A DNA stretch of 63,836 bases from the NCBI GenBank assembly GCA_024405735.1, contig JAKSOF010000013.1:1-63836 (forward strand), in the 5' to 3' direction. Made by a program: the position numbers and the translations under genes. Positions 1-63,836 of the stretch are shown piece after piece; the stretch's first letter is position 1, and each line of letters starts with the position of its first letter. The notes beneath the pieces were generated by a model, which was given only the letters and a program-made list of their open reading frames with translations, was not told where the DNA came from and did no database searches. The stretch is from Victivallaceae bacterium (GTDB lineage: Bacteria > Verrucomicrobiota > Lentisphaeria > Victivallales > Victivallaceae).

Positions 1-54
1 GAGAGATGAGAGATGAGAGATGAGAGATGAGAGATGAGAGATGAGAGATGAGAG
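1..54. repeat. 7-bp tandem repeat GAGAGAT (about seven units), cut by window edge
   Basis: Seven consecutive GAGAGAT units fill the first 49 bases and a degenerate unit follows. The array continues off the left edge. A five-unit version lies at 7585-7624 at the head of the second copy of the same larger repeat. It is not inside a gene. Confidence 0.9.
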
Positions 55-60
55 AGTCCC

Positions 61-300
61 ACGCAGATGCCACTCTCGCGGCGTTGCCGCGAAATTGACG
101 GGGCAATGGGAATAGTGAGAGTTGTGGGAGTTGTGGGATTTGTGAGATAAGACAAGCCTGCGTAGCCCAGAGCAAAGCGACTGTTGCAACGCTCACGTCA
201 TAGATCGCGGAAAAGAACGTATTGTCCCACATCTCCCACAGCTCTCACTCCTCCCAAAAATCCCACTGTATCACATCCTTTTCGCGCCCGCGGGCGCGAG
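61..300. repeat. Long hairpin-forming repeat, copy A
   Basis: This stretch is strongly similar to 7640-7870. It starts with a short GCGGC/GCCGC hairpin and then carries a G-rich arm (about 114-149, GTTGTGGGA units) and a C-rich arm (about 232-266) that can pair into a roughly 35-bp imperfect stem with an ~80-nt loop. No open reading frame here is convincing. It may be a MITE-like element or a structured RNA. It lies left of the peptide/giant-protein cassette and copy B lies to its right. Confidence 0.7.
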
Positions 301-331
301 ACATCCCGCGTCGTACGCACCTATTTGCAGT

Positions 332-370
332 AAAAAAAAACGACAGCACGCATTACGTACTGTCTTTTTT
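332..370 (-). terminator. Rho-independent terminator after peptide 1
   Basis: A 9-bp stem (342-350 with 356-364, one G-U pair on the minus strand) with a 5-nt loop is followed on the minus strand by nine U residues (332-340). A T-run on the other side (365-370) makes it potentially bidirectional. Confidence 0.8.
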
Positions 371-424
371 GATACAAAAGACGTCGTCAGCCATAAAAAG
401 CGGCGACAGCAAGTCTTTCTGCGA

Positions 425-556
425 CTAAATATCATCTCCCGAGGGACAAATATCATCTGCGGGACCGACACAATCGACGTAGCAACTGGCACCCTTGGCA
501 TAGTCCGAATTGAAATCGATCAATTCGGGCTTTTCGTAATCAAATTGAGTCATCAT
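425..556 (-). CDS. Putative RiPP precursor peptide 1 (43 aa)
   Basis: Small gene with a good ribosome site (AGGAGAGG) eight bases before a double ATG, its own promoter and a strong terminator. The N-terminal half carries FDYEKPELIDF, a Y-x-x-P-x-L leader-type motif like the one bound by RRE domains in lasso and some radical-SAM RiPP systems. The C-terminal half is short, acidic and Cys-containing (C25-Y-V-D-C29, then DDIC37PSGDDI). It is a clear paralog of the peptide at 790-921: the leader, the CYxDC box and the DDICPS box are all kept, and spacing between boxes differs by small indels. No maturase, protease or exporter is in the window; genes to the left of base 1 would be the place to look. 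The RiPP assignment is inference; that the gene is real is well supported by the duplication pattern. Confidence 0.75.
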   Translation of the reverse strand: MMTQFDYEKPELIDFNSDYAKGASCYVDCVGPADDICPSGDDI

Positions 557-579
557 TATCCTCTCCTACAATTAGTAAT

Positions 580-607
580 AATATATCACTTATTTCGCAT
601 TATGCAA
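580..607 (-). promoter_or_regulatory. Sigma-70-type promoter of peptide 1
   Basis: Minus-strand TTGCAT (602-607), 16-bp spacer and TATATT (580-585), about 25 bases before the start codon. This gives peptide 1 expression independent of the giant-protein transcript. Confidence 0.75.
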
Positions 608-740
608 GCGGATTTTACATCGATTTTAAAGTTTTTTTGCATTTTTTTGCATTTCGGAAAAAATCTTTTACAAAAAAACATTCTTTTTGCCGATCAAAAA
701 ACGGCAGTATGCAATTTTGCGTACCGCCGTTTCGGACATA

Positions 741-773
741 AAAAAACTGTCGCCGGTCTTAAACCGGCGACAG
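741..773 (-). terminator. Rho-independent terminator after peptide 2
   Basis: A perfect 11-bp stem (747-757 with 763-773, arm CTGTCGCCGGT) with a 5-nt loop is followed on the minus strand by seven U residues. It closes the giant-protein/peptide-2 transcript before peptide 1. Confidence 0.88.
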
Positions 774-789
774 GGAGTCGTTTCAGCGA

Positions 790-921
790 CTAAATAGTAT
801 CTACCGAAGAGGGGCAGATGTCATCGCTTTCACAATCGATGTAGCAACTACCGCCTTCGCCTTTCGCGCAAACCGAATCGAAATCGAGCAATTCGGGCTT
901 TTCATAATCAAACGGAATCAT
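790..921 (-). CDS. Putative RiPP precursor peptide 2 (43 aa)
   Basis: Small gene starting 33 bases after the stop of the 2137-residue protein, with its own AAGGAG site, so very probably on the same mRNA. The peptide has the same leader block as peptide 1 (PFDYEKPELLDF) and the same Cys core (SC26YIDC30, DDIC36PSS), plus an extra Cys18. Leader identity, core boxes and even the bases just after the stop (TAGTCGC) are shared, showing a recent tandem duplication. Acidic residues surround each Cys. It has no signal peptide and is far too short for an enzyme. A precursor of a modified peptide is the simplest reading. An alternative is a small metal-binding or regulatory peptide working with the giant protein. 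Confidence 0.75.
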   Translation of the reverse strand: MIPFDYEKPELLDFDSVCAKGEGGSCYIDCESDDICPSSVDTI

Positions 922-954
922 CTTTTTTCTCCTTACTAATTATGCAAACCAGAA

Positions 955-3900
955 TTACGCCAATTTCGCAACCTTGAGGGCTGTGTCCTCTTTGTAGAAC
1001 TTGTAGCCCGCATCCTCGAACGTCGCAACGTAGGCTTCCTGGTCAGCATCCCACACCGCGATGCCCGCGTTGTCGCCGATCGTCAAGTTGATCTTGGAGT
1101 CGCCGGAGTCGTCGAGCGTAAACCCTGTCCAATTGGTCATCAGACCCTCGTTACCGAAGTTGAAGACCGTCCAACCCTCTTCGCCGATATCCGTAGTGGA
1201 GATCAGACTCAGTTTGTCGCCGGAGAAGTTATTCGCGCCTTTGCCCCAGTCAAGCGTACCGTTGGTGATGCTCCAGTCGCTGACGCTTGAGAGCATACCG
1301 TAAGAGACGATCTTCACGTCGCCGTCCTTGATCGCCACGGCATCGAAACCGGTGATCTTCTTGACGCCTTCGTTCGAGCCGATCTCGCCGCTGAATCCGT
1401 CAAAGGCGAGCGTACGCGTACCCGTGACAAATTTGCCTTCGGCAGAGTCATCGCCGCCGGAGCAGTCGCCGGTGATGTGACCGCCGATCGAGAGATCGTC
1501 GCCGGAACCTTTGAAAGTCAGCGTCGTATTGCCGGAAACCGTGCCTTTGCCGTAGTTGCCCGCGACGAGGTTGCCGCCGATCACAACGGAAGCCGTCGTC
1601 GTATCGATCGTCACATTGATGTCGCCATTCCACTCAAGGGAAGCCGACGTCGCATTGGCTATCTTATTCGCGAAACTGCCGCCGAAAACATATCCGGCGA
1701 CCACGCCGCCATTGATGGTCACGTTTGACGTACCGTAAATCTTGGCGGAACCTTCGCCCTGCAGATAGCAGCCGCCGCCGAGCGCCTTGACCGTGCCGCC
1801 CGCGAGCGTCACATTGGTATTCAAGGTGCCTTCGACCGAAGCGTCCGCGCCGTTGACGAGCGCACCGCCGATGAGCGAATTGCTGAAACTGCCGCCGTTG
1901 ACGATAACGGTCGACGTGCTGTCAATATCCGCAACGTGTGTCGTCAGATAGGAACTTCCGACGATGGCTTTGCCGATGACCTTGTCGGTGTCGATCGTAA
2001 CTTTCGATTCACTGACGACCGCCGAACCTTTGCCGCCGCCGATAAGCGACGAGAAACTGTTCTCCGCGTTGCTGCCGCTGACGGTAAGTTCGCCCTGCGC
2101 GTAGACATTGCCGGAAACGGTCGAGCCGGAGAGAACGACTTTGCCGTTGCCGATGAGCTCATCGGCAACGTTGCCGGTGACGTGGGCGACGGCGTCTTTC
2201 GCCATCATCGATTTCGCATCATCGATGTTCGCGAAGGCGCTGACACCAAAGAGAAGTCCCTTCGCCGAAGCGTCGAAGGTCTTCGTGTCGAAGAGATCGG
2301 AGCCATCCCACTTGGCGTTGATGTAAACGTCATTCTGAGCCGCCGCGACGTAGGTGCCGAGATTCATCCCGTCATCCGAGGTGAAGATCTTGTTCCCGAC
2401 CTCGGAAGTGATCTCGCCGGAGCCGGAGAGCGTCGCGTTGTCTTCGACGACCGTGAAGTAGGCGTTCTGCGCGATGGCGGTGTTGACGATGATCGTGCCG
2501 TTGTTCTCGACGTTGCCGAGGGCCTTGAAGTATTCGTCTTTCCACTCGCCGACGCTCTTTTCGCCGTAAACGAGTTTCACGCCGTCGTTGACGACCACGT
2601 CGAAATTCGAAGCGATCGCGGAAACGATCGAGTCGGCGGCGACCGTGACCGTCGCGGTGCCTTCGATCGTACCGTCATTGACGATACCTTTGCGGAGGAT
2701 CGTGCCGCCCGCCAGCGTGATGGCGGCGTTACCTTTGATGAGCCCCCCGGTAGTGGCAATGTCGGTAACGTAGAGACCGCGTTTCAGCAGACTGTCGGTG
2801 ATGACGACATCAAGATTGCCGCCGATCGTGGCGCCGTTGCGGGTGACCATGTAGCAGGCGCTGGTCGAGCCCGTGGTGCCGAGCGCCGAGTCGGTGATCT
2901 TGACGGAAACGTCGCCCGTGACCGTACCGGCGCTGATCACGACGAAACCGTTGCCGGCTTCCGAGTTTTCACACTCGATATTGAGTTCACCGATGGTCAT
3001 GTCCGCATTGTTCTGGAAGGCGACGGAGTTGGTGACTTTCGTATCGGCGATGTCGATGTTTTCGATGCCGTTCATCCCTTCGAGCGAGCCGAAAGCTCCG
3101 CCGGTGACGAAAAGCTTGCCGCCGTCGGCGGCGCGGCTGAACGCATTGGCGGCGTTGCTGTAAGCATCGGTGCCGTAGGTCGTGGTGTAACCGCCCTCGA
3201 GGACGATCGTCGATTCCGCCGTATAGTTGCTGTTGAGATAAGTATCGGCGGAGGATGCGACCGGACGTTTGTCTTCCGGGACCTCGCTGTACTTGCCGAA
3301 AGCGTCGGTACCGATGGTCAGCACCCGGTCGCCGAACTGGACGTTATCGCCGACGCTCTTTTCGGTCCACAGCACACTGAAATAAATCGGACTCATCTGA
3401 TAGTAGAAGGCGTTGCCGTTTTTCACCAGCTGATAGCCCTTGGACTCATCAGCGCCGACGAGATCGATCCTGTCCTCCGTGACGCCGGGCGACGAAAGGA
3501 TGAAGTACTGCGCCTTGGTGTATTCGCAATCTTCCAAATTGACGGTGTAGGTTCCGGTGTAACCGTTGCTGGCGCCGTTGAAAGTCAGACCGCAATCGTA
3601 TTCTCCGACGTTGATCGTGATCGTGTCGAAATACTTCATCCCAACCGGGGTGTTGGGGGCGCCGTCCATTCCGATGACGGCGGCTCCCGTCACGACGAGA
3701 TCGATGCCCGCGTTTTCACCCTTGGCGACTTTGCCGTAACTCTCGACCCCGCCGATCGTCGAACCGGAAAGCGTGACCGTGACGCGGTGATTATCCGAGA
3801 CGGTCCAGGTAGCATCCTGAGCGCTGGTGCCGAAGTGAAGCGCATCGACATAACTCCCATCGGTGATGGAAATATTGACATCGTCGGTAGAGCCGATATT

Positions 3901-6900
3901 CATGGTCCCTTGGATCTTGCTGACGGTACCGCCCTTAACGGTCACATCGACCGTACCGGTGAGGTTGCCGGCATAAGCGTTGCCGAAATAGACAACGCCG
4001 ACTCTGCCGCCGTTTACGACTTCGATCGTCGAAGACTCGATCTCGAGGTCACCGCTACTGGCGGCATGGCCGGCGCCGATCGAATGAACATAGGCGCCTT
4101 TTTCGACCGTGAAGATGTTGGAACTTCCCTCGGCGCCGATGTTGAGCACCGCGCCGTTGATGCCGGATGTCCCGCCACAAGCAAGGATGGCATTGGTCAC
4201 GATGACGTGTTTGTAGTTCCAGAGCTTGCGGTTGCCGCCGCCGGTGGAAACCGTGTTGGAGCCGCCCGTGATGACCAGAGTCCCCGTCTTGCCGGTCGCA
4301 TCCGCCGCATCGTCGAAGTTGTTGTAGAGCTTGACGGAGGAGTCGGCATCGCCGATCGCCGCGCTGAAAGTACCGCTCGGGCAGATGACCTCTTTCACCG
4401 TGCCTTTGGCGAGGTTCTTCCAATCGTAGTTGAAGAAATTGTCGGGGCTTTGGATCGCCTTTTCATCCTTGTCGGCAACGTCTTTCGCGTCAGCGTAGCT
4501 GAAGAAAGCGTCGGTGCCGATCGTGTAGTCCTTGCCGTTGACCGTCACGGTCTCGCCGTCGGTCTTATCCGCCCAGTCATTGCTGAAGCAGACGAATTTT
4601 TTCTGCAGATAAAGTTCATTATGCGAGCTGCTCCACACGACTTCGTAGTCGCTCGACGGAGTACCGACCCAGACGATATCGTTACTGATAACGTCGCTCG
4701 AATGGATCAGCCGGCGCTTGTCCACGCCCTCGCCGAAAGTGAAGCCCTCGACGTCGATCGTGATCGTCCCGGTATAGTTGTTGAAGCCGGTGGAAACGAA
4801 GAGATTACCGTTTTGCGCCTTGATCGTCACCATGTCAATGATATCAAAGACGGCAGAGGCGACGCTCCAGGTGCCGACCCGGCTCGCCCCGGTCACGACG
4901 AAATTGACCGCCGAATTCGCGCCCTTGTTGAAGGCGCCCGCGCCGTATTTTTTCATCTCGCCGATCGTACCGCCCGCCATCGTGATCGTGATGGTGCTGT
5001 CGTCAAGCAAATTCATCGCGTTGGCACCCGCGCCGGTCGGACCGAAGTCAAGCAACGCGATCCGCGCCTTGTCGCCGACCGTGATGTTGGCGCTCGAGAA
5101 GGAAACTCCGGTGATGCCCCAAGTAAAGGTGCTGACCAAGCTGTTTTCCATATTGACGTTGACGGTGCCTTTGGCGGTGCCGGAGTAACCGACCATAAGC
5201 AGAGTCGAAACAGTGCCGCCGTCCACGTTGATCGTCGCGGTGTCGAAAACGGACGTCCCGCTGGAAACAACGCCGATCGACTGGACGTAGGCGCCGTCAT
5301 TTACGGTAAGCGTATTGCTGTAGGAGGCGTCGCTGACGCCGCCCATCACGTTGAAACCAGCACCGTTGGGAGCTTTTTGGTAAGTCACGCGCGTACCATT
5401 CGTAAAGATCGAATTGGCGTGAACGAAATTTTCACGTCCGCCGCCGGCCGCGGTGTTGTCGTAACTCGTCGCGCCGCCAGCCACGACAAAGGTGCCGGTC
5501 TTGCCGGCGGCGGACGCCGCATCGCTCCAGGAGGAATACGCCTTTACATTGGCATCGCCGATCTTGGTCGCGATCGTGCCGCTCGGGCAAATGACGGTAA
5601 CGTCACTTCCGGCGGCTTTCCCGGACCATCCGGCATTGTAGAAATTGTCGGGGCTCGTAACCACCCAGCCTTCTCTCTCCGCCGCCGCCTTGGCATCTGT
5701 ATAGAGGAAGAAAGCGTTGGTGCCGATGATCGCTTTTTCTCCATCGACGTCAACTTCCGTCCCGTCCGCCAGACCTTCCCACGCGGAGCTGAAATAAGCG
5801 CAGGGTGCGACGACATAAAGATTCTTGTCGTCGGTGCTCTTGACAAGGGTGTACTTGGTTGACGGAGCGCCGTCCGCCACGATCGAAATACTGGTCGCGT
5901 TGATCGCGCCGCCGCCTTTGAGGACGAGCTTGCGCGCCGAGGTCGCCACATAATCCGTCGCGTCGATGGTGATCGCGACATTCGCGCCGATGGAGCCGCC
6001 CGTGGTCAACTGCGCCGTCGCGTCGATGGTGATCGTCTGGACGGCGTCGCCGAGCGTCTTGATGTAGGACTCTTGCGTGCCTTCGACATTGACCGAAAAC
6101 TTATTCTGGACGGCGTTGTAGTAGGTGATATCGCCGCCGACGATGTATTCTTTCTTCACCGTATCATAGAAAACGCCTTTTTTGACGGTGAAAGAGCCGT
6201 CGGGATTCTGCACCTTGGTCGCGCCGGAGATCATCAGATAACGCGTTTCCTGATCGACGTAGCTGGTCTCGCCCACATGCTCTTCGCCGTAGGTGATCCC
6301 ATTACCGCTCGGCGTGCAGTAGGTACCGCCCGTCACGACCGCCGTGCCGCCGGTGACGGCGAGCGCGCCGAGGTAGCCCGGGGCGTAGGTGCCGGTGACT
6401 GTGCCGCCATTGAGCACGAGATCATACCCCAGCGCCGACCAGTAACCCAAATTTGAGTCGGCGCTGCCGACGTTGCCGAGTTTGCCGCCGTCCTCGACGG
6501 TGACGGTGATGGTCTGCAACTTCACGTCGAAAGTTTTGTACCATTCGGCAGCACCGACACTGCGGTTGGACATCTTGAAATTCGACAGACTACTGCCTTC
6601 TCCAGAAATCGTCAGATTGACGTTGCCATTCATGCCGTTGAAACTGGCGCCGCCGCTGACGCCGATATACATCGTAGTGACTTTGCCGCCGTCGCGGAGA
6701 ATGACGTCGAAATCATTCATTGCCACGTTGCTTCCGGCGATCGTCCCGACGCTGCCGCCCGCCACATCGACCACCGCGTGATTGTGCGTGGCAGAGTACG
6801 CCGGCACCACCGTGCCCGCATACGCGCCTTCGCCGACATAAAGATAAGCGAGTTCCGTCGTACTGGCATATCCCGTAACATACGCCGTACTGGTCACCGT

Positions 6901-7368
6901 GCTCCCCGAAAGAAGGAAGGATTCGACCGAGGCGACCGTGCCGGAACCGGGTCCGAAAATGGCGCTGCCGTTATTATAAGAGCCCCCTGTGACATCGGGA
7001 TTTTTGACAAACATGGCATCGGTGACCACGTTGCTGTAGCCGCCGATCACGGGGATATTGGTGGACGCGCCGCCGCCGACACAGGCGAAACTGCCGCTCA
7101 CAACGTAAACGGTGCCGCCGGCATTATTCGCCTTGGTAGCGGCAGCCGTCACCGCCGTTTTCATGTCGCCGAAACCCGCCGAAGCGGCGAGGATCGCATC
7201 TTTGCCGAGCTCTGCGATGACTTCGACGTCGCCGACCGTGACCGTGACCAGGTCGCCTTCCTTGTAATTTTCCCCAGTTTCGGGATTGACCGCGTCCGCA
7301 GTCCATTTATCGCTCACGAAGAATAGATTCGTCGCGGGCACTTCTTTGATGAGCATCTCGTCTGCCAT
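955..7368 (-). CDS. Giant repetitive beta-rich surface-type protein (2137 aa)
   Basis: Very long Gly/Thr/Ser/Val/Asn-rich protein built from short beta-strand repeats (TVxGGTV, GNVxVT types) like the right-handed beta-helix passenger domains of adhesins. A module of the type F-S-x-x-W ... G-x-x-V-T-V-x-G-x-x-x-x-I-G-T-x-A-F recurs near residues 15, 523, 926, 1326 and 1681, in the middle copies followed by SPDNF and ICPSGT boxes. The start has a strong AAGGAG site. It lacks a Sec signal peptide (it begins MADEMLIKEVPATN) and no beta-barrel autotransporter domain is visible. The last ~130 residues resemble the C-terminus of the protein at 11626-13425 and end in a matching YKFYKED-x-ALKVAKLA tail. 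Role and secretion route are unknown; adhesin or sheath protein is inference. Confidence 0.85.
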   Translation of the reverse strand: MADEMLIKEVPATNLFFVSDKWTADAVNPETGENYKEGDLVTVTVGDVEVIAELGKDAILAASAGFGDMKTAVTAAATKANNAGGTVYVVSGSFACVGGGASTNIPVIGGYSNVVTDAMFVKNPDVTGGSYNNGSAIFGPGSGTVASVESFLLSGSTVTSTAYVTGYASTTELAYLYVGEGAYAGTVVPAYSATHNHAVVDVAGGSVGTIAGSNVAMNDFDVILRDGGKVTTMYIGVSGGASFNGMNGNVNLTISGEGSSLSNFKMSNRSVGAAEWYKTFDVKLQTITVTVEDGGKLGNVGSADSNLGYWSALGYDLVLNGGTVTGTYAPGYLGALAVTGGTAVVTGGTYCTPSGNGITYGEEHVGETSYVDQETRYLMISGATKVQNPDGSFTVKKGVFYDTVKKEYIVGGDITYYNAVQNKFSVNVEGTQESYIKTLGDAVQTITIDATAQLTTGGSIGANVAITIDATDYVATSARKLVLKGGGAINATSISIVADGAPSTKYTLVKSTDDKNLYVVAPCAYFSSAWEGLADGTEVDVDGEKAIIGTNAFFLYTDAKAAAEREGWVVTSPDNFYNAGWSGKAAGSDVTVICPSGTIATKIGDANVKAYSSWSDAASAAGKTGTFVVAGGATSYDNTAAGGGRENFVHANSIFTNGTRVTYQKAPNGAGFNVMGGVSDASYSNTLTVNDGAYVQSIGVVSSGTSVFDTATINVDGGTVSTLLMVGYSGTAKGTVNVNMENSLVSTFTWGITGVSFSSANITVGDKARIALLDFGPTGAGANAMNLLDDSTITITMAGGTIGEMKKYGAGAFNKGANSAVNFVVTGASRVGTWSVASAVFDIIDMVTIKAQNGNLFVSTGFNNYTGTITIDVEGFTFGEGVDKRRLIHSSDVISNDIVWVGTPSSDYEVVWSSSHNELYLQKKFVCFSNDWADKTDGETVTVNGKDYTIGTDAFFSYADAKDVADKDEKAIQSPDNFFNYDWKNLAKGTVKEVICPSGTFSAAIGDADSSVKLYNNFDDAADATGKTGTLVITGGSNTVSTGGGNRKLWNYKHVIVTNAILACGGTSGINGAVLNIGAEGSSNIFTVEKGAYVHSIGAGHAASSGDLEIESSTIEVVNGGRVGVVYFGNAYAGNLTGTVDVTVKGGTVSKIQGTMNIGSTDDVNISITDGSYVDALHFGTSAQDATWTVSDNHRVTVTLSGSTIGGVESYGKVAKGENAGIDLVVTGAAVIGMDGAPNTPVGMKYFDTITINVGEYDCGLTFNGASNGYTGTYTVNLEDCEYTKAQYFILSSPGVTEDRIDLVGADESKGYQLVKNGNAFYYQMSPIYFSVLWTEKSVGDNVQFGDRVLTIGTDAFGKYSEVPEDKRPVASSADTYLNSNYTAESTIVLEGGYTTTYGTDAYSNAANAFSRAADGGKLFVTGGAFGSLEGMNGIENIDIADTKVTNSVAFQNNADMTIGELNIECENSEAGNGFVVISAGTVTGDVSVKITDSALGTTGSTSACYMVTRNGATIGGNLDVVITDSLLKRGLYVTDIATTGGLIKGNAAITLAGGTILRKGIVNDGTIEGTATVTVAADSIVSAIASNFDVVVNDGVKLVYGEKSVGEWKDEYFKALGNVENNGTIIVNTAIAQNAYFTVVEDNATLSGSGEITSEVGNKIFTSDDGMNLGTYVAAAQNDVYINAKWDGSDLFDTKTFDASAKGLLFGVSAFANIDDAKSMMAKDAVAHVTGNVADELIGNGKVVLSGSTVSGNVYAQGELTVSGSNAENSFSSLIGGGKGSAVVSESKVTIDTDKVIGKAIVGSSYLTTHVADIDSTSTVIVNGGSFSNSLIGGALVNGADASVEGTLNTNVTLAGGTVKALGGGCYLQGEGSAKIYGTSNVTINGGVVAGYVFGGSFANKIANATSASLEWNGDINVTIDTTTASVVIGGNLVAGNYGKGTVSGNTTLTFKGSGDDLSIGGHITGDCSGGDDSAEGKFVTGTRTLAFDGFSGEIGSNEGVKKITGFDAVAIKDGDVKIVSYGMLSSVSDWSITNGTLDWGKGANNFSGDKLSLISTTDIGEEGWTVFNFGNEGLMTNWTGFTLDDSGDSKINLTIGDNAGIAVWDADQEAYVATFEDAGYKFYKEDTALKVAKLA

Positions 7369-7469
7369 ACTTTTTCTCCTTGTGGTTAGTTGCTTCGATT
7401 GCTCTAACTATATCTTTCTAACGGTAATTTTTTTCAAAAACAAGGTACAATTCTTCTACACCTTTGCAT

Positions 7470-7498
7470 ACAATAGCACCTGTTTCAAATTTTTTCAA
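7470..7498 (-). promoter_or_regulatory. Promoter of the giant-protein operon
   Basis: Minus-strand TTGAAA (7493-7498), 17-bp spacer and TATTGT (7470-7475), leaving a ~100-nt leader before the ATG at 7368. Confidence 0.6.
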
Positions 7499-7584
7499 GT
7501 CCTTTTATATCAAAATTTTTTGTTTTTTATAACGCTCTTGCAAAAAGCAAGTTACGAGCCGAGGAGATGATCCCCCGCCGCGCG

Positions 7585-7624
7585 GAGAGATGAGAGATGA
7601 GAGATGAGAGATGAGAGATGAGAT
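7585..7624. repeat. 7-bp tandem repeat GAGAGAT (five units)
   Basis: Five perfect GAGAGAT units (7585-7619) and a partial unit. This is the same motif as at 1-54 and also sits at the head of the long hairpin repeat. Confidence 0.9.
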
Positions 7625-7639
7625 TGCACTGCGCATATG

Positions 7640-7880
7640 GTTGTCTCGCGGCGTTGCCGCGAAATTTACGGGGCAATGGGAATCGTGGGATTTGTGGGAG
7701 TTGTGGGAGTTGTGGGATAAGACAAGCCTGCGACGATCCGGAGCAAAGCGACTGTTACAACGCTCACGTCATAGATCGCGGAAAAGAGCGTATGGTCCCA
7801 TATCTCCCACAGCTCTCACTCCTCCCACAAATCCCACTGTATCGCATCCTTTTCGCGCCCGCGGCGCGATGCATCGCTCC
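7640..7880. repeat. Long hairpin-forming repeat, copy B
   Basis: Near-copy of 61-300 in the same orientation. The G-rich arm 7685-7719 and the C-rich arm 7801-7837 form an imperfect stem of about 35 bp around an 81-nt loop. Apparent plus-strand reading frames here are not gene-like. Together with copy A it brackets the giant-protein/peptide cassette. Confidence 0.75.
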
Positions 7881-8037
7881 GCGTAGTGCAATCTCATCTC
7901 CCTGTCCTCCAAAGCTCGCAGAGCGACGGAGGATCATCTCTCATAACTGCAAAAGCGGGAGTTGTGAGACAAGGCAGTCGGGCGTGAGCGCCCTCTTGCA
8001 CCCATTGCGTCAAGGTGTGACGATATAAAAAAATCCG
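7881..8037. other. Non-coding tail between repeat B and the acyl-CoA ligase
   Basis: No gene is visible. The segment 8001-8033 closely matches 21072-21105; in both places it lies just past the stop of a minus-strand gene. A small GGGC/GCCC hairpin lies near 7978. Confidence 0.5.
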
Positions 8038-9678
8038 TTACTGGATCTCATTCTGCTGGGCGACCAGACGGTCGGCACCGTAGATTTTGCGCAGTTTCGG
8101 CTTTTCGATCTTGCCCGTCGGGTTGCGCGGCACTTCGGCGAAAATGATTTTGCGCGGCCGCTGATAGCGGGGGAGATCAAGGCAGAAAGATTCGACGTGC
8201 TCCTGCGTCAGGGAAATCCCCGGCTTGACTTCGATGATCGCCGCGGCGATCTCGCCGAGACGGGCATCCGGCAAGCCGATGACGGCGACGTCCTTGATCG
8301 CCGGGTCGCGCCGCAGAAAATCTTCGATCTGAACGGGGTAGAGATTTTCCCCGCCCGTGATGATGACATCCTTTTTGCGGTCGACAAGATAGATGAAACC
8401 GTCTTCGGATTCCTTTGCCATATCTCCGGTATAAAGCCACCCCTCGTCATCGAGGACTTCGGAGGTCGCCTTTTCATCCTTATAATAACGCAACATCACG
8501 CCCGCGCCCTTGACCGCGAGTTCGCCGACGTTGCCGCGCGGCACTTCGCGGCGCTGCTCGTCGACGATTTTCGTCTGCCAGCCGAAACCTGCGACGCCGA
8601 TCGCGCCGACGTGGTCGATGTTTTCAATGCCGAGATGGACGGCGCCGGGGCCGATGGATTCGCTCAAGCCGTAATTGGTGTCGTAATCGTGCTTCGGGAA
8701 AACTTGTTTCCACCGTTTGATGAGGCTCGGCGGTACAGGCTGGGCGCCGATGTGCATCAGCCGCCACTGGTCAAGTTTGTAATTTTCAAGTTTGATGTCG
8801 CCGCGCTCGACGGCGTCGAGAATATCCTGCGCCCACGGCACCAGCAGCCAGACGATGGTGCAACGCTCCTCACTGACCGCCGAAATGATCCATTCCGGTT
8901 TGACGCCTTTGAGCAACACCGCCTTGCCGCCGACAAGAAAACTGCCGAACCAGTGCATTTTGGCGCCGGTATGATAAAGCGGCGGGATGCAGAGAAAAAC
9001 ATCGTCCTTGGTCTGACGATGATGATTTTGCTCGACGCGGCAGGCGTGCATCAAACTGCGGTGCGCGTGGATGATCGCCTTGGGAAATCCGGTCGTGCCG
9101 CTCGAAAAATAAATCGCCGCTTCGTCGCTGTCGGCAAGCGGGATCGCCGGGCTTTTGCTTGAGCAGTAGGCGACCAGACTTGCGTAAGGCTCCGCGAAAC
9201 TCGGACAGTCTTCGCCGACGTAAAGGAGCGTTTTCACTTTGGGGATCCGGTCGCAGATCGACTCAATGCGCCCGGTGAATTCCGGCCCGAAAAGCAACAC
9301 TTCGACGTCGGCAAGCTCCAGACAGTACTTGATCTCGTCGGCGGTATAGCGGAAATTGAGCGGCACGGCGAGCGCGCCGCTTTTGAGGATACCGAAATAA
9401 ATCGGCAACCATTCAAGGCAATTCATCAAAAGGATGCCGACCTTGGCGCCTTTGCGCACATTGCGCGTCAAAAGAAAATTGGCGAAGCGGTTCGCTTTCT
9501 GGTCAAATTCCCGCCAGGTGATCTCGGAACGGAATGAATCGCAGGAACTCGGCTCGATGAGCGAATATTCCCGCCACGTCGTATGACGCGCTTCCAATTC
9601 CTGCGGGTTGATCTCAACCAGAGCGACGTCGTTGCCGTAAGCACTGGCGTTGTGTTCCAGAATTTCTGTGATCGGCAT
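8038..9678 (-). CDS. Long-chain acyl-CoA synthetase family (AMP-forming ligase, 546 aa)
   Basis: Activates a carboxylic acid, probably a fatty acid, to acyl-AMP and then acyl-CoA. The adenylate-forming fold is clear: P-loop motif YFSSGTTGFPKA near residues 190-201, the YGLSES aromatic/adenine motif near 343, the YTGD and DRKKD hinge with IITGGENLYP near 435-465, and the catalytic Lys in NPTGK near 523. Length and order fit the FadD/medium-chain ligase family. No signal or membrane segment is seen, so it is cytosolic. The start ATG overlaps no other gene and has AAAGGA upstream. It is last in a leftward gene run that begins at 13425; the 67-bp gap before it is very AT-rich and could hold an extra promoter. 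Substrate cannot be told from sequence. Confidence 0.88.
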   Translation of the reverse strand: MPITEILEHNASAYGNDVALVEINPQELEARHTTWREYSLIEPSSCDSFRSEITWREFDQKANRFANFLLTRNVRKGAKVGILLMNCLEWLPIYFGILKSGALAVPLNFRYTADEIKYCLELADVEVLLFGPEFTGRIESICDRIPKVKTLLYVGEDCPSFAEPYASLVAYCSSKSPAIPLADSDEAAIYFSSGTTGFPKAIIHAHRSLMHACRVEQNHHRQTKDDVFLCIPPLYHTGAKMHWFGSFLVGGKAVLLKGVKPEWIISAVSEERCTIVWLLVPWAQDILDAVERGDIKLENYKLDQWRLMHIGAQPVPPSLIKRWKQVFPKHDYDTNYGLSESIGPGAVHLGIENIDHVGAIGVAGFGWQTKIVDEQRREVPRGNVGELAVKGAGVMLRYYKDEKATSEVLDDEGWLYTGDMAKESEDGFIYLVDRKKDVIITGGENLYPVQIEDFLRRDPAIKDVAVIGLPDARLGEIAAAIIEVKPGISLTQEHVESFCLDLPRYQRPRKIIFAEVPRNPTGKIEKPKLRKIYGADRLVAQQNEIQ

Positions 9679-9745
9679 AAGGCAAATCCTTTTTTCGGAA
9701 AAAATTCAAGTTCTTATATACTACTATATATAATATATAACAGGT

Positions 9746-10147
9746 TTAATGGCAATGACCGCCGCAATGGCCGCCGCAGGAGTGACTTCCGCAGGAGTGC
9801 CCCGCTTCCCCGTCGTGGTGATGACAATAGAAATCGGCGTTGACCGCAAGATGCCCCGCCAGCAGCGCTTCGACGACCTGCCGGACGTTGCCCGACGCGC
9901 CGCCGATCACCTGAATCCCGGCTTCCGCCAGAGCGTTGAGCGCACCGCCGCCGATGCCGCCGCAGACGAGGACTTCGACATCGCCCCCGGCGAGAAGCCC
10001 CGCCAGCGCGCCGTGGCCTGTTTCGCCGCAGAGAAGCCGGTTTTCGGCGACGATCCTGCCGTTTTCCACTTCAAATACCGCAAATTCCGGCGTGTGCCCG
10101 AAATGCTGAAAAACTTCATCGTTTTCGCAAGTCACTGCAATTTTCAT
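9746..10147 (-). CDS. NifX/NifB-type metal-cluster-binding protein with His/Cys tail (133 aa)
   Basis: Belongs to the dinitrogenase iron-molybdenum cofactor family: MKIAVTCENDEVFQHFGHTPEF at the start, then the E-N-G-R-I, GHGALAGLL and VLVCGGIGGGALNAL segments of the RNase-H-like cofactor-binding fold. Stand-alone members of this size bind Fe-S or Mo clusters and are common in anaerobes without nitrogenase. The last ~22 residues are rich in His, Cys and Gly (HSCGSHSCGGHCGGHCH), a likely extra metal site. An upstream in-frame extension exists, but this ATG is preferred because it starts the conserved fold and sits 11 bases after the nitroreductase stop. Cytosolic. No nif genes are nearby. Confidence 0.85.
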   Translation of the reverse strand: MKIAVTCENDEVFQHFGHTPEFAVFEVENGRIVAENRLLCGETGHGALAGLLAGGDVEVLVCGGIGGGALNALAEAGIQVIGGASGNVRQVVEALLAGHLAVNADFYCHHHDGEAGHSCGSHSCGGHCGGHCH

Positions 10148-10158
10148 TTTGATTCCCG

Positions 10159-10683
10159 TCAATTCACAAAGTAAAAATAATTTTTTTTGCGAGGTTTGGC
10201 TTCCGGAAGCGGCTCCGCCGCGTATCCGAGCGCGCAATGACCGATCCCTTCATACTCGCCCTCGATCCCGAGCGAATGCAGCAATTTTTTGCCCTCCTCC
10301 GACTCGAATTCCTCTTTGGCGCGGTGGATCCAGCAGGAAGCCAGCCCGAGCGCATGCGCGGCAAGCATCAGATTGCCCATCACCAGACTTCCGTCGTAAA
10401 GATACGTCGGACGGCTTTTGTCCGCGAGCACGATCAAGATCACCGGAGCGCCGTAAAAGGGGTCGAAATCACTTTTGCCCAGTATTTCCGCATTATGCCT
10501 GGAAATTTTATCCCGCAATTCGCGGTTGGTCACCGCGATCACGACCGGGGACTGCCAGTTCTTGCCCGTTGCCGCAAAACTCCCGGCGCGGAGGACTTCG
10601 CGGATCAGCGCCTCATCCGGCATATCGGATTTGAAATTACGGCAACTGCGCCGCGTCAGCATCGCTTCGATCACGTCATTCAT
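10159..10683 (-). CDS. Nitroreductase family flavoprotein (174 aa)
   Basis: FMN-dependent NAD(P)H oxidoreductase of the nitroreductase fold: TRRSCRNFK at residues 10-18 (FMN phosphate contact), AATGKNWQSP near 37-46, the central GNLMLAAHALGLASCWIH helix and the late GIGHCALGY segment. The length matches the small, minimal members of the family. The start codon lies 5 bases after the lipoprotein stop with AAGG upstream, so the two are co-translated. The NifX-like gene follows 11 bases later, suggesting a redox or metal-cluster role in this operon. The physiological substrate is unknown. Confidence 0.87.
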   Translation of the reverse strand: MNDVIEAMLTRRSCRNFKSDMPDEALIREVLRAGSFAATGKNWQSPVVIAVTNRELRDKISRHNAEILGKSDFDPFYGAPVILIVLADKSRPTYLYDGSLVMGNLMLAAHALGLASCWIHRAKEEFESEEGKKLLHSLGIEGEYEGIGHCALGYAAEPLPEAKPRKKNYFYFVN

Positions 10684-10688
10684 CGTAT

Positions 10689-11615
10689 TTACCTTCTTTC
10701 GCGGAAAGGCAACAGCCGGCGGCAGATCTTGAGAATGGATCTTCCGGCGGCGGTCGAAAGATTTTCATCCTCCCCCATGAGGTATTCGCGGAGCAAGGCA
10801 AGGTCGCTTTCGCCGCCGACTTCCCCAAGCGCCAAGAGATAGTAAGCCGCCGCATCGGTCGTCACTTTGCGCTTGGAATCCAACAAAGAGTGACAAATAT
10901 CCGACGGCGTCGTCAACTGATGACGCGCCAAAGCCCAGTGCGCGGCGGCTCCGCAAAGAGTGCCGCGCTGGACATCGGCGATTTTTTTCAGATTTTCCGC
11001 ACGGTCGGGAGGAAGCGTTTCCAACGCCCCCGCTGTGCGGGCGGCAAAAACGACTTCGGAAATCTGATCGGTGATCGACGGGGCAAGAGAATTCATATCC
11101 TCCGCCTGAAAAAGCTGATCCAATTCTCCTGAAGCACCGCATTTCAGCGACGCGTCGATCATCTTTTCCGCTTCCGCGTCGCCGTTGACGGCAAGCAGCC
11201 AGATCGCTTCGTTTTTGCCGTGAAGTCCGGCGTGGATGATCGCCCAGAGGATCTGGCGGTCTTTGACGCTGTAATGCAGTTGCAGACGCGCGGAACTTTC
11301 CAACGCCTGCAAATGCCCCGATGACTGCGGGTCAAGCGCCAGACGGCGGATCTCGTTGACCGCGCCGCCGATGCGTACGCGCAATTCGCGGACGTGACCG
11401 CTCGGAGATTTTTCCAGCAGAGGGAATTCCGTCCGGTTTCTCTCGGGATCCGCTTCCGCCGCCAGGATCCGGCAGTTCCCATCGGAAGAGGAAACCCGCT
11501 TTTCCAACAGATCCGACGCTTCGCGCATCTGGACGATCAACGGATCTTCCGTCCTGCATCCGGCGGCAAGAAGCGCCAGCCCCGCGCTCAAGATGAGAAT
11601 ATAATTCGTTTTCAT
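10689..11615 (-). CDS. Predicted lipoprotein with helical repeats (about 308 aa)
   Basis: The N-terminus MKTNYILILSAGLALLAAGC is a lipoprotein signal with lipobox LAAGC, so it should be lipidated on Cys20 and anchored in a membrane. This start is chosen over a longer reading frame because the signal begins here and the stop of the preceding gene is 10 bases upstream. The mature part is alpha-helical and alternates Leu/Ala-rich helices (for example ADVQRGTLCGAAAHWALARH and TTDAAAYYLLALGEVGG), reminiscent of HEAT-type repeats. No catalytic motif was found. Its position directly after a repetitive surface-type protein suggests a role in that protein's assembly or anchoring; this is inference. 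Confidence 0.8.
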   Translation of the reverse strand: MKTNYILILSAGLALLAAGCRTEDPLIVQMREASDLLEKRVSSSDGNCRILAAEADPERNRTEFPLLEKSPSGHVRELRVRIGGAVNEIRRLALDPQSSGHLQALESSARLQLHYSVKDRQILWAIIHAGLHGKNEAIWLLAVNGDAEAEKMIDASLKCGASGELDQLFQAEDMNSLAPSITDQISEVVFAARTAGALETLPPDRAENLKKIADVQRGTLCGAAAHWALARHQLTTPSDICHSLLDSKRKVTTDAAAYYLLALGEVGGESDLALLREYLMGEDENLSTAAGRSILKICRRLLPFRERR

Positions 11616-11625
11616 TCTTTTTTTC

Positions 11626-13425
11626 CTATGCCAATGCGGCAAGTTTCAGTGAATTGTCTTCACGGTAGATTTTATACTCGCTTGTCGCGAACCATTGATT
11701 CGCCTTGTCCCAGACGGCTTTCACGCCGTCGATCGAAACGGGATAATTGGCATTCAAGCCCAACTTGTCCCAACGGTAGAGCGTGTCGTCGGAACCGGTC
11801 AAAATCGTCCACGGCGATTCGACAGTCGCGCCATTCAACGTGATCTGCAAAGCATCCGCGTAGAAATCATTGCTGCCGGTCATCCATTCCAAGGAGGAGC
11901 CGTACTCAAAATTCCAGTATTTCACCGCAGTGAGATCAAAGCCTTCTCCTTTTCTGCCTTTGCCGCAAAAATCAACATTTGAATTTCCGGCAAAGGTGAT
12001 CCGGTCAAATGCGAAAAGATCCAGCGGCGCAAACGCCCCCGCCCCCTCCGACGAACTGCGGTAAGCGTCAAAAACAAGAGAGCGGGCGCCGTTGATGCGG
12101 TGCTCGTCATCGCTGGCGGATTCGCTGTCGCCGACCACGAAACTGCCGCTGCCGAAAAAAAGATTTTCCGCAATGCCGGAAAAGGTCACCGAGCAACCGC
12201 CCTGGATGTTGCCCTGATAACGGCTGCCGAGCACCAGATGCTTCAGCAGAGCAACCGTATTTTCCGACGTGTCAACCGTCACATAATCGTGGCTGTTGAC
12301 TATCATATCGATCGGAGAGGCCTCATTGACCGACCGGGCAAGTTCCTGTTTGGCGGCGAGATTTCCGCCGTAAACCGATTGGCAAAAAGTACCGCCCGTG
12401 ATCGTCAGGGTATTGGTAACGTGCCGCCCTTCGATCCTGCCCGCCTGATTGTAACTGCCCGCCGCAACTTCTTTCAGAAAAACACCGCCCGAAATTGTCA
12501 GCGTGCAACAACTTCCCGATGCGGCTTTGAGCAACGTCGCCGTGCCGCCGACGATATGTCCGCCGCAGACGACGGAATGAAACGTCCCGTCGGAAATCGA
12601 AAGTTCCGCATTTCCCGTCGCGCTCACCGTGCCGGAAGCAAGGTAAAATCCGCCAAAGGCGAAATCGACGTCGATCGTCCCCTTCCCGCCGATTTCAAGA
12701 AAGGAATTTCCCCCGATTTTGGTGGTCGTGCCGCCGGAAACTTCGACGTATTTCCCGCCGACGAGCAAGCGGAAATCCGCACTTGTTCCTCCGGCGACGT
12801 CAACGCTCAACGCGGAGTCGTCGGAATGAGTTCCGCCCGCCAAAAAAACGGCGGCGCCGCCGAAAATTTTGGCAGGTGTCGTCAATGCACCGATCTCTGT
12901 AGTTGCGCCGGATTTTTCCACCGTGATCTTCCCGGTAAAATCAGGATACGCCGCCACGGCATTGGCAATGGTCAAAAAGTGCGTGGCATCCTCTTCCGTA
13001 TAATCCGGATCCACAAAAAGGTGCGTAACCGTTTCCGGAGCCGACGCCAAAAGCGGCATCGCGTTCAAAACGGGTTGGACGGAGAGCGTTTCAAACGTCA
13101 CACAACTACCCTCGGCGACCTGCCACGGCACACTTTGTTGCGGGGCAACGATCTTTACCGACTTCCCCGCCGGAGTCAGCAGAAACAGCGGATGCGAGAC
13201 AAAGGCGTTTTCCGGGAAATCCAACGCGCTATGCAAGACGATCTCCGCCTCGTTTCCAGCAAAAAGCGCATCGGCAAACGTGATAAAAAGCGGTTGATCG
13301 TTTTCCGGCATTTCTCCGGCATAGAAGAGCGCGCAATTGAACGCATCGCGCAACGAGATAATGCCGTTTCCCTGATCGATACGGTCATTCAGCGTGGTGA
13401 TGACAAAGGTGTTTTCGTTCGCCAT
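11626..13425 (-). CDS. Repetitive beta-rich protein related to the giant protein (599 aa)
   Basis: Begins MANENTFVITTLND and has no Sec signal. Residues ~20-110 contain an NGIISLRDAF segment typical of beta-helix surface proteins. The middle is a run of Gly/Thr-rich beta repeats (SGTVSATGNAELSISDGTF, TLTISGGVF, TLTITGGTF). The C-terminal part (from about residue 470) parallels the giant protein: a W-F/I ... LEW-x-x-GSNDF block, W-T-I, KAVWD, and the final YKIYRED-N-SLKLAALA. Two large proteins in one window with the same tail and no signal peptide suggest a C-terminal export signal. It heads a leftward run with the lipoprotein. Function is unknown. Confidence 0.82.
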   Translation of the reverse strand: MANENTFVITTLNDRIDQGNGIISLRDAFNCALFYAGEMPENDQPLFITFADALFAGNEAEIVLHSALDFPENAFVSHPLFLLTPAGKSVKIVAPQQSVPWQVAEGSCVTFETLSVQPVLNAMPLLASAPETVTHLFVDPDYTEEDATHFLTIANAVAAYPDFTGKITVEKSGATTEIGALTTPAKIFGGAAVFLAGGTHSDDSALSVDVAGGTSADFRLLVGGKYVEVSGGTTTKIGGNSFLEIGGKGTIDVDFAFGGFYLASGTVSATGNAELSISDGTFHSVVCGGHIVGGTATLLKAASGSCCTLTISGGVFLKEVAAGSYNQAGRIEGRHVTNTLTITGGTFCQSVYGGNLAAKQELARSVNEASPIDMIVNSHDYVTVDTSENTVALLKHLVLGSRYQGNIQGGCSVTFSGIAENLFFGSGSFVVGDSESASDDEHRINGARSLVFDAYRSSSEGAGAFAPLDLFAFDRITFAGNSNVDFCGKGRKGEGFDLTAVKYWNFEYGSSLEWMTGSNDFYADALQITLNGATVESPWTILTGSDDTLYRWDKLGLNANYPVSIDGVKAVWDKANQWFATSEYKIYREDNSLKLAALA

Positions 13426-13465
13426 TTTTCATTCTCCGCAGAAAAATTTTTCGTTTGATGTATTA

Positions 13466-13494
13466 AATATAATACATCGTCCCTCAAAATGCAA
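13466..13494 (-). promoter_or_regulatory. Promoter of the 599-aa protein operon
   Basis: Minus-strand TTGCAT (13489-13494), 17-bp spacer and TATATT (13466-13471), 40 bases before the ATG. Confidence 0.78.
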
Positions 13495-13523
13495 TTTTTT
13501 TTCGAAGAAACTGACGAAAATCT

Positions 13524-14156
13524 TTACTTGCGGAACTTATCCATCACGGGAAGCAGCATCCCGCCGAGGGAATTGCCGAGCGTAAGCCACAATGTGACGA
13601 GCAACGTTTTGCCGCACCAGACATTCGCCGCGGAAAAGTAGAACATATCCGCGATGCAGTGTTCAAAACCGCTCAAAATAAAGATCGTCACGCAGAGAAA
13701 AACGGTAAAAAAGCGGAAGATCGGCGACAAATCCTCCCGGCGGTAAGTTTCGACGGCGACGTACATCAAAATGCCGCAGAAAAACGCGAGGATCAGCAAA
13801 CTCGGCAGACCGTCATTCAACTTTTCCGCACACATCGCGCCGACTCTCGCATCGAGCCGCGCGAAAACCCGGCTGTGGCGCACCAGCGTGCCGACGAGCC
13901 ACGTGCCGCAAAAATTACCGCACCAGATCAGCAAAAGAGTCCGGCAATAGGAAAAAGTTTTCCTGCCCTGATTGGCGAGATAACCGATCGCCCCCGTGTA
14001 GAGTTTAAAGCCGTAGCAGACGATCGTCATCAGTCCGAAACCGAAAAGTACCGCCCCCGCCACCGGATTTTTGACGGAAAGACAAACCGTTCCCGCAATG
14101 CCGATGAAGATCCCGGCAAGCAAGGCATTGACCAGTGTCCGAAAAGATTCCCGCAT
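13524..14156 (-). CDS. Formate/nitrite transporter family channel (210 aa)
   Basis: Integral membrane protein with about six hydrophobic helices. The FNT hallmark I-L-S-G-F-E-H-C-I-A-D-M-F-Y-F (residues ~160-175; family pattern G-x-E-H-x-x-A-N/D-M) is present, as is VCYGFKLYTGAIGYL near 45-60. FNT channels form pentamers that conduct formate, nitrite, hydrosulfide or similar small acids. At 210 residues it is shorter than usual (~260-280), because the chosen ATG at 14156 is the first that gives a clean membrane N-terminus and starts 2 bases after the deacetylase stop. It is the last gene of the glycan operon, which is unexpected. The substrate cannot be assigned. Confidence 0.8.
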   Translation of the reverse strand: MRESFRTLVNALLAGIFIGIAGTVCLSVKNPVAGAVLFGFGLMTIVCYGFKLYTGAIGYLANQGRKTFSYCRTLLLIWCGNFCGTWLVGTLVRHSRVFARLDARVGAMCAEKLNDGLPSLLILAFFCGILMYVAVETYRREDLSPIFRFFTVFLCVTIFILSGFEHCIADMFYFSAANVWCGKTLLVTLWLTLGNSLGGMLLPVMDKFRK

Positions 14157-14158
14157 CG

Positions 14159-14953
14159 TTAAAAATCCTCCAACGTTTCCTGAAAAGTCACAAAATCCCC
14201 GAGATCGCGCAACGAGGCGATCAATTTTTCCAGCCGCGCGGCATACGCCGCTCCCGCATGACGGGTGATGTACGGCGGGATATGCCACTTGGGATCGGCG
14301 GCGGCTTCGCTGTATTCCCAGGGATGCGTGTACAAATTGAAATAACGCGTCTTTTTCACGGCGAAACGAGCCAACGCGCGGTAGACGAAAAACGGGAAAT
14401 TCTTGAAGCTCAACCAGAAAAGCGGGAGCCGCAGAAACGGCACCGCCGACACCGGATATTGTTTCAGACCGCCTTCGTCCGCAAACGGCAGAAGGCTTGC
14501 GGACAAATGATTGTAGCGACCGGGGAGCCAGACGGGATTCAGCGAGGATTCGTAGCGGTACCCCGCATTGACGATGTCGCTTTTGGCAACGGGGGCAAGC
14601 CGCGCCATCCGGAAACCGACTAATTTTCCGCCGGATAATTTTTCCAGAATTTCCTTGGATTCCGCCAGATGCGACGCTTCAAAAAAGGAATGGTTCAAGC
14701 CGTGCGAAGCGATCTCGTGCCCGGAGCGCGCCATTCTTGCGACCAATTCCGGCGCGCGTTCAGCAAAATACGCGGTGATGAAAAACGTCGCTTTGACTCC
14801 GGCGCGGTCGAGCACGTCGAGGATCTTTTTTGTGCCGTCCGCCGACACCGCCATCCGGTCGGCTTCGGAAACGGCGACGCCGTATTCCTCCGGCAGATCG
14901 AATTCCTCGATGTCAAAGGAAAGCAATAATTTCGCCCGTTTGGATGGATTCAT
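14159..14953 (-). CDS. Polysaccharide deacetylase family protein (264 aa)
   Basis: NodB-type TIM-barrel deacetylase. Motif 1 appears as LLSFDIEEFD (residues ~9-18), motif 2 as SHGLNHSFF (~82-90) with the two metal-binding His, and a late LYTHPWEY (~216-223) supplies another His. There is no signal peptide, so it acts at the cytosolic face. The start overlaps the GT2 stop by four bases (ATGA). Members next to GtrA and GT2 genes often modify lipid-linked sugars, which fits this operon. The exact sugar is unknown. Confidence 0.85.
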   Translation of the reverse strand: MNPSKRAKLLLSFDIEEFDLPEEYGVAVSEADRMAVSADGTKKILDVLDRAGVKATFFITAYFAERAPELVARMARSGHEIASHGLNHSFFEASHLAESKEILEKLSGGKLVGFRMARLAPVAKSDIVNAGYRYESSLNPVWLPGRYNHLSASLLPFADEGGLKQYPVSAVPFLRLPLFWLSFKNFPFFVYRALARFAVKKTRYFNLYTHPWEYSEAAADPKWHIPPYITRHAGAAYAARLEKLIASLRDLGDFVTFQETLEDF

Positions 14954-15696
14954 TTTTTCCTCATCTTTCCGCAGATCCTTGCCTGAAACAAAATCCGGAC
15001 GAAATGACGCAATTCCCGACAGATCACTTTGAAGCCCATTCGCGAAAAGTGCAACCCCTGCCGCAAATGCAGATCGATCGTATCGATTTTCAATTTTGCA
15101 TTGCTGCCGAGCAAAATGAATTCCGTATCAAAAAGAAAAGAATCCGTTTCTGTCGCCAGAAAAGCGGTTTTTCCATTGGAATTAAATCCTTTCAACCCCG
15201 CCTGCGTATCGAGGAAACGATCCGGCAGACCGAGCAACAACCGGTTCAGCGCGCGCACCCCGGACGAAATGATCTTGCGCGACCAGCCGAGCGCGGCGCC
15301 GTATTCCCTGCCGCGCACGCCCATCACGATGTCGGCGCCCTGCTCCAGTTTTCCGGCGGCATCCGCCACGCTTTGCCAGCCGAAGGGAAAATCCCCGTCG
15401 GTATAAACTTGGAAATCGCCTTGAGTGCGACCGATCCCGTAACGCAGGCAATAGCCTTTGCCGTGATTGGGAGAGTAGGAAAGAAATTCAAAATTTCCTC
15501 CCGCCGCCTGACGGATCTTGTCGAGACTTTCCTCCGAAAAAAACGACAGATCGGAACCGTCGTTGACGAGATAAAGGCGCAACTGCCAGTTTTTCTGCGC
15601 GAACTCAGTCTGCAACGCCGACACGGCATCAACGATATGTTTTTCCCATCCGGCATGAGGTTTGTAAAGCGGCAAAACAAGATCAATCAGGCGCAT
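14950..15696 (-). CDS. Family 2 glycosyltransferase, polyprenyl-phosphate sugar type (248 aa)
   Basis: GT-A fold: MRLIDLVLPLYKP start, VNDGSD (~47-52, nucleotide binding), GKGYCLRYG (~83-91), and the DxD-like YTDGDFPF (~103-110). RDL-like and membrane-tail features of larger DPM1 homologs are weak. The downstream QAGLKGFN segment is typical of polyprenyl-phosphate glycosyltransferases. The start is placed at the internal ATG 15696 because the fold begins there; it overlaps the gtrA end by 14 bases. With GtrA (flippase-like) and GT39, it forms the usual trio that makes and uses a lipid-linked sugar. Confidence 0.87.
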   Translation of the reverse strand: MRLIDLVLPLYKPHAGWEKHIVDAVSALQTEFAQKNWQLRLYLVNDGSDLSFFSEESLDKIRQAAGGNFEFLSYSPNHGKGYCLRYGIGRTQGDFQVYTDGDFPFGWQSVADAAGKLEQGADIVMGVRGREYGAALGWSRKIISSGVRALNRLLLGLPDRFLDTQAGLKGFNSNGKTAFLATETDSFLFDTEFILLGSNAKLKIDTIDLHLRQGLHFSRMGFKVICRELRHFVRILFQARICGKMRKK

Positions 15697-16174
15697 TGGC
15701 GGAAACCCTTTTTTGAGCAAAAATCCAGAATTTACTGATGACGTAATTGAAAACCGTCACAAAAAATTCATCGACAAGTTTCATCAGATACCCGTGAAGC
15801 GCCGCATAGTGCGGATCCCACATCTGCGCCCACGCGGTGTAAGCAAGAAAATCCACCGTCACCCAGATGAAGGCGAAATCAAAGGCGAGCGTTGCCGCAC
15901 GGCAACCGAAAAAGAGCAAAAATTCCCGCCAGAAAACCCCCGGCGCCATCGAGCGGCTTTTAAATACCGCCAATTTGTTGGCGAAAAAGGCAAAAAGCAC
16001 CGCGACGACCCACGACACCACCGTCGCGAGCCTCCCCGCACAATGAGCAAGACTCCCCTTCCCCAAAAGATAGAAAAGGAAAAAATAAACCGCCATACTC
16101 AAAGCCGTCGTCAGCACGCCGACAATGAGATAACGGATGATCTCCTGATATTTTTTCAAAAACGACAGCATCAT
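15683..16174 (-). CDS. GtrA-like membrane protein (163 aa)
   Basis: Small protein with four transmembrane helices. The GtrA signature is visible: R-Y-L-I-V-G-V-L-T-T near the N-terminus, VVAVLFAFFANKLAVFKS after helix 2, and the final VTVFNYVISKFWIFA. GtrA proteins are thought to flip undecaprenyl-phosphate-linked sugars across the inner membrane. A longer reading frame begins upstream, but the ATG pair at 16169-16174 has a GTGGAAAC site and gives the normal length. It is first in the operon gtrA-GT2-deacetylase-FNT. Confidence 0.85.
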   Translation of the reverse strand: MMLSFLKKYQEIIRYLIVGVLTTALSMAVYFFLFYLLGKGSLAHCAGRLATVVSWVVAVLFAFFANKLAVFKSRSMAPGVFWREFLLFFGCRAATLAFDFAFIWVTVDFLAYTAWAQMWDPHYAALHGYLMKLVDEFFVTVFNYVISKFWIFAQKRVSANAPD

Positions 16175-16205
16175 TTCTGTTTCCACAAAATCCCTTATCA
16201 TATCT

Positions 16206-16234
16206 AATATACTTCCGCATTTGCCGCTTTTCCA
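16206..16234 (-). promoter_or_regulatory. Possible promoter of the gtrA operon
   Basis: Minus-strand TGGAAA (16229-16234), 17-bp spacer and TATATT (16206-16211). The -35 box is imperfect. Confidence 0.45.
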
Positions 16235-16287
16235 CCATCGGAAGAAAAAAGGCGAAAGTTTTCTTGATCGCACATACGTTTTTCAAC

Positions 16288-16316
16288 TTGTATTCTCCCA
16301 TGCGGCAACGTATATT
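16288..16316 (+). promoter_or_regulatory. Promoter of the first GT39 gene
   Basis: TTGTAT (16288-16293), 17-bp spacer and TATATT (16311-16316), 43 bases before the chosen ATG. Confidence 0.7.
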
Positions 16317-16358
16317 GTATCACACGAGTATTCAAGAAAAATGCCACCGAGGATTTTT

Positions 16359-17840
16359 ATGAAAAGCATACAGAAATTTTTCGCACCGAAACGTTTTTTG
16401 GTCTTTTTTCTGATTTTCAACACCGTGATCGCAACGCTGATTCCGACTTTACTTTACCGCGTCCTGCCGCTGGACACCATTGAAGCGGTCATCTGGGGAC
16501 AGCGTTTTACGATGGGCAACTACAAACATCCGCCGCTTTCCGGATGGATCGCCCATCATTTTTCGGCGTTTTTCGGGCACGCCGATTTCGCGATGTATTT
16601 TTTGAGCCAGATCTGCGTCGCCGTCAGCTACTACTTTATTTACAAGCTCGCCAGAGAATTTTTCAGCGAACGCAAATCCGTCCTCGCTTCCATCGTACTC
16701 GGGATCACATTTTTCTATTCGTTTGATTCCGCAAAATTCAACGTCAACATTCTGCATCTCGCGCTGTGGCCGGTAACGACCTATTGCTTCATCCGGACGA
16801 TCAAAGAAAATCTGCTCCGTCAATGGATCCTGCTCGGCGTACTGGCGGCGCTCTGCCTTTGGAGCAAACTTTCCGGGGGAATTTTATTGCTGATGCTGAC
16901 CATTTGGATGTTCGCCGACCGGCAGGCGCGAAGCCGTTTTTCCGGCGCGGGCCCCTATGTCACGGCAATTCTCTCTTTTGCGCTTTTCGTCCCTTATCTC
17001 ATCTGGCTTTTCCGGACGGACTTCCTGCCGCTGACTTACGCCTCCGAACGGGCTCACGCCGAATCAAGTCCGTTTTACTTCCCGGTCGAGATATTTTTTG
17101 GGCTTCTCGCGCCTCTTGCGGCGCCGCTTGCGGCAATTTTAGTTGCGGGAGGCAAAGAAGCCTTTTTTCGTTTTTTCCGCCAAAAATGGCAGATCAACCA
17201 CCGCGCGGCTTTCCTCTTTGCCGGATTTTTTCTGTTTTTCCCGATCCTTTTTTTCACGGGATTGAGCTTTTTCGTACCACGGATCGACTTGATGTGGGGG
17301 TATCCGATCTATTTTGCGTCGGGGATTTTATTCCTTTCTTTTTACGAAGATGAATTCTGGACGGAAAAACGCTTCACGCATCTTGCGCTGATCGTCATCG
17401 CCGTCATATTGGCATTTCAAATAGGGGATGTCATTTACTTTTGCGTCAAGACCCGGCAGTCGGGACACTTCCCGGCGCAGGAATGCGCTGACAAGGCGGT
17501 CGTTTATTATCAGCAAAAGACGGGAAATGCCATCTCTACCGTTTGCGGCAATATGTGGTTCGCCTGCATCATTTCGCACTATCAGAAATCCCGTCCGCTC
17601 GTCTGCATTCAGGAAGATCCGCTCGACATTATGCGTTACCGTCCCAAAATCGAAAAAGAAGGGGCGATGTTCGTCGCCGCAAATCAGCAGGAAATCCAAG
17701 ACATCGCCCGGCAAATGGAAATTGAAATCACCGACATCACGCCGGTATATTTCCGCTATCAGGCACCGCACGGAAAAGTTTCCGAAAAACGGCTCTTTTT
17801 CGCCATTCTCCGGCCAAGACAGGCGGCGGTGAAAGAGTAA
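16359..17840 (+). CDS. GT39/ArnT-like glycosyltransferase (493 aa)
   Basis: Polytopic membrane protein of the PMT/ArnT superfamily, which moves a sugar from a polyprenyl phosphate to lipid A, lipid or protein on the outer face of the inner membrane. The N-terminal periplasmic loop carries LDTIEAVIWGQRF and KHPPLSGW; the acidic D-T-I-E is at the place of the catalytic acid. About ten hydrophobic helices follow and a soluble domain fills the last ~120 residues. The start at 16359 has GAGGA six bases upstream; a longer frame is ignored. It is divergent from gtrA-GT2 and probably uses their lipid-linked sugar. A paralog lies at 44169-45653. Confidence 0.86.
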   Translation: MKSIQKFFAPKRFLVFFLIFNTVIATLIPTLLYRVLPLDTIEAVIWGQRFTMGNYKHPPLSGWIAHHFSAFFGHADFAMYFLSQICVAVSYYFIYKLAREFFSERKSVLASIVLGITFFYSFDSAKFNVNILHLALWPVTTYCFIRTIKENLLRQWILLGVLAALCLWSKLSGGILLLMLTIWMFADRQARSRFSGAGPYVTAILSFALFVPYLIWLFRTDFLPLTYASERAHAESSPFYFPVEIFFGLLAPLAAPLAAILVAGGKEAFFRFFRQKWQINHRAAFLFAGFFLFFPILFFTGLSFFVPRIDLMWGYPIYFASGILFLSFYEDEFWTEKRFTHLALIVIAVILAFQIGDVIYFCVKTRQSGHFPAQECADKAVVYYQQKTGNAISTVCGNMWFACIISHYQKSRPLVCIQEDPLDIMRYRPKIEKEGAMFVAANQQEIQDIARQMEIEITDITPVYFRYQAPHGKVSEKRLFFAILRPRQAAVKE

Positions 17841-17841
17841 A

Positions 17842-17890
17842 AAAAGGGGGGGTGTTGCAAAACCTTCGCGTTAAAACAGCATCCCCTTTT
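17842..17890. terminator. Hairpin terminator, family 1 (TTGCAAAACC type), copy 1
   Basis: AAAAGGGG pairs with CCCCTTTT and TGTT with AACA around a loop holding TTGCAAAACC. It lies between convergent genes and can serve both strands. Confidence 0.75.
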
Positions 17891-17900
17891 GGTACACCCC

Positions 17901-19124
17901 TTAAAAACACCACGTCCCCTTGCGGAAGACGGGGATCTTTTTGCCGGAAGCCGTCACGCCGTCGATCTCAAGATCGCGGGTGCCGATCATAAAATCGACG
18001 TGGATCATACTGTCGTTGATACCCTTTCTCCGTAATTCAGCGGGCGTGTATTTCGCGTAATCGGCAACGCAGTTGTCGAAGCCGCGCCCGAGCGCGATGT
18101 GACAGCAGGCATTTTCGTCAAAGAGCGTATTGTAAAACAAGATCCCGCTCTGATTGATCGGGGAATCGTAGGAGATCAGCGCGCATTCTCCGAGATAAGC
18201 CGCCCCCTTGTCCATCGAAATCATTTTTTCGAGCATTTTCTGATTGGTGCGCGCCTTGACTTCGACCGCCTTGCCGCGGTGGAAACGGATGGAGAAATCC
18301 TCGATCAAAGCCCCCTGCCAGGAAAGCGGCTTCGAGGCGACAAGCAATCCTTCGGCGACACCGCGCGCGGGCGACGTAAAAATTTCCTCCGACGGGATAT
18401 TGGGATTAAATTCCCTCCCCGACAGATCGGTTTCGGCGGCGCCGCAGAAAATACCGTCCGGGATCAAGCCGACCTTGAAATCCGTCCCGTTGGAAGCGCG
18501 GTACTCCAATGCGACCAATTTTTTGGCATTCAACACCTTGCAGCGGTGATGGATCTGCCGGTTGTGCGCTTCCCAGTTGCGGATGGGGTCGCCGTTGGCA
18601 CGGGCGCAGGAAAGGATCGCCTCCCACAATTTTTCCTCGGCGCGCTCCGCCGGAAGTTTCGGAAAAACCTTTTGCGCCCACGCCTTGCCGGGGACGGCGG
18701 CAATGCACCACTGGTGTTTGTTTTCCATCGCATTGCGGTAAGGTTTGATTTTACGCAGTTTCGCCGCGAGCGTCCGCGATTGTTTCTCCATATCGACGCC
18801 CGCCATCCCGTCGGGGTCGTCGGAATCCAGCCACAAACGGCACGGCAGTTTTTTCACCTGATACTGCCAGCGCGCTTTTTCCCACGGCTCCAGAGCGGAA
18901 AGCCGCTCCTCGCTCTGGTAACGCTGTTCGATTTTCGCCAGCGGCATATCCGTCCAGTTCAACACGACTTTGCCTGCGCCCCGGCGGTAACAATTTTCGA
19001 CCACCATACGCACGAATTCGATCTGATCGAAGGATGCCGTCAGCACAACGTCCTGTCCGACATCGGGGTTGATCCCCTTTTCCACCAGCAACCACGCATA
19101 AGATTCCAAACGCTTGCGATCCAA
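17901..19124 (-). CDS. M29-family aminopeptidase (407 aa)
   Basis: Metal-dependent aminopeptidase of the thermophilic AmpS/AmpII family; length is normal. Metal-site blocks are visible: NPNIPSEEIFTSP (~248-260), LGECALI (~320), NTLFDENACCHIALG (~330-346) and SMIHVDFMIG (~372-381) with His375 and Asp377. Cytosolic peptide trimming is the likely role. The reading frame begins with TTG at 19124, preceded by GAGGAG and a strong promoter; no good ATG lies nearby, so TTG initiation is accepted. It has its own transcript, closed by the shared hairpin at 17842-17890. Confidence 0.88.
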   Translation of the reverse strand: MDRKRLESYAWLLVEKGINPDVGQDVVLTASFDQIEFVRMVVENCYRRGAGKVVLNWTDMPLAKIEQRYQSEERLSALEPWEKARWQYQVKKLPCRLWLDSDDPDGMAGVDMEKQSRTLAAKLRKIKPYRNAMENKHQWCIAAVPGKAWAQKVFPKLPAERAEEKLWEAILSCARANGDPIRNWEAHNRQIHHRCKVLNAKKLVALEYRASNGTDFKVGLIPDGIFCGAAETDLSGREFNPNIPSEEIFTSPARGVAEGLLVASKPLSWQGALIEDFSIRFHRGKAVEVKARTNQKMLEKMISMDKGAAYLGECALISYDSPINQSGILFYNTLFDENACCHIALGRGFDNCVADYAKYTPAELRRKGINDSMIHVDFMIGTRDLEIDGVTASGKKIPVFRKGTWCF

Positions 19125-19158
19125 TTTATATCAGCTCCTCTATTATGGATAACGGTAA

Positions 19159-19187
19159 AATATAGCGGAATATCCCGGCAAATGCAA
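19159..19187 (-). promoter_or_regulatory. Promoter of the M29 aminopeptidase
   Basis: Minus-strand TTGCAT (19182-19187), 17-bp spacer and TATATT (19159-19164), 35 bases before the TTG start. Confidence 0.78.
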
Positions 19188-19210
19188 GCATATTCCACCG
19201 GAGCTGTCAA

Positions 19211-19257
19211 AAAAAAGAGGACGTTGCAAAACCATCGGAGGTTTGGCAACAGTCCCT
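19211..19257 (-). terminator. Hairpin terminator, family 1, copy 2
   Basis: On the minus strand GGGAC-TGTTGC-CAAACC pairs with GGTTTT-GCAAC-GTCC, followed by TCTTTTTTTT. It closes the rubrerythrin/PTPS-like transcript. Confidence 0.85.
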
Positions 19258-19274
19258 TGAGAAATTTTTCCGCG

Positions 19275-19841
19275 TTATTTCTGCTTTTTGTAACCGCACT
19301 TCGGGCAAACGCCGTCAACGAGGGCGATACCGCAAAGCGGACAACGGTCGATCGTGCCGGTCGGCTCGTATTCCTCGCTTGCGGCATTGACGCCGCTGGT
19401 AAAAGTGATCTTGGCGATGTTGAGTTTGTCCTTGAGCAGATCGTAGACGATCTTGATCATCCCCTCCACGGTCATCGTTTCTTTAGTGACGACGAGACGG
19501 CAGTCGGGATAAGCGGTGGCAAGTTCCGTTTTGAAAGCAAAGCCTTTCATCGTGTTGGTGGGATCGCCATCCTTGATGCCCTGTTTTTCATAAACACCGA
19601 GAATGGCGGGCAACAAGGGATCATCCTCACGGAGGATCAGCGCGTGATCGAAGTTTTTCAGCAAACTCCACGCGGTTTTCTGGATCTCGTTGCAGGGGAA
19701 AACCATATTAACGCCCGGATTGACGGTGTCTTCGACCTCAATGGTAAGACGTCCGGTATGACCGTGGAGATACTGCGCCTCCCCGCGGAAGCGGTAAAAA
19801 CGGTGGGCATACTGTAAATCAAAGGTGGCGATGCTTCTCAT
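19275..19841 (-). CDS. 6-pyruvoyl-tetrahydropterin synthase/QueD-like protein with C-terminal zinc ribbon (188 aa)
   Basis: T-fold protein of the PTPS/QueD superfamily. The three zinc ligands are present (A-H13-R-F and L-H26-G-H28-T-G), as are FDHALIL (~64-70) and the late TVEGM segment. QueD enzymes have a catalytic Cys four residues before HGH; here the sequence is GEAQYLHGH, with Ala at that position and Glu one step earlier. PTPS-III proteins also use Glu instead of Cys, so chemistry may differ. An added C-terminal zinc ribbon (C167-x2-C170 ... C179-x2-C182) is not part of the standard enzyme. Gap to rubrerythrin is 40 bases, so they are probably co-transcribed. The exact reaction is uncertain. 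Confidence 0.8.
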   Translation of the reverse strand: MRSIATFDLQYAHRFYRFRGEAQYLHGHTGRLTIEVEDTVNPGVNMVFPCNEIQKTAWSLLKNFDHALILREDDPLLPAILGVYEKQGIKDGDPTNTMKGFAFKTELATAYPDCRLVVTKETMTVEGMIKIVYDLLKDKLNIAKITFTSGVNAASEEYEPTGTIDRCPLCGIALVDGVCPKCGYKKQK

Positions 19842-19881
19842 AACGGTTTCCTTTCCTTGTTACGGGGGTTGAGGGGAAAAG

Positions 19882-20415
19882 TTAAAAATTATCGGGTTCG
19901 ATCTGAAAATAAGCGCGCGGATGATTGCAGACCGGGCATTCATCCGGAGCCTTTTCTCCGATGTAAATATGACCGCAGTTGCGGCATTCCCAGCGGTTCT
20001 CACCGACACGCACCCAGACTTCGCCGGATTCAAGATTTTTCGCGAGCTTGCGGTAACGCTCCTCGTGACGCTTTTCGATCACGGCGACGGAAGCGAATTT
20101 TTCAGCGATCTCCGTAAAACCCTCCTCTTTGGCGACTTCGGAAAAATTCTTGTACATATTGGTCCACTCCTCGTGCTCGCCCGCCGCCGCGGCGGCGAGA
20201 TTTGCCGCCGTGTCGCCGATGCCGCCGAGCGCCTTGAACCAAAGTTTCGCGTGTTCCTTTTCATTGTTGGAAGTTTCTTCAAAAATCGCCGCGATTTGCT
20301 CGAAGCCGTCTTTTCTCGCACGGCTGGCAAAATAGCTGTACTTGTTGCACGCCTGCGACTCCCCGGCAAAAGCAAACGCGAGATTGGCTTCTGTTTTCGA
20401 TCCTTTGAGTTCCAT
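19882..20415 (-). CDS. rbr: Rubrerythrin (177 aa)
   Basis: NAD(P)H-linked peroxide reductase of anaerobes. The N-terminal four-helix ferritin-like domain has the diiron E-x-x-H pattern (FAGESQA, NNEKEHAKLW, ASVAVIEKRHEERY), and the C-terminal rubredoxin-like domain has four Cys (C144, C147, C160, C163). Length is standard. It is transcribed divergently from a PerR-like gene, the usual arrangement for peroxide control, and the shared region carries perfect inverted repeats over its -10 box. It marks the host as an anaerobe or microaerophile. Confidence 0.95.
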   Translation of the reverse strand: MELKGSKTEANLAFAFAGESQACNKYSYFASRARKDGFEQIAAIFEETSNNEKEHAKLWFKALGGIGDTAANLAAAAAGEHEEWTNMYKNFSEVAKEEGFTEIAEKFASVAVIEKRHEERYRKLAKNLESGEVWVRVGENRWECRNCGHIYIGEKAPDECPVCNHPRAYFQIEPDNF

Positions 20416-20442
20416 CTTTCATCCTCTCTTTCTGTTGTCTGC

Positions 20443-20458
20443 CGGAATATTTATTCCG
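20443..20458. promoter_or_regulatory. Inverted repeat in the rubrerythrin leader
   Basis: Perfect 7-2-7 palindrome (CGGAATA / TATTCCG) between the rubrerythrin promoter and its start codon. It could be an operator half of the PerR-like control region or an mRNA hairpin. Confidence 0.5.
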
Positions 20459-20480
20459 ACGTTAATAAATCTTTTCGCTA

Positions 20481-20512
20481 ATTAAATATAAAATCTATTT
20501 AATAAAAAGCAA
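20481..20512 (-). promoter_or_regulatory. Rubrerythrin promoter with overlapping operator
   Basis: Minus-strand TTGCTT (20507-20512), 16-bp spacer and TATATT (20485-20490). A perfect inverted repeat ATTAAATA-N7-TATTTAAT (20481-20503) covers the -10 box and spacer, where a Fur/PerR-family repressor would block transcription. Its AT-rich form resembles PerR boxes but the spacing differs. Confidence 0.7.
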
Positions 20513-20551
20513 GCCGCTTTTCAAAAAATTTGCAAAAATAATTTTTTCTAC

Positions 20552-20595
20552 TTGAAAACGAGATAAAAACTGCTATATTTATTTGAGTTTTATCT
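20552..20595 (+). promoter_or_regulatory. Promoter of the perR-like gene with flanking inverted repeat
   Basis: TTGAAA (20552-20557), 16-bp spacer and TATATT (20574-20579). AGATAAAAACT (20561-20571) and AGTTTTATCT (20586-20595) form a near-perfect inverted repeat around the -10 box, suggesting autoregulation. Confidence 0.65.
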
Positions 20596-20611
20596 GAAAG
20601 AAGGGGAAACG

Positions 20612-21025
20612 ATGACAAACGCCGACGAGTTCCGCACAGTCTGCAAAGCACAGCACTGGAAATGTACGCCGCAACGCCTCGCCGTTTACGGTTACATGCA
20701 CAACAACCGCCGTCATCCCTCCGTCGACGACGTCTGGACATTTGTCCGCAAACGCATCCCCTCGATCACCCGCGAAAGCGTTTACCGCATCCTCAATGAA
20801 TTTTCCGATGCGGGAATTTTTTACCGGATGGACAAAATCGAAAGCGCACACTACGACTCCCGTCCCGATTCCCACGGTCATCTCATCTGCGAAAAATGCG
20901 GCAAAGTCACCGATTTCAACTTTTCGGAGCTACCCCCCCTCCCCTCCGGCATCCCGGGAAAAAGCATCCGCCACATCGAACTGCGTTTAGCGTGGATTTG
21001 TCCCGTGTGCGAAAAGAAAATGTAG
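20612..21025 (+). CDS. Fur-family regulator, PerR-like (137 aa)
   Basis: Winged-helix N-terminal domain (TPQRLAVYGYMHNN, HPSVDDVWTFVRKR, SITRESVYRILNEFSDAGIF) and metal-binding C-terminal part (HYDSRPDSHGHLICEKCGK). Structural zinc Cys pairs are C93/C96 and C130/C133. The Asp/His-containing HYDSRPDSHGH segment matches the regulatory metal site of PerR/Fur proteins. Divergence from rubrerythrin and operators in the shared region support a peroxide-sensing PerR role; Fur or Zur is less likely. Start is supported by AAGGGG seven bases upstream. Confidence 0.88.
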   Translation: MTNADEFRTVCKAQHWKCTPQRLAVYGYMHNNRRHPSVDDVWTFVRKRIPSITRESVYRILNEFSDAGIFYRMDKIESAHYDSRPDSHGHLICEKCGKVTDFNFSELPPLPSGIPGKSIRHIELRLAWICPVCEKKM

Positions 21026-21034
21026 GCGGCAATA

Positions 21035-21105
21035 CAATGGGAGCGAGGGGGCGCAAACAGCCCCCCTGGCTCCCATTGAGTCAACGTGTGCTGATACAAA
21101 AAACG
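21035..21105. terminator. Large hairpin and repeated tail between convergent genes
   Basis: CAATGGGAGC pairs with GCTCCCATTG and AGGGGG with CCCCCT (21035-21078). It lacks a long U-run on the plus strand, but the minus-strand gene stop is followed by TTTTTT. The segment 21072-21105 is nearly the same as 8001-8033. Confidence 0.6.
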
Positions 21106-21107
21106 AT

Positions 21108-22568
21108 TTATTTTTTCTCCAGCGGAAGTTTCGGGGCTTCCGCTTCGACGTCCTTGCCGTTCCAGCAGTAGGTACAGAGTTTTTCCTTGGGAATACCGAT
21201 CGCGGAAAGCAATCCGTCAAGGCTTTGAAATTTCAAAGTCGACAAATTCAGTTCCTTGCGGATCTCCTCGACCATTGCGAGATATTCCGGAGAATTATAG
21301 ACGAGATATTTTTCCAAAATCTCATCGGTGATCTCGGTCGTCTTTTCCAGACGGGCGATGGCGCGGCGCGCGGCGAGATCCATCTCACTGCGCGAACGCG
21401 AGAAATTCAAAAAGCGGCAACCGAAAAGAAGCGGAGGGCAAGCCGAACGCATATGCACCGCCTTGACGCCGTCGGCGTACAACCGCTTTACCGTATCGCG
21501 CAACTGAGTTCCGCGCACGATCGAATCGTCGCAAAAGAGCAGTCTTTTGCCCTCGATCTGCTCTTTTACGGGGATCAGTTTCAGCTTGGCGACGAGGTCG
21601 CGCCGGCTCTGATTCTGCGGCATAAAACTGCGCGCCCAGGTCGGCGTATATTTGACGAAACTGCGCAAATAGGGTTTGTCGGTCGCATTGGAGTAGCCGA
21701 TCGCATGGGCGATGCCGGAATCGGGGATGCCGCAGATCGAATCGATTTCAGACAGCATATCCTTGTCGCCCGAAGCCAGGCTCGCTCCGTTGCGGTAGCG
21801 CGCGCATTCGGCGTTGGCGCCCTCGTAGCAACTTGAAGGATAACCGAAATAGACCCAGAAAAAGGTACAGATTTTCATCGTTTCGGCGGCTTCGTGATGG
21901 ACGATGACCTTGTCCTGCGTCAATTCGACGATCTCGCCGGGGCCGAGTTCATATTTTTCCTTGTAATCAAGATTCGGGAAAGCGGACGATTCCATCGAAA
22001 CGGCATAAGCGCCTTCCTTTTCCCCGATGATGACCGGAGTGCGCCCGTAGCGGTCGCGGGCGGCGTAGACGCTCTTTTCCGTCAGCAGCAGGATCGAGCA
22101 GGAACCGTCGATCACTTTTTGCGCATACTCCAATCCGGCGGCAAACGTGTCTTTGCGGCAGATCAGCATCGAAACAAGTTCCGTCGGATTGACTTCGCCG
22201 TTGCTTGATTCGCTTAAATGAGAGTAACCGCCGTCAAACAGTTTGCGGATGATCTCGTCCTGATTGTTGATCTTGCCGACGGTGACGATGGCGAAACTGC
22301 CGAGTTTTCCGGTGATGAGAAGCGGCTGATCCTCCGTGTCGCTGATGACGCCGATGCCGGCGCAACCGCAGAGATTGTCAAGTTCTCCGTCGAACTTCGA
22401 GCGGAACTGGGCGTTGGTGATGTCGTGGATACTGCGGAACATCCTGCCGTTTTCCTGCCGGATGGCAAGACCGCCGCGGCGCGTGCCGAGATGGGAGTGA
22501 TAATCCGTCCCGTAAAAAAGATCATCTACACAGTTAAAACTCGAAACAACTCCGAAGAAACCGCCCAT
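21108..22568 (-). CDS. PurF-like amidophosphoribosyltransferase paralog lacking the catalytic Cys (486 aa)
   Basis: Has both parts of PurF: an N-terminal Ntn-type glutaminase-like domain (THLGTRRGG-like YHSHLGTRRGG, RYGRTPVIIG) and a C-terminal phosphoribosyltransferase domain with the PRPP loop LLFCDDSIVRGTQL (~355-368). True PurF begins M-C-G-I and uses Cys2 as nucleophile; this protein begins MGGFFGVVSS, so glutamine hydrolysis by the usual route is not expected. I recall the MGGFFG start from a paralog group in Bacteroidetes and PVC bacteria, so it is a family trait rather than a sequencing error. Single-gene transcript with its own promoter; AGAGG lies before the start. The reaction is uncertain: ammonia-dependent or another phosphoribosyl transfer. 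Confidence 0.85.
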   Translation of the reverse strand: MGGFFGVVSSFNCVDDLFYGTDYHSHLGTRRGGLAIRQENGRMFRSIHDITNAQFRSKFDGELDNLCGCAGIGVISDTEDQPLLITGKLGSFAIVTVGKINNQDEIIRKLFDGGYSHLSESSNGEVNPTELVSMLICRKDTFAAGLEYAQKVIDGSCSILLLTEKSVYAARDRYGRTPVIIGEKEGAYAVSMESSAFPNLDYKEKYELGPGEIVELTQDKVIVHHEAAETMKICTFFWVYFGYPSSCYEGANAECARYRNGASLASGDKDMLSEIDSICGIPDSGIAHAIGYSNATDKPYLRSFVKYTPTWARSFMPQNQSRRDLVAKLKLIPVKEQIEGKRLLFCDDSIVRGTQLRDTVKRLYADGVKAVHMRSACPPLLFGCRFLNFSRSRSEMDLAARRAIARLEKTTEITDEILEKYLVYNSPEYLAMVEEIRKELNLSTLKFQSLDGLLSAIGIPKEKLCTYCWNGKDVEAEAPKLPLEKK

Positions 22569-22612
22569 GCGACACCTCTATTGTAATAAACGCCCCGTCC
22601 ATATAATTCCAT

Positions 22613-22641
22613 AATATAATATGAAGATGCGTTTTTTACAA
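22613..22641 (-). promoter_or_regulatory. Promoter of the PurF-like gene
   Basis: Minus-strand TTGTAA (22636-22641), 17-bp spacer and TATATT (22613-22618), 45 bases before the ATG. Confidence 0.75.
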
Positions 22642-22662
22642 CCGCTCCGGCGGCAAAATCCG

Positions 22663-23499
22663 CTATAAATCGCGCGAAACGATTTCTCCGGGACGGGTCG
22701 ACGCTCCGGCGGAAATTTTGCGCCCCGGATAAATCGATGTATGGATCCCCGTATGAACGTGATCTCCGATAACCGCGCCGAATTTGCGCCGCATCGTATC
22801 GACCAGTTCACCGTTTACCATCGAACGGTGATTCGCTCCGTCGTGACGCAGATTTCCGATGATCGTCCCCGCGCCGAAATTGACGTGATCTCCGAGGATC
22901 GAGTCCCCGGCGTAACTCAAATGCCCGACGGCGGAATGACTGCCGATGATCGAATTTTTAATTTCGACCGCCTGCCCGATATGGACAAAATCCCCGATGA
23001 CGGTATTGCCCCGGATATAACAATTCGGTCCGATTTTGCAGTTTTTGCCGATAATGACGTTGCCTTCAATGTAGACGCCCGGCAAAATGACCGAACCTTC
23101 TCCGAGGACGAGATGCCCGGTGTATTCCGCGCGCGGCGAAACGATTCCCTCTACGGCATCGGCATCAAGATTTTTCACCAGCGTTTCACTGATGGCGAGG
23201 ACGTCCCACGGATAGCGGATCTCCACGCCGTCGGCGGGAAAAACTTCACTTCCTCGTCCGGCGCGCGCCAATTCCTCGCCGATGCCGTTCTCGACGACAA
23301 AATCGGTGTGACCTTTCAATTCGGCAAGCATTTTTCCTGACGGGAAGAAATCCGTCCGCCACGTCACGTCGAAGGCATTGGCGGCAAGTTTTTCCGTCAG
23401 GAGTTCGCGCAAGGGACGGTTGAGGATCACCAGATCCCCCGGATTTGCCGTCAGCGGAGCCAAAGAGGGGATCGGTTTTTCAATAAAAGTCACCATCAT
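22663..23499 (-). CDS. GlmU-C-type left-handed beta-helix protein (278 aa)
   Basis: The first ~95 residues are a small alpha/beta region with [12 protein letters not shown]. Residues ~115-270 are hexapeptide repeats of the left-handed beta-helix ([50 protein letters not shown]) like the acetyltransferase end of GlmU. The start ATG shares one base with the glmM stop (TAATG), so translation is coupled and a role next to glucosamine-1-phosphate is likely. Either it acetylates GlcN-1-P, or it is the two-domain sugar nucleotidyl/acyltransferase type found in Archaea and PVC bacteria; the N-terminal pyrophosphorylase domain of full GlmU is reduced. A longer frame was rejected because it overlaps glmM. 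Confidence 0.8.
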
Positions 23500-24845
23500 T
23501 ACGCTCCCAGTTCCTTTCTGGCGGCATCCGTCAGTTTGCCGAGCCACATTTCAAGCGCCGCGGTATCCTCCATTTCGACGAGAATGCGCAGTTTGTTTTC
23601 CGTGCCGCTGTAACGAACGACCGCCCTGCCCGACGAAGCGACGCTTTTTTTCAGATCATCAAGCACTTTTTGCAACTGCGGCAATCGTTCAAAGGGGATT
23701 TTCTCCCGGATCGGCAAATTGACCATTTTTTGCGGAAAAGCCGTCATAAACGCGGCAAGTTCGCGGAGCGTCTTTTTCCTTTTTCTCATCAACTTCAAAA
23801 CGTGAAGCGCGGTGATGATGCCGTCGCCCGTTGTCACATAGTCCATAAAGATCACGTGCCCCGCCTGTTCGCCGCCGACGTTGCAGTGCTTTTCGCGCAT
23901 CGCTTCAATGACGAGATGGTCGCCGACGTCGGTCGTGACGACGTCGATGCCCGCTTCGTGCATCGCCCGGTGAAATCCGAGATTGCTCATCGACGTGACG
24001 ACCACGGTGTTGTTGGCAAGTTTCCCTCTTGATTTGTAATCGAGCGCGACCATCCCGATGATGCGGTCGCCGTCGACGACTTCCCCCGCCGCGTCGCAGA
24101 AAATCACCCGGTCGGCGTCGCCGTCGAGCGCGATCCCGCAGTCGGCTTGACAGCGTTTCACCGTTTCACACAGCTTTTGCGTATGGGTCGCTCCGCAACC
24201 ATCGTTGATGTTGATACCGTCGGGCGCAACGCCGATCTCAATGACCTCCGCTCCGAGTTCGCGGAATATCGCCGGAGCCATCGCATAGGCGGCGCCGTTG
24301 GCGCAGTCGAGGACGATTTTCAAACCGGCAAGCGAATGGTTTTTGATTGAACTTTTGGCAAATTCAATGTAGCGGCCGCGGGCGTCGTCGATACGGCGCG
24401 CCTTGCCGATATTGGAATTGCCCGACAGCAATTCGGAATTTTTCCCGACGGCGATCAGATTTTCGATCGCGTCGCTCTGCGCTTCCGTAAGTTTAAAACC
24501 GTTTTCATCAAAGATCTTGATGCCGTTGTCCTCCGCCGGATTATGACTTGCCGTGATCATGATGCCGCAGTCGGCGGCAAACGAACGCACCAGATGCGCG
24601 ACAGCGGGCGTCGGCATCGGTCCGACTTCGAGAACATCCATCCCCATACTGAGCAGTCCCGCCGTGATCGCGCTTTCAAGCATATAGCCGGAAAGCCGCG
24701 TATCCTTGCCGACCACCACGCGACGCGAGACGCCGTCGGCGCGGTACTTCGCCACCGCCTTGCCGACAAGCAACGCCATTTCCGGCGTGATCGGATAGTG
24801 ATTCGCCTTGCCGCGGATTCCGTCGGTACCAAAAAGTTTTTCCAT
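23499..24845 (-). CDS. glmM: Phosphoglucosamine mutase (448 aa)
   Basis: Converts GlcN-6-P to GlcN-1-P for UDP-GlcNAc and cell-wall synthesis. Hallmarks: [13 protein letters not shown] at the start, the phosphoserine loop [14 protein letters not shown] with Ser100, the metal loop DGDADR (~238-243), GGEQAGH (~325) and the phosphate-binding [12 protein letters not shown] near the C-terminus. Length is standard. It is translationally coupled to the beta-helix protein downstream. Cytosolic. Confidence 0.95.
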
Positions 24846-25073
24846 TTTTCAATCCTTATTTATGTTGTTATTCCGCAATGCGGTACATCCGATTTCCGAT
24901 TTTTTTAATTCTTTTGAAAAACGATTTGCATAAAATAGCGCGGCATCTGCAATTTTTCCACCGTTTTATGGATTTTTTTTGATTTTTTATGGATTTTTCA
25001 TCAATTATTCATTTTTCTTGCGACTTTTTTTGAAAAATTTTTGAATTTTTTTGCAAAAACGGTAATTTCCGGG
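24846..25073. other. AT-rich intergenic region before the ribosomal-protein operon
   Basis: No gene is visible. It carries the divergent control regions of glmM and rpmJ, with long T-runs on the plus strand (about 24960-25055). A weak minus-strand promoter for glmM may lie near 24930. Confidence 0.5.
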
Positions 25074-25102
25074 TTGAAAAAAGGAGGCAAGACAAGTATT
25101 TT
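25074..25102 (+). promoter_or_regulatory. Promoter of the rpmJ-rplQ operon; long untranslated leader follows
   Basis: TTGAAA (25074-25079), 17-bp spacer and TATTTT (25097-25102). The first gene starts at 25395, leaving a ~285-nt leader with no convincing gene and several possible hairpins (for example AAGACG/CGTCTT near 25138-25158), possibly an autoregulatory ribosomal-protein leader. Confidence 0.55.
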
Positions 25103-25394
25103 AAGCAAGATGCAAAGGTGTTTTTTCTTTTGCACAAGACGCGAGAGGGTCGTCTTTGTCGGATCGTTTTCCACCGCTCACGACAAAACGGAACTCGACC
25201 GGACTGCGGTTTTGCGGCAGGGAAAGTCGCAAGGCCCGGGAAATTCAAGCTTAGTTTGAAGCGTTGCGTTACCTGTCTTTCGGGAGGGGTGGCGTTTATT
25301 CGCTTATTTTTGTTTTTCCCGAGTTGGTCCGGCTTCGTGCCGAGCAGAAAAAAGTTGACACAAAACCTAAATCAAGGTAAAGGACAACAAAAAA

Positions 25395-25511
25395 ATGAAA
25401 GTCAGAGCTTCGATCAAGCGCAGATGCGAATTCTGTCAGATCATCAAACGCAACGGGACGATCCGCGTGATCTGCTCCCGCGACCCCCGTCACAAACAGC
25501 GTCAGGGCTAA
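25395..25511 (+). CDS. rpmJ: 50S ribosomal protein L36 (38 aa)
   Basis: [19 protein letters not shown] start with the zinc-ribbon pattern C-x2-C (EFCQ) ... C (VICS) and the final His (RHKQRQG) of the Cys-containing L36 type. Length is standard. It opens the operon rpmJ-rpsM-rpsK-rpoA-rplQ. Confidence 0.95.
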
Positions 25512-25561
25512 AGCAAGTAAAACCGAAATCACGGCAACTATAAAAAGTAAGGATCAAAAAC

Positions 25562-25963
<402 letters not shown>

Positions 25964-26018
25964 TTTCTCTATTTCGATTGAATGACAGTATAAAATAAAT
26001 TTGGAGAATATTCAGATC

Positions 26019-26465
26019 ATGGCTGAAGAAGAAATCAAGACCGCCGTCGAGACGGAAGCGGCTCCTGCGGAAGCGACCGCCGCCCCCGTCGTCAAACAGC
26101 GCGCCAAGAGCGGCCGCTTTATCCCCAGCGGGATCGCCTACATTCTGGCGACTTTCAACAACACCAAAGTGACTTTCACCGACTTGCACGGCAATGTGAT
26201 CAGCTGGTCCACCGGCGGCAAGAACGGTTTCAAAGGTTCGCGCAAAAGCACCGCCTACGCGGCGCAGGTGATCGCCGGCGAAGCGGCGAAAAAAGCGATG
26301 CTCCTCGGCATGAAAGAAGTCGAAGTGCGGATCAAAGGACCGGGCGCCGGTCGTGAATCCGCCGTCCGCGGCATCGCCGCCGCCGGTATCGAGATCAGCG
26401 TCATCAAAGACATCACCCCGGTTCCGCACAACGGTTGCCGGCCCCCGAAACGTCGTCGGGTCTAA
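26019..26465 (+). CDS. rpsK: 30S ribosomal protein S11 (148 aa)
   Basis: The core from residue ~35 onward is standard ([52 protein letters not shown]). The first ~35 residues are an acidic Ala/Glu-rich extension ([19 protein letters not shown]) not present in most S11 proteins. Start at the ATG 26019; a TTG eighteen bases earlier overlaps the ribosome site and is rejected. Normally rpsD follows; here rpoA comes next. Confidence 0.95.
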
Positions 26466-26577
26466 TCGCTGTGATTTTCCGCTTCGGCGCAAGAAGCGGA
26501 TTGCGTAAACAACAGTTTTCGTTTTAAAGATTATGTGTCGGCAACGACACGAAATGGAATTTGGGAAGGAAGTAAAT

Positions 26578-27594
26578 ATGAATTCTACAATCGGATTTCC
26601 GATGCCGAAGGCGGTCGTCGCAGATGAAGCGACGATGACCGATACCTACGCTAAATTCATTGCTCAGCCGTTCCAGAGCGGATTCGGTCACACCCTGGGC
26701 AATGCGTTGCGCCGGGTGTTGCTCTCCTCTCTCGAAGGTGCGGCGATTTCGTCGGTCGCGATCGACGGAGTCAAGCATGAATTCGACTCGTTGAAAAACG
26801 TGGTGGAAGATATCACCGAAATCGTGCTCAACCTCAAGATGATCAAACTGGTTCTGCACGGTGAAGGTCCCAAAACGCTGGAGATCCGCGCGGACAAAGC
26901 CGGTGCGGTCACGGCGGGTAACATCATTTGCGACAGTTCGGTCGAGGTGCTCAACCCCGATCAGCTCATCTGCACGCTCGACAAGGACGAGCCCTTTCAC
27001 GCGGTGATCGAAGTGATTTCCGGCAAAGGCTATCAGCCCGCCGAAGAGCACAACAGTCAGCGTCCGATCGGCACGATCCCGGTCGACTGCCTTTTCAGCC
27101 CCGTGACGCGCGTCAACTATCAGGTCGGCGCCGCACGCGTCGGCGAAGAGACCGAAATGGACAGCCTTGAGCTTGAGATCTGGACGGACGGACGCATCGC
27201 TCCGCGCGCCGCGCTCGAAGCCGCGACCCGGATCCTCTGCGACCACCTTCAGCCTTTCCTCGGCAACCAGATGGTCAAGGAAGAAGTTCCGCTCACCGAG
27301 GAAGAATCCAAGCTGTACAAGCTTTTGTCGCAGGACATCGACGTGCTCGACCTCTCGGTCCGCGCGATGAATTGCCTCAACAGCGCCGACATCCGTCTGG
27401 TCAGCGAACTTTGCACGAAAACCGAAAACCGGATGCTCAAGTACCGGAATTTCGGCAAAAAGTCGCTGGATGAAATCAAAGAAAAAATTGAAAAACTCGG
27501 TCTGAAACTGGGGATGACCCTCAGCGACCGTCTGCTCGCGGCGCTGGAAACCGAAGCCGCGCGTGTCCGGGCCGAAGTCGAGGAGAATAAGTAA
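26578..27594 (+). CDS. rpoA: RNA polymerase alpha subunit (338 aa)
   Basis: N-terminal dimerisation domain (FGHTLGNALRRVLLSSLEGAA) that assembles polymerase, and C-terminal domain (LSVRAMNCLNSADI, NFGKKSLDEIKEKIEKLGL) that contacts activators and UP elements. Start at 26578 has GGAAGGA upstream; an earlier in-frame ATG gives a non-conserved extension. There are 112 non-coding bases between rpsK and this gene, and rpsD is absent from its usual place. Confidence 0.97.
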   Translation: MNSTIGFPMPKAVVADEATMTDTYAKFIAQPFQSGFGHTLGNALRRVLLSSLEGAAISSVAIDGVKHEFDSLKNVVEDITEIVLNLKMIKLVLHGEGPKTLEIRADKAGAVTAGNIICDSSVEVLNPDQLICTLDKDEPFHAVIEVISGKGYQPAEEHNSQRPIGTIPVDCLFSPVTRVNYQVGAARVGEETEMDSLELEIWTDGRIAPRAALEAATRILCDHLQPFLGNQMVKEEVPLTEEESKLYKLLSQDIDVLDLSVRAMNCLNSADIRLVSELCTKTENRMLKYRNFGKKSLDEIKEKIEKLGLKLGMTLSDRLLAALETEAARVRAEVEENK

Positions 27595-27596
27595 TT

Positions 27597-28016
27597 ATGC
27601 GTCACAGAGTAGCAACTTTCAAAATCGGTCGTTCCGGCGCGCACCGCCGGGCGATGCTGGCAAATATGATCAGCAGTCTTTTCCTCAACGGTCGGATCGA
27701 AACCACCGTTGTCAAGGCGAAAGAAGCCGCCCGTCAGGCGGAAAAACTCGTCACCATCGGCAAAAAAGGCGATCTCCATCGCCGCCGTATCGCGGCCGCG
27801 CGTCTGCGCAACCCCGAAGCCGTGGCGAAACTTTTTGCGGAAATCGCTCCCGCTTACATGGAGCGTCAGGGCGGTTACACCCGCATCCTCAAACTGGGTC
27901 AGCGTCGCGGTGACGCCGCCGAAACCTGCATTCTGATGCTGGTCGATGCGGCGCAGCAAAAGGCGAAAGAAGCCCCCGCAGCGGAGGTCAAAGCGGAAGA
28001 AGCGCCCAAAGCGTAG
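27597..28016 (+). CDS. rplQ: 50S ribosomal protein L17 (139 aa)
   Basis: MRHRVATFKIGRSGAHRRAMLAN, the TTVVKAKEAARQAEKL segment and the GGYTRILKLGQRRGDAAE segment are diagnostic. A C-terminal Lys/Glu/Ala tail of ~20 residues (AKEAPAAEVKAEEAPKA) is extra. Two bases separate it from rpoA. A strong terminator follows, ending the operon. Confidence 0.97.
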   Translation: MRHRVATFKIGRSGAHRRAMLANMISSLFLNGRIETTVVKAKEAARQAEKLVTIGKKGDLHRRRIAAARLRNPEAVAKLFAEIAPAYMERQGGYTRILKLGQRRGDAAETCILMLVDAAQQKAKEAPAAEVKAEEAPKA

Positions 28017-28033
28017 TTCCTGATATTGACACC

Positions 28034-28071
28034 AAAACTCCGGAAATCCTGCGGGATTCCGGAGTTTTTTT
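28034..28071 (+). terminator. Terminator of the rpmJ-rplQ operon
   Basis: ACTCCGGAA (28037-28045) pairs with TTCCGGAGT (28057-28065), with further pairing in the loop, followed by TTTTTTT. Confidence 0.92.
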
Positions 28072-28083
28072 ATATCGCCGCAT

Positions 28084-28112
28084 TTGCAGACAAAAAAAGC
28101 AAGCGGTATATT
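28084..28112 (+). promoter_or_regulatory. Promoter of glnN
   Basis: TTGCAG (28084-28089), 17-bp spacer and TATATT (28107-28112), 42 bases before the start. Confidence 0.72.
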
Positions 28113-28154
28113 ATAAGGATAACAGTAAGTCTATTCAAAGGACATTGCGTATTT

Positions 28155-30287
28155 ATGAGCACCTCCAATCGTCTTCACGCCGTCAACGTCGTCGCCAAGA
28201 TCAAGACCCCTGCCCCGTGCCCGGCGGCGCCGGTTCCCGAAATCAACTTCGCCGAAGATGTTTTCAACATCCAGACGATGAAATCCTATCTGCCCAAGGG
28301 GAGTTGTCAGAAACTTCTGTCGACCATCCGGCAGGGGACTCCGCTCAATCCGGAAATCGCCGGAGATGTCGCTCACGCAATGAAACAATGGGCGTTGGAG
28401 CGCGGAGCAACGCACTTCACACACTGGTTTCAGCCGCTCACCGGATCCACGGCGGAAAAGCACGATTCCTTCCTCGATTTCGAGGGCGAAAAGGCGATCA
28501 TGAGTTTTTCCGGCAAAAATCTGATCGTCGGAGAGCCGGACGCATCCAGTTTCCCCTCCGGCGGACTGCGTTCGACCTTTGAGGCGCGCGGTTACACCGC
28601 CTGGGACCCGACCAGTCCCGCTTTCATCAAGCGGCACGGCAACGGCGCGACGCTCTGCATCCCGACCGCTTTTTGCAGTTACACCGGCGACGCGCTCGAT
28701 AAAAAGACGCCGCTTTTGCGTTCCATTCAGGCGCTTTCCAACAGCACCAGGCGATTGATGAAATGTTTCGGCCTGCCCGACGAAAAGGTGGAGATCACCC
28801 TCGGTGCCGAGCAGGAATATTTTTTGATCGACCGCAATTTCTATCTGCAACGTCCCGACTTGCTCCAGACGGGGCGCACCGTTTTCGGCGCGCCGCCCGC
28901 GAAGCATCAGCAGTTGGAGGATCACTACTTCGGCGCGATCCGTATGCGCGTGCTCAATTTCATGACCGAAGTGGAAAAGGAATTGTGGACACTCGGCATC
29001 CCCGCCAAGACCCGCCACAACGAAGTCGCTCCCGCGCAGTTCGAGCTGGCTCCTCTCTTTGAAGAAGTCAATCTCGCCTGCGACCACAATATGCTGGTCA
29101 TGGAAGTGCTCCGGCAGGTGGCGTCGCGGCACAATCTGGTCTGTCTGCTTCACGAAAAGCCCTTTGCCGGGGTCAACGGTTCCGGCAAGCACAACAACTG
29201 GAGCATCAGTTACGGCAAGCGCAATTTGTTCAATCCGGGCGACGACCCCGATCAGAATGCGATTTTCCTCACAGTGCTGTGCGCGATCATCGAAGCGGTC
29301 GACCGCCACGCGGACATTTTGCGCGCCACCGTTGCCGGAGCCGGAAACGACTACCGGCTCGGCGCCAACGAAGCGCCGCCCGCAGTCATCTCGATCTATC
29401 TCGGCGACCAGCTCAAGGAAGTCATCCATCTTTTGGAAACCGGTTCGGGACGCACCAGCCGCAAGGCGGGCTCGCTCAAGATCGGCGTCGACACATTGCC
29501 CCAGTTGCCGCAGGATGCGACCGACCGCAACCGCACCAGTCCCTTCGCTTTCACCGGAAACAAATTCGAGTTCCGCGCCCCCGGCTCCAGTCAATCCTGC
29601 TCGGGGTGTAATGTCGTCCTCAATATGATCGCCGCCGAAGCCTTCGACCGGATCTCCGGCGTGCTTGAAAACGCCGACAAAAAAGATTTCAACGCCGTTT
29701 TGCAAAAAGAACTGCGCGCGATCATCAAAGCGCACAAGCGGATCCTTTTCAACGGCGACGGCTATACCGACGACTGGCTTTCCGAGGCCGCCCGGCGCGG
29801 TCTGCCCAATCTGCCGACGACGCTCGACGCGATCCGCACACTCACGCAGGATAAAAATATCGCACTCTTTGAAAAATACGGGGTTTTCAACCGCCGCGAA
29901 CTCGAATCGCGGTACGAAGTGTCGCTGGAAGATTATCTGCGCCGCATCCACATCGAAGGCTCCGTCGCGCTTGAGATCGCGACCAGTATGATTTTGCCCG
30001 CCGTGCGCGGCGAATACGAAAAATGCGTCCGCGCCCTCGCCGAAGCGAAACAAGCCGATGTCAAAGCGGGGATGCAAGCCGTCCGCCGCGATGCCGAGAT
30101 TTTCGGCAAAGGATGCGATGATCTCGTTGTCCAAACGGCAACTTTGCGCAAAGCGCTCGCCGACAAGCAGGATGAGATCATTCCCGCGATGCAGGCGCTT
30201 CGCGAAGTCGTCGATCAACTCGAAAAAGTCGTTCCCGACGACAGTTGGCCGTTGCCGAAATATCGCGAGATGCTCTTCATCTACTGA
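28155..30287 (+). CDS. glnN: Type III glutamine synthetase (710 aa)
   Basis: Makes glutamine from glutamate and ammonia with ATP. Size and the family III features are clear: the N-terminal [34 protein letters not shown]-type region, [21 protein letters not shown], the catalytic [12 protein letters not shown] and [14 protein letters not shown] segments, [11 protein letters not shown], and a C-terminal tail with an AVRxDAE-type helix. GSIII forms double hexamers and is common in Bacteroidetes, PVC bacteria and some anaerobes. The start at 28155 is chosen because the frame upstream runs into the terminator. Single-gene transcript. Confidence 0.95.
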
Positions 30288-30337
30288 TGAAAAGGACAAA
30301 AATCCCCTTCCGGTAACGGAAAAAGAGCAATATCCGC

Positions 30338-30366
30338 TTGAAATTTTGCGTTTTTTGTGGTATTTT
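30338..30366 (+). promoter_or_regulatory. Promoter of the rpmH-yidC operon
   Basis: TTGAAA (30338-30343), 17-bp spacer and TATTTT (30361-30366). Confidence 0.68.
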
Positions 30367-30451
30367 ATATAATACGATAAAAGTTTTTTCGTTTCCGCCG
30401 TTGGAGATGAAATCATCATTTGAAGCAATTTTAATAAGAAGGTAAAAGAAA

Positions 30452-30586
30452 ATGAAAAGAACTTTTCAGCCCTCGAATCGTCGCCGCAAGAGCCGCATCG
30501 GTTTCTTCGCCCGTATGGCAACCAAAGCCGGGCGTCTTATTTTGAAGCGCCGCCGTCAAAAAGGCCGCGCGAAACTGACCGCGTAG
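30452..30586 (+). CDS. rpmH: 50S ribosomal protein L34 (44 aa)
   Basis: [19 protein letters not shown] and [17 protein letters not shown] are diagnostic of L34; length is standard. AGAAGG lies before the ATG. It opens the conserved run rpmH-rnpA-yidD-yidC-khpB. Confidence 0.97.
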
Positions 30587-30609
30587 TTCCTGATACAGGA
30601 GCATCGGCT

Positions 30610-31002
30610 TTGAACTTTTTCTCCGAAAACGGGCGCCGGACTTTATCCAAAGCGGATAAGCTGACGCTCAAAGCCGAATTCGACGATGTCCGGCAAAACG
30701 GACGCAAATTCGTATCATCCTTGCTTGTCGCCGTCGTCGCACCAGGAGAAAAAGTCCGTTGCGGGGTCATATGCGGCAAGAAGTACAGTTTGTTGTCGGT
30801 CAACCGCAATCGCGCCCGACGACTGATGTGGGAAAGTTTCCGGTTGCTGAAACCGGCGATTTCCCCTTGCACGCTGATTCTGATCCCGCGGAAAAAAATG
30901 ATGCGTTGCACGCGTCAGCAAGTCACGGCGGAGTTGGTGAAACTGTTGGCGAATGCCCGTCAGATACCGCAGGAAATTGCGGATTCGCCGCTCGATGTAT
31001 GA
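30610..31002 (+). CDS. rnpA: Ribonuclease P protein component (130 aa)
   Basis: Protein cofactor of the RNase P ribozyme that trims tRNA 5' ends. The RNP motif region NRNRARRLMWESFR (~61-74) and the basic central strand are conserved, and position between rpmH and yidD is classical. The start is TTG at 30610 with GGAG eight bases upstream; no ATG gives the full fold. Its stop overlaps the yidD start (ATGA). Confidence 0.9.
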   Translation: MNFFSENGRRTLSKADKLTLKAEFDDVRQNGRKFVSSLLVAVVAPGEKVRCGVICGKKYSLLSVNRNRARRLMWESFRLLKPAISPCTLILIPRKKMMRCTRQQVTAELVKLLANARQIPQEIADSPLDV

Positions 31003-31232
31003 TTGCGCTGATCCGGGTTTATCAACGGACGCTTTCCCGCTTGTTGCCCGATCAGTGCCGTTTCCGGCCGAGTTGCTCTTGTTACGCAGTCGAAGCGTTC
31101 GCCATCCACGGTTTTTTCCGCGGATTCTGGCTGACCTGTTACCGTTTGTTGCGTTGTCAGCCGTTTTGCCAAGGGGGATACGACCCCGTACCGCCCCGTA
31201 AATCAAAAGAAAAGAGTGTTTCGCGCAAATGA
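30999..31232 (+). CDS. yidD: Membrane protein insertion efficiency factor YidD (77 aa)
   Basis: Small basic protein with the CRFRPSCSCYAVEAFAIHG signature (family pattern CRFxPTCSxYxxEA) and the GGYDPVP end. It helps YidC insert inner-membrane proteins. It overlaps rnpA by four bases and yidC by four bases, so the three are translationally coupled. Confidence 0.94.
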   Translation: MIALIRVYQRTLSRLLPDQCRFRPSCSCYAVEAFAIHGFFRGFWLTCYRLLRCQPFCQGGYDPVPPRKSKEKSVSRK

Positions 31233-32938
31233 AAATTTCCAAAGAAACTCTGCTCGCCATTGTCATCAGCGCCGGGATTTTGCTCGGGTGGACGCCTTTC
31301 TGCAAAATGATGGGCTGGATCCCCGACAAACCGGCGCCCGTCCGGATCGAAAAGACACAAACGGCGGAAAAAGCCGTTCCGGAAAATCCCGCGCCGGCAC
31401 CCGTTGCACCTCAAGCGGAGATCACCCCTGCCCCCGTTGCAGTCAAAACGGTTGCACCTGCGGCAAAAAACAAGGCTTTACCCTGCGTCAAACTGCAAAA
31501 TGACCTTCTTGAGATCGCCGTTTCGCCCGACTCCGGTTCGATCGAAGCGATCACTTTGAAAAAATACCAGACGAGCGACCGCAAAGGCAATATCGTCGTG
31601 TCGCCCGCATTGAGCGATCCCGGACGCGGCGCACTCGCGCTCTTTCCGGAAAAATCCGCGTGGACATTTCTTGAAACCGTCCAAAATCAACTGCAGGACG
31701 GAAAATTTCTGCTCGTGCGGAAAATGCGCGACGCTTCCGGCAACGAATTTCTCCTGACCCAGAGTTGGGAACTGCGCCCCGGAAAATATGAAACGCTCTA
31801 CACGGCGTCGTTGCGCAACGTTTCGGCAAACGCGATGAATTTCAGCGACCTCGTCGTTTTCGGCGGCGAATTGCTGCCGTGGGCGAAAATTTCCGGCGAC
31901 AAGACCCGGATCGCTTCGCACCGGATGAGTTATATGCTCATCAACGGCGCCTATGAAGACATCGACGCCGACAAAAAACACAGTAAATTCATGCTCGACG
32001 AACCCGCCGTCGTTGACTGGTGCGCCGTCAGCAACAAGTATTTCTGCTCCATTCTCGATGCGGAAAATCCCTTTACGCTCTTTCAGTCGCAGGTGATGGA
32101 CGGCAAAACGCCGATGATCTCCGCCGGAGCGCGTCTGGATGCCTTTACCCTTTCCCCCGGCGCCGAAAAGAGTTTCAGCTTCCGCCTTTACAGCGGTCCC
32201 AAGATCCCGGCGGAGTTGAATTCCTTTCATCCGTCGACGGACAAAGTGCTTCACCTCGCGTGGGGACCGTTGAATTATCTCGCCAAACTTCTGCTGTGGA
32301 TCCTCATTCAGCTCAACGATGTTTTCCACAGCTACGGCATCAGCATCATTTTGCTCACCTTGATCGTACGGCTGATCTTTTATCCCGTCACCGCCAAGGC
32401 GAATGCTTCGATGAAAAAAATGCAGGTCGTCCAGCCGCAACTCAAGGAATTGCGCGAAAAATACAAGGACAATCCGCAGTTGATGAATGCCAAAATGATG
32501 GAGCTTTACCGCCGGGAAAAAGTCAATCCGCTCGGCGGCTGCCTCCCGATTTTGTTGCAGATCCCGATTTTCTTCGCCCTCTACCAGATGCTTGACAGCG
32601 CGATTCTGCTGCGTCAGACAAGTTTCCTCTGGTGCAAGGATCTGGCGCAGGCGGACACCGTTTGCACGATCCCGCTTTACTTTTTTGATCTGCCGCTCAA
32701 TCCGCTTGTCATCGCGATGACGGTTTTGATGCTGATCCAGCAAAGACTCACGCCCGCAGTCGGCGACCCCGCCCAACGCAAAATGATGATGTTCATGCCG
32801 GTCGTGATGTTGCTTTTCCTCTACGATCTGCCTTCGGGGCTGACCCTCTACTGGACAGTCAGCAACGCATTCAGCATATTGCAGATGATTTTACAAAACA
32901 GAACCCGTACGGCGGTTACGGCTTCCGCCGGAAAATAA
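31229..32938 (+). CDS. yidC: Membrane protein insertase YidC (569 aa)
   Basis: Gram-negative-type YidC: N-terminal membrane anchor, a Pro/Ala-rich linker (~25-85), a large periplasmic beta domain (~90-330), and the conserved C-terminal five-helix core with YGISIILLTLIVRLIFYP, MQVVQPQLKELREKYKD, GGCLPILLQIPIFFALYQML and the GLTLYWTVSNAFSILQ end. It inserts and folds inner-membrane proteins with or without SecYEG. The large periplasmic domain supports a diderm host. Confidence 0.96.
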   Translation: MKISKETLLAIVISAGILLGWTPFCKMMGWIPDKPAPVRIEKTQTAEKAVPENPAPAPVAPQAEITPAPVAVKTVAPAAKNKALPCVKLQNDLLEIAVSPDSGSIEAITLKKYQTSDRKGNIVVSPALSDPGRGALALFPEKSAWTFLETVQNQLQDGKFLLVRKMRDASGNEFLLTQSWELRPGKYETLYTASLRNVSANAMNFSDLVVFGGELLPWAKISGDKTRIASHRMSYMLINGAYEDIDADKKHSKFMLDEPAVVDWCAVSNKYFCSILDAENPFTLFQSQVMDGKTPMISAGARLDAFTLSPGAEKSFSFRLYSGPKIPAELNSFHPSTDKVLHLAWGPLNYLAKLLLWILIQLNDVFHSYGISIILLTLIVRLIFYPVTAKANASMKKMQVVQPQLKELREKYKDNPQLMNAKMMELYRREKVNPLGGCLPILLQIPIFFALYQMLDSAILLRQTSFLWCKDLAQADTVCTIPLYFFDLPLNPLVIAMTVLMLIQQRLTPAVGDPAQRKMMMFMPVVMLLFLYDLPSGLTLYWTVSNAFSILQMILQNRTRTAVTASAGK

Positions 32939-32969
32939 GTTAGAACTTTCAAAAAAAGGATCCACAAAA

Positions 32970-33545
32970 ATGTCGGAAACCAATCCCAACTTCGAGGCAC
33001 AGCGCGAAAAGCTCGTCAAATGCCTCTCCACAATGTTCGATTTCCTCGGACTCAACGGCAACCTCCACATTGAGGAAGCGGGCGAAAAAATGGCGGTCAA
33101 GATCACCAGCGAAGACGCGGGACGCATCATCGGCCGCCGCGGTCAGACGCTGGAAAGCCTCCAGCTCATCGCCAACCGCATCATGTTCAAAGAGGACGAA
33201 ACATTTCCCCGCATCACGCTTGACATCGACGGTTATGCCGTCGGCGAGCACGAACGCCGTGATCGCCGCACCGACGACGACCGCCCGGAGCGCGGCGAAC
33301 GCTCCGAACGCCGCTCCCGCGGCGGACGCGGCGGCGAAGGTTCCATCCCTGTCGAACAGCTTGAACAGCAGGCGCGCGACGCCGCCAAGGAAGTCAAAAA
33401 ATGGGGTGAACCCGTCAGAATGCCCGAGATGAATGCCCACGACCGCCGCATCATCCACGTGACGTTGCAGGACGATCCTGAAGTCATGACCGAATCTGAA
33501 GGCGAAGGCAATCTGAAAAAAGTTGTCATTTCTTTGAAAAAATAA
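32970..33545 (+). CDS. khpB: KhpB/Jag RNA-binding protein, KH and R3H domains (191 aa)
   Basis: The KH domain (~40-90) carries the G-R-R-G loop in GRIIGRRGQTLESLQ. A ~40-residue Arg/Asp/Gly-rich linker follows. The R3H-type region is visible at the end (MPEMNAHDRRIIHVTLQ and SEGEGNLKKVVISLKK). It lacks the N-terminal Jag-N domain of Firmicutes proteins. Known partners in other bacteria bind RNA and influence cell envelope; its place after yidC is conserved. Confidence 0.9.
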   Translation: MSETNPNFEAQREKLVKCLSTMFDFLGLNGNLHIEEAGEKMAVKITSEDAGRIIGRRGQTLESLQLIANRIMFKEDETFPRITLDIDGYAVGEHERRDRRTDDDRPERGERSERRSRGGRGGEGSIPVEQLEQQARDAAKEVKKWGEPVRMPEMNAHDRRIIHVTLQDDPEVMTESEGEGNLKKVVISLKK

Positions 33546-33557
33546 TCATTTTTCTAC

Positions 33558-33585
33558 TTGATTTTGTCGTATTGCGTAGTATATT
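33558..33585 (+). promoter_or_regulatory. Promoter of tRNA-Pro
   Basis: TTGATT (33558-33563), 16-bp spacer and TATATT (33580-33585), 24 bases before the mature tRNA. Confidence 0.7.
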
Positions 33586-33608
33586 ATAAGACGATACGAC
33601 AACCAAGT

Positions 33609-33686
33609 CGGGGTGTGGCTCAGTCTGGCTAGAGCGCTGCGTTCGGGACGCAGAGGCCGGAGGTTCAAATCCTCTCACCCCGACCA
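33609..33686 (+). tRNA. tRNA-Pro (anticodon CGG)
   Basis: A 7-bp acceptor stem (CGGGGTG with CACCCCG), anticodon arm CTGCG-TTCGGGA-CGCAG giving CGG, a GG-TTCAAAT-CC T-arm and an encoded CCA end. The last 22 bases of the gene plus 7 bases beyond are repeated at 33873-33901. Confidence 0.97.
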
Positions 33687-33739
33687 TTTTTTTGCCTTGA
33701 TGAGGTAATTCAATACGCCGTAAATCAACCCGTAAAATC

Positions 33740-33782
33740 AGCGCACGTCCGCAAATAAAATTTGCACCGTGCGCTTTATTTT
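33740..33782 (+). terminator. Hairpin terminator, family 2 (conserved inner stem)
   Basis: AGCGCAC pairs with GTGCGCT, then GCAAA pairs with TTTGC around TAAAA; TTATTTT follows. The inner block CCGCAAATAAAATTTGCA is identical to the one in the hairpins behind tRNA-Ser. Confidence 0.75.
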
Positions 33783-33872
33783 ACTCTTCCCCCCTCTCCC
33801 TTTGGTCGCGGCGGTTGATTTTCTTGAGTACGGTTGCCCTCGGCTTCGCCTCGCGCTCGTCGCTGCGCTCCG

Positions 33873-33901
33873 TCAAATCCTCTCACCCCGACCATTTTTT
33901 T
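33873..33901 (+). repeat. Duplicated tRNA-Pro 3' end (possible attachment site)
   Basis: A perfect 29-bp direct repeat of 33665-33693, which spans the T-arm 3' part, acceptor strand, CCA and T-run of tRNA-Pro. Such duplications mark integration at tRNA genes. The two copies are only 208 bp apart with no integrase between them. Confidence 0.75.
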
Positions 33902-33914
33902 TGTTCTCTCCCGT

Positions 33915-33939
33915 CCAGTCCTTTATGACTGGATTTTTT
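33915..33939 (+). terminator. Small terminator hairpin in the island edge
   Basis: CCAGTC (33915-33920) pairs with GACTGG (33927-33932), followed by ATTTTTTG. Confidence 0.6.
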
Positions 33940-34416
33940 GTTTTAAACCCGTTCGTGGCTGAATTGCAAGGTTTTACAGCGTCATGTCCCGCCGAACAGA
34001 GACCGGAGAGAATCCGCCATTCTCCCACCGAAGGGGTGTGTTTCGCATAGATTCTCCCGAAATTCTCTGTTTGGAGAGGACCTGAGTCCTTTATGCCCGG
34101 AATTTTTGTTAAGCGTTAGAGATAAACGAATTGCGGAAACACACGGCAAAAATGGCCGAAAATCTCTGTTTTCCCGGTCCCCCGATTTATCGACCTGACC
34201 TTTTTGAGTCTCCAAGTCCTCTCCGAAAACGGGCGCGTCCGGGTCGCGACAGCCCTTCCCCCGCCCGACACGCCCACTGCTGCGCCAATCTCCGCGACAG
34301 CCCCTTGAAACGCAAGCGTCGAAGCGAACAGTGCCGATCTGTGGCTCATTTTTCACTCCTAAGGAAAGTTCCCATTCCAGAATATGTCGTTTTCTGGCAT
34401 TTACGGCATTTTTGAC
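33940..34416. other. Intergenic region at the start of the accessory island
   Basis: No convincing gene on either strand. A second CCTTTATG-x-C-CGGAATTTTTG element near 34088-34110 echoes the hairpin at 33915. Reading frames here are short and unlike known proteins. Confidence 0.5.
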
Positions 34417-34485
34417 TTTAAAAAGGATTCCTTGCAGTGTATATTATAGCGGCGGTGGCAATGAAACGATGTCGGTGGTATCGTT
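34417..34485 (+). promoter_or_regulatory. Promoter and possible operator of the WYL regulator
   Basis: TTTAAA (34417-34422), 17-bp spacer and TATATT (34440-34445). A perfect inverted repeat AACGAT-N9-ATCGTT (34465-34485) lies between the promoter and the start codon, fitting autoregulation. Confidence 0.55.
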
Positions 34486-34497
34486 GTAGGAGATTTT

Positions 34498-35499
34498 ATG
34501 CGTGGCAATAAATACAGTATAAGCAGGTTGAAGCGGCTCTTGGCGATGCTCAAAGAGAACCGTTATCCGAACTACCCTCGGTTCCTCGCTGAAATGAAGA
34601 GAATGGATATTGCCGGGGCATATAGTCTTTCCGCCCGGACTCTCCAGCGGGATATAGCCTTCCTGAAATCGGAGTACCGTGCGCCGATTGAGTATGACTA
34701 CACGCAAAAGGGATATTATCTGACGATTCCTGATTGGAGCATTGATATTCCGTTACTTGAAGATAACGAGATGGAGGCGGCCGTCCTGGGGGCGCGTCTT
34801 GCGGAAAATATCATGCCTGCGCCGGTCAAACAGGATGTGCGGAGGGCTGTGGATTCGCTTCTTGCCATCAATGAAAAAGGTATGGATGAAAGGTCGGCTC
34901 TGCTTTCTCTGATCGCGCTGGGGTCACACGTTTCGATCAAACCGGAAGTCTTTCAGCCGCTCTTCGAGTGCTGGCAGGCGCACCAGTGCGCCAAGATCAC
35001 ATACCATTCCGTCACGGGCAGTCCGTCCACCCATTTGATCGAGCCTCACGTGCTGGCTTTTTATGAAGGGAACTGGTATGTCAAAGGGCGGTCACTTATA
35101 CGAAATGGCCGCAAAACACCTGCGAGCAAGCTCCATTTTTACGTCTTTGCCATGCATCGGATCGCTGTCGCGGAAAAAACGGCGATGACTTTTGTCCCCG
35201 ACCGGAAGATCGTCGAGGCGGCGAACCGCCGGGAACTTTTCGACTTCCCTCAGATCCGTGATATTCGTTTGCGGCTCGGCGCGGAGTCCTTCAAATTCAT
35301 CGGGGAGCAGTTCGACATCATCGACGAAGGAATGGACGGGGCATATCATCTTGTCCGGATTGAGTCCGCGCCGCTGTATCGGATCGTGAACTATATTCTC
35401 ATCGAAGGCGGCGATGCAAAACTTCTGAACCATCCGGAAATACAGGAAGAGGTCATCAAACGGGCCCAGAGCTGCATCTCAGTTTTGGAGGGGAAATGA
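34498..35499 (+). CDS. WYL-domain transcriptional regulator (333 aa)
   Basis: An N-terminal winged helix-turn-helix (~1-75, SARTLQRDIAFLKSEYRAPIEYD), a central WYL/Sm-like domain (~150-225, ITYHSV, EPHVLAFYEGNWYVKG, with W-Y-V-K in place of W-Y-L) and a C-terminal WCX-type region (~240-325). WYL proteins sense nucleic-acid-like ligands and regulate DNA-damage and anti-phage genes (for example the BrxR/CapW group). Start has TAGGAG eight bases upstream. It lies first in an island behind tRNA-Pro, upstream of an FtsK-like gene with operator-like repeats. DNA around it is less GC-rich than the core genes. Confidence 0.87.
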   Translation: MRGNKYSISRLKRLLAMLKENRYPNYPRFLAEMKRMDIAGAYSLSARTLQRDIAFLKSEYRAPIEYDYTQKGYYLTIPDWSIDIPLLEDNEMEAAVLGARLAENIMPAPVKQDVRRAVDSLLAINEKGMDERSALLSLIALGSHVSIKPEVFQPLFECWQAHQCAKITYHSVTGSPSTHLIEPHVLAFYEGNWYVKGRSLIRNGRKTPASKLHFYVFAMHRIAVAEKTAMTFVPDRKIVEAANRRELFDFPQIRDIRLRLGAESFKFIGEQFDIIDEGMDGAYHLVRIESAPLYRIVNYILIEGGDAKLLNHPEIQEEVIKRAQSCISVLEGK

Positions 35500-35535
35500 A
35501 AGAATTTCCATATTTTTTCAACTTTCCCTCTGACT

Positions 35536-35579
35536 GCGACATCTTTTGTCGCCTTTGCGGGTGTATATTAACCGCAAAG
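35536..35579 (+). promoter_or_regulatory. Operator-like inverted repeats around the promoter of the FtsK-like gene
   Basis: Two perfect inverted repeats lie side by side. The first is GCGACA-N5-TGTCGC (35536-35552). The second is CTTTGCGG-N11-CCGCAAAG (35553-35579), which brackets the -10 box TATATT at 35564-35569. A repressor bound here would block the promoter; the WYL protein is the obvious candidate. Confidence 0.6.
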
Positions 35580-35608
35580 ACAACGGCCATAAGCTGATGA
35601 GGTGAAGC

Positions 35609-36367
35609 ATGAGCAAGAAATTAAACTGTATCGCCAAGATGGAAAAAGAACTGCACGATGTCTATTTTGAAAAAAATGCAGTCCTTGACTTTGCCCAAGC
35701 ACCGCATATTCTGATGGCAGGGAACGATCCGGAAGAGGTTTCGATGGGGCTCCGCGTGATGGTGATGAGTCTCATACGCCACTTTTCGCAAGAAGAGCTG
35801 CAGCTTGTGCTGTTCCATCCGAAGAAAGACGTTTTTGCCGAGTTTCAGGAAACGCCGCATCTTCGGACACCGGTCATCCATGACACAAAGCGGATCATTG
35901 AAGAGCTTCGGGAAACAGCTGTCGAGCTGGAACGCCGGTACAAGATCCTTGCCTCTGCCAGCGCAAAAACCTTGAGGGAGTATAATGACAACGGGAAGTG
36001 CCAGCACGCACAGCAAACATCCCGACTGCCTTACAAGATCCTTTTTATCGGAGAATTGGAGACTCTTCGAAAGGATAAGTTGTGGAATGAAGCGGAAATG
36101 GATATATGCCGAATTGCTCAAAAAGGACGTGCGGCTGGAATTCATCTTGTTGTGGCAACTCAGCATCCCGAACCAAGCGTCATCACCGGCCTCATCAAAG
36201 CTAACCTGCCGACCCGAATTGCTTTCCGCGTCAACGGGGTGAAAGAAAGCCGACTTATCCTCGACAGGTCCGGCGCGGAATGCCTGCTCGGTGGGGGCGA
36301 TATGCTTTTGATGCAATACGGTGAGCCATTTTTACGCGCTCAATGTGCCACGCCGCCCCAAAATTGA
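35609..36367 (+). CDS. FtsK/SpoIIIE-like motor domain without Walker motifs (252 aa)
   Basis: Aligns by eye with the FtsK RecA-like motor. The region before Walker A (APHILMAG; FtsK MPHLLVAG) and the end are well kept: RIAQKGRAAGIHLVVATQHP (168-187), VITGLIKANLPTRIAF (191-206), ILDRSGAECLLGGGDMLLM (217-235). But Walker A is replaced by GNDPEEVSM (38-46, no GKS/T), and Walker B by ILFIGELE (144-151, Gly where Asp is expected). No transmembrane, coiled-coil or DNA-reading gamma domain is present. The start has GAGGTGAAGC before ATG, so this is an intact small gene rather than a fragment. It cannot be an ordinary ATPase; it may be a decoy, a regulator or a partner subunit. Operator-like repeats precede it. 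Confidence 0.85.
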   Translation: MSKKLNCIAKMEKELHDVYFEKNAVLDFAQAPHILMAGNDPEEVSMGLRVMVMSLIRHFSQEELQLVLFHPKKDVFAEFQETPHLRTPVIHDTKRIIEELRETAVELERRYKILASASAKTLREYNDNGKCQHAQQTSRLPYKILFIGELETLRKDKLWNEAEMDICRIAQKGRAAGIHLVVATQHPEPSVITGLIKANLPTRIAFRVNGVKESRLILDRSGAECLLGGGDMLLMQYGEPFLRAQCATPPQN

Positions 36368-36414
36368 AAACGCGGATATAATAAAAACAATAATTTGACA
36401 TGAGGAGATATAGG

Positions 36415-37164
36415 ATGAGCGCCGAACAAATCAGGAGCGAACGCGAAGCTGCGGGGAAATATAAATTGGCCGAAGATGCACCGCGTCTTGTTGCCCTTAC
36501 AGAAGACAATGTTGCTCGTGTTGAAGCCATGATACAAACCGATTCAAATTACCGGATCGACATGGATAATGAGAAAAAATCTCCTTTCTGGATAAGGAGG
36601 ATGGGAGATTTCCTCACAGGGAAGTCTCGTGACTATCAATTCAAAGTGATCATCGATAAAGTTGTAGAGCTTTTGGATAAAGAGAACAGCACCCATTTGG
36701 AGGCGGATAAAGTTGGAAGGCGTGAAATGAGTAGCCGAATTCGTAATTGGGACGGACTTCTGGAATCTTTAGAAAATCGAAAAAGCGGATTTAAACTGAT
36801 TGATCATTTATCCGAGCCAACCCACCCTGAAGAATCAGGGAGACGAAGCCGCCGCAATATATCCTTCGCCAGCAAATTTTGTCATTTTTCGTGCTTTTAT
36901 ATTTTTAATAAAGGAGAAGATGCCCAGGACAACTTTTCCATATACGATGGCGTCGTTGCAAAGGCTTTACCAGCATATTTGGACTATTATAAAGAAAAAC
37001 TTTTGGTTAAAAAAATTGATTTGAAAACAGTCAAGAAGAAAATAAAGGACAAAGATTACGAAGGATACAGCAATGCCATTGACGACATTATCGAGGCGTC
37101 AGGTTCAAAAATCAGCAGAAACGGTTTTGACCATTTGGTATGGTATTATTTTAAGGGGAAATGA
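36415..37164 (+). CDS. Unrecognised island protein (249 aa)
   Basis: Soluble, Lys- and Asp-rich protein with no signal or membrane segment. A pattern F-A-S-K-F-C-H-F ... F-S-I-Y-D-G-V-V-A-K-A-L-P-A-Y (~165-205) recalls a FASKYxHF/IYD block I have seen in uncharacterised proteins of defence islands; that recall is not a database result. The N-terminal half (~15-120) is helical. GAGGAG lies seven bases before the chosen ATG; an earlier in-frame ATG overlaps this site. Its stop overlaps the start of a short frame (TGATG). Base composition is clearly more AT-rich than the core genes, consistent with acquisition. Function unknown. Confidence 0.7.
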   Translation: MSAEQIRSEREAAGKYKLAEDAPRLVALTEDNVARVEAMIQTDSNYRIDMDNEKKSPFWIRRMGDFLTGKSRDYQFKVIIDKVVELLDKENSTHLEADKVGRREMSSRIRNWDGLLESLENRKSGFKLIDHLSEPTHPEESGRRSRRNISFASKFCHFSCFYIFNKGEDAQDNFSIYDGVVAKALPAYLDYYKEKLLVKKIDLKTVKKKIKDKDYEGYSNAIDDIIEASGSKISRNGFDHLVWYYFKGK

Positions 37165-37244
37165 TGAGCTACAACTGGTCGGAAATGGAAGGTCGGGATA
37201 TTTTGCAGGCATTTGCCGATGATCCGCTTTGCGTTTCATCATGA
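37164..37244 (+). pseudogene. Truncated gene start (26 codons)
   Basis: An ATG overlaps the previous stop (TGATG), the normal mark of a coupled downstream gene. The frame reads MSYNWSEMEGRDILQ and continues for 26 codons before a stop. Such a polished N-terminus with coupling but no body suggests that a longer third gene of the cassette was lost by deletion near 37240. It could instead be a real micropeptide. Confidence 0.4.
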
Positions 37245-37296
37245 AGCATTTGCCACAAAATGGCAAATATAATATTGAAAGCAACAATTTTTTATT

Positions 37297-37659
37297 ATGA
37301 AAGACAAATCTCACAACAAATTAGTGGATTTATCCGTCGATTTCGCGGTCGATATTCTTGCTTTGGTCAAAAAGTTGAAAGAACAACGCGAAAATATCAT
37401 ATCCAATCAAATCGGACGTTCCGGCACCAGTATCGGTGCCAACATTCACGAAGCGCAATATGCCCATGGGAAACAAGATTTCATATCGAAACTTCAAATC
37501 GCATTAAAAGAAGCCAACGAAGCAAGTTACTGGTTGCTCCTGTTAAAAAAAACTGCGATCATCTCGCAGGAAGAATATCAAACATACTCAAAAAAGTGTG
37601 AAGAAATCAAAATCACACTCATCGCTTCCATCAATACGGCGAAAAACCAAGCCGATTGA
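37297..37659 (+). CDS. Four-helix-bundle protein, S23-like family (120 aa)
   Basis: Matches the four-helix-bundle family first seen in 23S rRNA intervening sequences: LVDLSVDFAVDILALVKKL, ISNQIGRSGTSIGANIHEAQ (the hallmark R-S-x-x-S-I-x-x-N-I-x-E), DFISKLQIALKEANEASYWL and a final helix. Family members are scattered in many genomes as stand-alone genes often near mobile DNA; their function is not settled. Low GC, like its neighbours. It closes the accessory island. Confidence 0.88.
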   Translation: MKDKSHNKLVDLSVDFAVDILALVKKLKEQRENIISNQIGRSGTSIGANIHEAQYAHGKQDFISKLQIALKEANEASYWLLLLKKTAIISQEEYQTYSKKCEEIKITLIASINTAKNQAD

Positions 37660-37810
37660 TTTTATTTGCTTTCCCGCAGCAACTGCCGCTTCATATCCCG
37701 AAGGGATGCTTCATTTCCCCGCCTTACAGATGAAGCACGGTTCCGCTTGCGCTCCACCGCATGAAGCAATTTCGCTTCACTCCATTATGAAGCGCTCACT
37801 GTGTTCGCAT

Positions 37811-37935
37811 AATAAGGCAGTTTTATTTTTTAATATGAAACCTCCCGGTTTCAAGAGAGAAGCCGCAGATTCAAAAGTAAATAGTGAAATGCGACGAAAG
37901 GCGCATTTCGTTTCACCGACGCGAAGCGTCGATTT
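37811..37935. repeat. Two short dispersed repeats in the 37.66-38.0 kb gap
   Basis: 37811-37841 (AAGGCxGTTTTATTTTTTAA core) matches 39136-39168. About 37855-37935 matches 41493-41572 over ~78 bp with few differences. The rest of the gap (37660-38008) is a run of GAAGC-rich low-complexity DNA without a gene. Confidence 0.7.
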
Positions 37936-38008
37936 CACTTTTTCACTCTTTCACCGACCGGGGGCAAGCGTCGCGAGAAATGGCAAACATTCGTTTGCCG
38001 TGCAGGGC

Positions 38009-38992
38009 TTATTCTGCGGAAAACTCTTGTTTCAGAAAATCGCGGACATACTCCGCCGCCGCCGGACATTTTTCGATCTCGCGGTCACCAAGAATGACGA
38101 TATCCTGAATTTTTCCCGCTTCCAGCAAACGTCTTGCTTTTTCAAGGTGATAATGCATCGTTTCCGCAGAGTTCGGCAGATAGCAATTGCCGTAGTCGAA
38201 CATAAAAATGCCGAGCATGATCGGTTTTCCGGAAAAAAACGTGCGGCATTTTTCCACCGTAAGATCCAATTCCGGCAACTCCAACTTGCGCCAGAACCAC
38301 AGGATCACGTGGTCGATGCAGTCGGCGACAGCATTAAGTTCGCGGGTCATATCGACAAATTCGTGCGCGTAGACCACGCCGTACAACTTCAATTTCGGAT
38401 TATACTTATGCAACGCCGCATATATCGCCTGATACTCCTTGCGGGAATACTGCGCCCCGTAATTGCCCGCCATGTCGTCGATGACGCCGCCCTCAATATT
38501 TGGATACTGAAGCGAAAGTTTGCTCAACAACTCGGCTTCTTCCACATCGGATGCCATTGCCGCGCCTTCGGTACGGCAGTTGCGCCCGAGGTGACAGATT
38601 ACTTTTTTGCAATCCTTGTGAAGTTGCATCATCTCATCGTTCAGCGGACCGTAGACATACATCACATTGTCGGCGTCGAAATACTTCATCGCCTTGATGC
38701 TGGTTTCTTTTTCCATGGAGCCGCCCCAGCTTGGCGTGGGACCGCCCCAGATGTAGACATTTTCCCGTGAAAAGTGTTTCGGTCCGCATGCGGCGAGGTC
38801 AAGCTCGTAAAATCGCTTCAGCGCGCTTTCCGACTCCGCCATCACCTTCCGGGTATGTTGCAGATATTCCTCAGAGGCAAACTTGTCGTGATGGGGAATG
38901 ATCTTGCGCTCTTTCGCCTCAGCCCACACGCGGAGCATTTCCTTATTGAGAAGCGTTCTTTTTTTCGCCAGTTCGGCAAGTTCGTTGGACAT
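38009..38992 (-). CDS. Uncharacterised TIM-barrel-like protein (327 aa)
   Basis: No signal peptide. After a helical N-terminus the sequence alternates strands and helices with short acidic turns: KVICHLGRNCRTEGAAM (~130-146), EGGVIDDMAGNYG (~167-179), LYGVVYAHEFVDMTREL (~200-216), HVILWFWRKLELPEL (~228-242) and IMLGIFMFDYG (~257-267). This layout suggests a TIM barrel, perhaps a sugar-acting enzyme with the DD pair as acid residues, but no family is recognised. It has a clear promoter with ~110-nt leader and AAAGGGAAAG before the ATG. Confidence is high that it is a gene and low for function. Confidence 0.75.
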   Translation of the reverse strand: MSNELAELAKKRTLLNKEMLRVWAEAKERKIIPHHDKFASEEYLQHTRKVMAESESALKRFYELDLAACGPKHFSRENVYIWGGPTPSWGGSMEKETSIKAMKYFDADNVMYVYGPLNDEMMQLHKDCKKVICHLGRNCRTEGAAMASDVEEAELLSKLSLQYPNIEGGVIDDMAGNYGAQYSRKEYQAIYAALHKYNPKLKLYGVVYAHEFVDMTRELNAVADCIDHVILWFWRKLELPELDLTVEKCRTFFSGKPIMLGIFMFDYGNCYLPNSAETMHYHLEKARRLLEAGKIQDIVILGDREIEKCPAAAEYVRDFLKQEFSAE

Positions 38993-39104
38993 GATCTTTC
39001 CCTTTTGGGTTGCTTAAAGCGCCCACCCCGTCGCGAATCTCCGGTACAAAATTCCGGAATTGATTATTAAATCATATTTCGGCATAAAAAATCCACAGTG
39101 CTAT

Positions 39105-39133
39105 ATAATAACATCGTTTCAGCAATTTTTCAA
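39105..39133 (-). promoter_or_regulatory. Promoter of the TIM-barrel-like gene
   Basis: Minus-strand TTGAAA (39128-39133), 17-bp spacer and TATTAT (39105-39110). Confidence 0.72.
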
Positions 39134-39135
39134 GG

Positions 39136-39168
39136 TATAACAAGGCTGTTTTATTTTTTTAATATGAA
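39136..39168. repeat. Short dispersed repeat, second copy
   Basis: Matches 37811-37841 (an AAGGC-x-GTTTTATTTTTT-TAATATGAA type sequence). The pair brackets the gene at 38009-38992. Confidence 0.55.
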
Positions 39169-39269
39169 GTACAACAAATCCGGCTGGTATTCCAGAACAC
39201 GACTTTTCCAGATTTTCTCTTTTCCGGTTTTTGGATTCTCTCCTGCCTTTGCCCCTGCCATGAAACAAA

Positions 39270-39317
39270 AAAAAGGGGCTGTTGCAAAACCTAATGTTTT
39301 GTGGCAGCCTCTTTTTG
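39270..39317. terminator. Hairpin terminator, family 1, copy 3
   Basis: AAAAGGGGCTG pairs with CAGCCTCTTTTT and GCAAAAC with GTTTTGT. It contains TTGCAAAACC. No gene ends right beside it, so it may belong to a lost gene. Confidence 0.72.
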
Positions 39318-39570
39318 TATGTTTTTTAGTATATAATTTTTGTATGTGTTTTTGTATGTTAGATTTTGTAACACGTGTATAAAGCACATATAAGAGGAGT
39401 TCAGAAAGGATCGTGCATCAAAAGCCCAAGACTTAATGGTCTAATGCACTTTTGTCAAGTGTCATATTTCATCACAACATTTGGAGCAATACCGAATGTT
39501 CAGATTCAGCCGCTGCGGCAGCCGGACTTTCCGATTCTCTGCAAAAAAGCTGTGTGCGCGGGGGAAGCAA
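39318..39570. other. Gap downstream of the AGCS gene
   Basis: No gene. GTGCAT (39413-39418) and ATGCAC (39445-39450) could form a weak hairpin. The segment 39330-39400 is AT-rich. Confidence 0.4.
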
Positions 39571-40977
39571 TCATCCGTGCCAGAAATCCGTGGATTGCCG
39601 GAGACCGATATCTTCGGCGCGGAAAACCGGATCCATGCCTGATTTCAGCTGTTCCCGGTAGTGTTTCAGTGCCTGACAGGCGGTTCCGCCGATTATGATG
39701 CACACCGGGACGTTGATGAAAGCGAGAATGCACAGCGTAATGTCTGCAATATTCCATGCGACATCGAGTTTCATACTGGCTCCGAAAAAAATCAGCACTG
39801 CTCCGGCGATCCGGATGAGCAGCAGCGAAACTTTTCCCGGCTGGCGTCCGAAAATGCAGGAAAAATTGTTTTCCACATAATAGAAGTTGCCGAGCAGTGT
39901 TGTAAAGGAGAAAAGCACCATTGCCAGTACAATGAATAGCGGACCCATTATCCCGAATGTTTCCTGAAGTGCCTGCAAAACAAAGGGGGCTCCGGTCAGT
40001 TCTTTTGTCGGTACAACTCCGGATGAGAGACACATCAGCGCTGTTGCCGTACAAATCAGATGGGTGTCAATAAAAACAGAGAGCATCTGAACCAGTCCCT
40101 GTTTGACCGGGTGTGATACTTCCGCCGCGGCTGCCGCATTGGGGGCGGAACCGACACCGGCTTCATTGGAGTAGAGACCGCGTTTCATCCCCATGATCAG
40201 TGCGGATCCGGTAAATCCGCCGAAAATTGCTTTGAAATCGAAAGCGCTGCGGAAAATTTCCATGAACATTCCGGGAATGTTCCGGAAGTTGATGTATAAT
40301 GCGATTGCCGTTATGAGAATGTAAAAAATGCCCATTACCGGAACTATGACACAGTTGGCTTTGGCAATCCGCGCCCCTCCGCCGAGAATCGTCAGTAGAA
40401 AGCAGGCAGCAATGACTGCACCGAAAAACCAGGTAATCCAACGGCTGTTTTCTTGATAAAAGGCAAAATTCTGAAAAGAACTTTGCAGATTGTAAGAGGT
40501 GAGCATATTGTCGCCAATTCCGTAAGCGGCAATCAACGCAATCGCGAAAATGACCGCCAGAAATTTGCTGCGGCATGCCGTTTCGATGTAAAACGACGGT
40601 CCTCCGTAGCAGCTACCGTCGGGATTTTTCCGTTTATAAATCTGGGCAAGCGTCGATTCCGCAAATGCCGAGGCCCCGCCGATCAGTGCCGTCAGCCACA
40701 TCCAAAATATGCTCCCCGCTCCGCCGATACAAAGTGCCGTGGAAACTCCGATGATATTTCCGGGGCCCACGCACGACGCTGTCGAAATCATCAGCGCACT
40801 GAATGAGGACATATGTCCGGATACTTGCGGCTTTTCAAAGATAACGCGAAATGATTCGCGTAACATATTCAGCTGAGGAAATCCGGTTCGGACCGTAAAA
40901 TACAATCCGCCCGCAATCAGAATGACGGCGAGCGGCCATCCTGTAAGATACATCAATCCATCATAAATTGCACTCAC
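39571..40977 (-). CDS. Sodium:alanine symporter family (AGCS) amino-acid carrier (468 aa)
   Basis: Polytopic inner-membrane carrier importing alanine or glycine with sodium or protons. AGCS hallmarks: TVRTGFPQL (~27-35), GHMSSFSALMISTASCVGPGNIIGV (as GHMSSFSALM and SCVGPGNIIGV, ~53-77), IGGASAFAESTLAQIYK (~97-113), GYSNEAGVGSAPNAAAAA-type MKRGLYSNEAGVGSAPNA (~262-279) and a long hydrophobic C-terminal half. The start is GTG at 40977 with AAGG upstream. It has a near-consensus TTGACA promoter. Codon choice looks less GC-rich than flanking core genes. Confidence 0.93.
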   Translation of the reverse strand: MSAIYDGLMYLTGWPLAVILIAGGLYFTVRTGFPQLNMLRESFRVIFEKPQVSGHMSSFSALMISTASCVGPGNIIGVSTALCIGGAGSIFWMWLTALIGGASAFAESTLAQIYKRKNPDGSCYGGPSFYIETACRSKFLAVIFAIALIAAYGIGDNMLTSYNLQSSFQNFAFYQENSRWITWFFGAVIAACFLLTILGGGARIAKANCVIVPVMGIFYILITAIALYINFRNIPGMFMEIFRSAFDFKAIFGGFTGSALIMGMKRGLYSNEAGVGSAPNAAAAAEVSHPVKQGLVQMLSVFIDTHLICTATALMCLSSGVVPTKELTGAPFVLQALQETFGIMGPLFIVLAMVLFSFTTLLGNFYYVENNFSCIFGRQPGKVSLLLIRIAGAVLIFFGASMKLDVAWNIADITLCILAFINVPVCIIIGGTACQALKHYREQLKSGMDPVFRAEDIGLRQSTDFWHG

Positions 40978-41020
40978 GAGAACCTTTTTTGTTATTTTGT
41001 GTCAGATGTCGGAATATTAT

Positions 41021-41049
41021 AATGTATCATTCTCTTTTCCGGCTGTCAA
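41021..41049 (-). promoter_or_regulatory. Promoter of the AGCS carrier
   Basis: Minus-strand TTGACA (41044-41049), 17-bp spacer and TACATT (41021-41026), about 44 bases before the GTG start. Confidence 0.75.
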
Positions 41050-41492
41050 ATTTCAAATGCCTGAATTTGTATGATTTTGGGGGTTCTTCGCCGATTTGTG
41101 AAAAAGATCGGATATGCTGCATTCTCAAGTCGCTTATTCCGGAGTCGGGAGAGTGCTTTGCCGCAATACGACGCAACACTGCGGAGATGAGGATGATTGC
41201 CTGTTGGATGTGAATGGGGTACTCCAGTTCCAAACGGGAACGGCATAGTGTGTGAGACGTTTTCATGTTTCGTTCTTTCCTGTTCGAGACGCCACCGGGA
41301 TTGGTGACGCGCAATTGATTTGCGGTCGCAAACCGGAAAAAGCAAGTCGAACCGGAAAGAAAGATCGCAAAAGGGTTATGAAAGCCTCGCCATAGGCATT
41401 TATGGGAAAAATCACCCAAAACATACTTTTGGTTTTGAGCTTGCAGACAATGCCGGACAATCGTTCCCGGACAAAAAGTTATCGCCCCACTC
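41050..41492. other. Gap upstream of the AGCS gene, no recognised gene
   Basis: A minus-strand frame starting near 41265 (MKTSHTLCRSRLELEYP) has GGAAAG nine bases upstream and runs for about 79 codons to 41027, across the AGCS promoter. It resembles no family I know and could be chance or a decayed gene. Nothing else is visible. Confidence 0.35.
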
Positions 41493-41572
41493 GAGAGATA
41501 CCGCAGATTCAAAAGTAAATAGTAAAAATGCGGCAAAAGACGCATTTCGTTTCACCGACGCGGAGCGTCGAT
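41493..41572. repeat. Dispersed ~78-bp repeat, second copy
   Basis: Matches about 37855-37935, including the shared CCGCAGATTCAAAAGTAAAT block and the ACGCATTTCGTTTCACCGAC block. The A/TTTCGCC-like palindromes in it suggest a REP/MITE-type element. Confidence 0.75.
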
Positions 41573-41618
41573 GGTTTATGGCATAACCTCGCGCCTTTTT
41601 CTTACTGCATTGTAATCT

Positions 41619-42416
41619 TTACTCGGGGAGGTTCAAAAAGCGGCAGGCGTTGCGGAAAGAGATCGATTCCTTGTCCGCTTCGGGAATATCCAAATTCATG
41701 ATCTCCTGCGTTGCGTGTTGCGGAGTTTTGGAGGGGTAGTCGCTGCCCATCATGATTTTTTCGATCCCGTAGGTATAGATAAGTTCGATGAATTCGTCTT
41801 TGCCCAAAAAAGGGAATGTGCTGGAAGTATCGAACCAGACATTGGGAAATCCGGCAAGTTTATCACGGGCTTCGTCCCAGGCGGAGTATCCGCCCATATG
41901 GGCGGCGACGATCCGCAAGCGGGGAAATTTTTTGGCGACTTCGGCGAGACGGGAAGGTTTGGAAAAATCCAGTTTCCGATCTCCGAGGTGGACAAGTATC
42001 GGCAAGTTGCGCATTTCGAGCTCCTCGTACATTTTCATCGCCTTGGGAGCGTTGATGTCGAACTGCTGAAAATCGGGATGCAGTTTGACTCCGTGCAAAT
42101 TTAAAACGGGGAAGCGGTCGAGTTCCGTTTTCCACGCGGAGTTGTCGGGGTGAAGCGTGCCGAAACCGACGAAAAAATCCGGTCGCGAAGCGGCGCGGCG
42201 GGAAATAAAGTCGTTGATGTTTTGCATTTGCTCCGGCTTGGTGGCGGAGGAAAAGATCACACACTTATTTATTTTTGCCTCCCGGAAGCGGAGTTGGAAG
42301 TCGTTTTCCGTACCGGAGCATTCCCATTGGAATTGATAATGATTTTCCAGAAAGCCGACGGCTTTCGCCACGATTTTTTCCGGAAATATATGGACGTGGA
42401 AGTCGAAAAATTTCAT
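41619..42416 (-). CDS. Amidohydrolase-2 family metal-dependent hydrolase (265 aa)
   Basis: TIM-barrel hydrolase with the metal motifs of the family: FDFHVHIFP (H-x-H, residues 4-9 region), HGVKLHPD (~107-114), ILVHLGD (~139-145), IVAAHMGG (~170-177) and MMGSDYPSKTP with the catalytic Asp (~224-234). Related enzymes decarboxylate or hydrolyse ring acids and sugar lactones; the substrate is unknown. The start at 42416 places the first strand correctly; two earlier in-frame ATGs give a non-conserved extension. Cytosolic. Single gene. Confidence 0.87.
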   Translation of the reverse strand: MKFFDFHVHIFPEKIVAKAVGFLENHYQFQWECSGTENDFQLRFREAKINKCVIFSSATKPEQMQNINDFISRRAASRPDFFVGFGTLHPDNSAWKTELDRFPVLNLHGVKLHPDFQQFDINAPKAMKMYEELEMRNLPILVHLGDRKLDFSKPSRLAEVAKKFPRLRIVAAHMGGYSAWDEARDKLAGFPNVWFDTSSTFPFLGKDEFIELIYTYGIEKIMMGSDYPSKTPQHATQEIMNLDIPEADKESISFRNACRFLNLPE

Positions 42417-42680
42417 TGCAGCCATACCTCTTCGGCTCTCTGACAAAATCATATTTTAATGCACTATATCCATCTTGTGTGATTTTCAACTTGTCTTTCC
42501 GCCGATTCTGACATTGTATGAAATATACTCCCCGCCGAATGTTCTGTCAACACTTGGATACGCAAAATCCGGTTTCTCTGCCGGCAAAAATTCGGCTGCG
42601 ATCCGTTTTTGTCCGTGATCGCAGCGTATGGGACAACGCCTTTATTTGCAAAAAAAACGACAAGAGCGCATTGCATAGAC

Positions 42681-42709
42681 TTGTATTTTCCCGGGGAATG
42701 TATTATTTT
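42681..42709 (+). promoter_or_regulatory. Promoter of the MFS transporter
   Basis: TTGTAT (42681-42686), 17-bp spacer and TATTTT (42704-42709), 54 bases before the ATG. Confidence 0.65.
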
Positions 42710-42763
42710 ATAGGGTATTTTCTCAAAAAACAAACATTTTCACCTTAAAAAAAGAGGACTGTT

Positions 42764-44131
42764 ATGATTTATCCCAGTTTGACTGACGCCCAGATGAAAC
42801 GAAGTCAGAAATTTTTCATCGGCTTCAATCTCCTCAACGGCATCGGTTATATGTGCGTCGGCAATATGGTCATGGACTTGCTCGCCGTCCGCTTGCAACT
42901 CCCCGACGCCGTCTTTACCACGCTCGCCGCGCTTTTCAATATCGGTTGCATCTGGTTGCCGCTCGGCAAGATCGCGACGGAAAAATGGGGCGCCGCGCGC
43001 ACCCAGTCGAATTTCTGGCTGTTGCGTAATTTCGCCTCGATCATCATGGGCTCCTGCGCGATCTGGGGATATTTCGGACATCCTTACATCGCCTGCGCTT
43101 TCCTTTTGGGCGGCGCATTCATTTTCTACGGTTGCCGCTCCGCAGGCGGCGTGATGAGCACGGCATTGGTCGGCAACATCACCCGTCCCGAAGACCGCGG
43201 GAAGCTCCTCGCTTTCGCTTCAATGGCGCACAACATCGTCACGGCGGTGCTGATGATCGCGCTGACGGCGGTACTGGGCTGCGTGGAGCATCTGGGCAAC
43301 GGAGCGGCGATCTGGGCGCTTTTCGGCATCATCCTCTTTGGCGCATTCTGCGGTATTCTGTCCGCGATCTGTCTGCGCAACATTGATGAAAGCGATGCCA
43401 TCCGGCAAGCCGCCAAGAAACCGCTGATCGCCGATGCGTGGGTATGCCTCAAAAACGACGCTTTCCGCCGGATGGTGATCGCCGAATTCTGCGGTTCGAT
43501 GGCGATGGCGCTGACCGTCGGTCTCAACAATCTGGTGCTGAAACGCGGATTGAATATCCCCGACAGCTGGTTTCTCGCACTTTCCTTTCTCGGCAGTTTC
43601 CTGAGCGTCGCGCTCGCGCGTCCCGCTTCCATCCTCGGCGACAAGATCGGCCCCCGCAAAGCGATCCTTTTCGGATATTGTTTCAGTTTTCTGGTCATCC
43701 TTTTCTGGATGGTCATCCCGACCCAATATCACTGGTATCCGGTCGCCTTCATTCCGGGCGGCATTTCTCCGGGGATCGTCTGCGTGGCATTCACCCTCTT
43801 TCTCCTGACAAGCAGTATGTCGATGTTCTGCGGCATCTGTCATGGTCAGTATTTCCTCAAGTGCATTCCCGTTGAGCATCAACCCTCCGCGGCGACGCTG
43901 ATGATGTTCATCAACGGCGTGCTGACCGGTTTCATTTCAGGGGGACTCACTTGGGTGTTGTGGTGGCTTTGCGATCATTTCGGTCCTTGGCTTGTAGCGC
44001 ACTGGCAACTGCTTTATCGGTTTCTCGGTCCCGATCTCGTCGGGATGGCGCGCTACCGGCTGTTTTTCCTGCTCGCCTTGCCGTTTGTCCTGATCGCTTT
44101 CATCGGAGCCTGGAGACGTAAAGAAGTATAA
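42764..44131 (+). CDS. Major facilitator superfamily transporter (455 aa)
   Basis: Twelve or so hydrophobic segments in two halves. The MFS loop appears as LGKIATEKWGAARTQ after helix 2 and a second-half equivalent as PASILGDKIGPRKAILFGY. The RPEDRGKLLAFASMAHN segment lies after helix 5. Substrate specificity cannot be read. The GT39 gene follows 37 bases later and may share the transcript. A periplasmic signal is absent, as expected. Confidence 0.87.
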   Translation: MIYPSLTDAQMKRSQKFFIGFNLLNGIGYMCVGNMVMDLLAVRLQLPDAVFTTLAALFNIGCIWLPLGKIATEKWGAARTQSNFWLLRNFASIIMGSCAIWGYFGHPYIACAFLLGGAFIFYGCRSAGGVMSTALVGNITRPEDRGKLLAFASMAHNIVTAVLMIALTAVLGCVEHLGNGAAIWALFGIILFGAFCGILSAICLRNIDESDAIRQAAKKPLIADAWVCLKNDAFRRMVIAEFCGSMAMALTVGLNNLVLKRGLNIPDSWFLALSFLGSFLSVALARPASILGDKIGPRKAILFGYCFSFLVILFWMVIPTQYHWYPVAFIPGGISPGIVCVAFTLFLLTSSMSMFCGICHGQYFLKCIPVEHQPSAATLMMFINGVLTGFISGGLTWVLWWLCDHFGPWLVAHWQLLYRFLGPDLVGMARYRLFFLLALPFVLIAFIGAWRRKEV

Positions 44132-44168
44132 TCTGCGGTTAAGGAAAAAACATAACCGACACCATATT

Positions 44169-45653
44169 ATGCAAAACCGTACTCCCGTCCGTTTTTTTGC
44201 CGCGTTTTTGAGCGTCAACGCCCTCTGCTGGACCATCGTCCCGGCTTTGACGCGCAAGATCCTGCCGCTGGATACGCTGGAAGCCATCGTGTGGGGCGCA
44301 TCGCCGAATTTCGGCAACGGCAAGCATCCGCCGCTCTCCGGGTGGATCGCCGAATTTTTTTACACGGCATTCGGCTACACCGATTTTTCGCAATATCTTT
44401 TAAGTCAGCTTTTGATCCTCACCGGTTTTATTGCCGTCTATTTTCTCGGCAGACTTTTTCTTTCCCGCACGGAATCCATTATCGGCAGTCTGATCTTGTA
44501 CTGCATTTGCTTTTACAATCTCACGTCGCCGGAATACAACGTCAACGTATTGGAGATCGCTTTCTGGCCGATCACCGCATGGGTCTTTTACCGCGCGGTT
44601 TGCGACAATAAGATCCGGCAATGGCTTCTTTTCGGGGTATGTGCCGCAGTCATCATGTGGACAAAATATTTCGGAGGATTGCTTTTGTTCACACTTTTCG
44701 TATATATGCTGATCGATGCCAAGGCGCGCAGTCGTTTCCTTGCCGTCGGACCTTATCTTGCGCTCGCGCTTTTTGGCATTCTTTATCTGCCTCACGTCTG
44801 GTGGTTGCATCAGCACGATTATCTGCCGGTTCTCTATGCGATCGGCCGTGCCGAAAAGGAGGAGCATTTTCATCTTGGGATCTATCTGGTCAAAATGCTC
44901 CGTTTGATCCCGATGATCGTCGGACTCCTGTTGCCTTCGGCTATCGTACTTTGGTTTTCCTGCGGTATGATAAACGGAAAACTGTTGTGGCAACGTTTTC
45001 GTAAAAAATGGTACGGCAGTGAAAACGGGAGCAAATTTCTGTTGACATTGCTGGTCGTACCGATTGCCGTATTGCAACTTATGGCGATCGCAGGCATCGG
45101 AGTCCGCACGATGTGGTATCAGCCGATCTTTTTCTCCGCCGGACCGCTGCTGGTTTGCTTTTTCCGTCCGTGGATCGCTCAAATCAATTGGAAACGCTTT
45201 GCGGGAAGCATCATTTGTTTCGCGCTTTTTTACCTTGGCTTGTTTACGACGATCAATCTGGTCCACTCATCATACCGGGTACATTTTCAAATCGACGAAT
45301 ATAGTCGTTTTTTCTCCGGAAAAATCGGCAATCACGACAAAAAGCTGATCCTGGTGGGGGATTATTGGAGCATTGGGCTGCTGCATTGCAGTCTGCCGAA
45401 ACACCCCGTTGCAATCAACGCAGGGGATCAGGCATGGGAAAAAGATCTTGATTGGGCGTTTCAGCAACTGAAAGAGGATGAAGCCGTCATTGTCTTTGCC
45501 AGCAACAAGTTGTCTCTGCTGAAAAAAATAAATCAACGCTATCAACTGCAGATACAGCCGGAAAGCCGGGTTTTTTCCGGCGCCGCACCGTTTGACAAGC
45601 CGGACGATGTTCGTTTTTATTACGCTATTTTGACCAAAGAAAACATAAAATAA
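44169..45653 (+). CDS. GT39/ArnT-like glycosyltransferase, second paralog (494 aa)
   Basis: Same architecture as the gene at 16359-17840: the N-terminal LDTLEAIVWGASPNFG and KHPPLSGW loops, SPEYNVNVLEIAFWP (in the other, SAKFNVNILHLALWP), about ten membrane helices and a soluble C-terminal domain. It should transfer a sugar from a polyprenyl phosphate to an envelope acceptor. Unlike the first copy it has no GtrA/GT2 neighbours, so it may borrow their lipid-linked donor. Start ATG lies 37 bases after the MFS stop. Confidence 0.85.
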   Translation: MQNRTPVRFFAAFLSVNALCWTIVPALTRKILPLDTLEAIVWGASPNFGNGKHPPLSGWIAEFFYTAFGYTDFSQYLLSQLLILTGFIAVYFLGRLFLSRTESIIGSLILYCICFYNLTSPEYNVNVLEIAFWPITAWVFYRAVCDNKIRQWLLFGVCAAVIMWTKYFGGLLLFTLFVYMLIDAKARSRFLAVGPYLALALFGILYLPHVWWLHQHDYLPVLYAIGRAEKEEHFHLGIYLVKMLRLIPMIVGLLLPSAIVLWFSCGMINGKLLWQRFRKKWYGSENGSKFLLTLLVVPIAVLQLMAIAGIGVRTMWYQPIFFSAGPLLVCFFRPWIAQINWKRFAGSIICFALFYLGLFTTINLVHSSYRVHFQIDEYSRFFSGKIGNHDKKLILVGDYWSIGLLHCSLPKHPVAINAGDQAWEKDLDWAFQQLKEDEAVIVFASNKLSLLKKINQRYQLQIQPESRVFSGAAPFDKPDDVRFYYAILTKENIK

Positions 45654-45689
45654 CCGTATCCGGGAAAACGGCTTACCGCCCCTCCACCA

Positions 45690-45740
45690 AAAAAGGCTGT
45701 TGCAAAACCTGTAGAGGTGAAGCAACAGTCCGTTTTTTTT
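45690..45740. terminator. Hairpin terminator, family 1, copy 4
   Basis: GGCTGTTGC pairs with GCAACAGTCC around AAAACCTGTAGAGGTGAA, followed by GTTTTTTTT. It sits between convergent genes and can serve both strands. Confidence 0.9.
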
Positions 45741-45754
45741 ATGCGAGAAATGCC

Positions 45755-48700
45755 TTATCGGCGTTCAAGAATGAAAATCGTTTCAGACGGGATGTTTTTC
45801 AGATCCCCGGCTTTGAAATCGCGCATTTTCTGATCGGGCAACTGCGTTTTTGTGATCGCAAAACCTTCCGGTAAAACGATTTTCAACTCTTTCACGTTGT
45901 CCCAGACGAAAATCGCTCCGCCTTTCTCATTGATCCACGTCGTACCGCAATCGGTCGCACGGATGAAAGGCATCCCGAAATCAAGCGCGGTATTGATCCC
46001 CGGCAACAATGCGGCGATATGATCGATCATCGCCGTTTCATCGGGACAGCGTTCAAATTTCTGCGCGTAGGCATCGGTGTAGAAGCGCGGAAATCCACCG
46101 TACATCGCCATCCGGAAATAGCGCAACACAAAACTCACGTCCTCATGGGTGCTCGGATTGCCGCCGATCACTGCGAACTCCTTGCCGCCCATCGGGTTGT
46201 AAAGTTCCTCGCGATACCAGAAATTATCGATCACCAGCGGATTCAGCCCCTCGATGCCGCAAGTGACGCCGTGATCGTGATAATAACGGAAAACCGGGAT
46301 CTGGTTGAAAAGTCCGGCGCGGCTTTCCTTGCCGGAAAAGTTGACGTTAGTCGACGCCTGACCGCCCATATCCATATAAACGTACCCCGCCCCCGCGTCA
46401 AAGAGCGCATCAAGTTTTTTGAAGTACCAGGCAAGAAACTCTTTATTCGAGAGGTCGATGACGCGGAAATTTTTGAAATAGGCGTAGATGCCGCCTTTTT
46501 CATCGCGCATCAGCCAATCCTTGTGCTTCTGATAGATCTCATCGCCCGTGCCGTTGGTATAATCGCCCGCCGTCCACGGGAATGCGCGCATTCCGGCGGC
46601 TTTGATTTTCGCATACGTCGCCATATTCCGGTCGCTGTCGACACTGCCGATCGCCGAGGGACCAAGCGGCACATACATATAGGAAACTCCGAGTTTTCCG
46701 GCGACTTCGATCGCCCGGTCGACTTCTTCCGGCGTCGCCATATTGGTGTACCCCGCGCTCGGACGAATGGGAAATTCCTTTAATCCGGAAACTGTCCGCA
46801 ACTGGTGGCGCGCGAACTGCCACAAGGCGATGTAATCGTTGTGTCCGTTTTCACTTCCCTTGCTGTACAAGTGCCAGAAAAATTCTCCCTCGACCGGCGC
46901 GTTGCAACGGCCGATGATCTGCGTCATATTGGCGGAAATAAGTTTTCCGCCCTTGTTGATCGTGTAATCGATCGAAGTCGGGATCGGCTTTTCCAAAATC
47001 CCGGCGTAAATGCCCTCCGGCGTATTGAGGTAGCCGAAAGGCTGAGCGTTTTTGAAGAAATTGCAGTTTTTCGTATCGGCAAAGAACTTGCCGCTGAAAT
47101 CCATTTCCGCATATCCGCGCGGCGGCTGATAGCAATTCATCCGGCGGCATATGGCGTCGGCGAGATCAAGTTTGAAATCACAACTCATCGAGCCGACCTG
47201 CGACGGAGCGGAAAGAATTTTCACCTTTTGCGCAATGCCGCAGTAGGTGCGTCCGTCCAAAAGGAGTTTCCCGCTCTTGAAAATCCATTGCATTTGCGCG
47301 CCGTTGCCGGAGTTGTAATGCAAAACGGCGCAATTTCCGTCGGCTTCAAGACGGTCGAAATCCCAAACGGCGCGGCTTGTTGTTTTCTGTTGCGTATCAA
47401 CGGCTTCGCTTGTTTCGGAATTCAGTTTTTGCTGGGTTTGCGTCAGCAACAGTTGCGGGGCATTGGCATTGACGATGCACGGTTTCGTTTCCCCGGCAAA
47501 TGTAAGAGTCGCTTTACCGGCGGCGGAAACTTCCAGTTTGGCACCGTCGGCGAAAATCGCCTGCTTACCGTCGATTTTGACGGCATCCTGCGTATCGGTC
47601 AACTTCATTTCCGGCAACGGAATTTTTGCCGTCACAATATCGAGTTCCCGCGGTTTCGGATAATCGGATTCTTTGCGGATAAGCGACACGGGATCCATCG
47701 GGATCGACGCCGTTTCCTTGACCAGCGCCGCCATAAAGGCGCGGCCGTATGCCCAGGCGTAAAGCGAAGCAACTTTGTTGTAGCGCGAATATGTGCCGTT
47801 GAGAAACACGACTTTTCCCTTGCCGATCTTTTTTTCCACGATATACGGCGCAACGGCTTGCCCGTCGGGAGAAACAAGCAAGGAAAGCACCGTCGCATCC
47901 TTTTTTGCCGCGGCGAGAATAAATGGATCGGGCGCAAGCCATTTTTCCGGCAGAAAGGCGAAGTTTTCGCTCACAGGACGCGTCGCGTAAATTTCCAAGC
48001 CCTGCTCCCCCGCTTCGCCGAGTTCCACGGGAAGCAGATCGCCGAGTGTCTCCGGCACGCCGAGCGTCAGCAATAACGTGCCGCCGTTTTCAACATATTT
48101 CCGAAGCAGGGCGACGCGTTCCGGTGTAAAGATATTTTGCTGATTTTTGGCCGGAATGTTGTTGATGACAACACATTTGTAATTGTCCAGTTTCGCAAAA
48201 GAGGGCGTAATGCCGTCTTCCGCCTTGGGCTCATACGCATCGCCGAGCATATCGCGGATCGGGGAACCGCCCTCCCCCGCGAGATAACGGGAATCAAGCG
48301 TCCACGTTTTCGCTCCGGCGGCGGCGAGAAAATCGCCGAATTCCCGCCCCGTCCACGGACGCTTGCCGGAAAGGACGAGCACGGGTTCCCCTTTGCCCTT
48401 GAAATTCAATGCCGGAAACAATTTTTTTGCCGCTGCTGCCACCGCTTTGGACTTCGCATCGGGATCTGCGAGTTCGGCAATCCCTTTGACTTCGTCGGCG
48501 TTATCCCGTGGGACAAAATTCACGTCGGTCGTCAAAATGATCGAGTCGATCCTCACATACGGCGAAATCGGAACGATCTGAACGGTAATTTTTCCGGCGG
48601 CAAGTGTCAGACGTTTGGCGGCTTTTTCCCATTTGAGCGAGGGATTTTTCTCCTCCGCGGTCAATTTGGCGTCGCCGAAAGAGCCGAGCCCTTTGCCGTT

Positions 48701-48967
48701 GATGAAAATTTTGCATTTGCGGTTATTGCCGTTGAAACTCAATGTCCGTACCCAGACGCAGTATTCTCCGCCTTGCGGAAGCGTCAGAATTCCGGTGAGT
48801 TTGTTCTTTTCGACGGCGTTTGCCCGCATAACGCCGCGCCCCGTCGAACCTTGGTGCGAGGAGCGTTTCCACGCTCCCTGATCGCTGAAAAATTCCGGTT
48901 CGATGCGGTACTCCGCGGCGGAAACCGCTACCGACGCCAATATCGCCCAAAAACAGCGCCATCTCAT
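45755..48967 (-). CDS. Secreted multidomain glycoside-hydrolase-like protein (1070 aa)
   Basis: Signal peptide at 1-18 (CFWAILASVAVSA), then a ~135-residue beta-sandwich module (~20-155; GGEYCVWVRTLS, KIFINGKGLGSFGD, RIDSIILTTD) that also occurs alone at 52496-53017. Residues ~195-430 resemble a class-I-amidotransferase/ThuA-like Rossmann domain (EPVLVLSGKRPWTGREFGDF, GKGKVVFLNGTYSRYN). A beta-rich region follows, and a TIM barrel fills ~715-1000 (MYVPLGPSA, FPWTAGDY, GYVYMDMGGQAS with an Asp suited to nucleophile, GIEGLNP). This plan suggests an alpha-galactosidase-like (GH36/GH31 clan) enzyme of a new or minor family. It is the last gene of the LysR-controlled operon. Periplasmic or exported. 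Confidence 0.78.
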   Translation of the reverse strand: MRWRCFWAILASVAVSAAEYRIEPEFFSDQGAWKRSSHQGSTGRGVMRANAVEKNKLTGILTLPQGGEYCVWVRTLSFNGNNRKCKIFINGKGLGSFGDAKLTAEEKNPSLKWEKAAKRLTLAAGKITVQIVPISPYVRIDSIILTTDVNFVPRDNADEVKGIAELADPDAKSKAVAAAAKKLFPALNFKGKGEPVLVLSGKRPWTGREFGDFLAAAGAKTWTLDSRYLAGEGGSPIRDMLGDAYEPKAEDGITPSFAKLDNYKCVVINNIPAKNQQNIFTPERVALLRKYVENGGTLLLTLGVPETLGDLLPVELGEAGEQGLEIYATRPVSENFAFLPEKWLAPDPFILAAAKKDATVLSLLVSPDGQAVAPYIVEKKIGKGKVVFLNGTYSRYNKVASLYAWAYGRAFMAALVKETASIPMDPVSLIRKESDYPKPRELDIVTAKIPLPEMKLTDTQDAVKIDGKQAIFADGAKLEVSAAGKATLTFAGETKPCIVNANAPQLLLTQTQQKLNSETSEAVDTQQKTTSRAVWDFDRLEADGNCAVLHYNSGNGAQMQWIFKSGKLLLDGRTYCGIAQKVKILSAPSQVGSMSCDFKLDLADAICRRMNCYQPPRGYAEMDFSGKFFADTKNCNFFKNAQPFGYLNTPEGIYAGILEKPIPTSIDYTINKGGKLISANMTQIIGRCNAPVEGEFFWHLYSKGSENGHNDYIALWQFARHQLRTVSGLKEFPIRPSAGYTNMATPEEVDRAIEVAGKLGVSYMYVPLGPSAIGSVDSDRNMATYAKIKAAGMRAFPWTAGDYTNGTGDEIYQKHKDWLMRDEKGGIYAYFKNFRVIDLSNKEFLAWYFKKLDALFDAGAGYVYMDMGGQASTNVNFSGKESRAGLFNQIPVFRYYHDHGVTCGIEGLNPLVIDNFWYREELYNPMGGKEFAVIGGNPSTHEDVSFVLRYFRMAMYGGFPRFYTDAYAQKFERCPDETAMIDHIAALLPGINTALDFGMPFIRATDCGTTWINEKGGAIFVWDNVKELKIVLPEGFAITKTQLPDQKMRDFKAGDLKNIPSETIFILERR

Positions 48968-48981
48968 AGGAACCTCCTCCC

Positions 48982-49818
48982 CTAAACTTCAAACAATGCG
49001 GCAAATTCTTCTTTTGTCAGCATTTTTCTGCCGCCGTAAGGACAATGCTCAAAAACTTCCGCATATTGCACGGCGTTGCCCGCTTTTTCGCCGAATTTGG
49101 CGCAAAGTTCCGGACGCGCGAAGTCCGCCGCTTTGCGATAACGCACGCCCCAGTGTTTCAGCAAATAAGCGTAACGCTCCTCCCAGGGCATCGCATTGAA
49201 ATCGACTTTGCCATAGTACCCCAATTCAAAAGCGAGCCATTCGTAAAACTGCGATTTCTGACAATCCAGTGCGCGGCACTTCTGCTCCATCACGTCGTCG
49301 ATCACCACCACGGCGTCTTTGTGTATCACACGGGGATCGGCAAAGTCGTCGTAGACGTAAGCGAAAACCGGAGCCTGCGGCAAAATCGGATATTCAGGAC
49401 AGAACATCGGCACTTGCACCATATAGGAAGCGTCCAGCACCAGTTGCGACACCGCCCGGTGATCGGCGTGATAGTCGCACAGACGATGCGTCAAAACGAC
49501 ATCCGGCTGAAAATCGCGGATGACGCGGATGATCTCGCGGCGGTTTTCCAGCGACGGCACGACTTCGCAGTCGTGATGATCCAGCACCTCGTATTCATCA
49601 ATGCCGAAAACGTCCTTTGCCGCCGCCGCTTCCTGACGGCGACGCGCCGCAAGCGCGCTCTTTTCCATTGCGAAGTGTCCGCAGTCCCCGTTGCAGAAGG
49701 ATACGAACTTCACGATGTGTCCGGCTTTTGCCAGTTTGACCGCCGTACCGCCGAAACGGATATCGGCATCATCCGGATGCGCCCCGATCATCAAATAACG
49801 TCTGATCTGATCCATCAT
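48982..49818 (-). CDS. PIG-L family deacetylase (278 aa)
   Basis: Zinc-dependent N-acetyl-sugar deacetylase fold. The motif AHPDDADIRFGG (~13-24) supplies His/Asp/Asp, and THRLCDYHADHRAV (~109-122) supplies the later His. The family removes acetyl groups from GlcNAc conjugates, mycothiol or bacillithiol precursors, or glycan fragments. No signal peptide, so cytosolic. The start overlaps the esterase stop by four bases and the GH-like gene starts 14 bases after its stop, so all belong to one sugar-use operon. Confidence 0.88.
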   Translation of the reverse strand: MMDQIRRYLMIGAHPDDADIRFGGTAVKLAKAGHIVKFVSFCNGDCGHFAMEKSALAARRRQEAAAAKDVFGIDEYEVLDHHDCEVVPSLENRREIIRVIRDFQPDVVLTHRLCDYHADHRAVSQLVLDASYMVQVPMFCPEYPILPQAPVFAYVYDDFADPRVIHKDAVVVIDDVMEQKCRALDCQKSQFYEWLAFELGYYGKVDFNAMPWEERYAYLLKHWGVRYRKAADFARPELCAKFGEKAGNAVQYAEVFEHCPYGGRKMLTKEEFAALFEV

Positions 49819-50684
49819 TTCGTGCCTTGTTTTAAATGTTTTTCCAAAAAGCGGAGCATCGTTGTTTTGACGTCGGACGGCAACGGCTTGCCGTCTTTGT
49901 CATACTCCATATTGAACATATGATCGACATTTTCGAGCAACAGCAATTCACTGGATGCGCCGCACTTTTTCAACGCTTCGTCGAGCGCGACGGCGTGACG
50001 GAAATTCACCGTCCTGTCCGCCGTGCCGTGGATCGTCAAAACAGGCGGCGCATCTTTTCCCGCCTGCCGCACGGGAAGCGTCCGCTGCAGTACCGCGTCA
50101 TCGACGGGAACTCCGAGCATCGTGTCGAAACTTTGACTGACACCCTCTCCCGAATGCTCCGTAAATCCATACATATTGATACAGCACGAAACCCGGCAAC
50201 TCACGCCGGGATAAGGCGATGCGACGTCAAACATCTCTTTTTCGGGCGTCAGGGCAAGCATCAATGCAAGGTGTCCCCCCGCCGACGCTCCGATAACGCC
50301 GATGTGTTCGGGATCGATCTGATATTTTTCAGCATGAGCACGCAAAAAACGCACCGCGTCGCGGCAGTCATTCAGATTGGTCGGCCAGACGGCGACGCCG
50401 TTTTTGACCAGTTTGTATTCGATGCTTGCGGCGACGAAGCCATGCTTCGCCAGATTCGTACAGATATTGATCTCGCGCGCCGTATCTTTCGCGCCCTGCC
50501 GCCAACTGCCGCCGTGGATCATCACGACCGCCGGACGCAAAGCCCCCTGCCCCGCCGGGAGATAAAGATCCAGTTTTTCAACGCGCTCTTTGCCGAGAAA
50601 AGAAACGTTTTTCACCACTTTGAAATTTTCCGCCGCAAGCATTGCACCGCACAACATCAAAACCGTCAGCAAAAAGCGTTTCAT
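49815..50684 (-). CDS. Secreted alpha/beta-hydrolase, carbohydrate-esterase-like (289 aa)
   Basis: A signal peptide (MKRFLLTVLMLCGAMLAAE) precedes an alpha/beta hydrolase of the BD-FAE/Aes type. Visible parts: oxyanion loop VMIHGGSWRQG (~53-63), nucleophile elbow GASAGGHLAL (~130-139), Asp in IHGTADRTV (~215-223) and His in ENVDHMFN (~252-259). Likely deacetylates or cleaves ester side chains of plant or host glycans in the periplasm. It overlaps the small membrane protein and the PIG-L gene by four bases on each side. Confidence 0.87.
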   Translation of the reverse strand: MKRFLLTVLMLCGAMLAAENFKVVKNVSFLGKERVEKLDLYLPAGQGALRPAVVMIHGGSWRQGAKDTAREINICTNLAKHGFVAASIEYKLVKNGVAVWPTNLNDCRDAVRFLRAHAEKYQIDPEHIGVIGASAGGHLALMLALTPEKEMFDVASPYPGVSCRVSCCINMYGFTEHSGEGVSQSFDTMLGVPVDDAVLQRTLPVRQAGKDAPPVLTIHGTADRTVNFRHAVALDEALKKCGASSELLLLENVDHMFNMEYDKDGKPLPSDVKTTMLRFLEKHLKQGTK

Positions 50685-50944
50685 TTTTCCTTTTCCCGAT
50701 GCTGATAGATCATCGTCATCACAAGGTCGAAGCCCACCATCAGCGTATTGATAAGATAAAGATAAAAGACCCAGTTGAAATCATTGACGACCTTGTGCGC
50801 CATCCCGGCGAGATAACCGAGCAGGATCAACGCGGAAAAAGCCGTGCTTTTTCCCCCGTGGCTTTTTGCCGTCAGCGTCTTGTAGATCGCCATCGGCCAA
50901 CTGAATCCGAAACAAACCAGCATCATCGCTTCAAAAACCGACAT
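50681..50944 (-). CDS. Small membrane protein, three helices (87 aa)
   Basis: Three hydrophobic segments (MMLVCFGFSWPMAIYKTL, FSALILLGYLAGMAHKV, VFYLYLINTLMVGFDLVM) and a basic C-terminus. The short P-x-x-x-K-T-x-x-x-K-S and single-bundle layout recall half of a PQ-loop/SemiSWEET transporter, but the PQ pair is absent. First gene of the LysR-controlled operon, with AGGAGG before the ATG and a four-base overlap with the esterase gene. Could be a sugar exporter or accessory; function unassigned. Confidence 0.72.
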   Translation of the reverse strand: MSVFEAMMLVCFGFSWPMAIYKTLTAKSHGGKSTAFSALILLGYLAGMAHKVVNDFNWVFYLYLINTLMVGFDLVMTMIYQHREKEK

Positions 50945-50996
50945 TTTTTCCTCCTGAATTTTTGATAAACATCGTTTAAAATGACGGAATGATCAT

Positions 50997-51032
50997 AATA
51001 TACTTGAAAAGTTGATAGATACAATCTATCTT
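50997..51032. promoter_or_regulatory. Divergent overlapping promoters with LysR operator
   Basis: Plus strand: TTGAAA (51004-51009), 17-bp spacer and TATCTT (51027-51032) for the LysR gene. Minus strand: TTGTAT (51019-51024), 16-bp spacer and TATATT (50997-51002) for the esterase/GH operon. A perfect palindrome GATAGAT-ACA-ATCTATC (51014-51030) covers the LysR -10 box and the operon -35 box, the expected place for LysR autorepression and operon control. Confidence 0.75.
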
Positions 51033-51066
51033 ATAAGCAAATTCAAACAGTTAAAGAGATTGATTT

Positions 51067-51963
51067 ATGGAAATCCAACGGCTGAAGTATTTTTTGCGTT
51101 TGAGTGAAACGCTCCACTTCTCGCAGACGGCGGCGGAATTCAACATGGCGCAGTCGGTTTTGAGCAATCACATCAAAATCCTGGAGCGCGAATTCAACTG
51201 TAAACTCTTCGACCGCTCCAACCGTTGGAAAGTTTCCCTGACTCCGGCGGGCGAAGAACTGGTCGAGCAAACGAAAAACTTGCTCCGTACCGAACGGAGC
51301 GCATTGGAAAAGGTCAAAGCCGCTTCCCGCGGCGAAACCGGAATTTTAAACATCGGTTTCAATCCGTCGGCATTGAATCTTGCTCAACTTTTGCATACCT
51401 TTCACGAGATCAGTTGCAATTATCCCGCCATTCATCTCCATCTGAAAGAGTTGCCGAGCGAAACGATTTACGAACTCGTACAAAACGATCAGCTCGATGT
51501 CGGATTTCTGCGGATCTATCCGGGACGGGACGGGGAACTTGCCTGTCACCAGATCGCGGCGGAATCCCTTGCCGCCGTCCTGCCGCCGAAACACCCCTTG
51601 CACAACCGGAAATCCATCCGGCTCGCGGAACTGAAAAACGATTATTTTCTGCTCGTCGGCCGCAAGGAATCCCGTACTTTGCGCGACGTGATCGACGCGG
51701 CGTGTCAAAAAGCGGGCTTCGTCGCCAAAGTCCGGACGGAATTGGCAAGTCTGATGACGATTTTACGTTTGCTCGACGACCTCAACGCCGTTTCGATCGT
51801 CCCCGCCGCGTTTCAAAAGCGTTTCCCCGAACTCGTCTTTCTGCCGCTGGAAGATTGCGACGTAACACTTCCGGAAGCGGTCATCTGGAAAAAAAGCAAT
51901 CCGTCGGCGGTGCTGAAAACTTTTTTGCGGACATTCCGGAACGTTTCCGCTTCCGGGCAATAA
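51067..51963 (+). CDS. LysR-family transcriptional regulator (298 aa)
   Basis: N-terminal winged helix (MEIQRLKYFLRLSETLHFSQTAAEFNMAQSVLSNHIKILEREFNCKLFDR, in parts: LRLSETLHFSQTAAEFN, SVLSNHIKILEREF, LFDRSNRWKVSLTPAG) and a C-terminal two-lobe sugar/acid-binding domain from ~90. It is divergent from the operon 50944-45755, which it probably controls in response to a sugar-derived ligand. The shared palindrome at 51014-51030 is its likely site. ATG follows an A/T-rich leader; RBS is weak (AAAGAGA). Confidence 0.92.
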   Translation: MEIQRLKYFLRLSETLHFSQTAAEFNMAQSVLSNHIKILEREFNCKLFDRSNRWKVSLTPAGEELVEQTKNLLRTERSALEKVKAASRGETGILNIGFNPSALNLAQLLHTFHEISCNYPAIHLHLKELPSETIYELVQNDQLDVGFLRIYPGRDGELACHQIAAESLAAVLPPKHPLHNRKSIRLAELKNDYFLLVGRKESRTLRDVIDAACQKAGFVAKVRTELASLMTILRLLDDLNAVSIVPAAFQKRFPELVFLPLEDCDVTLPEAVIWKKSNPSAVLKTFLRTFRNVSASGQ

Positions 51964-52018
51964 AAGTGAACCGTTGCAAAACCATCGGGAGGAAAGCAAC
52001 AATCCTTTTACTTTTCAG
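51962..52018 (+). terminator. Hairpin terminator, family 1, copy 5
   Basis: AAAAGT and GTTGC pair with GCAAC and ACTTTT around AAAACCATCGGGAGGAAA. It lies at the LysR stop codon. Confidence 0.78.
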
Positions 52019-52434
52019 CGCGATGGGAACCAGAGGGGGCTTGTTTCGCCCCCTCTGAAACTCCCCTCAACCAGCCACGGGCTGGACTTTGTACCTGCTG
52101 CCGCAGATATTTGCGGACTGACGCTTTTATCGTACTCCCGACGAATATCGCCGCAAATCTCCGCGGGCTCGTCTGTTTGTTACTGCAAAGAGGACGCGCG
52201 CCCCACGCGGGCTAATACTTCCGTCTTCGCCCTGCGGGCTACGCCGTGACAAGCCGCCCGCCCGACTGCCTGATGTGCGAGGTACTTACGCTGATGTCTG
52301 TTTCGCGGACGTTGCCGCGAAATGAACGAAGTGAGAACTTTGAGAATTGTGAGAACGTTGGGATGCTTGGTGACGGGATCATCTCTGGATCTTAATTGGT
52401 GTGAATTCGTGTGTATTCGCGGTTTCATAAATAC
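52019..52434. other. Intergenic repeats between LysR and the small secreted protein
   Basis: No gene is visible. It holds a perfect 10-bp hairpin CAGAGGGGGC/GCCCCCTCTG (52031-52057) similar to the one at 21045-21066, a GCGG-x-GTTGCCGC block near 52303-52375 related to the long repeats at 61 and 7640, and a GTGTGAATTCG-type repeat at about 52399-52433 shared with 54266-54297. Confidence 0.55.
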
Positions 52435-52475
52435 AAAAAAATTCCCGATGCAAAAATTTGCGATCGGGAATTTTC
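52435..52475 (-). terminator. Hairpin terminator, family 2 type
   Basis: AATTCCCGAT (52440-52449) pairs with ATCGGGAATT (52463-52472), with an inner GCAAA/TTTGC stem. On the minus strand TTTTTTT follows. It closes the gene at 52496-53017. Confidence 0.82.
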
Positions 52476-52495
52476 ACCGTGCAAACGCGCGACGA

Positions 52496-53017
52496 TCAGT
52501 CTTCGTTGTAGAGTTCTTCCGCCGCTTCGTTGATTTCGGAGATTGACATGTCCCCCGGGGAAAAAGCGGCATCGGTCGTCAGCACGACGCTGTCGAAACG
52601 CGACGCGGAGGACAATGCCGTGATTTCGACTTTAATGACTTCATTCGCACTTTTGATCTCAAGCGGCATGAGAAGTTTTTTCCAGTGCCAGACCGGTTTT
52701 GAGAAATTTTTCAGTTTTTCATCGCCGAATTTGCCGAAAGGAACGCCGTTGATCCTGATTTGCGACCTGCGCCATCCTTCATTGCGGGTTTCCGTGTGCA
52801 CCCACAGGATGTATTTCCCCGCTTCGGGGACGACATACGACGCGGTCAGTTTGATATTCTTGGCATTGGAGCAGAGAAACGCCCCGCCCGTACCGTCGGT
52901 GTCGTTGCTTTTCAACCAATCGCCCACTGCCGTCATCGACTCGCCTTCGAGACGATAAGTCTCCCCGAAACAGACCGACGCCGCAACAAAAAGCGCGGCA
53001 AACAACCATTTTTTCAT
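52496..53017 (-). CDS. Small secreted beta-sandwich module protein (173 aa)
   Basis: Signal peptide (MKKWLFAALFVAASVCFG) followed by one carbohydrate-binding-like module. It parallels residues ~20-155 of the 1070-residue protein: AGKYILWVHTET (other: GGEYCVWVRTLS), QIRINGVPFGKFGDEKL (KIFINGKGLGSFGDAKL), ASRFDSVVLTTDAAF (YVRIDSIILTTDVNF). So the module exists both fused and alone. It may bind or sense glycans at the cell surface. It is next to the PocR/AraC regulator, which could control it. C-terminus is acidic. Confidence 0.8.
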   Translation of the reverse strand: MKKWLFAALFVAASVCFGETYRLEGESMTAVGDWLKSNDTDGTGGAFLCSNAKNIKLTASYVVPEAGKYILWVHTETRNEGWRRSQIRINGVPFGKFGDEKLKNFSKPVWHWKKLLMPLEIKSANEVIKVEITALSSASRFDSVVLTTDAAFSPGDMSISEINEAAEELYNED

Positions 53018-53160
53018 CTCTTTTCCTTTCGATTTCCGTGCGGTTCAAGTCATCCCGCTTTTACTTTACTATAACCGGTCCCGTCGGCGTTGCCCATCCA
53101 AAATCAGGCAAAAGTTTGTCTTATCAGGCATTTTTTGCAAAAACAGGAAGAGCAAAGGGA

Positions 53161-53979
53161 TCACTTGCACCGGAAATCTTTCGGCGTGACGCCGACGGCT
53201 TTTTTGAACATCCGCGAAAAATAAAAGGACGAACCGAAACCGCTTTTTTCAGCGACGGTGTCAAGTTTCCAATCCGGATGTTCTTTCAATAATATTTTCG
53301 CCCGCTCGATGCGCTTTGACATCACGATACGGCTGAAACAACTATTCCCTTTTTCGCGCAAAAAGTGGGTCAGCGTCGAAACACTGCAACAAAGCGCGTG
53401 CGCCGCCGAAGCGAGGGTGATCTTTTCCGCGAGATGGCGTTCGATGTAGCGGTGAAGCTTGACGATACGCATATCCTGCGGATAATCAACGAGTTTTTTC
53501 GCGAGGATCCATTCGAGCATGACTTGCAGCATATGTTCGAGATTGAGCAACTGCTCCCGGGTGAAAAGCGGAAGTTGGGCGTAAAGCCGTCTTTCTTCCG
53601 GCGACGCGGCGATGGCGGGAAAACGCGGCGTGACGCGGAATTGCCCCAGCACGATGAAACCGACAACGTCGTCCATCACGATGACGGGGGCGACGATTTC
53701 TCCGAGTCCGGCGTGACAGACATAGGAGAGGATCTGTTTTTTTCTGCCGCATTCGGCTTGCATGCGCCAGTCAAGTTCGTCGCAGACGCCGGCAAGTCCG
53801 TGGTCGCGCCACATGATGCGGCAATATGCGGACGCTTCCGCATCGCGTCCGATCCTGATCTCCCTGCCGTCGCGGCTGAAAAATACAGCGCGCAGATTCA
53901 GCAATGCGGCGAAATCATCCAGCGCTTTCCGGATGTCGTCACTCAAAATGACTTCGATGGAGGAAATTTGATTTTGCAT
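53161..53979 (-). CDS. AraC-family regulator with PocR ligand-binding domain (272 aa)
   Basis: N-terminal PocR-type domain (~10-165): A-x-Y-C-R-I-M-W, C-x-E and LSYVCHAGLGEIVAPVIV, GFIVLGQFR. Such domains bind small polyols or hydrocarbon derivatives and may hold a Cys-ligated metal. C-terminal AraC double helix-turn-helix (~170-270): ITLASAAHALCCSVSTLTHFL and the signature FGSSFYFSRMFKKAVGVTPKDFR. Likely regulates the nearby secreted module gene or a sugar operon. Its start overlaps no other gene. Confidence 0.9.
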   Translation of the reverse strand: MQNQISSIEVILSDDIRKALDDFAALLNLRAVFFSRDGREIRIGRDAEASAYCRIMWRDHGLAGVCDELDWRMQAECGRKKQILSYVCHAGLGEIVAPVIVMDDVVGFIVLGQFRVTPRFPAIAASPEERRLYAQLPLFTREQLLNLEHMLQVMLEWILAKKLVDYPQDMRIVKLHRYIERHLAEKITLASAAHALCCSVSTLTHFLREKGNSCFSRIVMSKRIERAKILLKEHPDWKLDTVAEKSGFGSSFYFSRMFKKAVGVTPKDFRCK

Positions 53980-54143
53980 AATGTCTCAATATATCATATT
54001 CTGCCTGATTTTACAAATAAACGGCAAAAAAAGTCGCAGAGAGTACATGCGTAAAGAAACCGAAAAAGAGTTGGGACATTCCATTGCCGTCGGATGCGAA
54101 GCGATCGCATACGCTTGCATTGCCGGAACCGACGGGATTTTAA

Positions 54144-54289
54144 CCGCGAATGAACGCGAATAAACACGAATCGAAAAAAGCGCAGATGCGCGTCTCACTC
54201 TGCCGAGCGAAACGGGCGCCCCCGCAGATGGAGATTAGAGTATCGGAAATAAATAAAAACGATTCGTGTGAATTCGCGTGCATTCGCGG
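54144..54289. repeat. Inverted repeat of the GATTCGTGTG / CGCGAAT type
   Basis: 54144-54173 and 54260-54289 are 30-nt imperfect reverse complements about 86 bp apart, able to form a long hairpin. A third, single copy of the right arm lies at about 52399-52433. No gene is seen in 53980-54330. Confidence 0.65.
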
Positions 54290-54481
54290 TTTCATAAATG
54301 CCCCATGATACAATGCTATCGGGAATTTTTTGCCCTGTGATTTTCGCCGTATGTAAGCGAAAAACCTGGCGGAAGAGGAGGGATTCGACAAGGAGCAAAG
54401 CGACGAAGAGCGTGAGCAAAGCGAACGCAACCCTCCAAAAGAAAATCACGCCGGGGCGCGAAGCGGCACGGTGGTAAAGGG

Positions 54482-54522
54482 CAAAAAAATCTCCGATGCA
54501 AATTTTATTTGCGGTCGGAGAT
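54482..54522 (-). terminator. Family 2 hairpin in tandem unit 1
   Basis: ATCTCCGA (54489-54496) pairs with TCGGAGAT (54515-54522), with the inner GCAAA/TTTGC stem, followed on the minus strand by ATTTTTTTGC. Confidence 0.8.
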
Positions 54523-54679
54523 GTTTTGCCCTGTGATTTTCGCCGTATGTAAGCGAAAAAACCTGGCGGAAGAGGAGGGATTCGACAAGGAGCAAAGCGA
54601 CGAAGAGCGTGAGCAAAGCGAACGCAACCCTCCAAAAGAAAATCACGCCGGGGCGCGAAGCGGCACGGTGGTAAAGGGC

Positions 54680-54719
54680 AAAAAAATCTCCGATGCAAAT
54701 TTTATTTGCGGTCGGAGAT
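54680..54719 (-). terminator. Family 2 hairpin in tandem unit 2, terminator of tRNA-Ser
   Basis: The same hairpin as in unit 1 (54686-54693 with 54712-54719). It is the first terminator downstream of htpG/tRNA-Ser on the minus strand. Confidence 0.8.
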
Positions 54720-54760
54720 GTTTTGCCCTGTGATTTTCGCCGTATGTAAGCGAAAAAACC

Positions 54761-54848
54761 TGGCGGAAGAGGAGGGATTCGAACCCTCGGGGCATTGCTG
54801 CCCGGCGGTTTTCAAGACCGCTGCCTTAAACCACTCGACCACTCTTCC
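54761..54848 (-). tRNA. tRNA-Ser (anticodon UGA)
   Basis: An 88-nt gene with a 7-bp acceptor (GGAAGAG/CTCTTCC), anticodon arm GCGGT-CTTGAAA-ACCGC giving UGA, a long variable arm typical of Ser, GGTTCGAATCC T-arm and encoded CCA. It starts 11 bases after the htpG stop on the same strand. Its 3' end is repeated twice downstream. Confidence 0.97.
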
Positions 54849-54859
54849 GCGTTGGATAC

Positions 54860-56740
54860 TTACTTCAATGCGCCGCTCAACAAGGCGGTCACGCGTTTGG
54901 CGAAATCGGCGGGATCGGGGATCGGACTGCCTTCGATAAGCAATGCCTGATCGTAAAGGACGCGCACATAATCGCCAAGTTCGGGGGATTCGCCCTTTTC
55001 GACGAGAGATTCCAGTTTTTCGACGAGGGGATGCGCGGCATTGAGTTCGAGGATGCGCTTGCTGACGGGGACTTCCTGATGCATTGCGCGGAAAAGTCTT
55101 TCCAGATGGGGGCTCAACGCGTTGCCCTCGGTGATAAGACAGCAGGGACTGTCGGTCAACCGCGACGAGAAACGCACATCGCTCAATTCGGTGCCGAATT
55201 CCTTTTTGAGATACTCGACCAGTTTCGCATATTTTTCAGCGGCGTCCTTGGCGGTATCGGCGGCGCCGTCGACGGCGAAATCGCCTTTGACGACCGACTT
55301 GAAATTTTTCTTGTCGTACTGGAACATCGACTGCATGATCCATTCGTCGATGGGGTCGGTCATAAAGAGCACGTCGAACCCGGCTTTGCGGAAATATTCG
55401 AGCGCGGGGTTGGAAGCGACCGACTCATACTTGTCGCCGGAAATATAAAATATCTCCTTCTGATTTTCGGGCATCGCCTTGACGTATTCGGCAAGGGTGA
55501 TCTTTTTGCCGCGCTCGCCATTCATCGTTTCGTAGAGAACGAGATCTTTCAGTTTGTCGCCGTTGGCGAAATCGGTATGGATGCCCTCTTTCAGAACGCG
55601 ACCGAACTGGTCGAAAAACTTCTCGTAACTGGCGCGGTCGTTTTCAAGCAAGTGCTTCAATTCGCTCAAAATCTTGGTGGTGACCGCCTTTTCGATTTTG
55701 GCGAGAAGCGGATTTTCCTGCAAGATCTCGCGCGAAACGTTGAGCGGCAGGTCGCTCGAATCGACGACGCCGCAGACAAAGCGCAGATAGTCGGGCAGAA
55801 GCGCTTTGCATTCGTCGGTGATGAAAACGCGCTTGACGTAAAGTTGCAGACCTTTTTTCTGAATTTCCGGCATCAGGAAGTTGAAAGGCGCTTCCTTGGG
55901 GAGGAAAAGGAGCGCCTTGAATTCGCTCGTACCCTCCGCCGCCATATGGATCGCCTTGAGATATTCGGTGCCGCCGAAGTTGGACAAATGGCTGTAAAAA
56001 CTCTTGTACTCGTCTTCGGTGACTTCGCCCGGCTTGCGCAACCAGATCGCCTTTTGCGAATTGACGACGGTATCGACGAGGGTTTTGGTCTTGTCCTCGT
56101 TTTCCTTTTCTTCGGGAACGACGATCGGATATTCGATGTAGTCGCTGTACTTGCGGATCAGCGAAACGATCATCCAGCGGTCAAGATATTTCCCGGCATC
56201 TTCCTTGAGGAAAAGTTTGATCTCTGTACCGGTTGCATCGTATTCCGGCGCGGCGTCCAAAGTGAAACTCCCCTCCCCTTCGCTCGTCCAGAGGACGGCG
56301 GGATCGTCGGAGCCGCGCTTTTTGGTGCGCAACTCGACTTTGCCGGCGACCATAAACGCCGAGTAGAAACCGACGCCGAACTGACCGATCATTTCGGGAA
56401 GATCGGCTTTGTTTTCCTTGTTGGCTTCCAGCATCTGCAAAAAGGCGCGGGTGCCGCTTTTGGCGATGGTGCCGATGTTTTCGACGACCTCGGCTTCATT
56501 CATACCGATGCCGTTATCGGAGATCGTCAGCGTTTTGGCATCTTTGTCAAAGGTGATTTTGATCTGCCATTCGGCGGAGAGTTCACTTTTCGTCAAACTC
56601 TCGAAACGCGCTTTGTCGAGTGCGTCGGCGGCATTGGCGATCAATTCGCGCAAAAAGATGTCGCGATTCGAGTAGAGGGAGTTGATCATCAGATTGAGCA
56701 ACTGCCGTACTTCAGTCTTGAATTCCTGCGTTTTTGCCAT
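54860..56740 (-). CDS. htpG: HSP90-family chaperone HtpG (626 aa)
   Basis: N-terminal GHKL ATPase (LRELIANAADALDKARFESL with the catalytic Glu, TISDNGIGM, GTIAKSGT, IGQFGVGFYSAFMV), middle domain (VVDSSDLPLNVSREILQ, with the Arg that contacts ATP) and a C-terminal dimerisation domain. It helps folding of client proteins under stress. The start at 56740 gives the normal MAKTQEFKTEVRQLL beginning; the longer frame upstream is not conserved. No linker of the eukaryotic type. Confidence 0.96.
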   Translation of the reverse strand: MAKTQEFKTEVRQLLNLMINSLYSNRDIFLRELIANAADALDKARFESLTKSELSAEWQIKITFDKDAKTLTISDNGIGMNEAEVVENIGTIAKSGTRAFLQMLEANKENKADLPEMIGQFGVGFYSAFMVAGKVELRTKKRGSDDPAVLWTSEGEGSFTLDAAPEYDATGTEIKLFLKEDAGKYLDRWMIVSLIRKYSDYIEYPIVVPEEKENEDKTKTLVDTVVNSQKAIWLRKPGEVTEDEYKSFYSHLSNFGGTEYLKAIHMAAEGTSEFKALLFLPKEAPFNFLMPEIQKKGLQLYVKRVFITDECKALLPDYLRFVCGVVDSSDLPLNVSREILQENPLLAKIEKAVTTKILSELKHLLENDRASYEKFFDQFGRVLKEGIHTDFANGDKLKDLVLYETMNGERGKKITLAEYVKAMPENQKEIFYISGDKYESVASNPALEYFRKAGFDVLFMTDPIDEWIMQSMFQYDKKNFKSVVKGDFAVDGAADTAKDAAEKYAKLVEYLKKEFGTELSDVRFSSRLTDSPCCLITEGNALSPHLERLFRAMHQEVPVSKRILELNAAHPLVEKLESLVEKGESPELGDYVRVLYDQALLIEGSPIPDPADFAKRVTALLSGALK

Positions 56741-56799
56741 CGTAAGACTCCTTTTCATCCAAGCGGTAAAAACCGCGTTTTTATAAAATACCGTTTCTA

Positions 56800-56827
56800 A
56801 ATATAGCGATTTTCGGCAAAAAATCAA
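56800..56827 (-). promoter_or_regulatory. Promoter of htpG
   Basis: Minus-strand TTGATT (56822-56827), 16-bp spacer and TATATT (56800-56805). A GCGGT/ACCGC hairpin lies in the leader near 56763-56776. Confidence 0.65.
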
Positions 56828-56847
56828 GAGAAAGCATCTTTTTTCGG

Positions 56848-56876
56848 TTGAAAAAGCGTTGATTTTGAATTATTTT
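56848..56876 (+). promoter_or_regulatory. Promoter of the DUF349 gene
   Basis: TTGAAA (56848-56853), 17-bp spacer and TATTTT (56871-56876), 32 bases before the ATG. Confidence 0.65.
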
Positions 56877-56908
56877 TTGATGGTCCATCAGAAATCACGA
56901 GGCATATT

Positions 56909-58645
56909 ATGGCGGAAAATGAATCGGCCGCGCCGGAAACGGCACAAAATCTGTTGAAAAAACTTCAGGCGCTTGCCGAAGCCAATGAATTGGCGACGGC
57001 AAAGGAATACGAAAAAATCAAAGCCTTATGGGACGCCGCGCCCCGCGACGATGCGGAAAACGCGCAATTTGCCGCCCTTGGAGATCCGCTTGCGGCGCGT
57101 TTCGCCGCCGATGCCGAAAGAGAAAAAGAGATCATCGAAAAAGCCGATGAGTTCACCGCACAGCTTGCGGCGCTTTGCGAAGCAAACGACATGGAAAAAC
57201 TCCGCATCGGCAAAGCCGGGATCGAAAAAGCCGTTGCCGAACTCGGACGACTGCCCCGTGAAGCGGCAAAGCGTTATCAGGAGATCCACCGCAAGGCGGG
57301 TGAAATGCTCTCGCTTCACTTTGCGACGCTCGACTATGCGCGGTGGGAAAGCTACACGCTGAAACTCGACATCTGCAAGGAGTTGGAAAAACTCAACGAG
57401 GCGAACGGCAGCGAACTGCCCGGCGCCGCGCGGAAACTGCAGGAGTTGCGCGCCAAGTGGAAAACGCTCGGCAGCGTGCCCAAGGAAAAACTGGAGGAAA
57501 GCAATCAGAAATTCCTCGAACTCACGCGTAAACTACAGCACAAGATCGACGACTATTTTTCCGGCAGACGTCAGGCGCAAAAAGAATCCGCCGCCACCAA
57601 AACACAGCTTTGCATCGAGGCGGAAGCTTTGCAGAATTCGACCGACTGGCGCGCGACTTCCGAAAAGATCAAGGCGATGCAGTCGCAATGGAAAACGCTC
57701 CCTCATTGCGGCAATCAGGAAGGGGAACTTTTTCAGCGTTTCCACGCCGCCGCCGACGCCTTTTTTCAGGCGCGGAGCGTCTTTTACAGTGAATTGGAAA
57801 GCAAATACGCTTCCGCAGTCAAAGCGCGCGAGGAATTGATTTCAGAAGCGCAAAATTTGCAGGATGTCCGCACCGCCAAGGCGTTGCGCGAAAAATACAA
57901 AGCGGGACAGCACGCGGGACGCGAAGAGATCCGGTTGCAGAAACTTTTTGACGAAGCGATGGAAAAATTTTTCAGCCGCCGTCAGGAGGAATTCGCCAAA
58001 CGCGATGCAGAGAGCGAAACGCTGATCGCGGAACTCAAGACGCTCACCGCCGATCCGCTCCCCCATCAACGACGCGCCGCCGAGATCGCCGAAAAACTTC
58101 ACAAAATCGCCAACCGCCATACGTTTGATGCGGAACGCAGGGCGAAACAGGAATTTGACGCCGCTTTTGCCAAGGCGCAAAAAGAACGCATCGCCAAGGT
58201 GCAGGGAGAATCCGCCGCCGCGTGCGACACGTGGCTGAAACTTTATTTTGACTTCTGCGCGGGAAATGCGGTCACGCCTCCCGAGATACCGGAATCGCTC
58301 CCCAAAATCGCTCCGATGGCGAAAAACATCGCGGCGGCGATTTCCGGAGACGCCGCCGCCAAAGGAAGAGTCGAGCATACGCTCCTGAACGCTCAAAAAG
58401 AGGCGGAAAAAATCCTTGTCGAGTTGGAAAACGCCGCCGGATGCACCGAAACCGAACCGCTTGATCTCGCCGCGGAATTGCAGGCGGCGATCATCGGCAA
58501 TTCCGGCTTCGGCAATGCGCGCAAAGAGAAAAAGGACTACAAGCGCGAATTTGCGGCGTTTGAAGCGATCCTCTGGCTGGCTCCCCATGTCCGGCGGGAA
58601 CTTCAGGCGCGCTTCGATGCCGTCAAATCCCGTCTTGCGGAATAA
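56909..58645 (+). CDS. DUF349-type helical repeat protein (578 aa)
   Basis: Almost all helix, rich in Ala, Glu and Lys. Several repeats of the DUF349 pattern W-K-x-x-G/P followed by F-x-x-x-x-x-x-F are visible: LRAKWKTLGSVPKEK (~170-185), MQSQWKTLPHCGNQ (~255-268), LREKYKAGQHAGRE (~330-343). The last ~200 residues are less regular. No signal or membrane helix. Family members are of unknown role. Single gene, divergent from htpG. Confidence 0.82.
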   Translation: MAENESAAPETAQNLLKKLQALAEANELATAKEYEKIKALWDAAPRDDAENAQFAALGDPLAARFAADAEREKEIIEKADEFTAQLAALCEANDMEKLRIGKAGIEKAVAELGRLPREAAKRYQEIHRKAGEMLSLHFATLDYARWESYTLKLDICKELEKLNEANGSELPGAARKLQELRAKWKTLGSVPKEKLEESNQKFLELTRKLQHKIDDYFSGRRQAQKESAATKTQLCIEAEALQNSTDWRATSEKIKAMQSQWKTLPHCGNQEGELFQRFHAAADAFFQARSVFYSELESKYASAVKAREELISEAQNLQDVRTAKALREKYKAGQHAGREEIRLQKLFDEAMEKFFSRRQEEFAKRDAESETLIAELKTLTADPLPHQRRAAEIAEKLHKIANRHTFDAERRAKQEFDAAFAKAQKERIAKVQGESAAACDTWLKLYFDFCAGNAVTPPEIPESLPKIAPMAKNIAAAISGDAAAKGRVEHTLLNAQKEAEKILVELENAAGCTETEPLDLAAELQAAIIGNSGFGNARKEKKDYKREFAAFEAILWLAPHVRRELQARFDAVKSRLAE

Positions 58646-58671
58646 ACGCCGCCTGCCTTTTCTCCCATGCT

Positions 58672-58700
58672 CTTGAGGCGGGACAAAACAGAGCCTCAAG
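58672..58700 (+). terminator. Weak hairpin after the DUF349 gene
   Basis: Perfect 8-bp stem CTTGAGGC/GCCTCAAG with a 13-nt loop, but no U-run follows. Confidence 0.4.
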
Positions 58701-58748
58701 CGGAAACTTTATTCAACCGTTTTATCCGAAGAATATCGGAAGATGAAT

Positions 58749-58776
58749 TTGAAAAACCGCTGAAAGATGCTATTAT
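58749..58776 (+). promoter_or_regulatory. Possible promoter of the efflux operon
   Basis: TTGAAA (58749-58754), 16-bp spacer and TATTAT (58771-58776). The leader to 58932 is ~150 nt and GC-rich in the middle. Confidence 0.6.
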
Positions 58777-58931
58777 ATAATGCTGTATAGTCTCCCCGCG
58801 CTTTTCAATATGGTGCGGGGGCGGCTTCGGCGGACACCCCCCGGTCGTTTTTACCGGACAGTGTCGGGATATGACAGAACACAAAAATTCAAAATGATAT
58901 TGATGAAAATCATCCCAAAGAAAGGCAATTT

Positions 58932-60062
58932 ATGAAAAAACTGATTATTTCCCTGATCGTGCTGTCTGTTACGGCGCTCGTCGTCTACTTCGCCGTCAGC
59001 TGGTACTCGAACCGGCTTTACCGGAATCCCGCATTCGTCCACGGCAACGGGCGGATCGAAGCGACGGAGATCAATATCGCCGCAAAACTTGCCGGCAAAG
59101 TGGAGGAGATCAAAGTTCAGGAAGGCGACAAAGTCAAGGCGAAGCAAATACTCGTCGTCATGCAGACCAACGTCCTCGAGGCGAATCTTGCCCAGGCGAA
59201 GGCGAAACATCAGCAGACCATCGCAACAGAAGCCAGCGCCCGGGCGATGATCGGCGTGCGCGAGGCGATGCTCAACAGCGCCAAGGCGAAACTTGAACGT
59301 GCCAAGGCGACGTTGCAGAATGCCGAAAAGGAATACAACCGCTTCAAAAAACTGCTTCAGTCCGATGCGACTTCGCAGAAACATTTCGATACCGCCGAAG
59401 CATTGTACTTGACCGCACAGGCAGATCTCAAAGCCGCGCAGGCGGAAGTCACAGAAGCGACCGCCAATGTCAACGCCGCCAAGGCGGATGCCGAAGGCGC
59501 CAAAGCGAATATCCTCGCCGCCAAGGCGGATATCGAAAGCATTCAGGCGGATATCGACGACAGTTATCTTACCGCCCCGATCGACGGCCGCATCCAGTAC
59601 CGCGTCGCGGAGCCCCACGAAGTGCTCTCCGCAGGCGGGCGCGCGCTCAACATGGTCGACCTCACCGATGTCTATATGACCTTTTTCCTCTCGGAAAAGG
59701 ATACGGGCAAAGTCCGCATCGGCGCGGACGCGCGCATCGTACTCGACGTTGCGCCGGATTACCCGATCCCCGCCAAAGTCACTTACGTCGCGAGCGTCGC
59801 GCAGTTCACGCCTAAAACCGTCGAGACGCAGGTCGAACGTCAGAAAATGATGTTTCGCATCAAGGCACACGTCAATCGCGAATTGCTCGCGTTGCTGATC
59901 GATTACGTCAAAACCGGACTCCCCGGCGTCGCGTGGGTGCGCGTCGATCCCAACGCCCCGTGGCCCAAGGAATTGCAGACGCTCCGCGAAAAAGGCGGTG
60001 AACTCCCCCCCGCACTCAAAGATCTTAAAATCGACGAAACCGGGAAAGGCATCGCGAAATGA
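58932..60062 (+). CDS. HlyD-family periplasmic adaptor, YbhG-like (376 aa)
   Basis: One N-terminal membrane helix (LIISLIVLSVTALVVYFAVSW), a lipoyl-type half (GNGRIEATEINIAAKLAGKV and the later DSYLTAPIDGRIQYRVAEPHE), a long coiled coil rich in Ala and Lys (~75-205) and a beta-barrel region to ~340. It bridges an inner-membrane ABC pump to an outer-membrane exit duct. The stop overlaps the ABC gene start (ATGA). Same gene order as ybhG-ybhF-ybhS-ybhR of enterobacteria. Confidence 0.92.
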   Translation: MKKLIISLIVLSVTALVVYFAVSWYSNRLYRNPAFVHGNGRIEATEINIAAKLAGKVEEIKVQEGDKVKAKQILVVMQTNVLEANLAQAKAKHQQTIATEASARAMIGVREAMLNSAKAKLERAKATLQNAEKEYNRFKKLLQSDATSQKHFDTAEALYLTAQADLKAAQAEVTEATANVNAAKADAEGAKANILAAKADIESIQADIDDSYLTAPIDGRIQYRVAEPHEVLSAGGRALNMVDLTDVYMTFFLSEKDTGKVRIGADARIVLDVAPDYPIPAKVTYVASVAQFTPKTVETQVERQKMMFRIKAHVNRELLALLIDYVKTGLPGVAWVRVDPNAPWPKELQTLREKGGELPPALKDLKIDETGKGIAK

Positions 60063-62833
60063 GTTGCTTTTCGCCGGAAAAGGGCGAAAACGTCGTTTCC
60101 CTGCGCAACGTTTCGCTCCGGTACGGGAAAACGTTGGGGCTTGACGATGTCTCTCTGGATATCAAACCGGGGATCCTCGCCGGACTGATCGGGCCGGACG
60201 GCGTCGGCAAATCGACGATGCTGTCGCTTATCACCGGAGCGCACGCCATGCAGAAGGGCGAAATTTTCGTCCTCGGCGGCGATATGCGCAGCGCCGGACA
60301 CCGCAACCGCGTCTGTCCCAAAATCGCCTACATGCCGCAAGGGTTGGGCAAAAACCTTTACTTTACGCTGACCGTCGAGGAAAATCTGCAGTTTTTCGCG
60401 CGGCTTTTCGGGCACGGCGAGGCGGAACGCCGCCGCCGGATCGACCGGTTGACCAAATGCACGGGGCTTTATCCGTTTCTCAACCGTCCGGCGGGAAAAC
60501 TTTCCGGCGGTATGAAGCAGAAACTCGGTCTTTGCTGTTCGCTGATCCACGACCCCGATCTTCTCGTGCTTGACGAGCCGACAACGGGCGTCGATCCGCT
60601 GGCTCGCCGCCAGTTCTGGGATCTTATCGACAATATCCGCGAAGGACAGCCGGATATGACCGTCATCGCCGCGACGGCGTATATGGACGAAGCGCAGCGT
60701 TTCGACTGGCTGATCGCGATGAATGCGGGCAAGATCCTCGACACCGGGACGGTGCAGGAAATTTTTGAAAAGACCGGAAAAAACAATCTCGACGCTGCAT
60801 TCATCGAACTTTTGCCGGAGGAACAACGCATCGGTCATCAGGAATTGGTCATTCCGCCGTTGGAAAGAGACGACGCTGAAGGTTATGCGATTGAGGCGGA
60901 AAACCTCACCAAAAAGTTCGGTTCTTTCACTGCCGTCGATCACGTCAGTTTCAAGATCCCCCGCGGAGAGATTTTCGGTTTCCTCGGTTCCAACGGGTGC
61001 GGCAAAACAACGACGATGCGTATGCTGACGGGACTTCTCCCCGCGAGCGAGGGCGTCGCCAAACTTTTCGGCAAGAGCGTCGGCGACGACAGTATGAAAA
61101 TCCGGCAGAACATCGGTTACATGACTCAGATTTTCTCGCTGTATATCGATTTGACGGTGCGGCAGAACCTCACGCTTTTCGCCAGGTTGTACCGCATCCC
61201 CGACGACCGCATCGCCGAGAGTGTGGACAAAATGCTCGACCGTTATCAGTTGCGCGCTGTCGAAAACGTAACACCGCGTTCACTGCCGATGGGCATCCGT
61301 CAAAGACTTGCGCTCGCCGCCGCCGTCATTCACAATCCCAAGATCGTCATTCTCGACGAACCGACTTCCGGCGTGGACCCCGTGGCGCGCGACCTTTTCT
61401 GGGAGCAGATCATCACCCTTTCGCGCCGCGACAAGGTGACGATTTTTGTCACCACGCACTTCATGAACGAGGCGGAGCGATGCGACCGCGTATCGCTGAT
61501 GCACGCGGGAAAGTCGCTCGCGTGCGATTCCCCCGCCAATCTGGTGAAGCAACGGGGAGCGGCTTCTCTGGAAGAGGCTTTCATCGGTTATCTTGAAGAT
61601 GCCGACCCGCTTGCGCACGAAGTCAACAAAATGTCTCCGGAGGACGCCGCTCCAGCGGAAACGAAACCTTCGTCCCCGTGGCGGGAAAAAATCTCCCGCG
61701 TTTTCAATTTCCAGCGCTGGTACAGTTGCGCGTGGAAGGAAGCATTGGAATTGATGCGCGATCCGATCCGGCTGACGCTGGCGCTTTTCGGAGCATTGCT
61801 GTTGATGATCGTCATGAGCAGCGGGATCAGTGCCGACGTGGAACATCTTCCCTTTGCGGTGCTGGACTATGACCGGAGCATCACCAGTCAGAATTACATT
61901 CTCAATATTGCCGGAGCGTCACGATACTTCACCCAATGTGAACCGTTGCACGATTATTCGGAAATTGACAGTCGTATGGCCAGCGGGAAACTGTCGCTGG
62001 TTCTGGTGATCCCGCCTCGTTTCGGTCAGGATCTGTACGATGGAAAAAAGCCGGAGATCGCCGTGCATATTGACGGGGCGATGCCCATGCGCGCCAACAC
62101 GGTCAACGGATACGTCGTCGGATTGCACAACAAGTGGATTGAAAAAATGCGGCTTGAACACCCGGTGGAACTGGGGGATTCGCTTGCTGCTCCCAAAGTG
62201 CAGGTACGTTACCGTTACAATCCCGATGTGTTGAGTATGCCCGCAATGGTTCCGGCGCAGATCCCCGTGATCCTGCTGATGATTCCCGCCGTGCTGGCGG
62301 CATTGGCGGTCGTGCGCGAAAAGGAACAGGGATCCATCATCAATTTGTATGTGACACCGCTGACGAAATCGGAGTTCCTTCTCGGCAAACAGTTGCCTTA
62401 TCTTCTGTTTTCGCTGTTAAGTGCGCTTTTTATGGTGACACTGGCGGTCACGGTTTTTCAGGTGCCGATCAAGGGGAGTTTTATGATGCTGTTGCTTTCC
62501 CTGCTGCTCTATTGCTGCATCACGACCGGAATGGGTTTGCTCGCTTCATCGGTGACGAGAAGTCAGATCGCGGTGCTGTTTATGACACTTTTCGGGACGA
62601 TGATTCCCGCACAGCAATTCTGCGGTCTGATCAATCCCGTTGCCTCGCAACAAGGGCCTGCGCTCCTGATCGGAAAACTTTATCCGACTTCGTACATGAT
62701 GATCATTTCCCGCGGCGTTTTCAACAAGGGACTGCATTTTTTTGAATTGACGTCGCCGTTTCTGGTGTTGCTGATAATGACGCCGGTCATTCTTGCGCTC
62801 GGCGTGCTTTTCCAGAAAAAACAGGAGTCCTGA
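60059..62833 (+). CDS. ABC exporter: two ATPase domains fused to an ABC-2 permease (924 aa)
   Basis: ATPase 1 (~12-230): Walker A GPDGVGKST (45-53), signature LSGGMKQKLG, Walker B LLVLDEPTTGVDP. ATPase 2 (~285-510): Walker A GSNGCGKTT (~308-316), a degenerate signature SLPMGIRQRLALA and Walker B IVILDEPTSGVDP; YbhF has the same deviation, so it is a family trait. The permease (~560-924) has one helix, a large extracytoplasmic loop and five C-terminal helices. In enterobacteria YbhF (ATPases) and YbhS (permease) are separate; here they are one chain. Probably exports drugs or cations. Confidence 0.92.
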   Translation: MSCFSPEKGENVVSLRNVSLRYGKTLGLDDVSLDIKPGILAGLIGPDGVGKSTMLSLITGAHAMQKGEIFVLGGDMRSAGHRNRVCPKIAYMPQGLGKNLYFTLTVEENLQFFARLFGHGEAERRRRIDRLTKCTGLYPFLNRPAGKLSGGMKQKLGLCCSLIHDPDLLVLDEPTTGVDPLARRQFWDLIDNIREGQPDMTVIAATAYMDEAQRFDWLIAMNAGKILDTGTVQEIFEKTGKNNLDAAFIELLPEEQRIGHQELVIPPLERDDAEGYAIEAENLTKKFGSFTAVDHVSFKIPRGEIFGFLGSNGCGKTTTMRMLTGLLPASEGVAKLFGKSVGDDSMKIRQNIGYMTQIFSLYIDLTVRQNLTLFARLYRIPDDRIAESVDKMLDRYQLRAVENVTPRSLPMGIRQRLALAAAVIHNPKIVILDEPTSGVDPVARDLFWEQIITLSRRDKVTIFVTTHFMNEAERCDRVSLMHAGKSLACDSPANLVKQRGAASLEEAFIGYLEDADPLAHEVNKMSPEDAAPAETKPSSPWREKISRVFNFQRWYSCAWKEALELMRDPIRLTLALFGALLLMIVMSSGISADVEHLPFAVLDYDRSITSQNYILNIAGASRYFTQCEPLHDYSEIDSRMASGKLSLVLVIPPRFGQDLYDGKKPEIAVHIDGAMPMRANTVNGYVVGLHNKWIEKMRLEHPVELGDSLAAPKVQVRYRYNPDVLSMPAMVPAQIPVILLMIPAVLAALAVVREKEQGSIINLYVTPLTKSEFLLGKQLPYLLFSLLSALFMVTLAVTVFQVPIKGSFMMLLLSLLLYCCITTGMGLLASSVTRSQIAVLFMTLFGTMIPAQQFCGLINPVASQQGPALLIGKLYPTSYMMIISRGVFNKGLHFFELTSPFLVLLIMTPVILALGVLFQKKQES

Positions 62834-62835
62834 CG

Positions 62836-63836
62836 ATGAATCAGCATCTCAAAAATATTTTCTATCTCGGTGTCAAGGAGATCATCGAACTTGGACGCGA
62901 CAGGATGATGGTACTTTTGATCGTGCTCACCTTTTCGCTCGGGATCATAGTCACGGCAAAAGGAGAACCGGAATCGGTACAGCGGGCGTCGATTGCGATT
63001 GTAGACGAGGATCATTCGGAACTTTCTGAACGGATCTCCGAAGCGTTTCTACCGCCGCTTTTCCAAAAACCCGTGCGCGCCGACATACAGGAAATCGACG
63101 TTGGCATGGACAATGACAAATATACTTTCTCCCTGATCATACCGAGCGATTATCAGCGTAATGTCGCCGCCGGGAAAAACCCGGAATTGCAACTCAATGC
63201 CGATGCGACGCGCATGACGCAGGCATTTGTCGGTTCCGGATATATCGAGCAGATCATAGCCAAGGAAAGCAACAGCTATTTGCAGAAACAGCCGTGTCCT
63301 GATCAGGGACCGGTACAGATCGTGACGCGCAACCGTTACAATCCGAATCTTACCCCGGCCTGGCACGGTGCAATCAAACAGCTTGTCATCACCGTCAGTA
63401 TGCTGGCGATCATTCTGATCGGTGCCGCACTTATCCGCGAACGCGAAAGCGGAACATTGGAACACCTGATGGTGATGCCGGTGACGGTTTTCGAGATCAT
63501 GTGCGCCAAAATCTGGTCGATGACCGCAGTCGTACTGGTCGCGGCGGCATTTTCGCTCGGCGTGGTAATGTGCGGTTTGGTCGGTGTTCCCTGCGCGGGA
63601 AGTCCGTTGCTCTTTTTCATCGGAGTGGCGTTGCATCTCTTTGCGGTGACGTCGCTCGGACTTTTTCTCGCCTGCGTCGCGGACAATATGCCGCAGATGG
63701 GCATGTTTCTTATTCTCGTGCTGATGCCGTTGAATATGCTTTCGGGATTGATTACACCCCGGGAAAGTATGCCGCAGTGGGTGCAGAATGTCATGGAAAT
63801 CGCACCGACGACACACTTCGTCGAAATGTGCCGCCA
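62836..63836 (+). CDS. ABC-2 permease, YbhR-like, cut by the window edge (333 codons seen)
   Basis: Begins MNQHLKNIFYLGVKEIIELGRD two bases after the previous stop. One N-terminal helix (MMVLLIVLTFSLGIIVTAKG), a periplasmic loop (~45-175), then membrane helices with the ABC-2 region RERESGTLEHLMVMPVTVFEIM (split: RERESGTLEHL, MPVTVFEIM), which follows the family pattern E-x-G-T-L-E-x-L-x-x-x-P. The end at SMPQWVQNVMEIAPTTHF is close to the C-terminus; about 35 residues are missing. It pairs with the fused permease of the previous gene. Confidence 0.9.
   Translation, partial: MNQHLKNIFYLGVKEIIELGRDRMMVLLIVLTFSLGIIVTAKGEPESVQRASIAIVDEDHSELSERISEAFLPPLFQKPVRADIQEIDVGMDNDKYTFSLIIPSDYQRNVAAGKNPELQLNADATRMTQAFVGSGYIEQIIAKESNSYLQKQPCPDQGPVQIVTRNRYNPNLTPAWHGAIKQLVITVSMLAIILIGAALIRERESGTLEHLMVMPVTVFEIMCAKIWSMTAVVLVAAAFSLGVVMCGLVGVPCAGSPLLFFIGVALHLFAVTSLGLFLACVADNMPQMGMFLILVLMPLNMLSGLITPRESMPQWVQNVMEIAPTTHFVEMCR

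Follow-up and report, generated by a model that had tools for sequence, protein, structure and literature searches.

At the left end of the window, which is the whole stretch of 63,836 nucleotides analysed here and constitutes the entire contig C5 of the 1.89-Mb, 26-contig genome (G000) of a Victivallaceae bacterium, with base 1 being the end of the assembly, two small genes encode the 43-residue peptides A (MMTQFDYEKPELIDFNSDYAKGASCYVDCVGPADDICPSGDDI) and B (MIPFDYEKPELLDFDSVCAKGEGGSCYIDCESDDICPSSVDTI) (Table 1). The leader YEKPEL-x-DF and the core pattern SC-Y-[VI]-D-C...D-D-I-C-P-S are common to both. A first-pass annotation made from the sequence had described two paralogous small genes with this leader and a cysteine core, equipped with good ribosome sites and their own terminators and located beside a giant repetitive protein. 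In fact, both open reading frames are present as described, a Shine-Dalgarno motif can be read for each, a terminator-like hairpin follows each (three such hairpins were found versus 0.8 expected) and the giant neighbour is there. Neither peptide A nor peptide B matched a Pfam family. The unit composed of the giant gene, peptide B and peptide A is bracketed on both sides by direct repeats (15-293 and 7585-7864) that are 89-94% identical and have GAGAGAT minisatellite ends, with the contig break inside one of the repeats.

Table 1. Features of the peptide locus in the window and of the cassette on contig C23 (cassette positions are local to L137, which corresponds to C23:97000-116900)
Feature	Position	Strand	Basis or remark
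Peptide A, 43 aa; leader YEKPELIDF, A-K-G site, core SCYVDC...DDICPS	425..556	-	ORF and translation
Peptide B, 43 aa; leader YEKPELLDF, A-K-G site, core SCYIDC...DDICPS	790..921	-	ORF and translation
Shine-Dalgarno AGGAG of peptide A	563..567	-	6 nt 5' of first ATG, read from sequence
Shine-Dalgarno AAGGAG of peptide B	929..934	-	7 nt 5' of ATG, read from sequence
Terminator-like hairpin 3' of peptide B	747..773	-	12 pairs, then T7
Terminator-like hairpin 3' of peptide A	342..364	-	10 pairs, then T run
Giant repetitive protein, 2137 aa; C-terminal domain ending YKFYKEDTALKVAKLA	955..7368	-	Stop 33 nt upstream of peptide B start
Second protein, 599 aa; same C-terminal domain as the giant (YKIYREDNSLKLAALA)	11626..13425	-	ORF and C-terminal comparison
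ABC transporter, HlyB-type	L137 7159-9738		Cassette
HlyD	L137 9740-11197		Cassette
PqqD	L137 11198-11455		Cassette
S26-type Ser-His peptidase	L137 about 11484-11996		Cassette
Radical SAM/SPASM	L137 11993-13042		Cassette
HPrK (HPr-kinase homologue)	L137 13039-13902		Cassette

The reading frames of the peptides are under purifying selection. Between A and B, pS amounts to 0.64 and pN to 0.17 (dN/dS 0.13, Nei-Gojobori), and five further pairs, formed by copies from genus mates with A or B or among themselves, gave dN/dS values of 0.13-0.23 in four cases and 0.45 in one. The excess of synonymous changes over replacements together with homologues in four other genomes of the genus sets these genes apart from chance open reading frames. 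That the genes are such chance frames or decayed remnants, as their shortness and the position of many copies at contig ends might suggest, is a practically negligible prospect against dN/dS values of 0.13-0.45, ribosome sites, terminators and homologues in several genera. A substitution pattern free of selection on the reading frame, which the first-pass annotation had named as an argument against precursor genes, was thus not what was found.

Copies of the peptide are distributed unevenly in the genus, with four in G000, eight in G026, six in G008, one in G018 and about 13 in G009, where the copies are devoid of cysteine (MKFDYEHPELAEVDFGKFASGASKAPDYDDDTDDLGL). A class-wide profile search recovered the leader in other genera with the peptide situated between a giant gene and the cassette, and the arrangement of a giant gene, a YxxP peptide and then HPrK-PqqD-S26 and further genes was encountered in ten or more genera of the class. 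In an alignment of 30 peptides, the tyrosine and proline of YxxP are invariant and a glycine about a dozen residues further on is nearly so. A hydrophobic-x-[GA] site after the leader occurs in 29 of 31 peptides, versus a mean of 15.2 and a maximum of 26 in 2000 shuffles. This pattern resembles the specificity of signal peptidases, and the motif, as judged from sequence, would suit an S26 enzyme as its cleavage site. Long peptides with cysteine repeats of the type TxxCTAGxxA, found with two radical SAMs and PqqD in G183 and G041 (L151, L209, L217), apparently represent a separate family of cysteine-rich precursors.

The giant neighbour noted in the first-pass annotation belongs to a wider pattern, in which a gene of this kind precedes the peptide throughout the class. 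Within the genus, the first peptide copy usually starts 8-33 nt downstream of the stop codon of a giant repeat gene wherever upstream sequence exists, and the giants of G000 and G026 have a common C-terminal domain that ends in forms of YKFYKEDNALKVAKLA. Class-wide, a giant or repeat protein ends 15-312 nt upstream of the peptide in 16 of 20 loci, counted where cassette genes adjoin the peptide or the arrangement is the same, and covering at least ten genera; its C-terminus is often, for example, KLA. Counting against a strict pairing, four copies have no visible giant gene upstream (G008 C129, C131 and C109; G018 C44) and no peptide gene was detected in the window after the 599-aa protein, whose gene overlaps at its 3' end the start of a lipoprotein-like open reading frame (10689-11642). 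The giant repeat proteins have no apparent signal peptide, and neither the 2137-aa nor the 599-aa window protein matched a Pfam family. Furthermore, in three loci a larger repeat protein begins with the YxxP-Cys module, on the minus strand in each: 1138 aa in G000 C2 (L052:6400-9816), with a weak MBG-type match, 512 aa in G026 C34 (L058:7671-9209), with FG-GAP matches, and at least 299 aa in G008 C111 (L062:2-898). In L052 and L062, the gene next upstream of the fused-module gene encodes a similar membrane protein.

Candidate maturation and export genes lie on another contig, C23, where a cassette encodes a HlyB-type ABC transporter, HlyD, PqqD, an S26-type peptidase, a radical SAM/SPASM protein and an HPr-kinase homologue. 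The PqqD protein, encoded beside the radical SAM, S26, HlyD and ABC genes, matches PF05402 (E=1.4e-16) and has ScmD as its best NCBIfam family (1.2e-17, 64 bits versus a curated cut-off of 100), while the best families are ScmE for the radical SAM protein (8.1e-51, 173 bits versus 400, with a wide lead over others) and ScmC for the HPrK-like protein (2.6e-15, 56.5 bits versus 125). Peptide A, the sole member of the peptide family to give a match, matches ScmA and no other NCBIfam family (E=0.014, 15.6 bits versus 35). Peptide, PqqD, radical SAM and kinase therefore each point to the same predicted RiPP system, SynChlorMet (Scm; NCBIfam TIGR04248-TIGR04252), although every one of these scores lies under the curated cut-off, which speaks against the assignment. 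The ABC protein is most similar to the HlyB subfamily (7.4e-190, 632.7 bits; cut-off 725.55) and HlyD scores 270.7 bits, over its cut-off of 208.65; a HlyB-like transporter with a HlyD-like adaptor qualifies the pair as type I secretion. As is characteristic of RRE-dependent RiPP systems, a PqqD-like RRE is encoded with modifying enzymes and an exporter, and a short leader/core precursor is linked to the enzymes in relatives and unlinked in the window genome. As the cassette is unlinked to the peptides in the window genome and equally in G026, G008 and G018, their pairing rests on the gene order in relatives and on co-occurrence.

Concerning the removal of the leader, the ABC protein aligns with the C39-like domain of HlyB and has, by eye, a threonine at the place of the catalytic cysteine. 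The C39 peptidase was considered as leader protease and rejected, as the domain looks catalytically dead with its peptidase cysteine replaced, and the transporter differs in the same respect, its catalytic Cys/His, from C39 bacteriocin exporters with an active peptidase. The S26 proteins, on the other hand, retain serine and histidine, invariant in six homologues, which makes them the likely leader peptidase. Among PDB structures, the thioether maturase SkfB is closest to the radical SAM protein (E 1.5e-28); a search with the radical SAM alignment returned four named relatives, which are Victivallaceae/Lentisphaeria metagenome-assembled genomes, two of them from horse faeces.

A second RiPP-like locus is present on the same contig in L018 (C23:1-20000; 13357-17600, minus strand), with a precursor-like peptide (MAYKKPQMVAKSSAKKSYVAGCPSQ...) and tandem radical SAM genes whose N-terminal regions are PqqD-like; precursors of this type occur in G026, G009 and G032 with nearly identical leaders and varying cores. 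The tandem pair (C23:13.4-16.2 kb) was the first candidate for the maturase of peptides A and B, as it is also ScmE/ScmF-like and occurs in the window genome, G026 and G009, and was dropped since it is distributed differently from the peptides. No adjacent pair was found in G008 and G018 at the threshold used, the pair is present in G001, G024 and G032, genomes without such a peptide, and it has its own precursor-like genes (MAYKKPQ...YVAGCP), which makes it very unlikely that peptides A and B are its substrates.

The first-pass annotation had proposed that homologues be sought near a maturase or exporter, and these were found beside PqqD (RRE), an HPrK-like kinase, S26, ABC and HlyD genes, with a radical SAM gene in some loci. 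In G052 and G139, the giant gene is followed in turn by the peptide, an HPrK-like gene, PqqD, S26 fused to NTP_transf_5, an ABC gene with a C39-like domain, and HlyD. The cysteine core, present in A and B as first described, is not universal in the family and follows the presence of the radical SAM enzyme. Within the genus, close radical SAM orthologues (46-88% identity to that of G000) are restricted to G000, G026, G008 and G018, the four genomes with cysteine-bearing peptides, and adjoin PqqD, S26, HlyD, ABC and HPrK in each. No close radical SAM was found in G009, with its Cys-less peptides, where an HPrK homologue is present with neither PqqD nor S26 beside it, a point against the proposed maturation scheme. 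At the locus level across the class, cysteine occurs in nine of nine radical SAM-linked peptides, a set that includes the two-radical-SAM loci, whose long Cys-repeat peptides possibly form a subfamily of their own, versus three of 15 without radical SAM, namely peptides beside a cassette devoid of this enzyme and the G009 type (Fisher p=3e-4, ignoring kinship). The cysteine core is thus the likely target of the radical SAM enzyme, with the three cysteine-bearing exceptions counting against the link. In G162 (L125:3376-4354, minus strand), a radical SAM gene split in two frames precedes a giant gene with its Cys-bearing peptide.

The same covariation bears on the idea that the peptides stay unmodified, YxxP being a sorting tag read by PqqD and the peptides small chaperone- or plug-like partners that help the giants through type I secretion. 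Such a role would agree with the position of the peptide gene directly 3' of the giant gene across genera, with the same module as N-terminus of large repeat proteins and with the existence of Cys-less versions in up to 13 copies in one genome. It seems rather unlikely, however, as cysteine presence follows the radical SAM enzyme and as homologues of radical SAM, HPrK and nucleotidyltransferase are kept beside the peptide.

The preferred reading, precursor peptides that are modified, finds its nearest counterpart in SynChlorMet. To our knowledge, SynChlorMet-type enzymes have not been characterised, and among the papers searched none names SynChlorMet and none brings radical SAM and a precursor peptide together with type I secretion and RTX. 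SynChlorMet possesses ScmE and ScmF, whereas the cassettes of G000, G026, G008 and G018 have a single ScmE-like radical SAM. Also unlike SynChlorMet, an exporter of the HlyB/HlyD type and an S26 peptidase belong to the cassette, many precursors are dispersed beside giant repeat genes, the module is also fused to large proteins and versions without radical SAM exist. The first-pass annotation had likened the YxxP leader to lasso and some radical SAM systems; it is the predicted SynChlorMet cassette, and not lasso peptides, that comes closest. Lasso systems with HPr-kinase and nucleotidyltransferase tailoring (paeninodin, pseudomycoidin; PMC8498205) likewise have a stand-alone RRE and an HPr-kinase homologue, with NTP_transf_5 in some relatives here, but ScmD is a better match for the present PqqD than lasso B1 is. 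Neither a lasso cyclase (asparagine-synthetase-like) nor a transglutaminase-like B2 was found in L137 from the ABC gene to the HPrK gene or in the annotated cassette genes of L124 and L127. Radical SAM thioether peptides (sactipeptides and ranthipeptides; SkfB, CteB, AlbA) resemble the system in the SPASM-type enzyme nearest to SkfB and in the cysteine core, and differ from it in the separate PqqD, the core SCYxDC...ICP without NCBIfam match and the giant-protein pairing. Giant adhesins exported by type I secretion (HlyB/HlyD; SiiE and LapA types) have in common with it the HlyB-like ABC protein with a C39-like domain, HlyD and the giant repeat proteins; unlike in those systems, RiPP-type modifying enzymes and a YxxP peptide are part of the gene set, and the two repeat proteins of the window gave no Pfam match.

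We therefore consider it likely, and with fair confidence, that the two genes encode precursors of a SynChlorMet-related RiPP system acting in trans, guided by PqqD, modified at cysteine, exported and tied to giant surface proteins; computation thus backs the precursor assignment, which the first-pass annotation had itself offered as inference. The gene family, its selection, the cassette in the same genome, the gene order of relatives, the covariation of radical SAM and cysteine and the catalytic residues of S26 were computed, and from them we infer PqqD binding, the chemistry, the cleavage site, export and what the mature peptide does. The stand-alone PqqD/RRE protein would bind the leader Y-x-x-P-x-[LIM]-x-[DE]-F and hand the core to the ScmE-like radical SAM/SPASM enzyme for modification of the cysteines of SCYxDC...ICP, thioether cross-links being the most likely outcome. 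A core hydroxyl may be phosphorylated by the HPr-kinase-like protein; in known lasso systems, precursors are phosphorylated by homologues of HPr kinase (PMC8498205), an analogy that could serve as a lead for the role of the kinase. The S26-type Ser-His peptidase would then cut at the conserved hydrophobic-x-G/A site, and the HlyB/HlyD-type pair would export the peptide, the giant repeat protein encoded just upstream, or both.

The peptide probably acts at the surface with giant secreted proteins rather than as a free antibiotic, as the recurrent giant pairing and the fusion to large repeat proteins favour such a role. Release into the gut as a bacteriocin-type RiPP, with the giant gene just an upstream member of the operon, would fit the size, the leader/core layout, a cysteine core like that of radical SAM-modified bacteriocins and SkfB of the sporulation killing factor as the closest solved maturase; it is nevertheless improbable, as no immunity gene was seen, the pairing of giant and peptide recurs across genera, the module is fused to surface-type proteins and many near-identical copies reside in G009. 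Carrying the surface role further, it can tentatively be envisaged that the line of PqqD reader, radical SAM, kinase and Ser-His peptidase is a tagging and modification system for giant type I-secreted surface proteins, which would process the companion peptides whose genes come right after each giant gene as well as, where the module is fused, the N-termini of the large proteins.

Precursors of this kind are easily missed because they are short, dispersed and located at assembly breaks beside repetitive genes. With the peptides described here, the predicted SynChlorMet-type enzymes gain clear candidate substrates, and the Cys-less peptides where the radical SAM enzyme is missing provide a built-in control that makes the substrate question directly testable. 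This would bring together RiPP maturation and giant secreted surface proteins, two subjects that are seldom connected.
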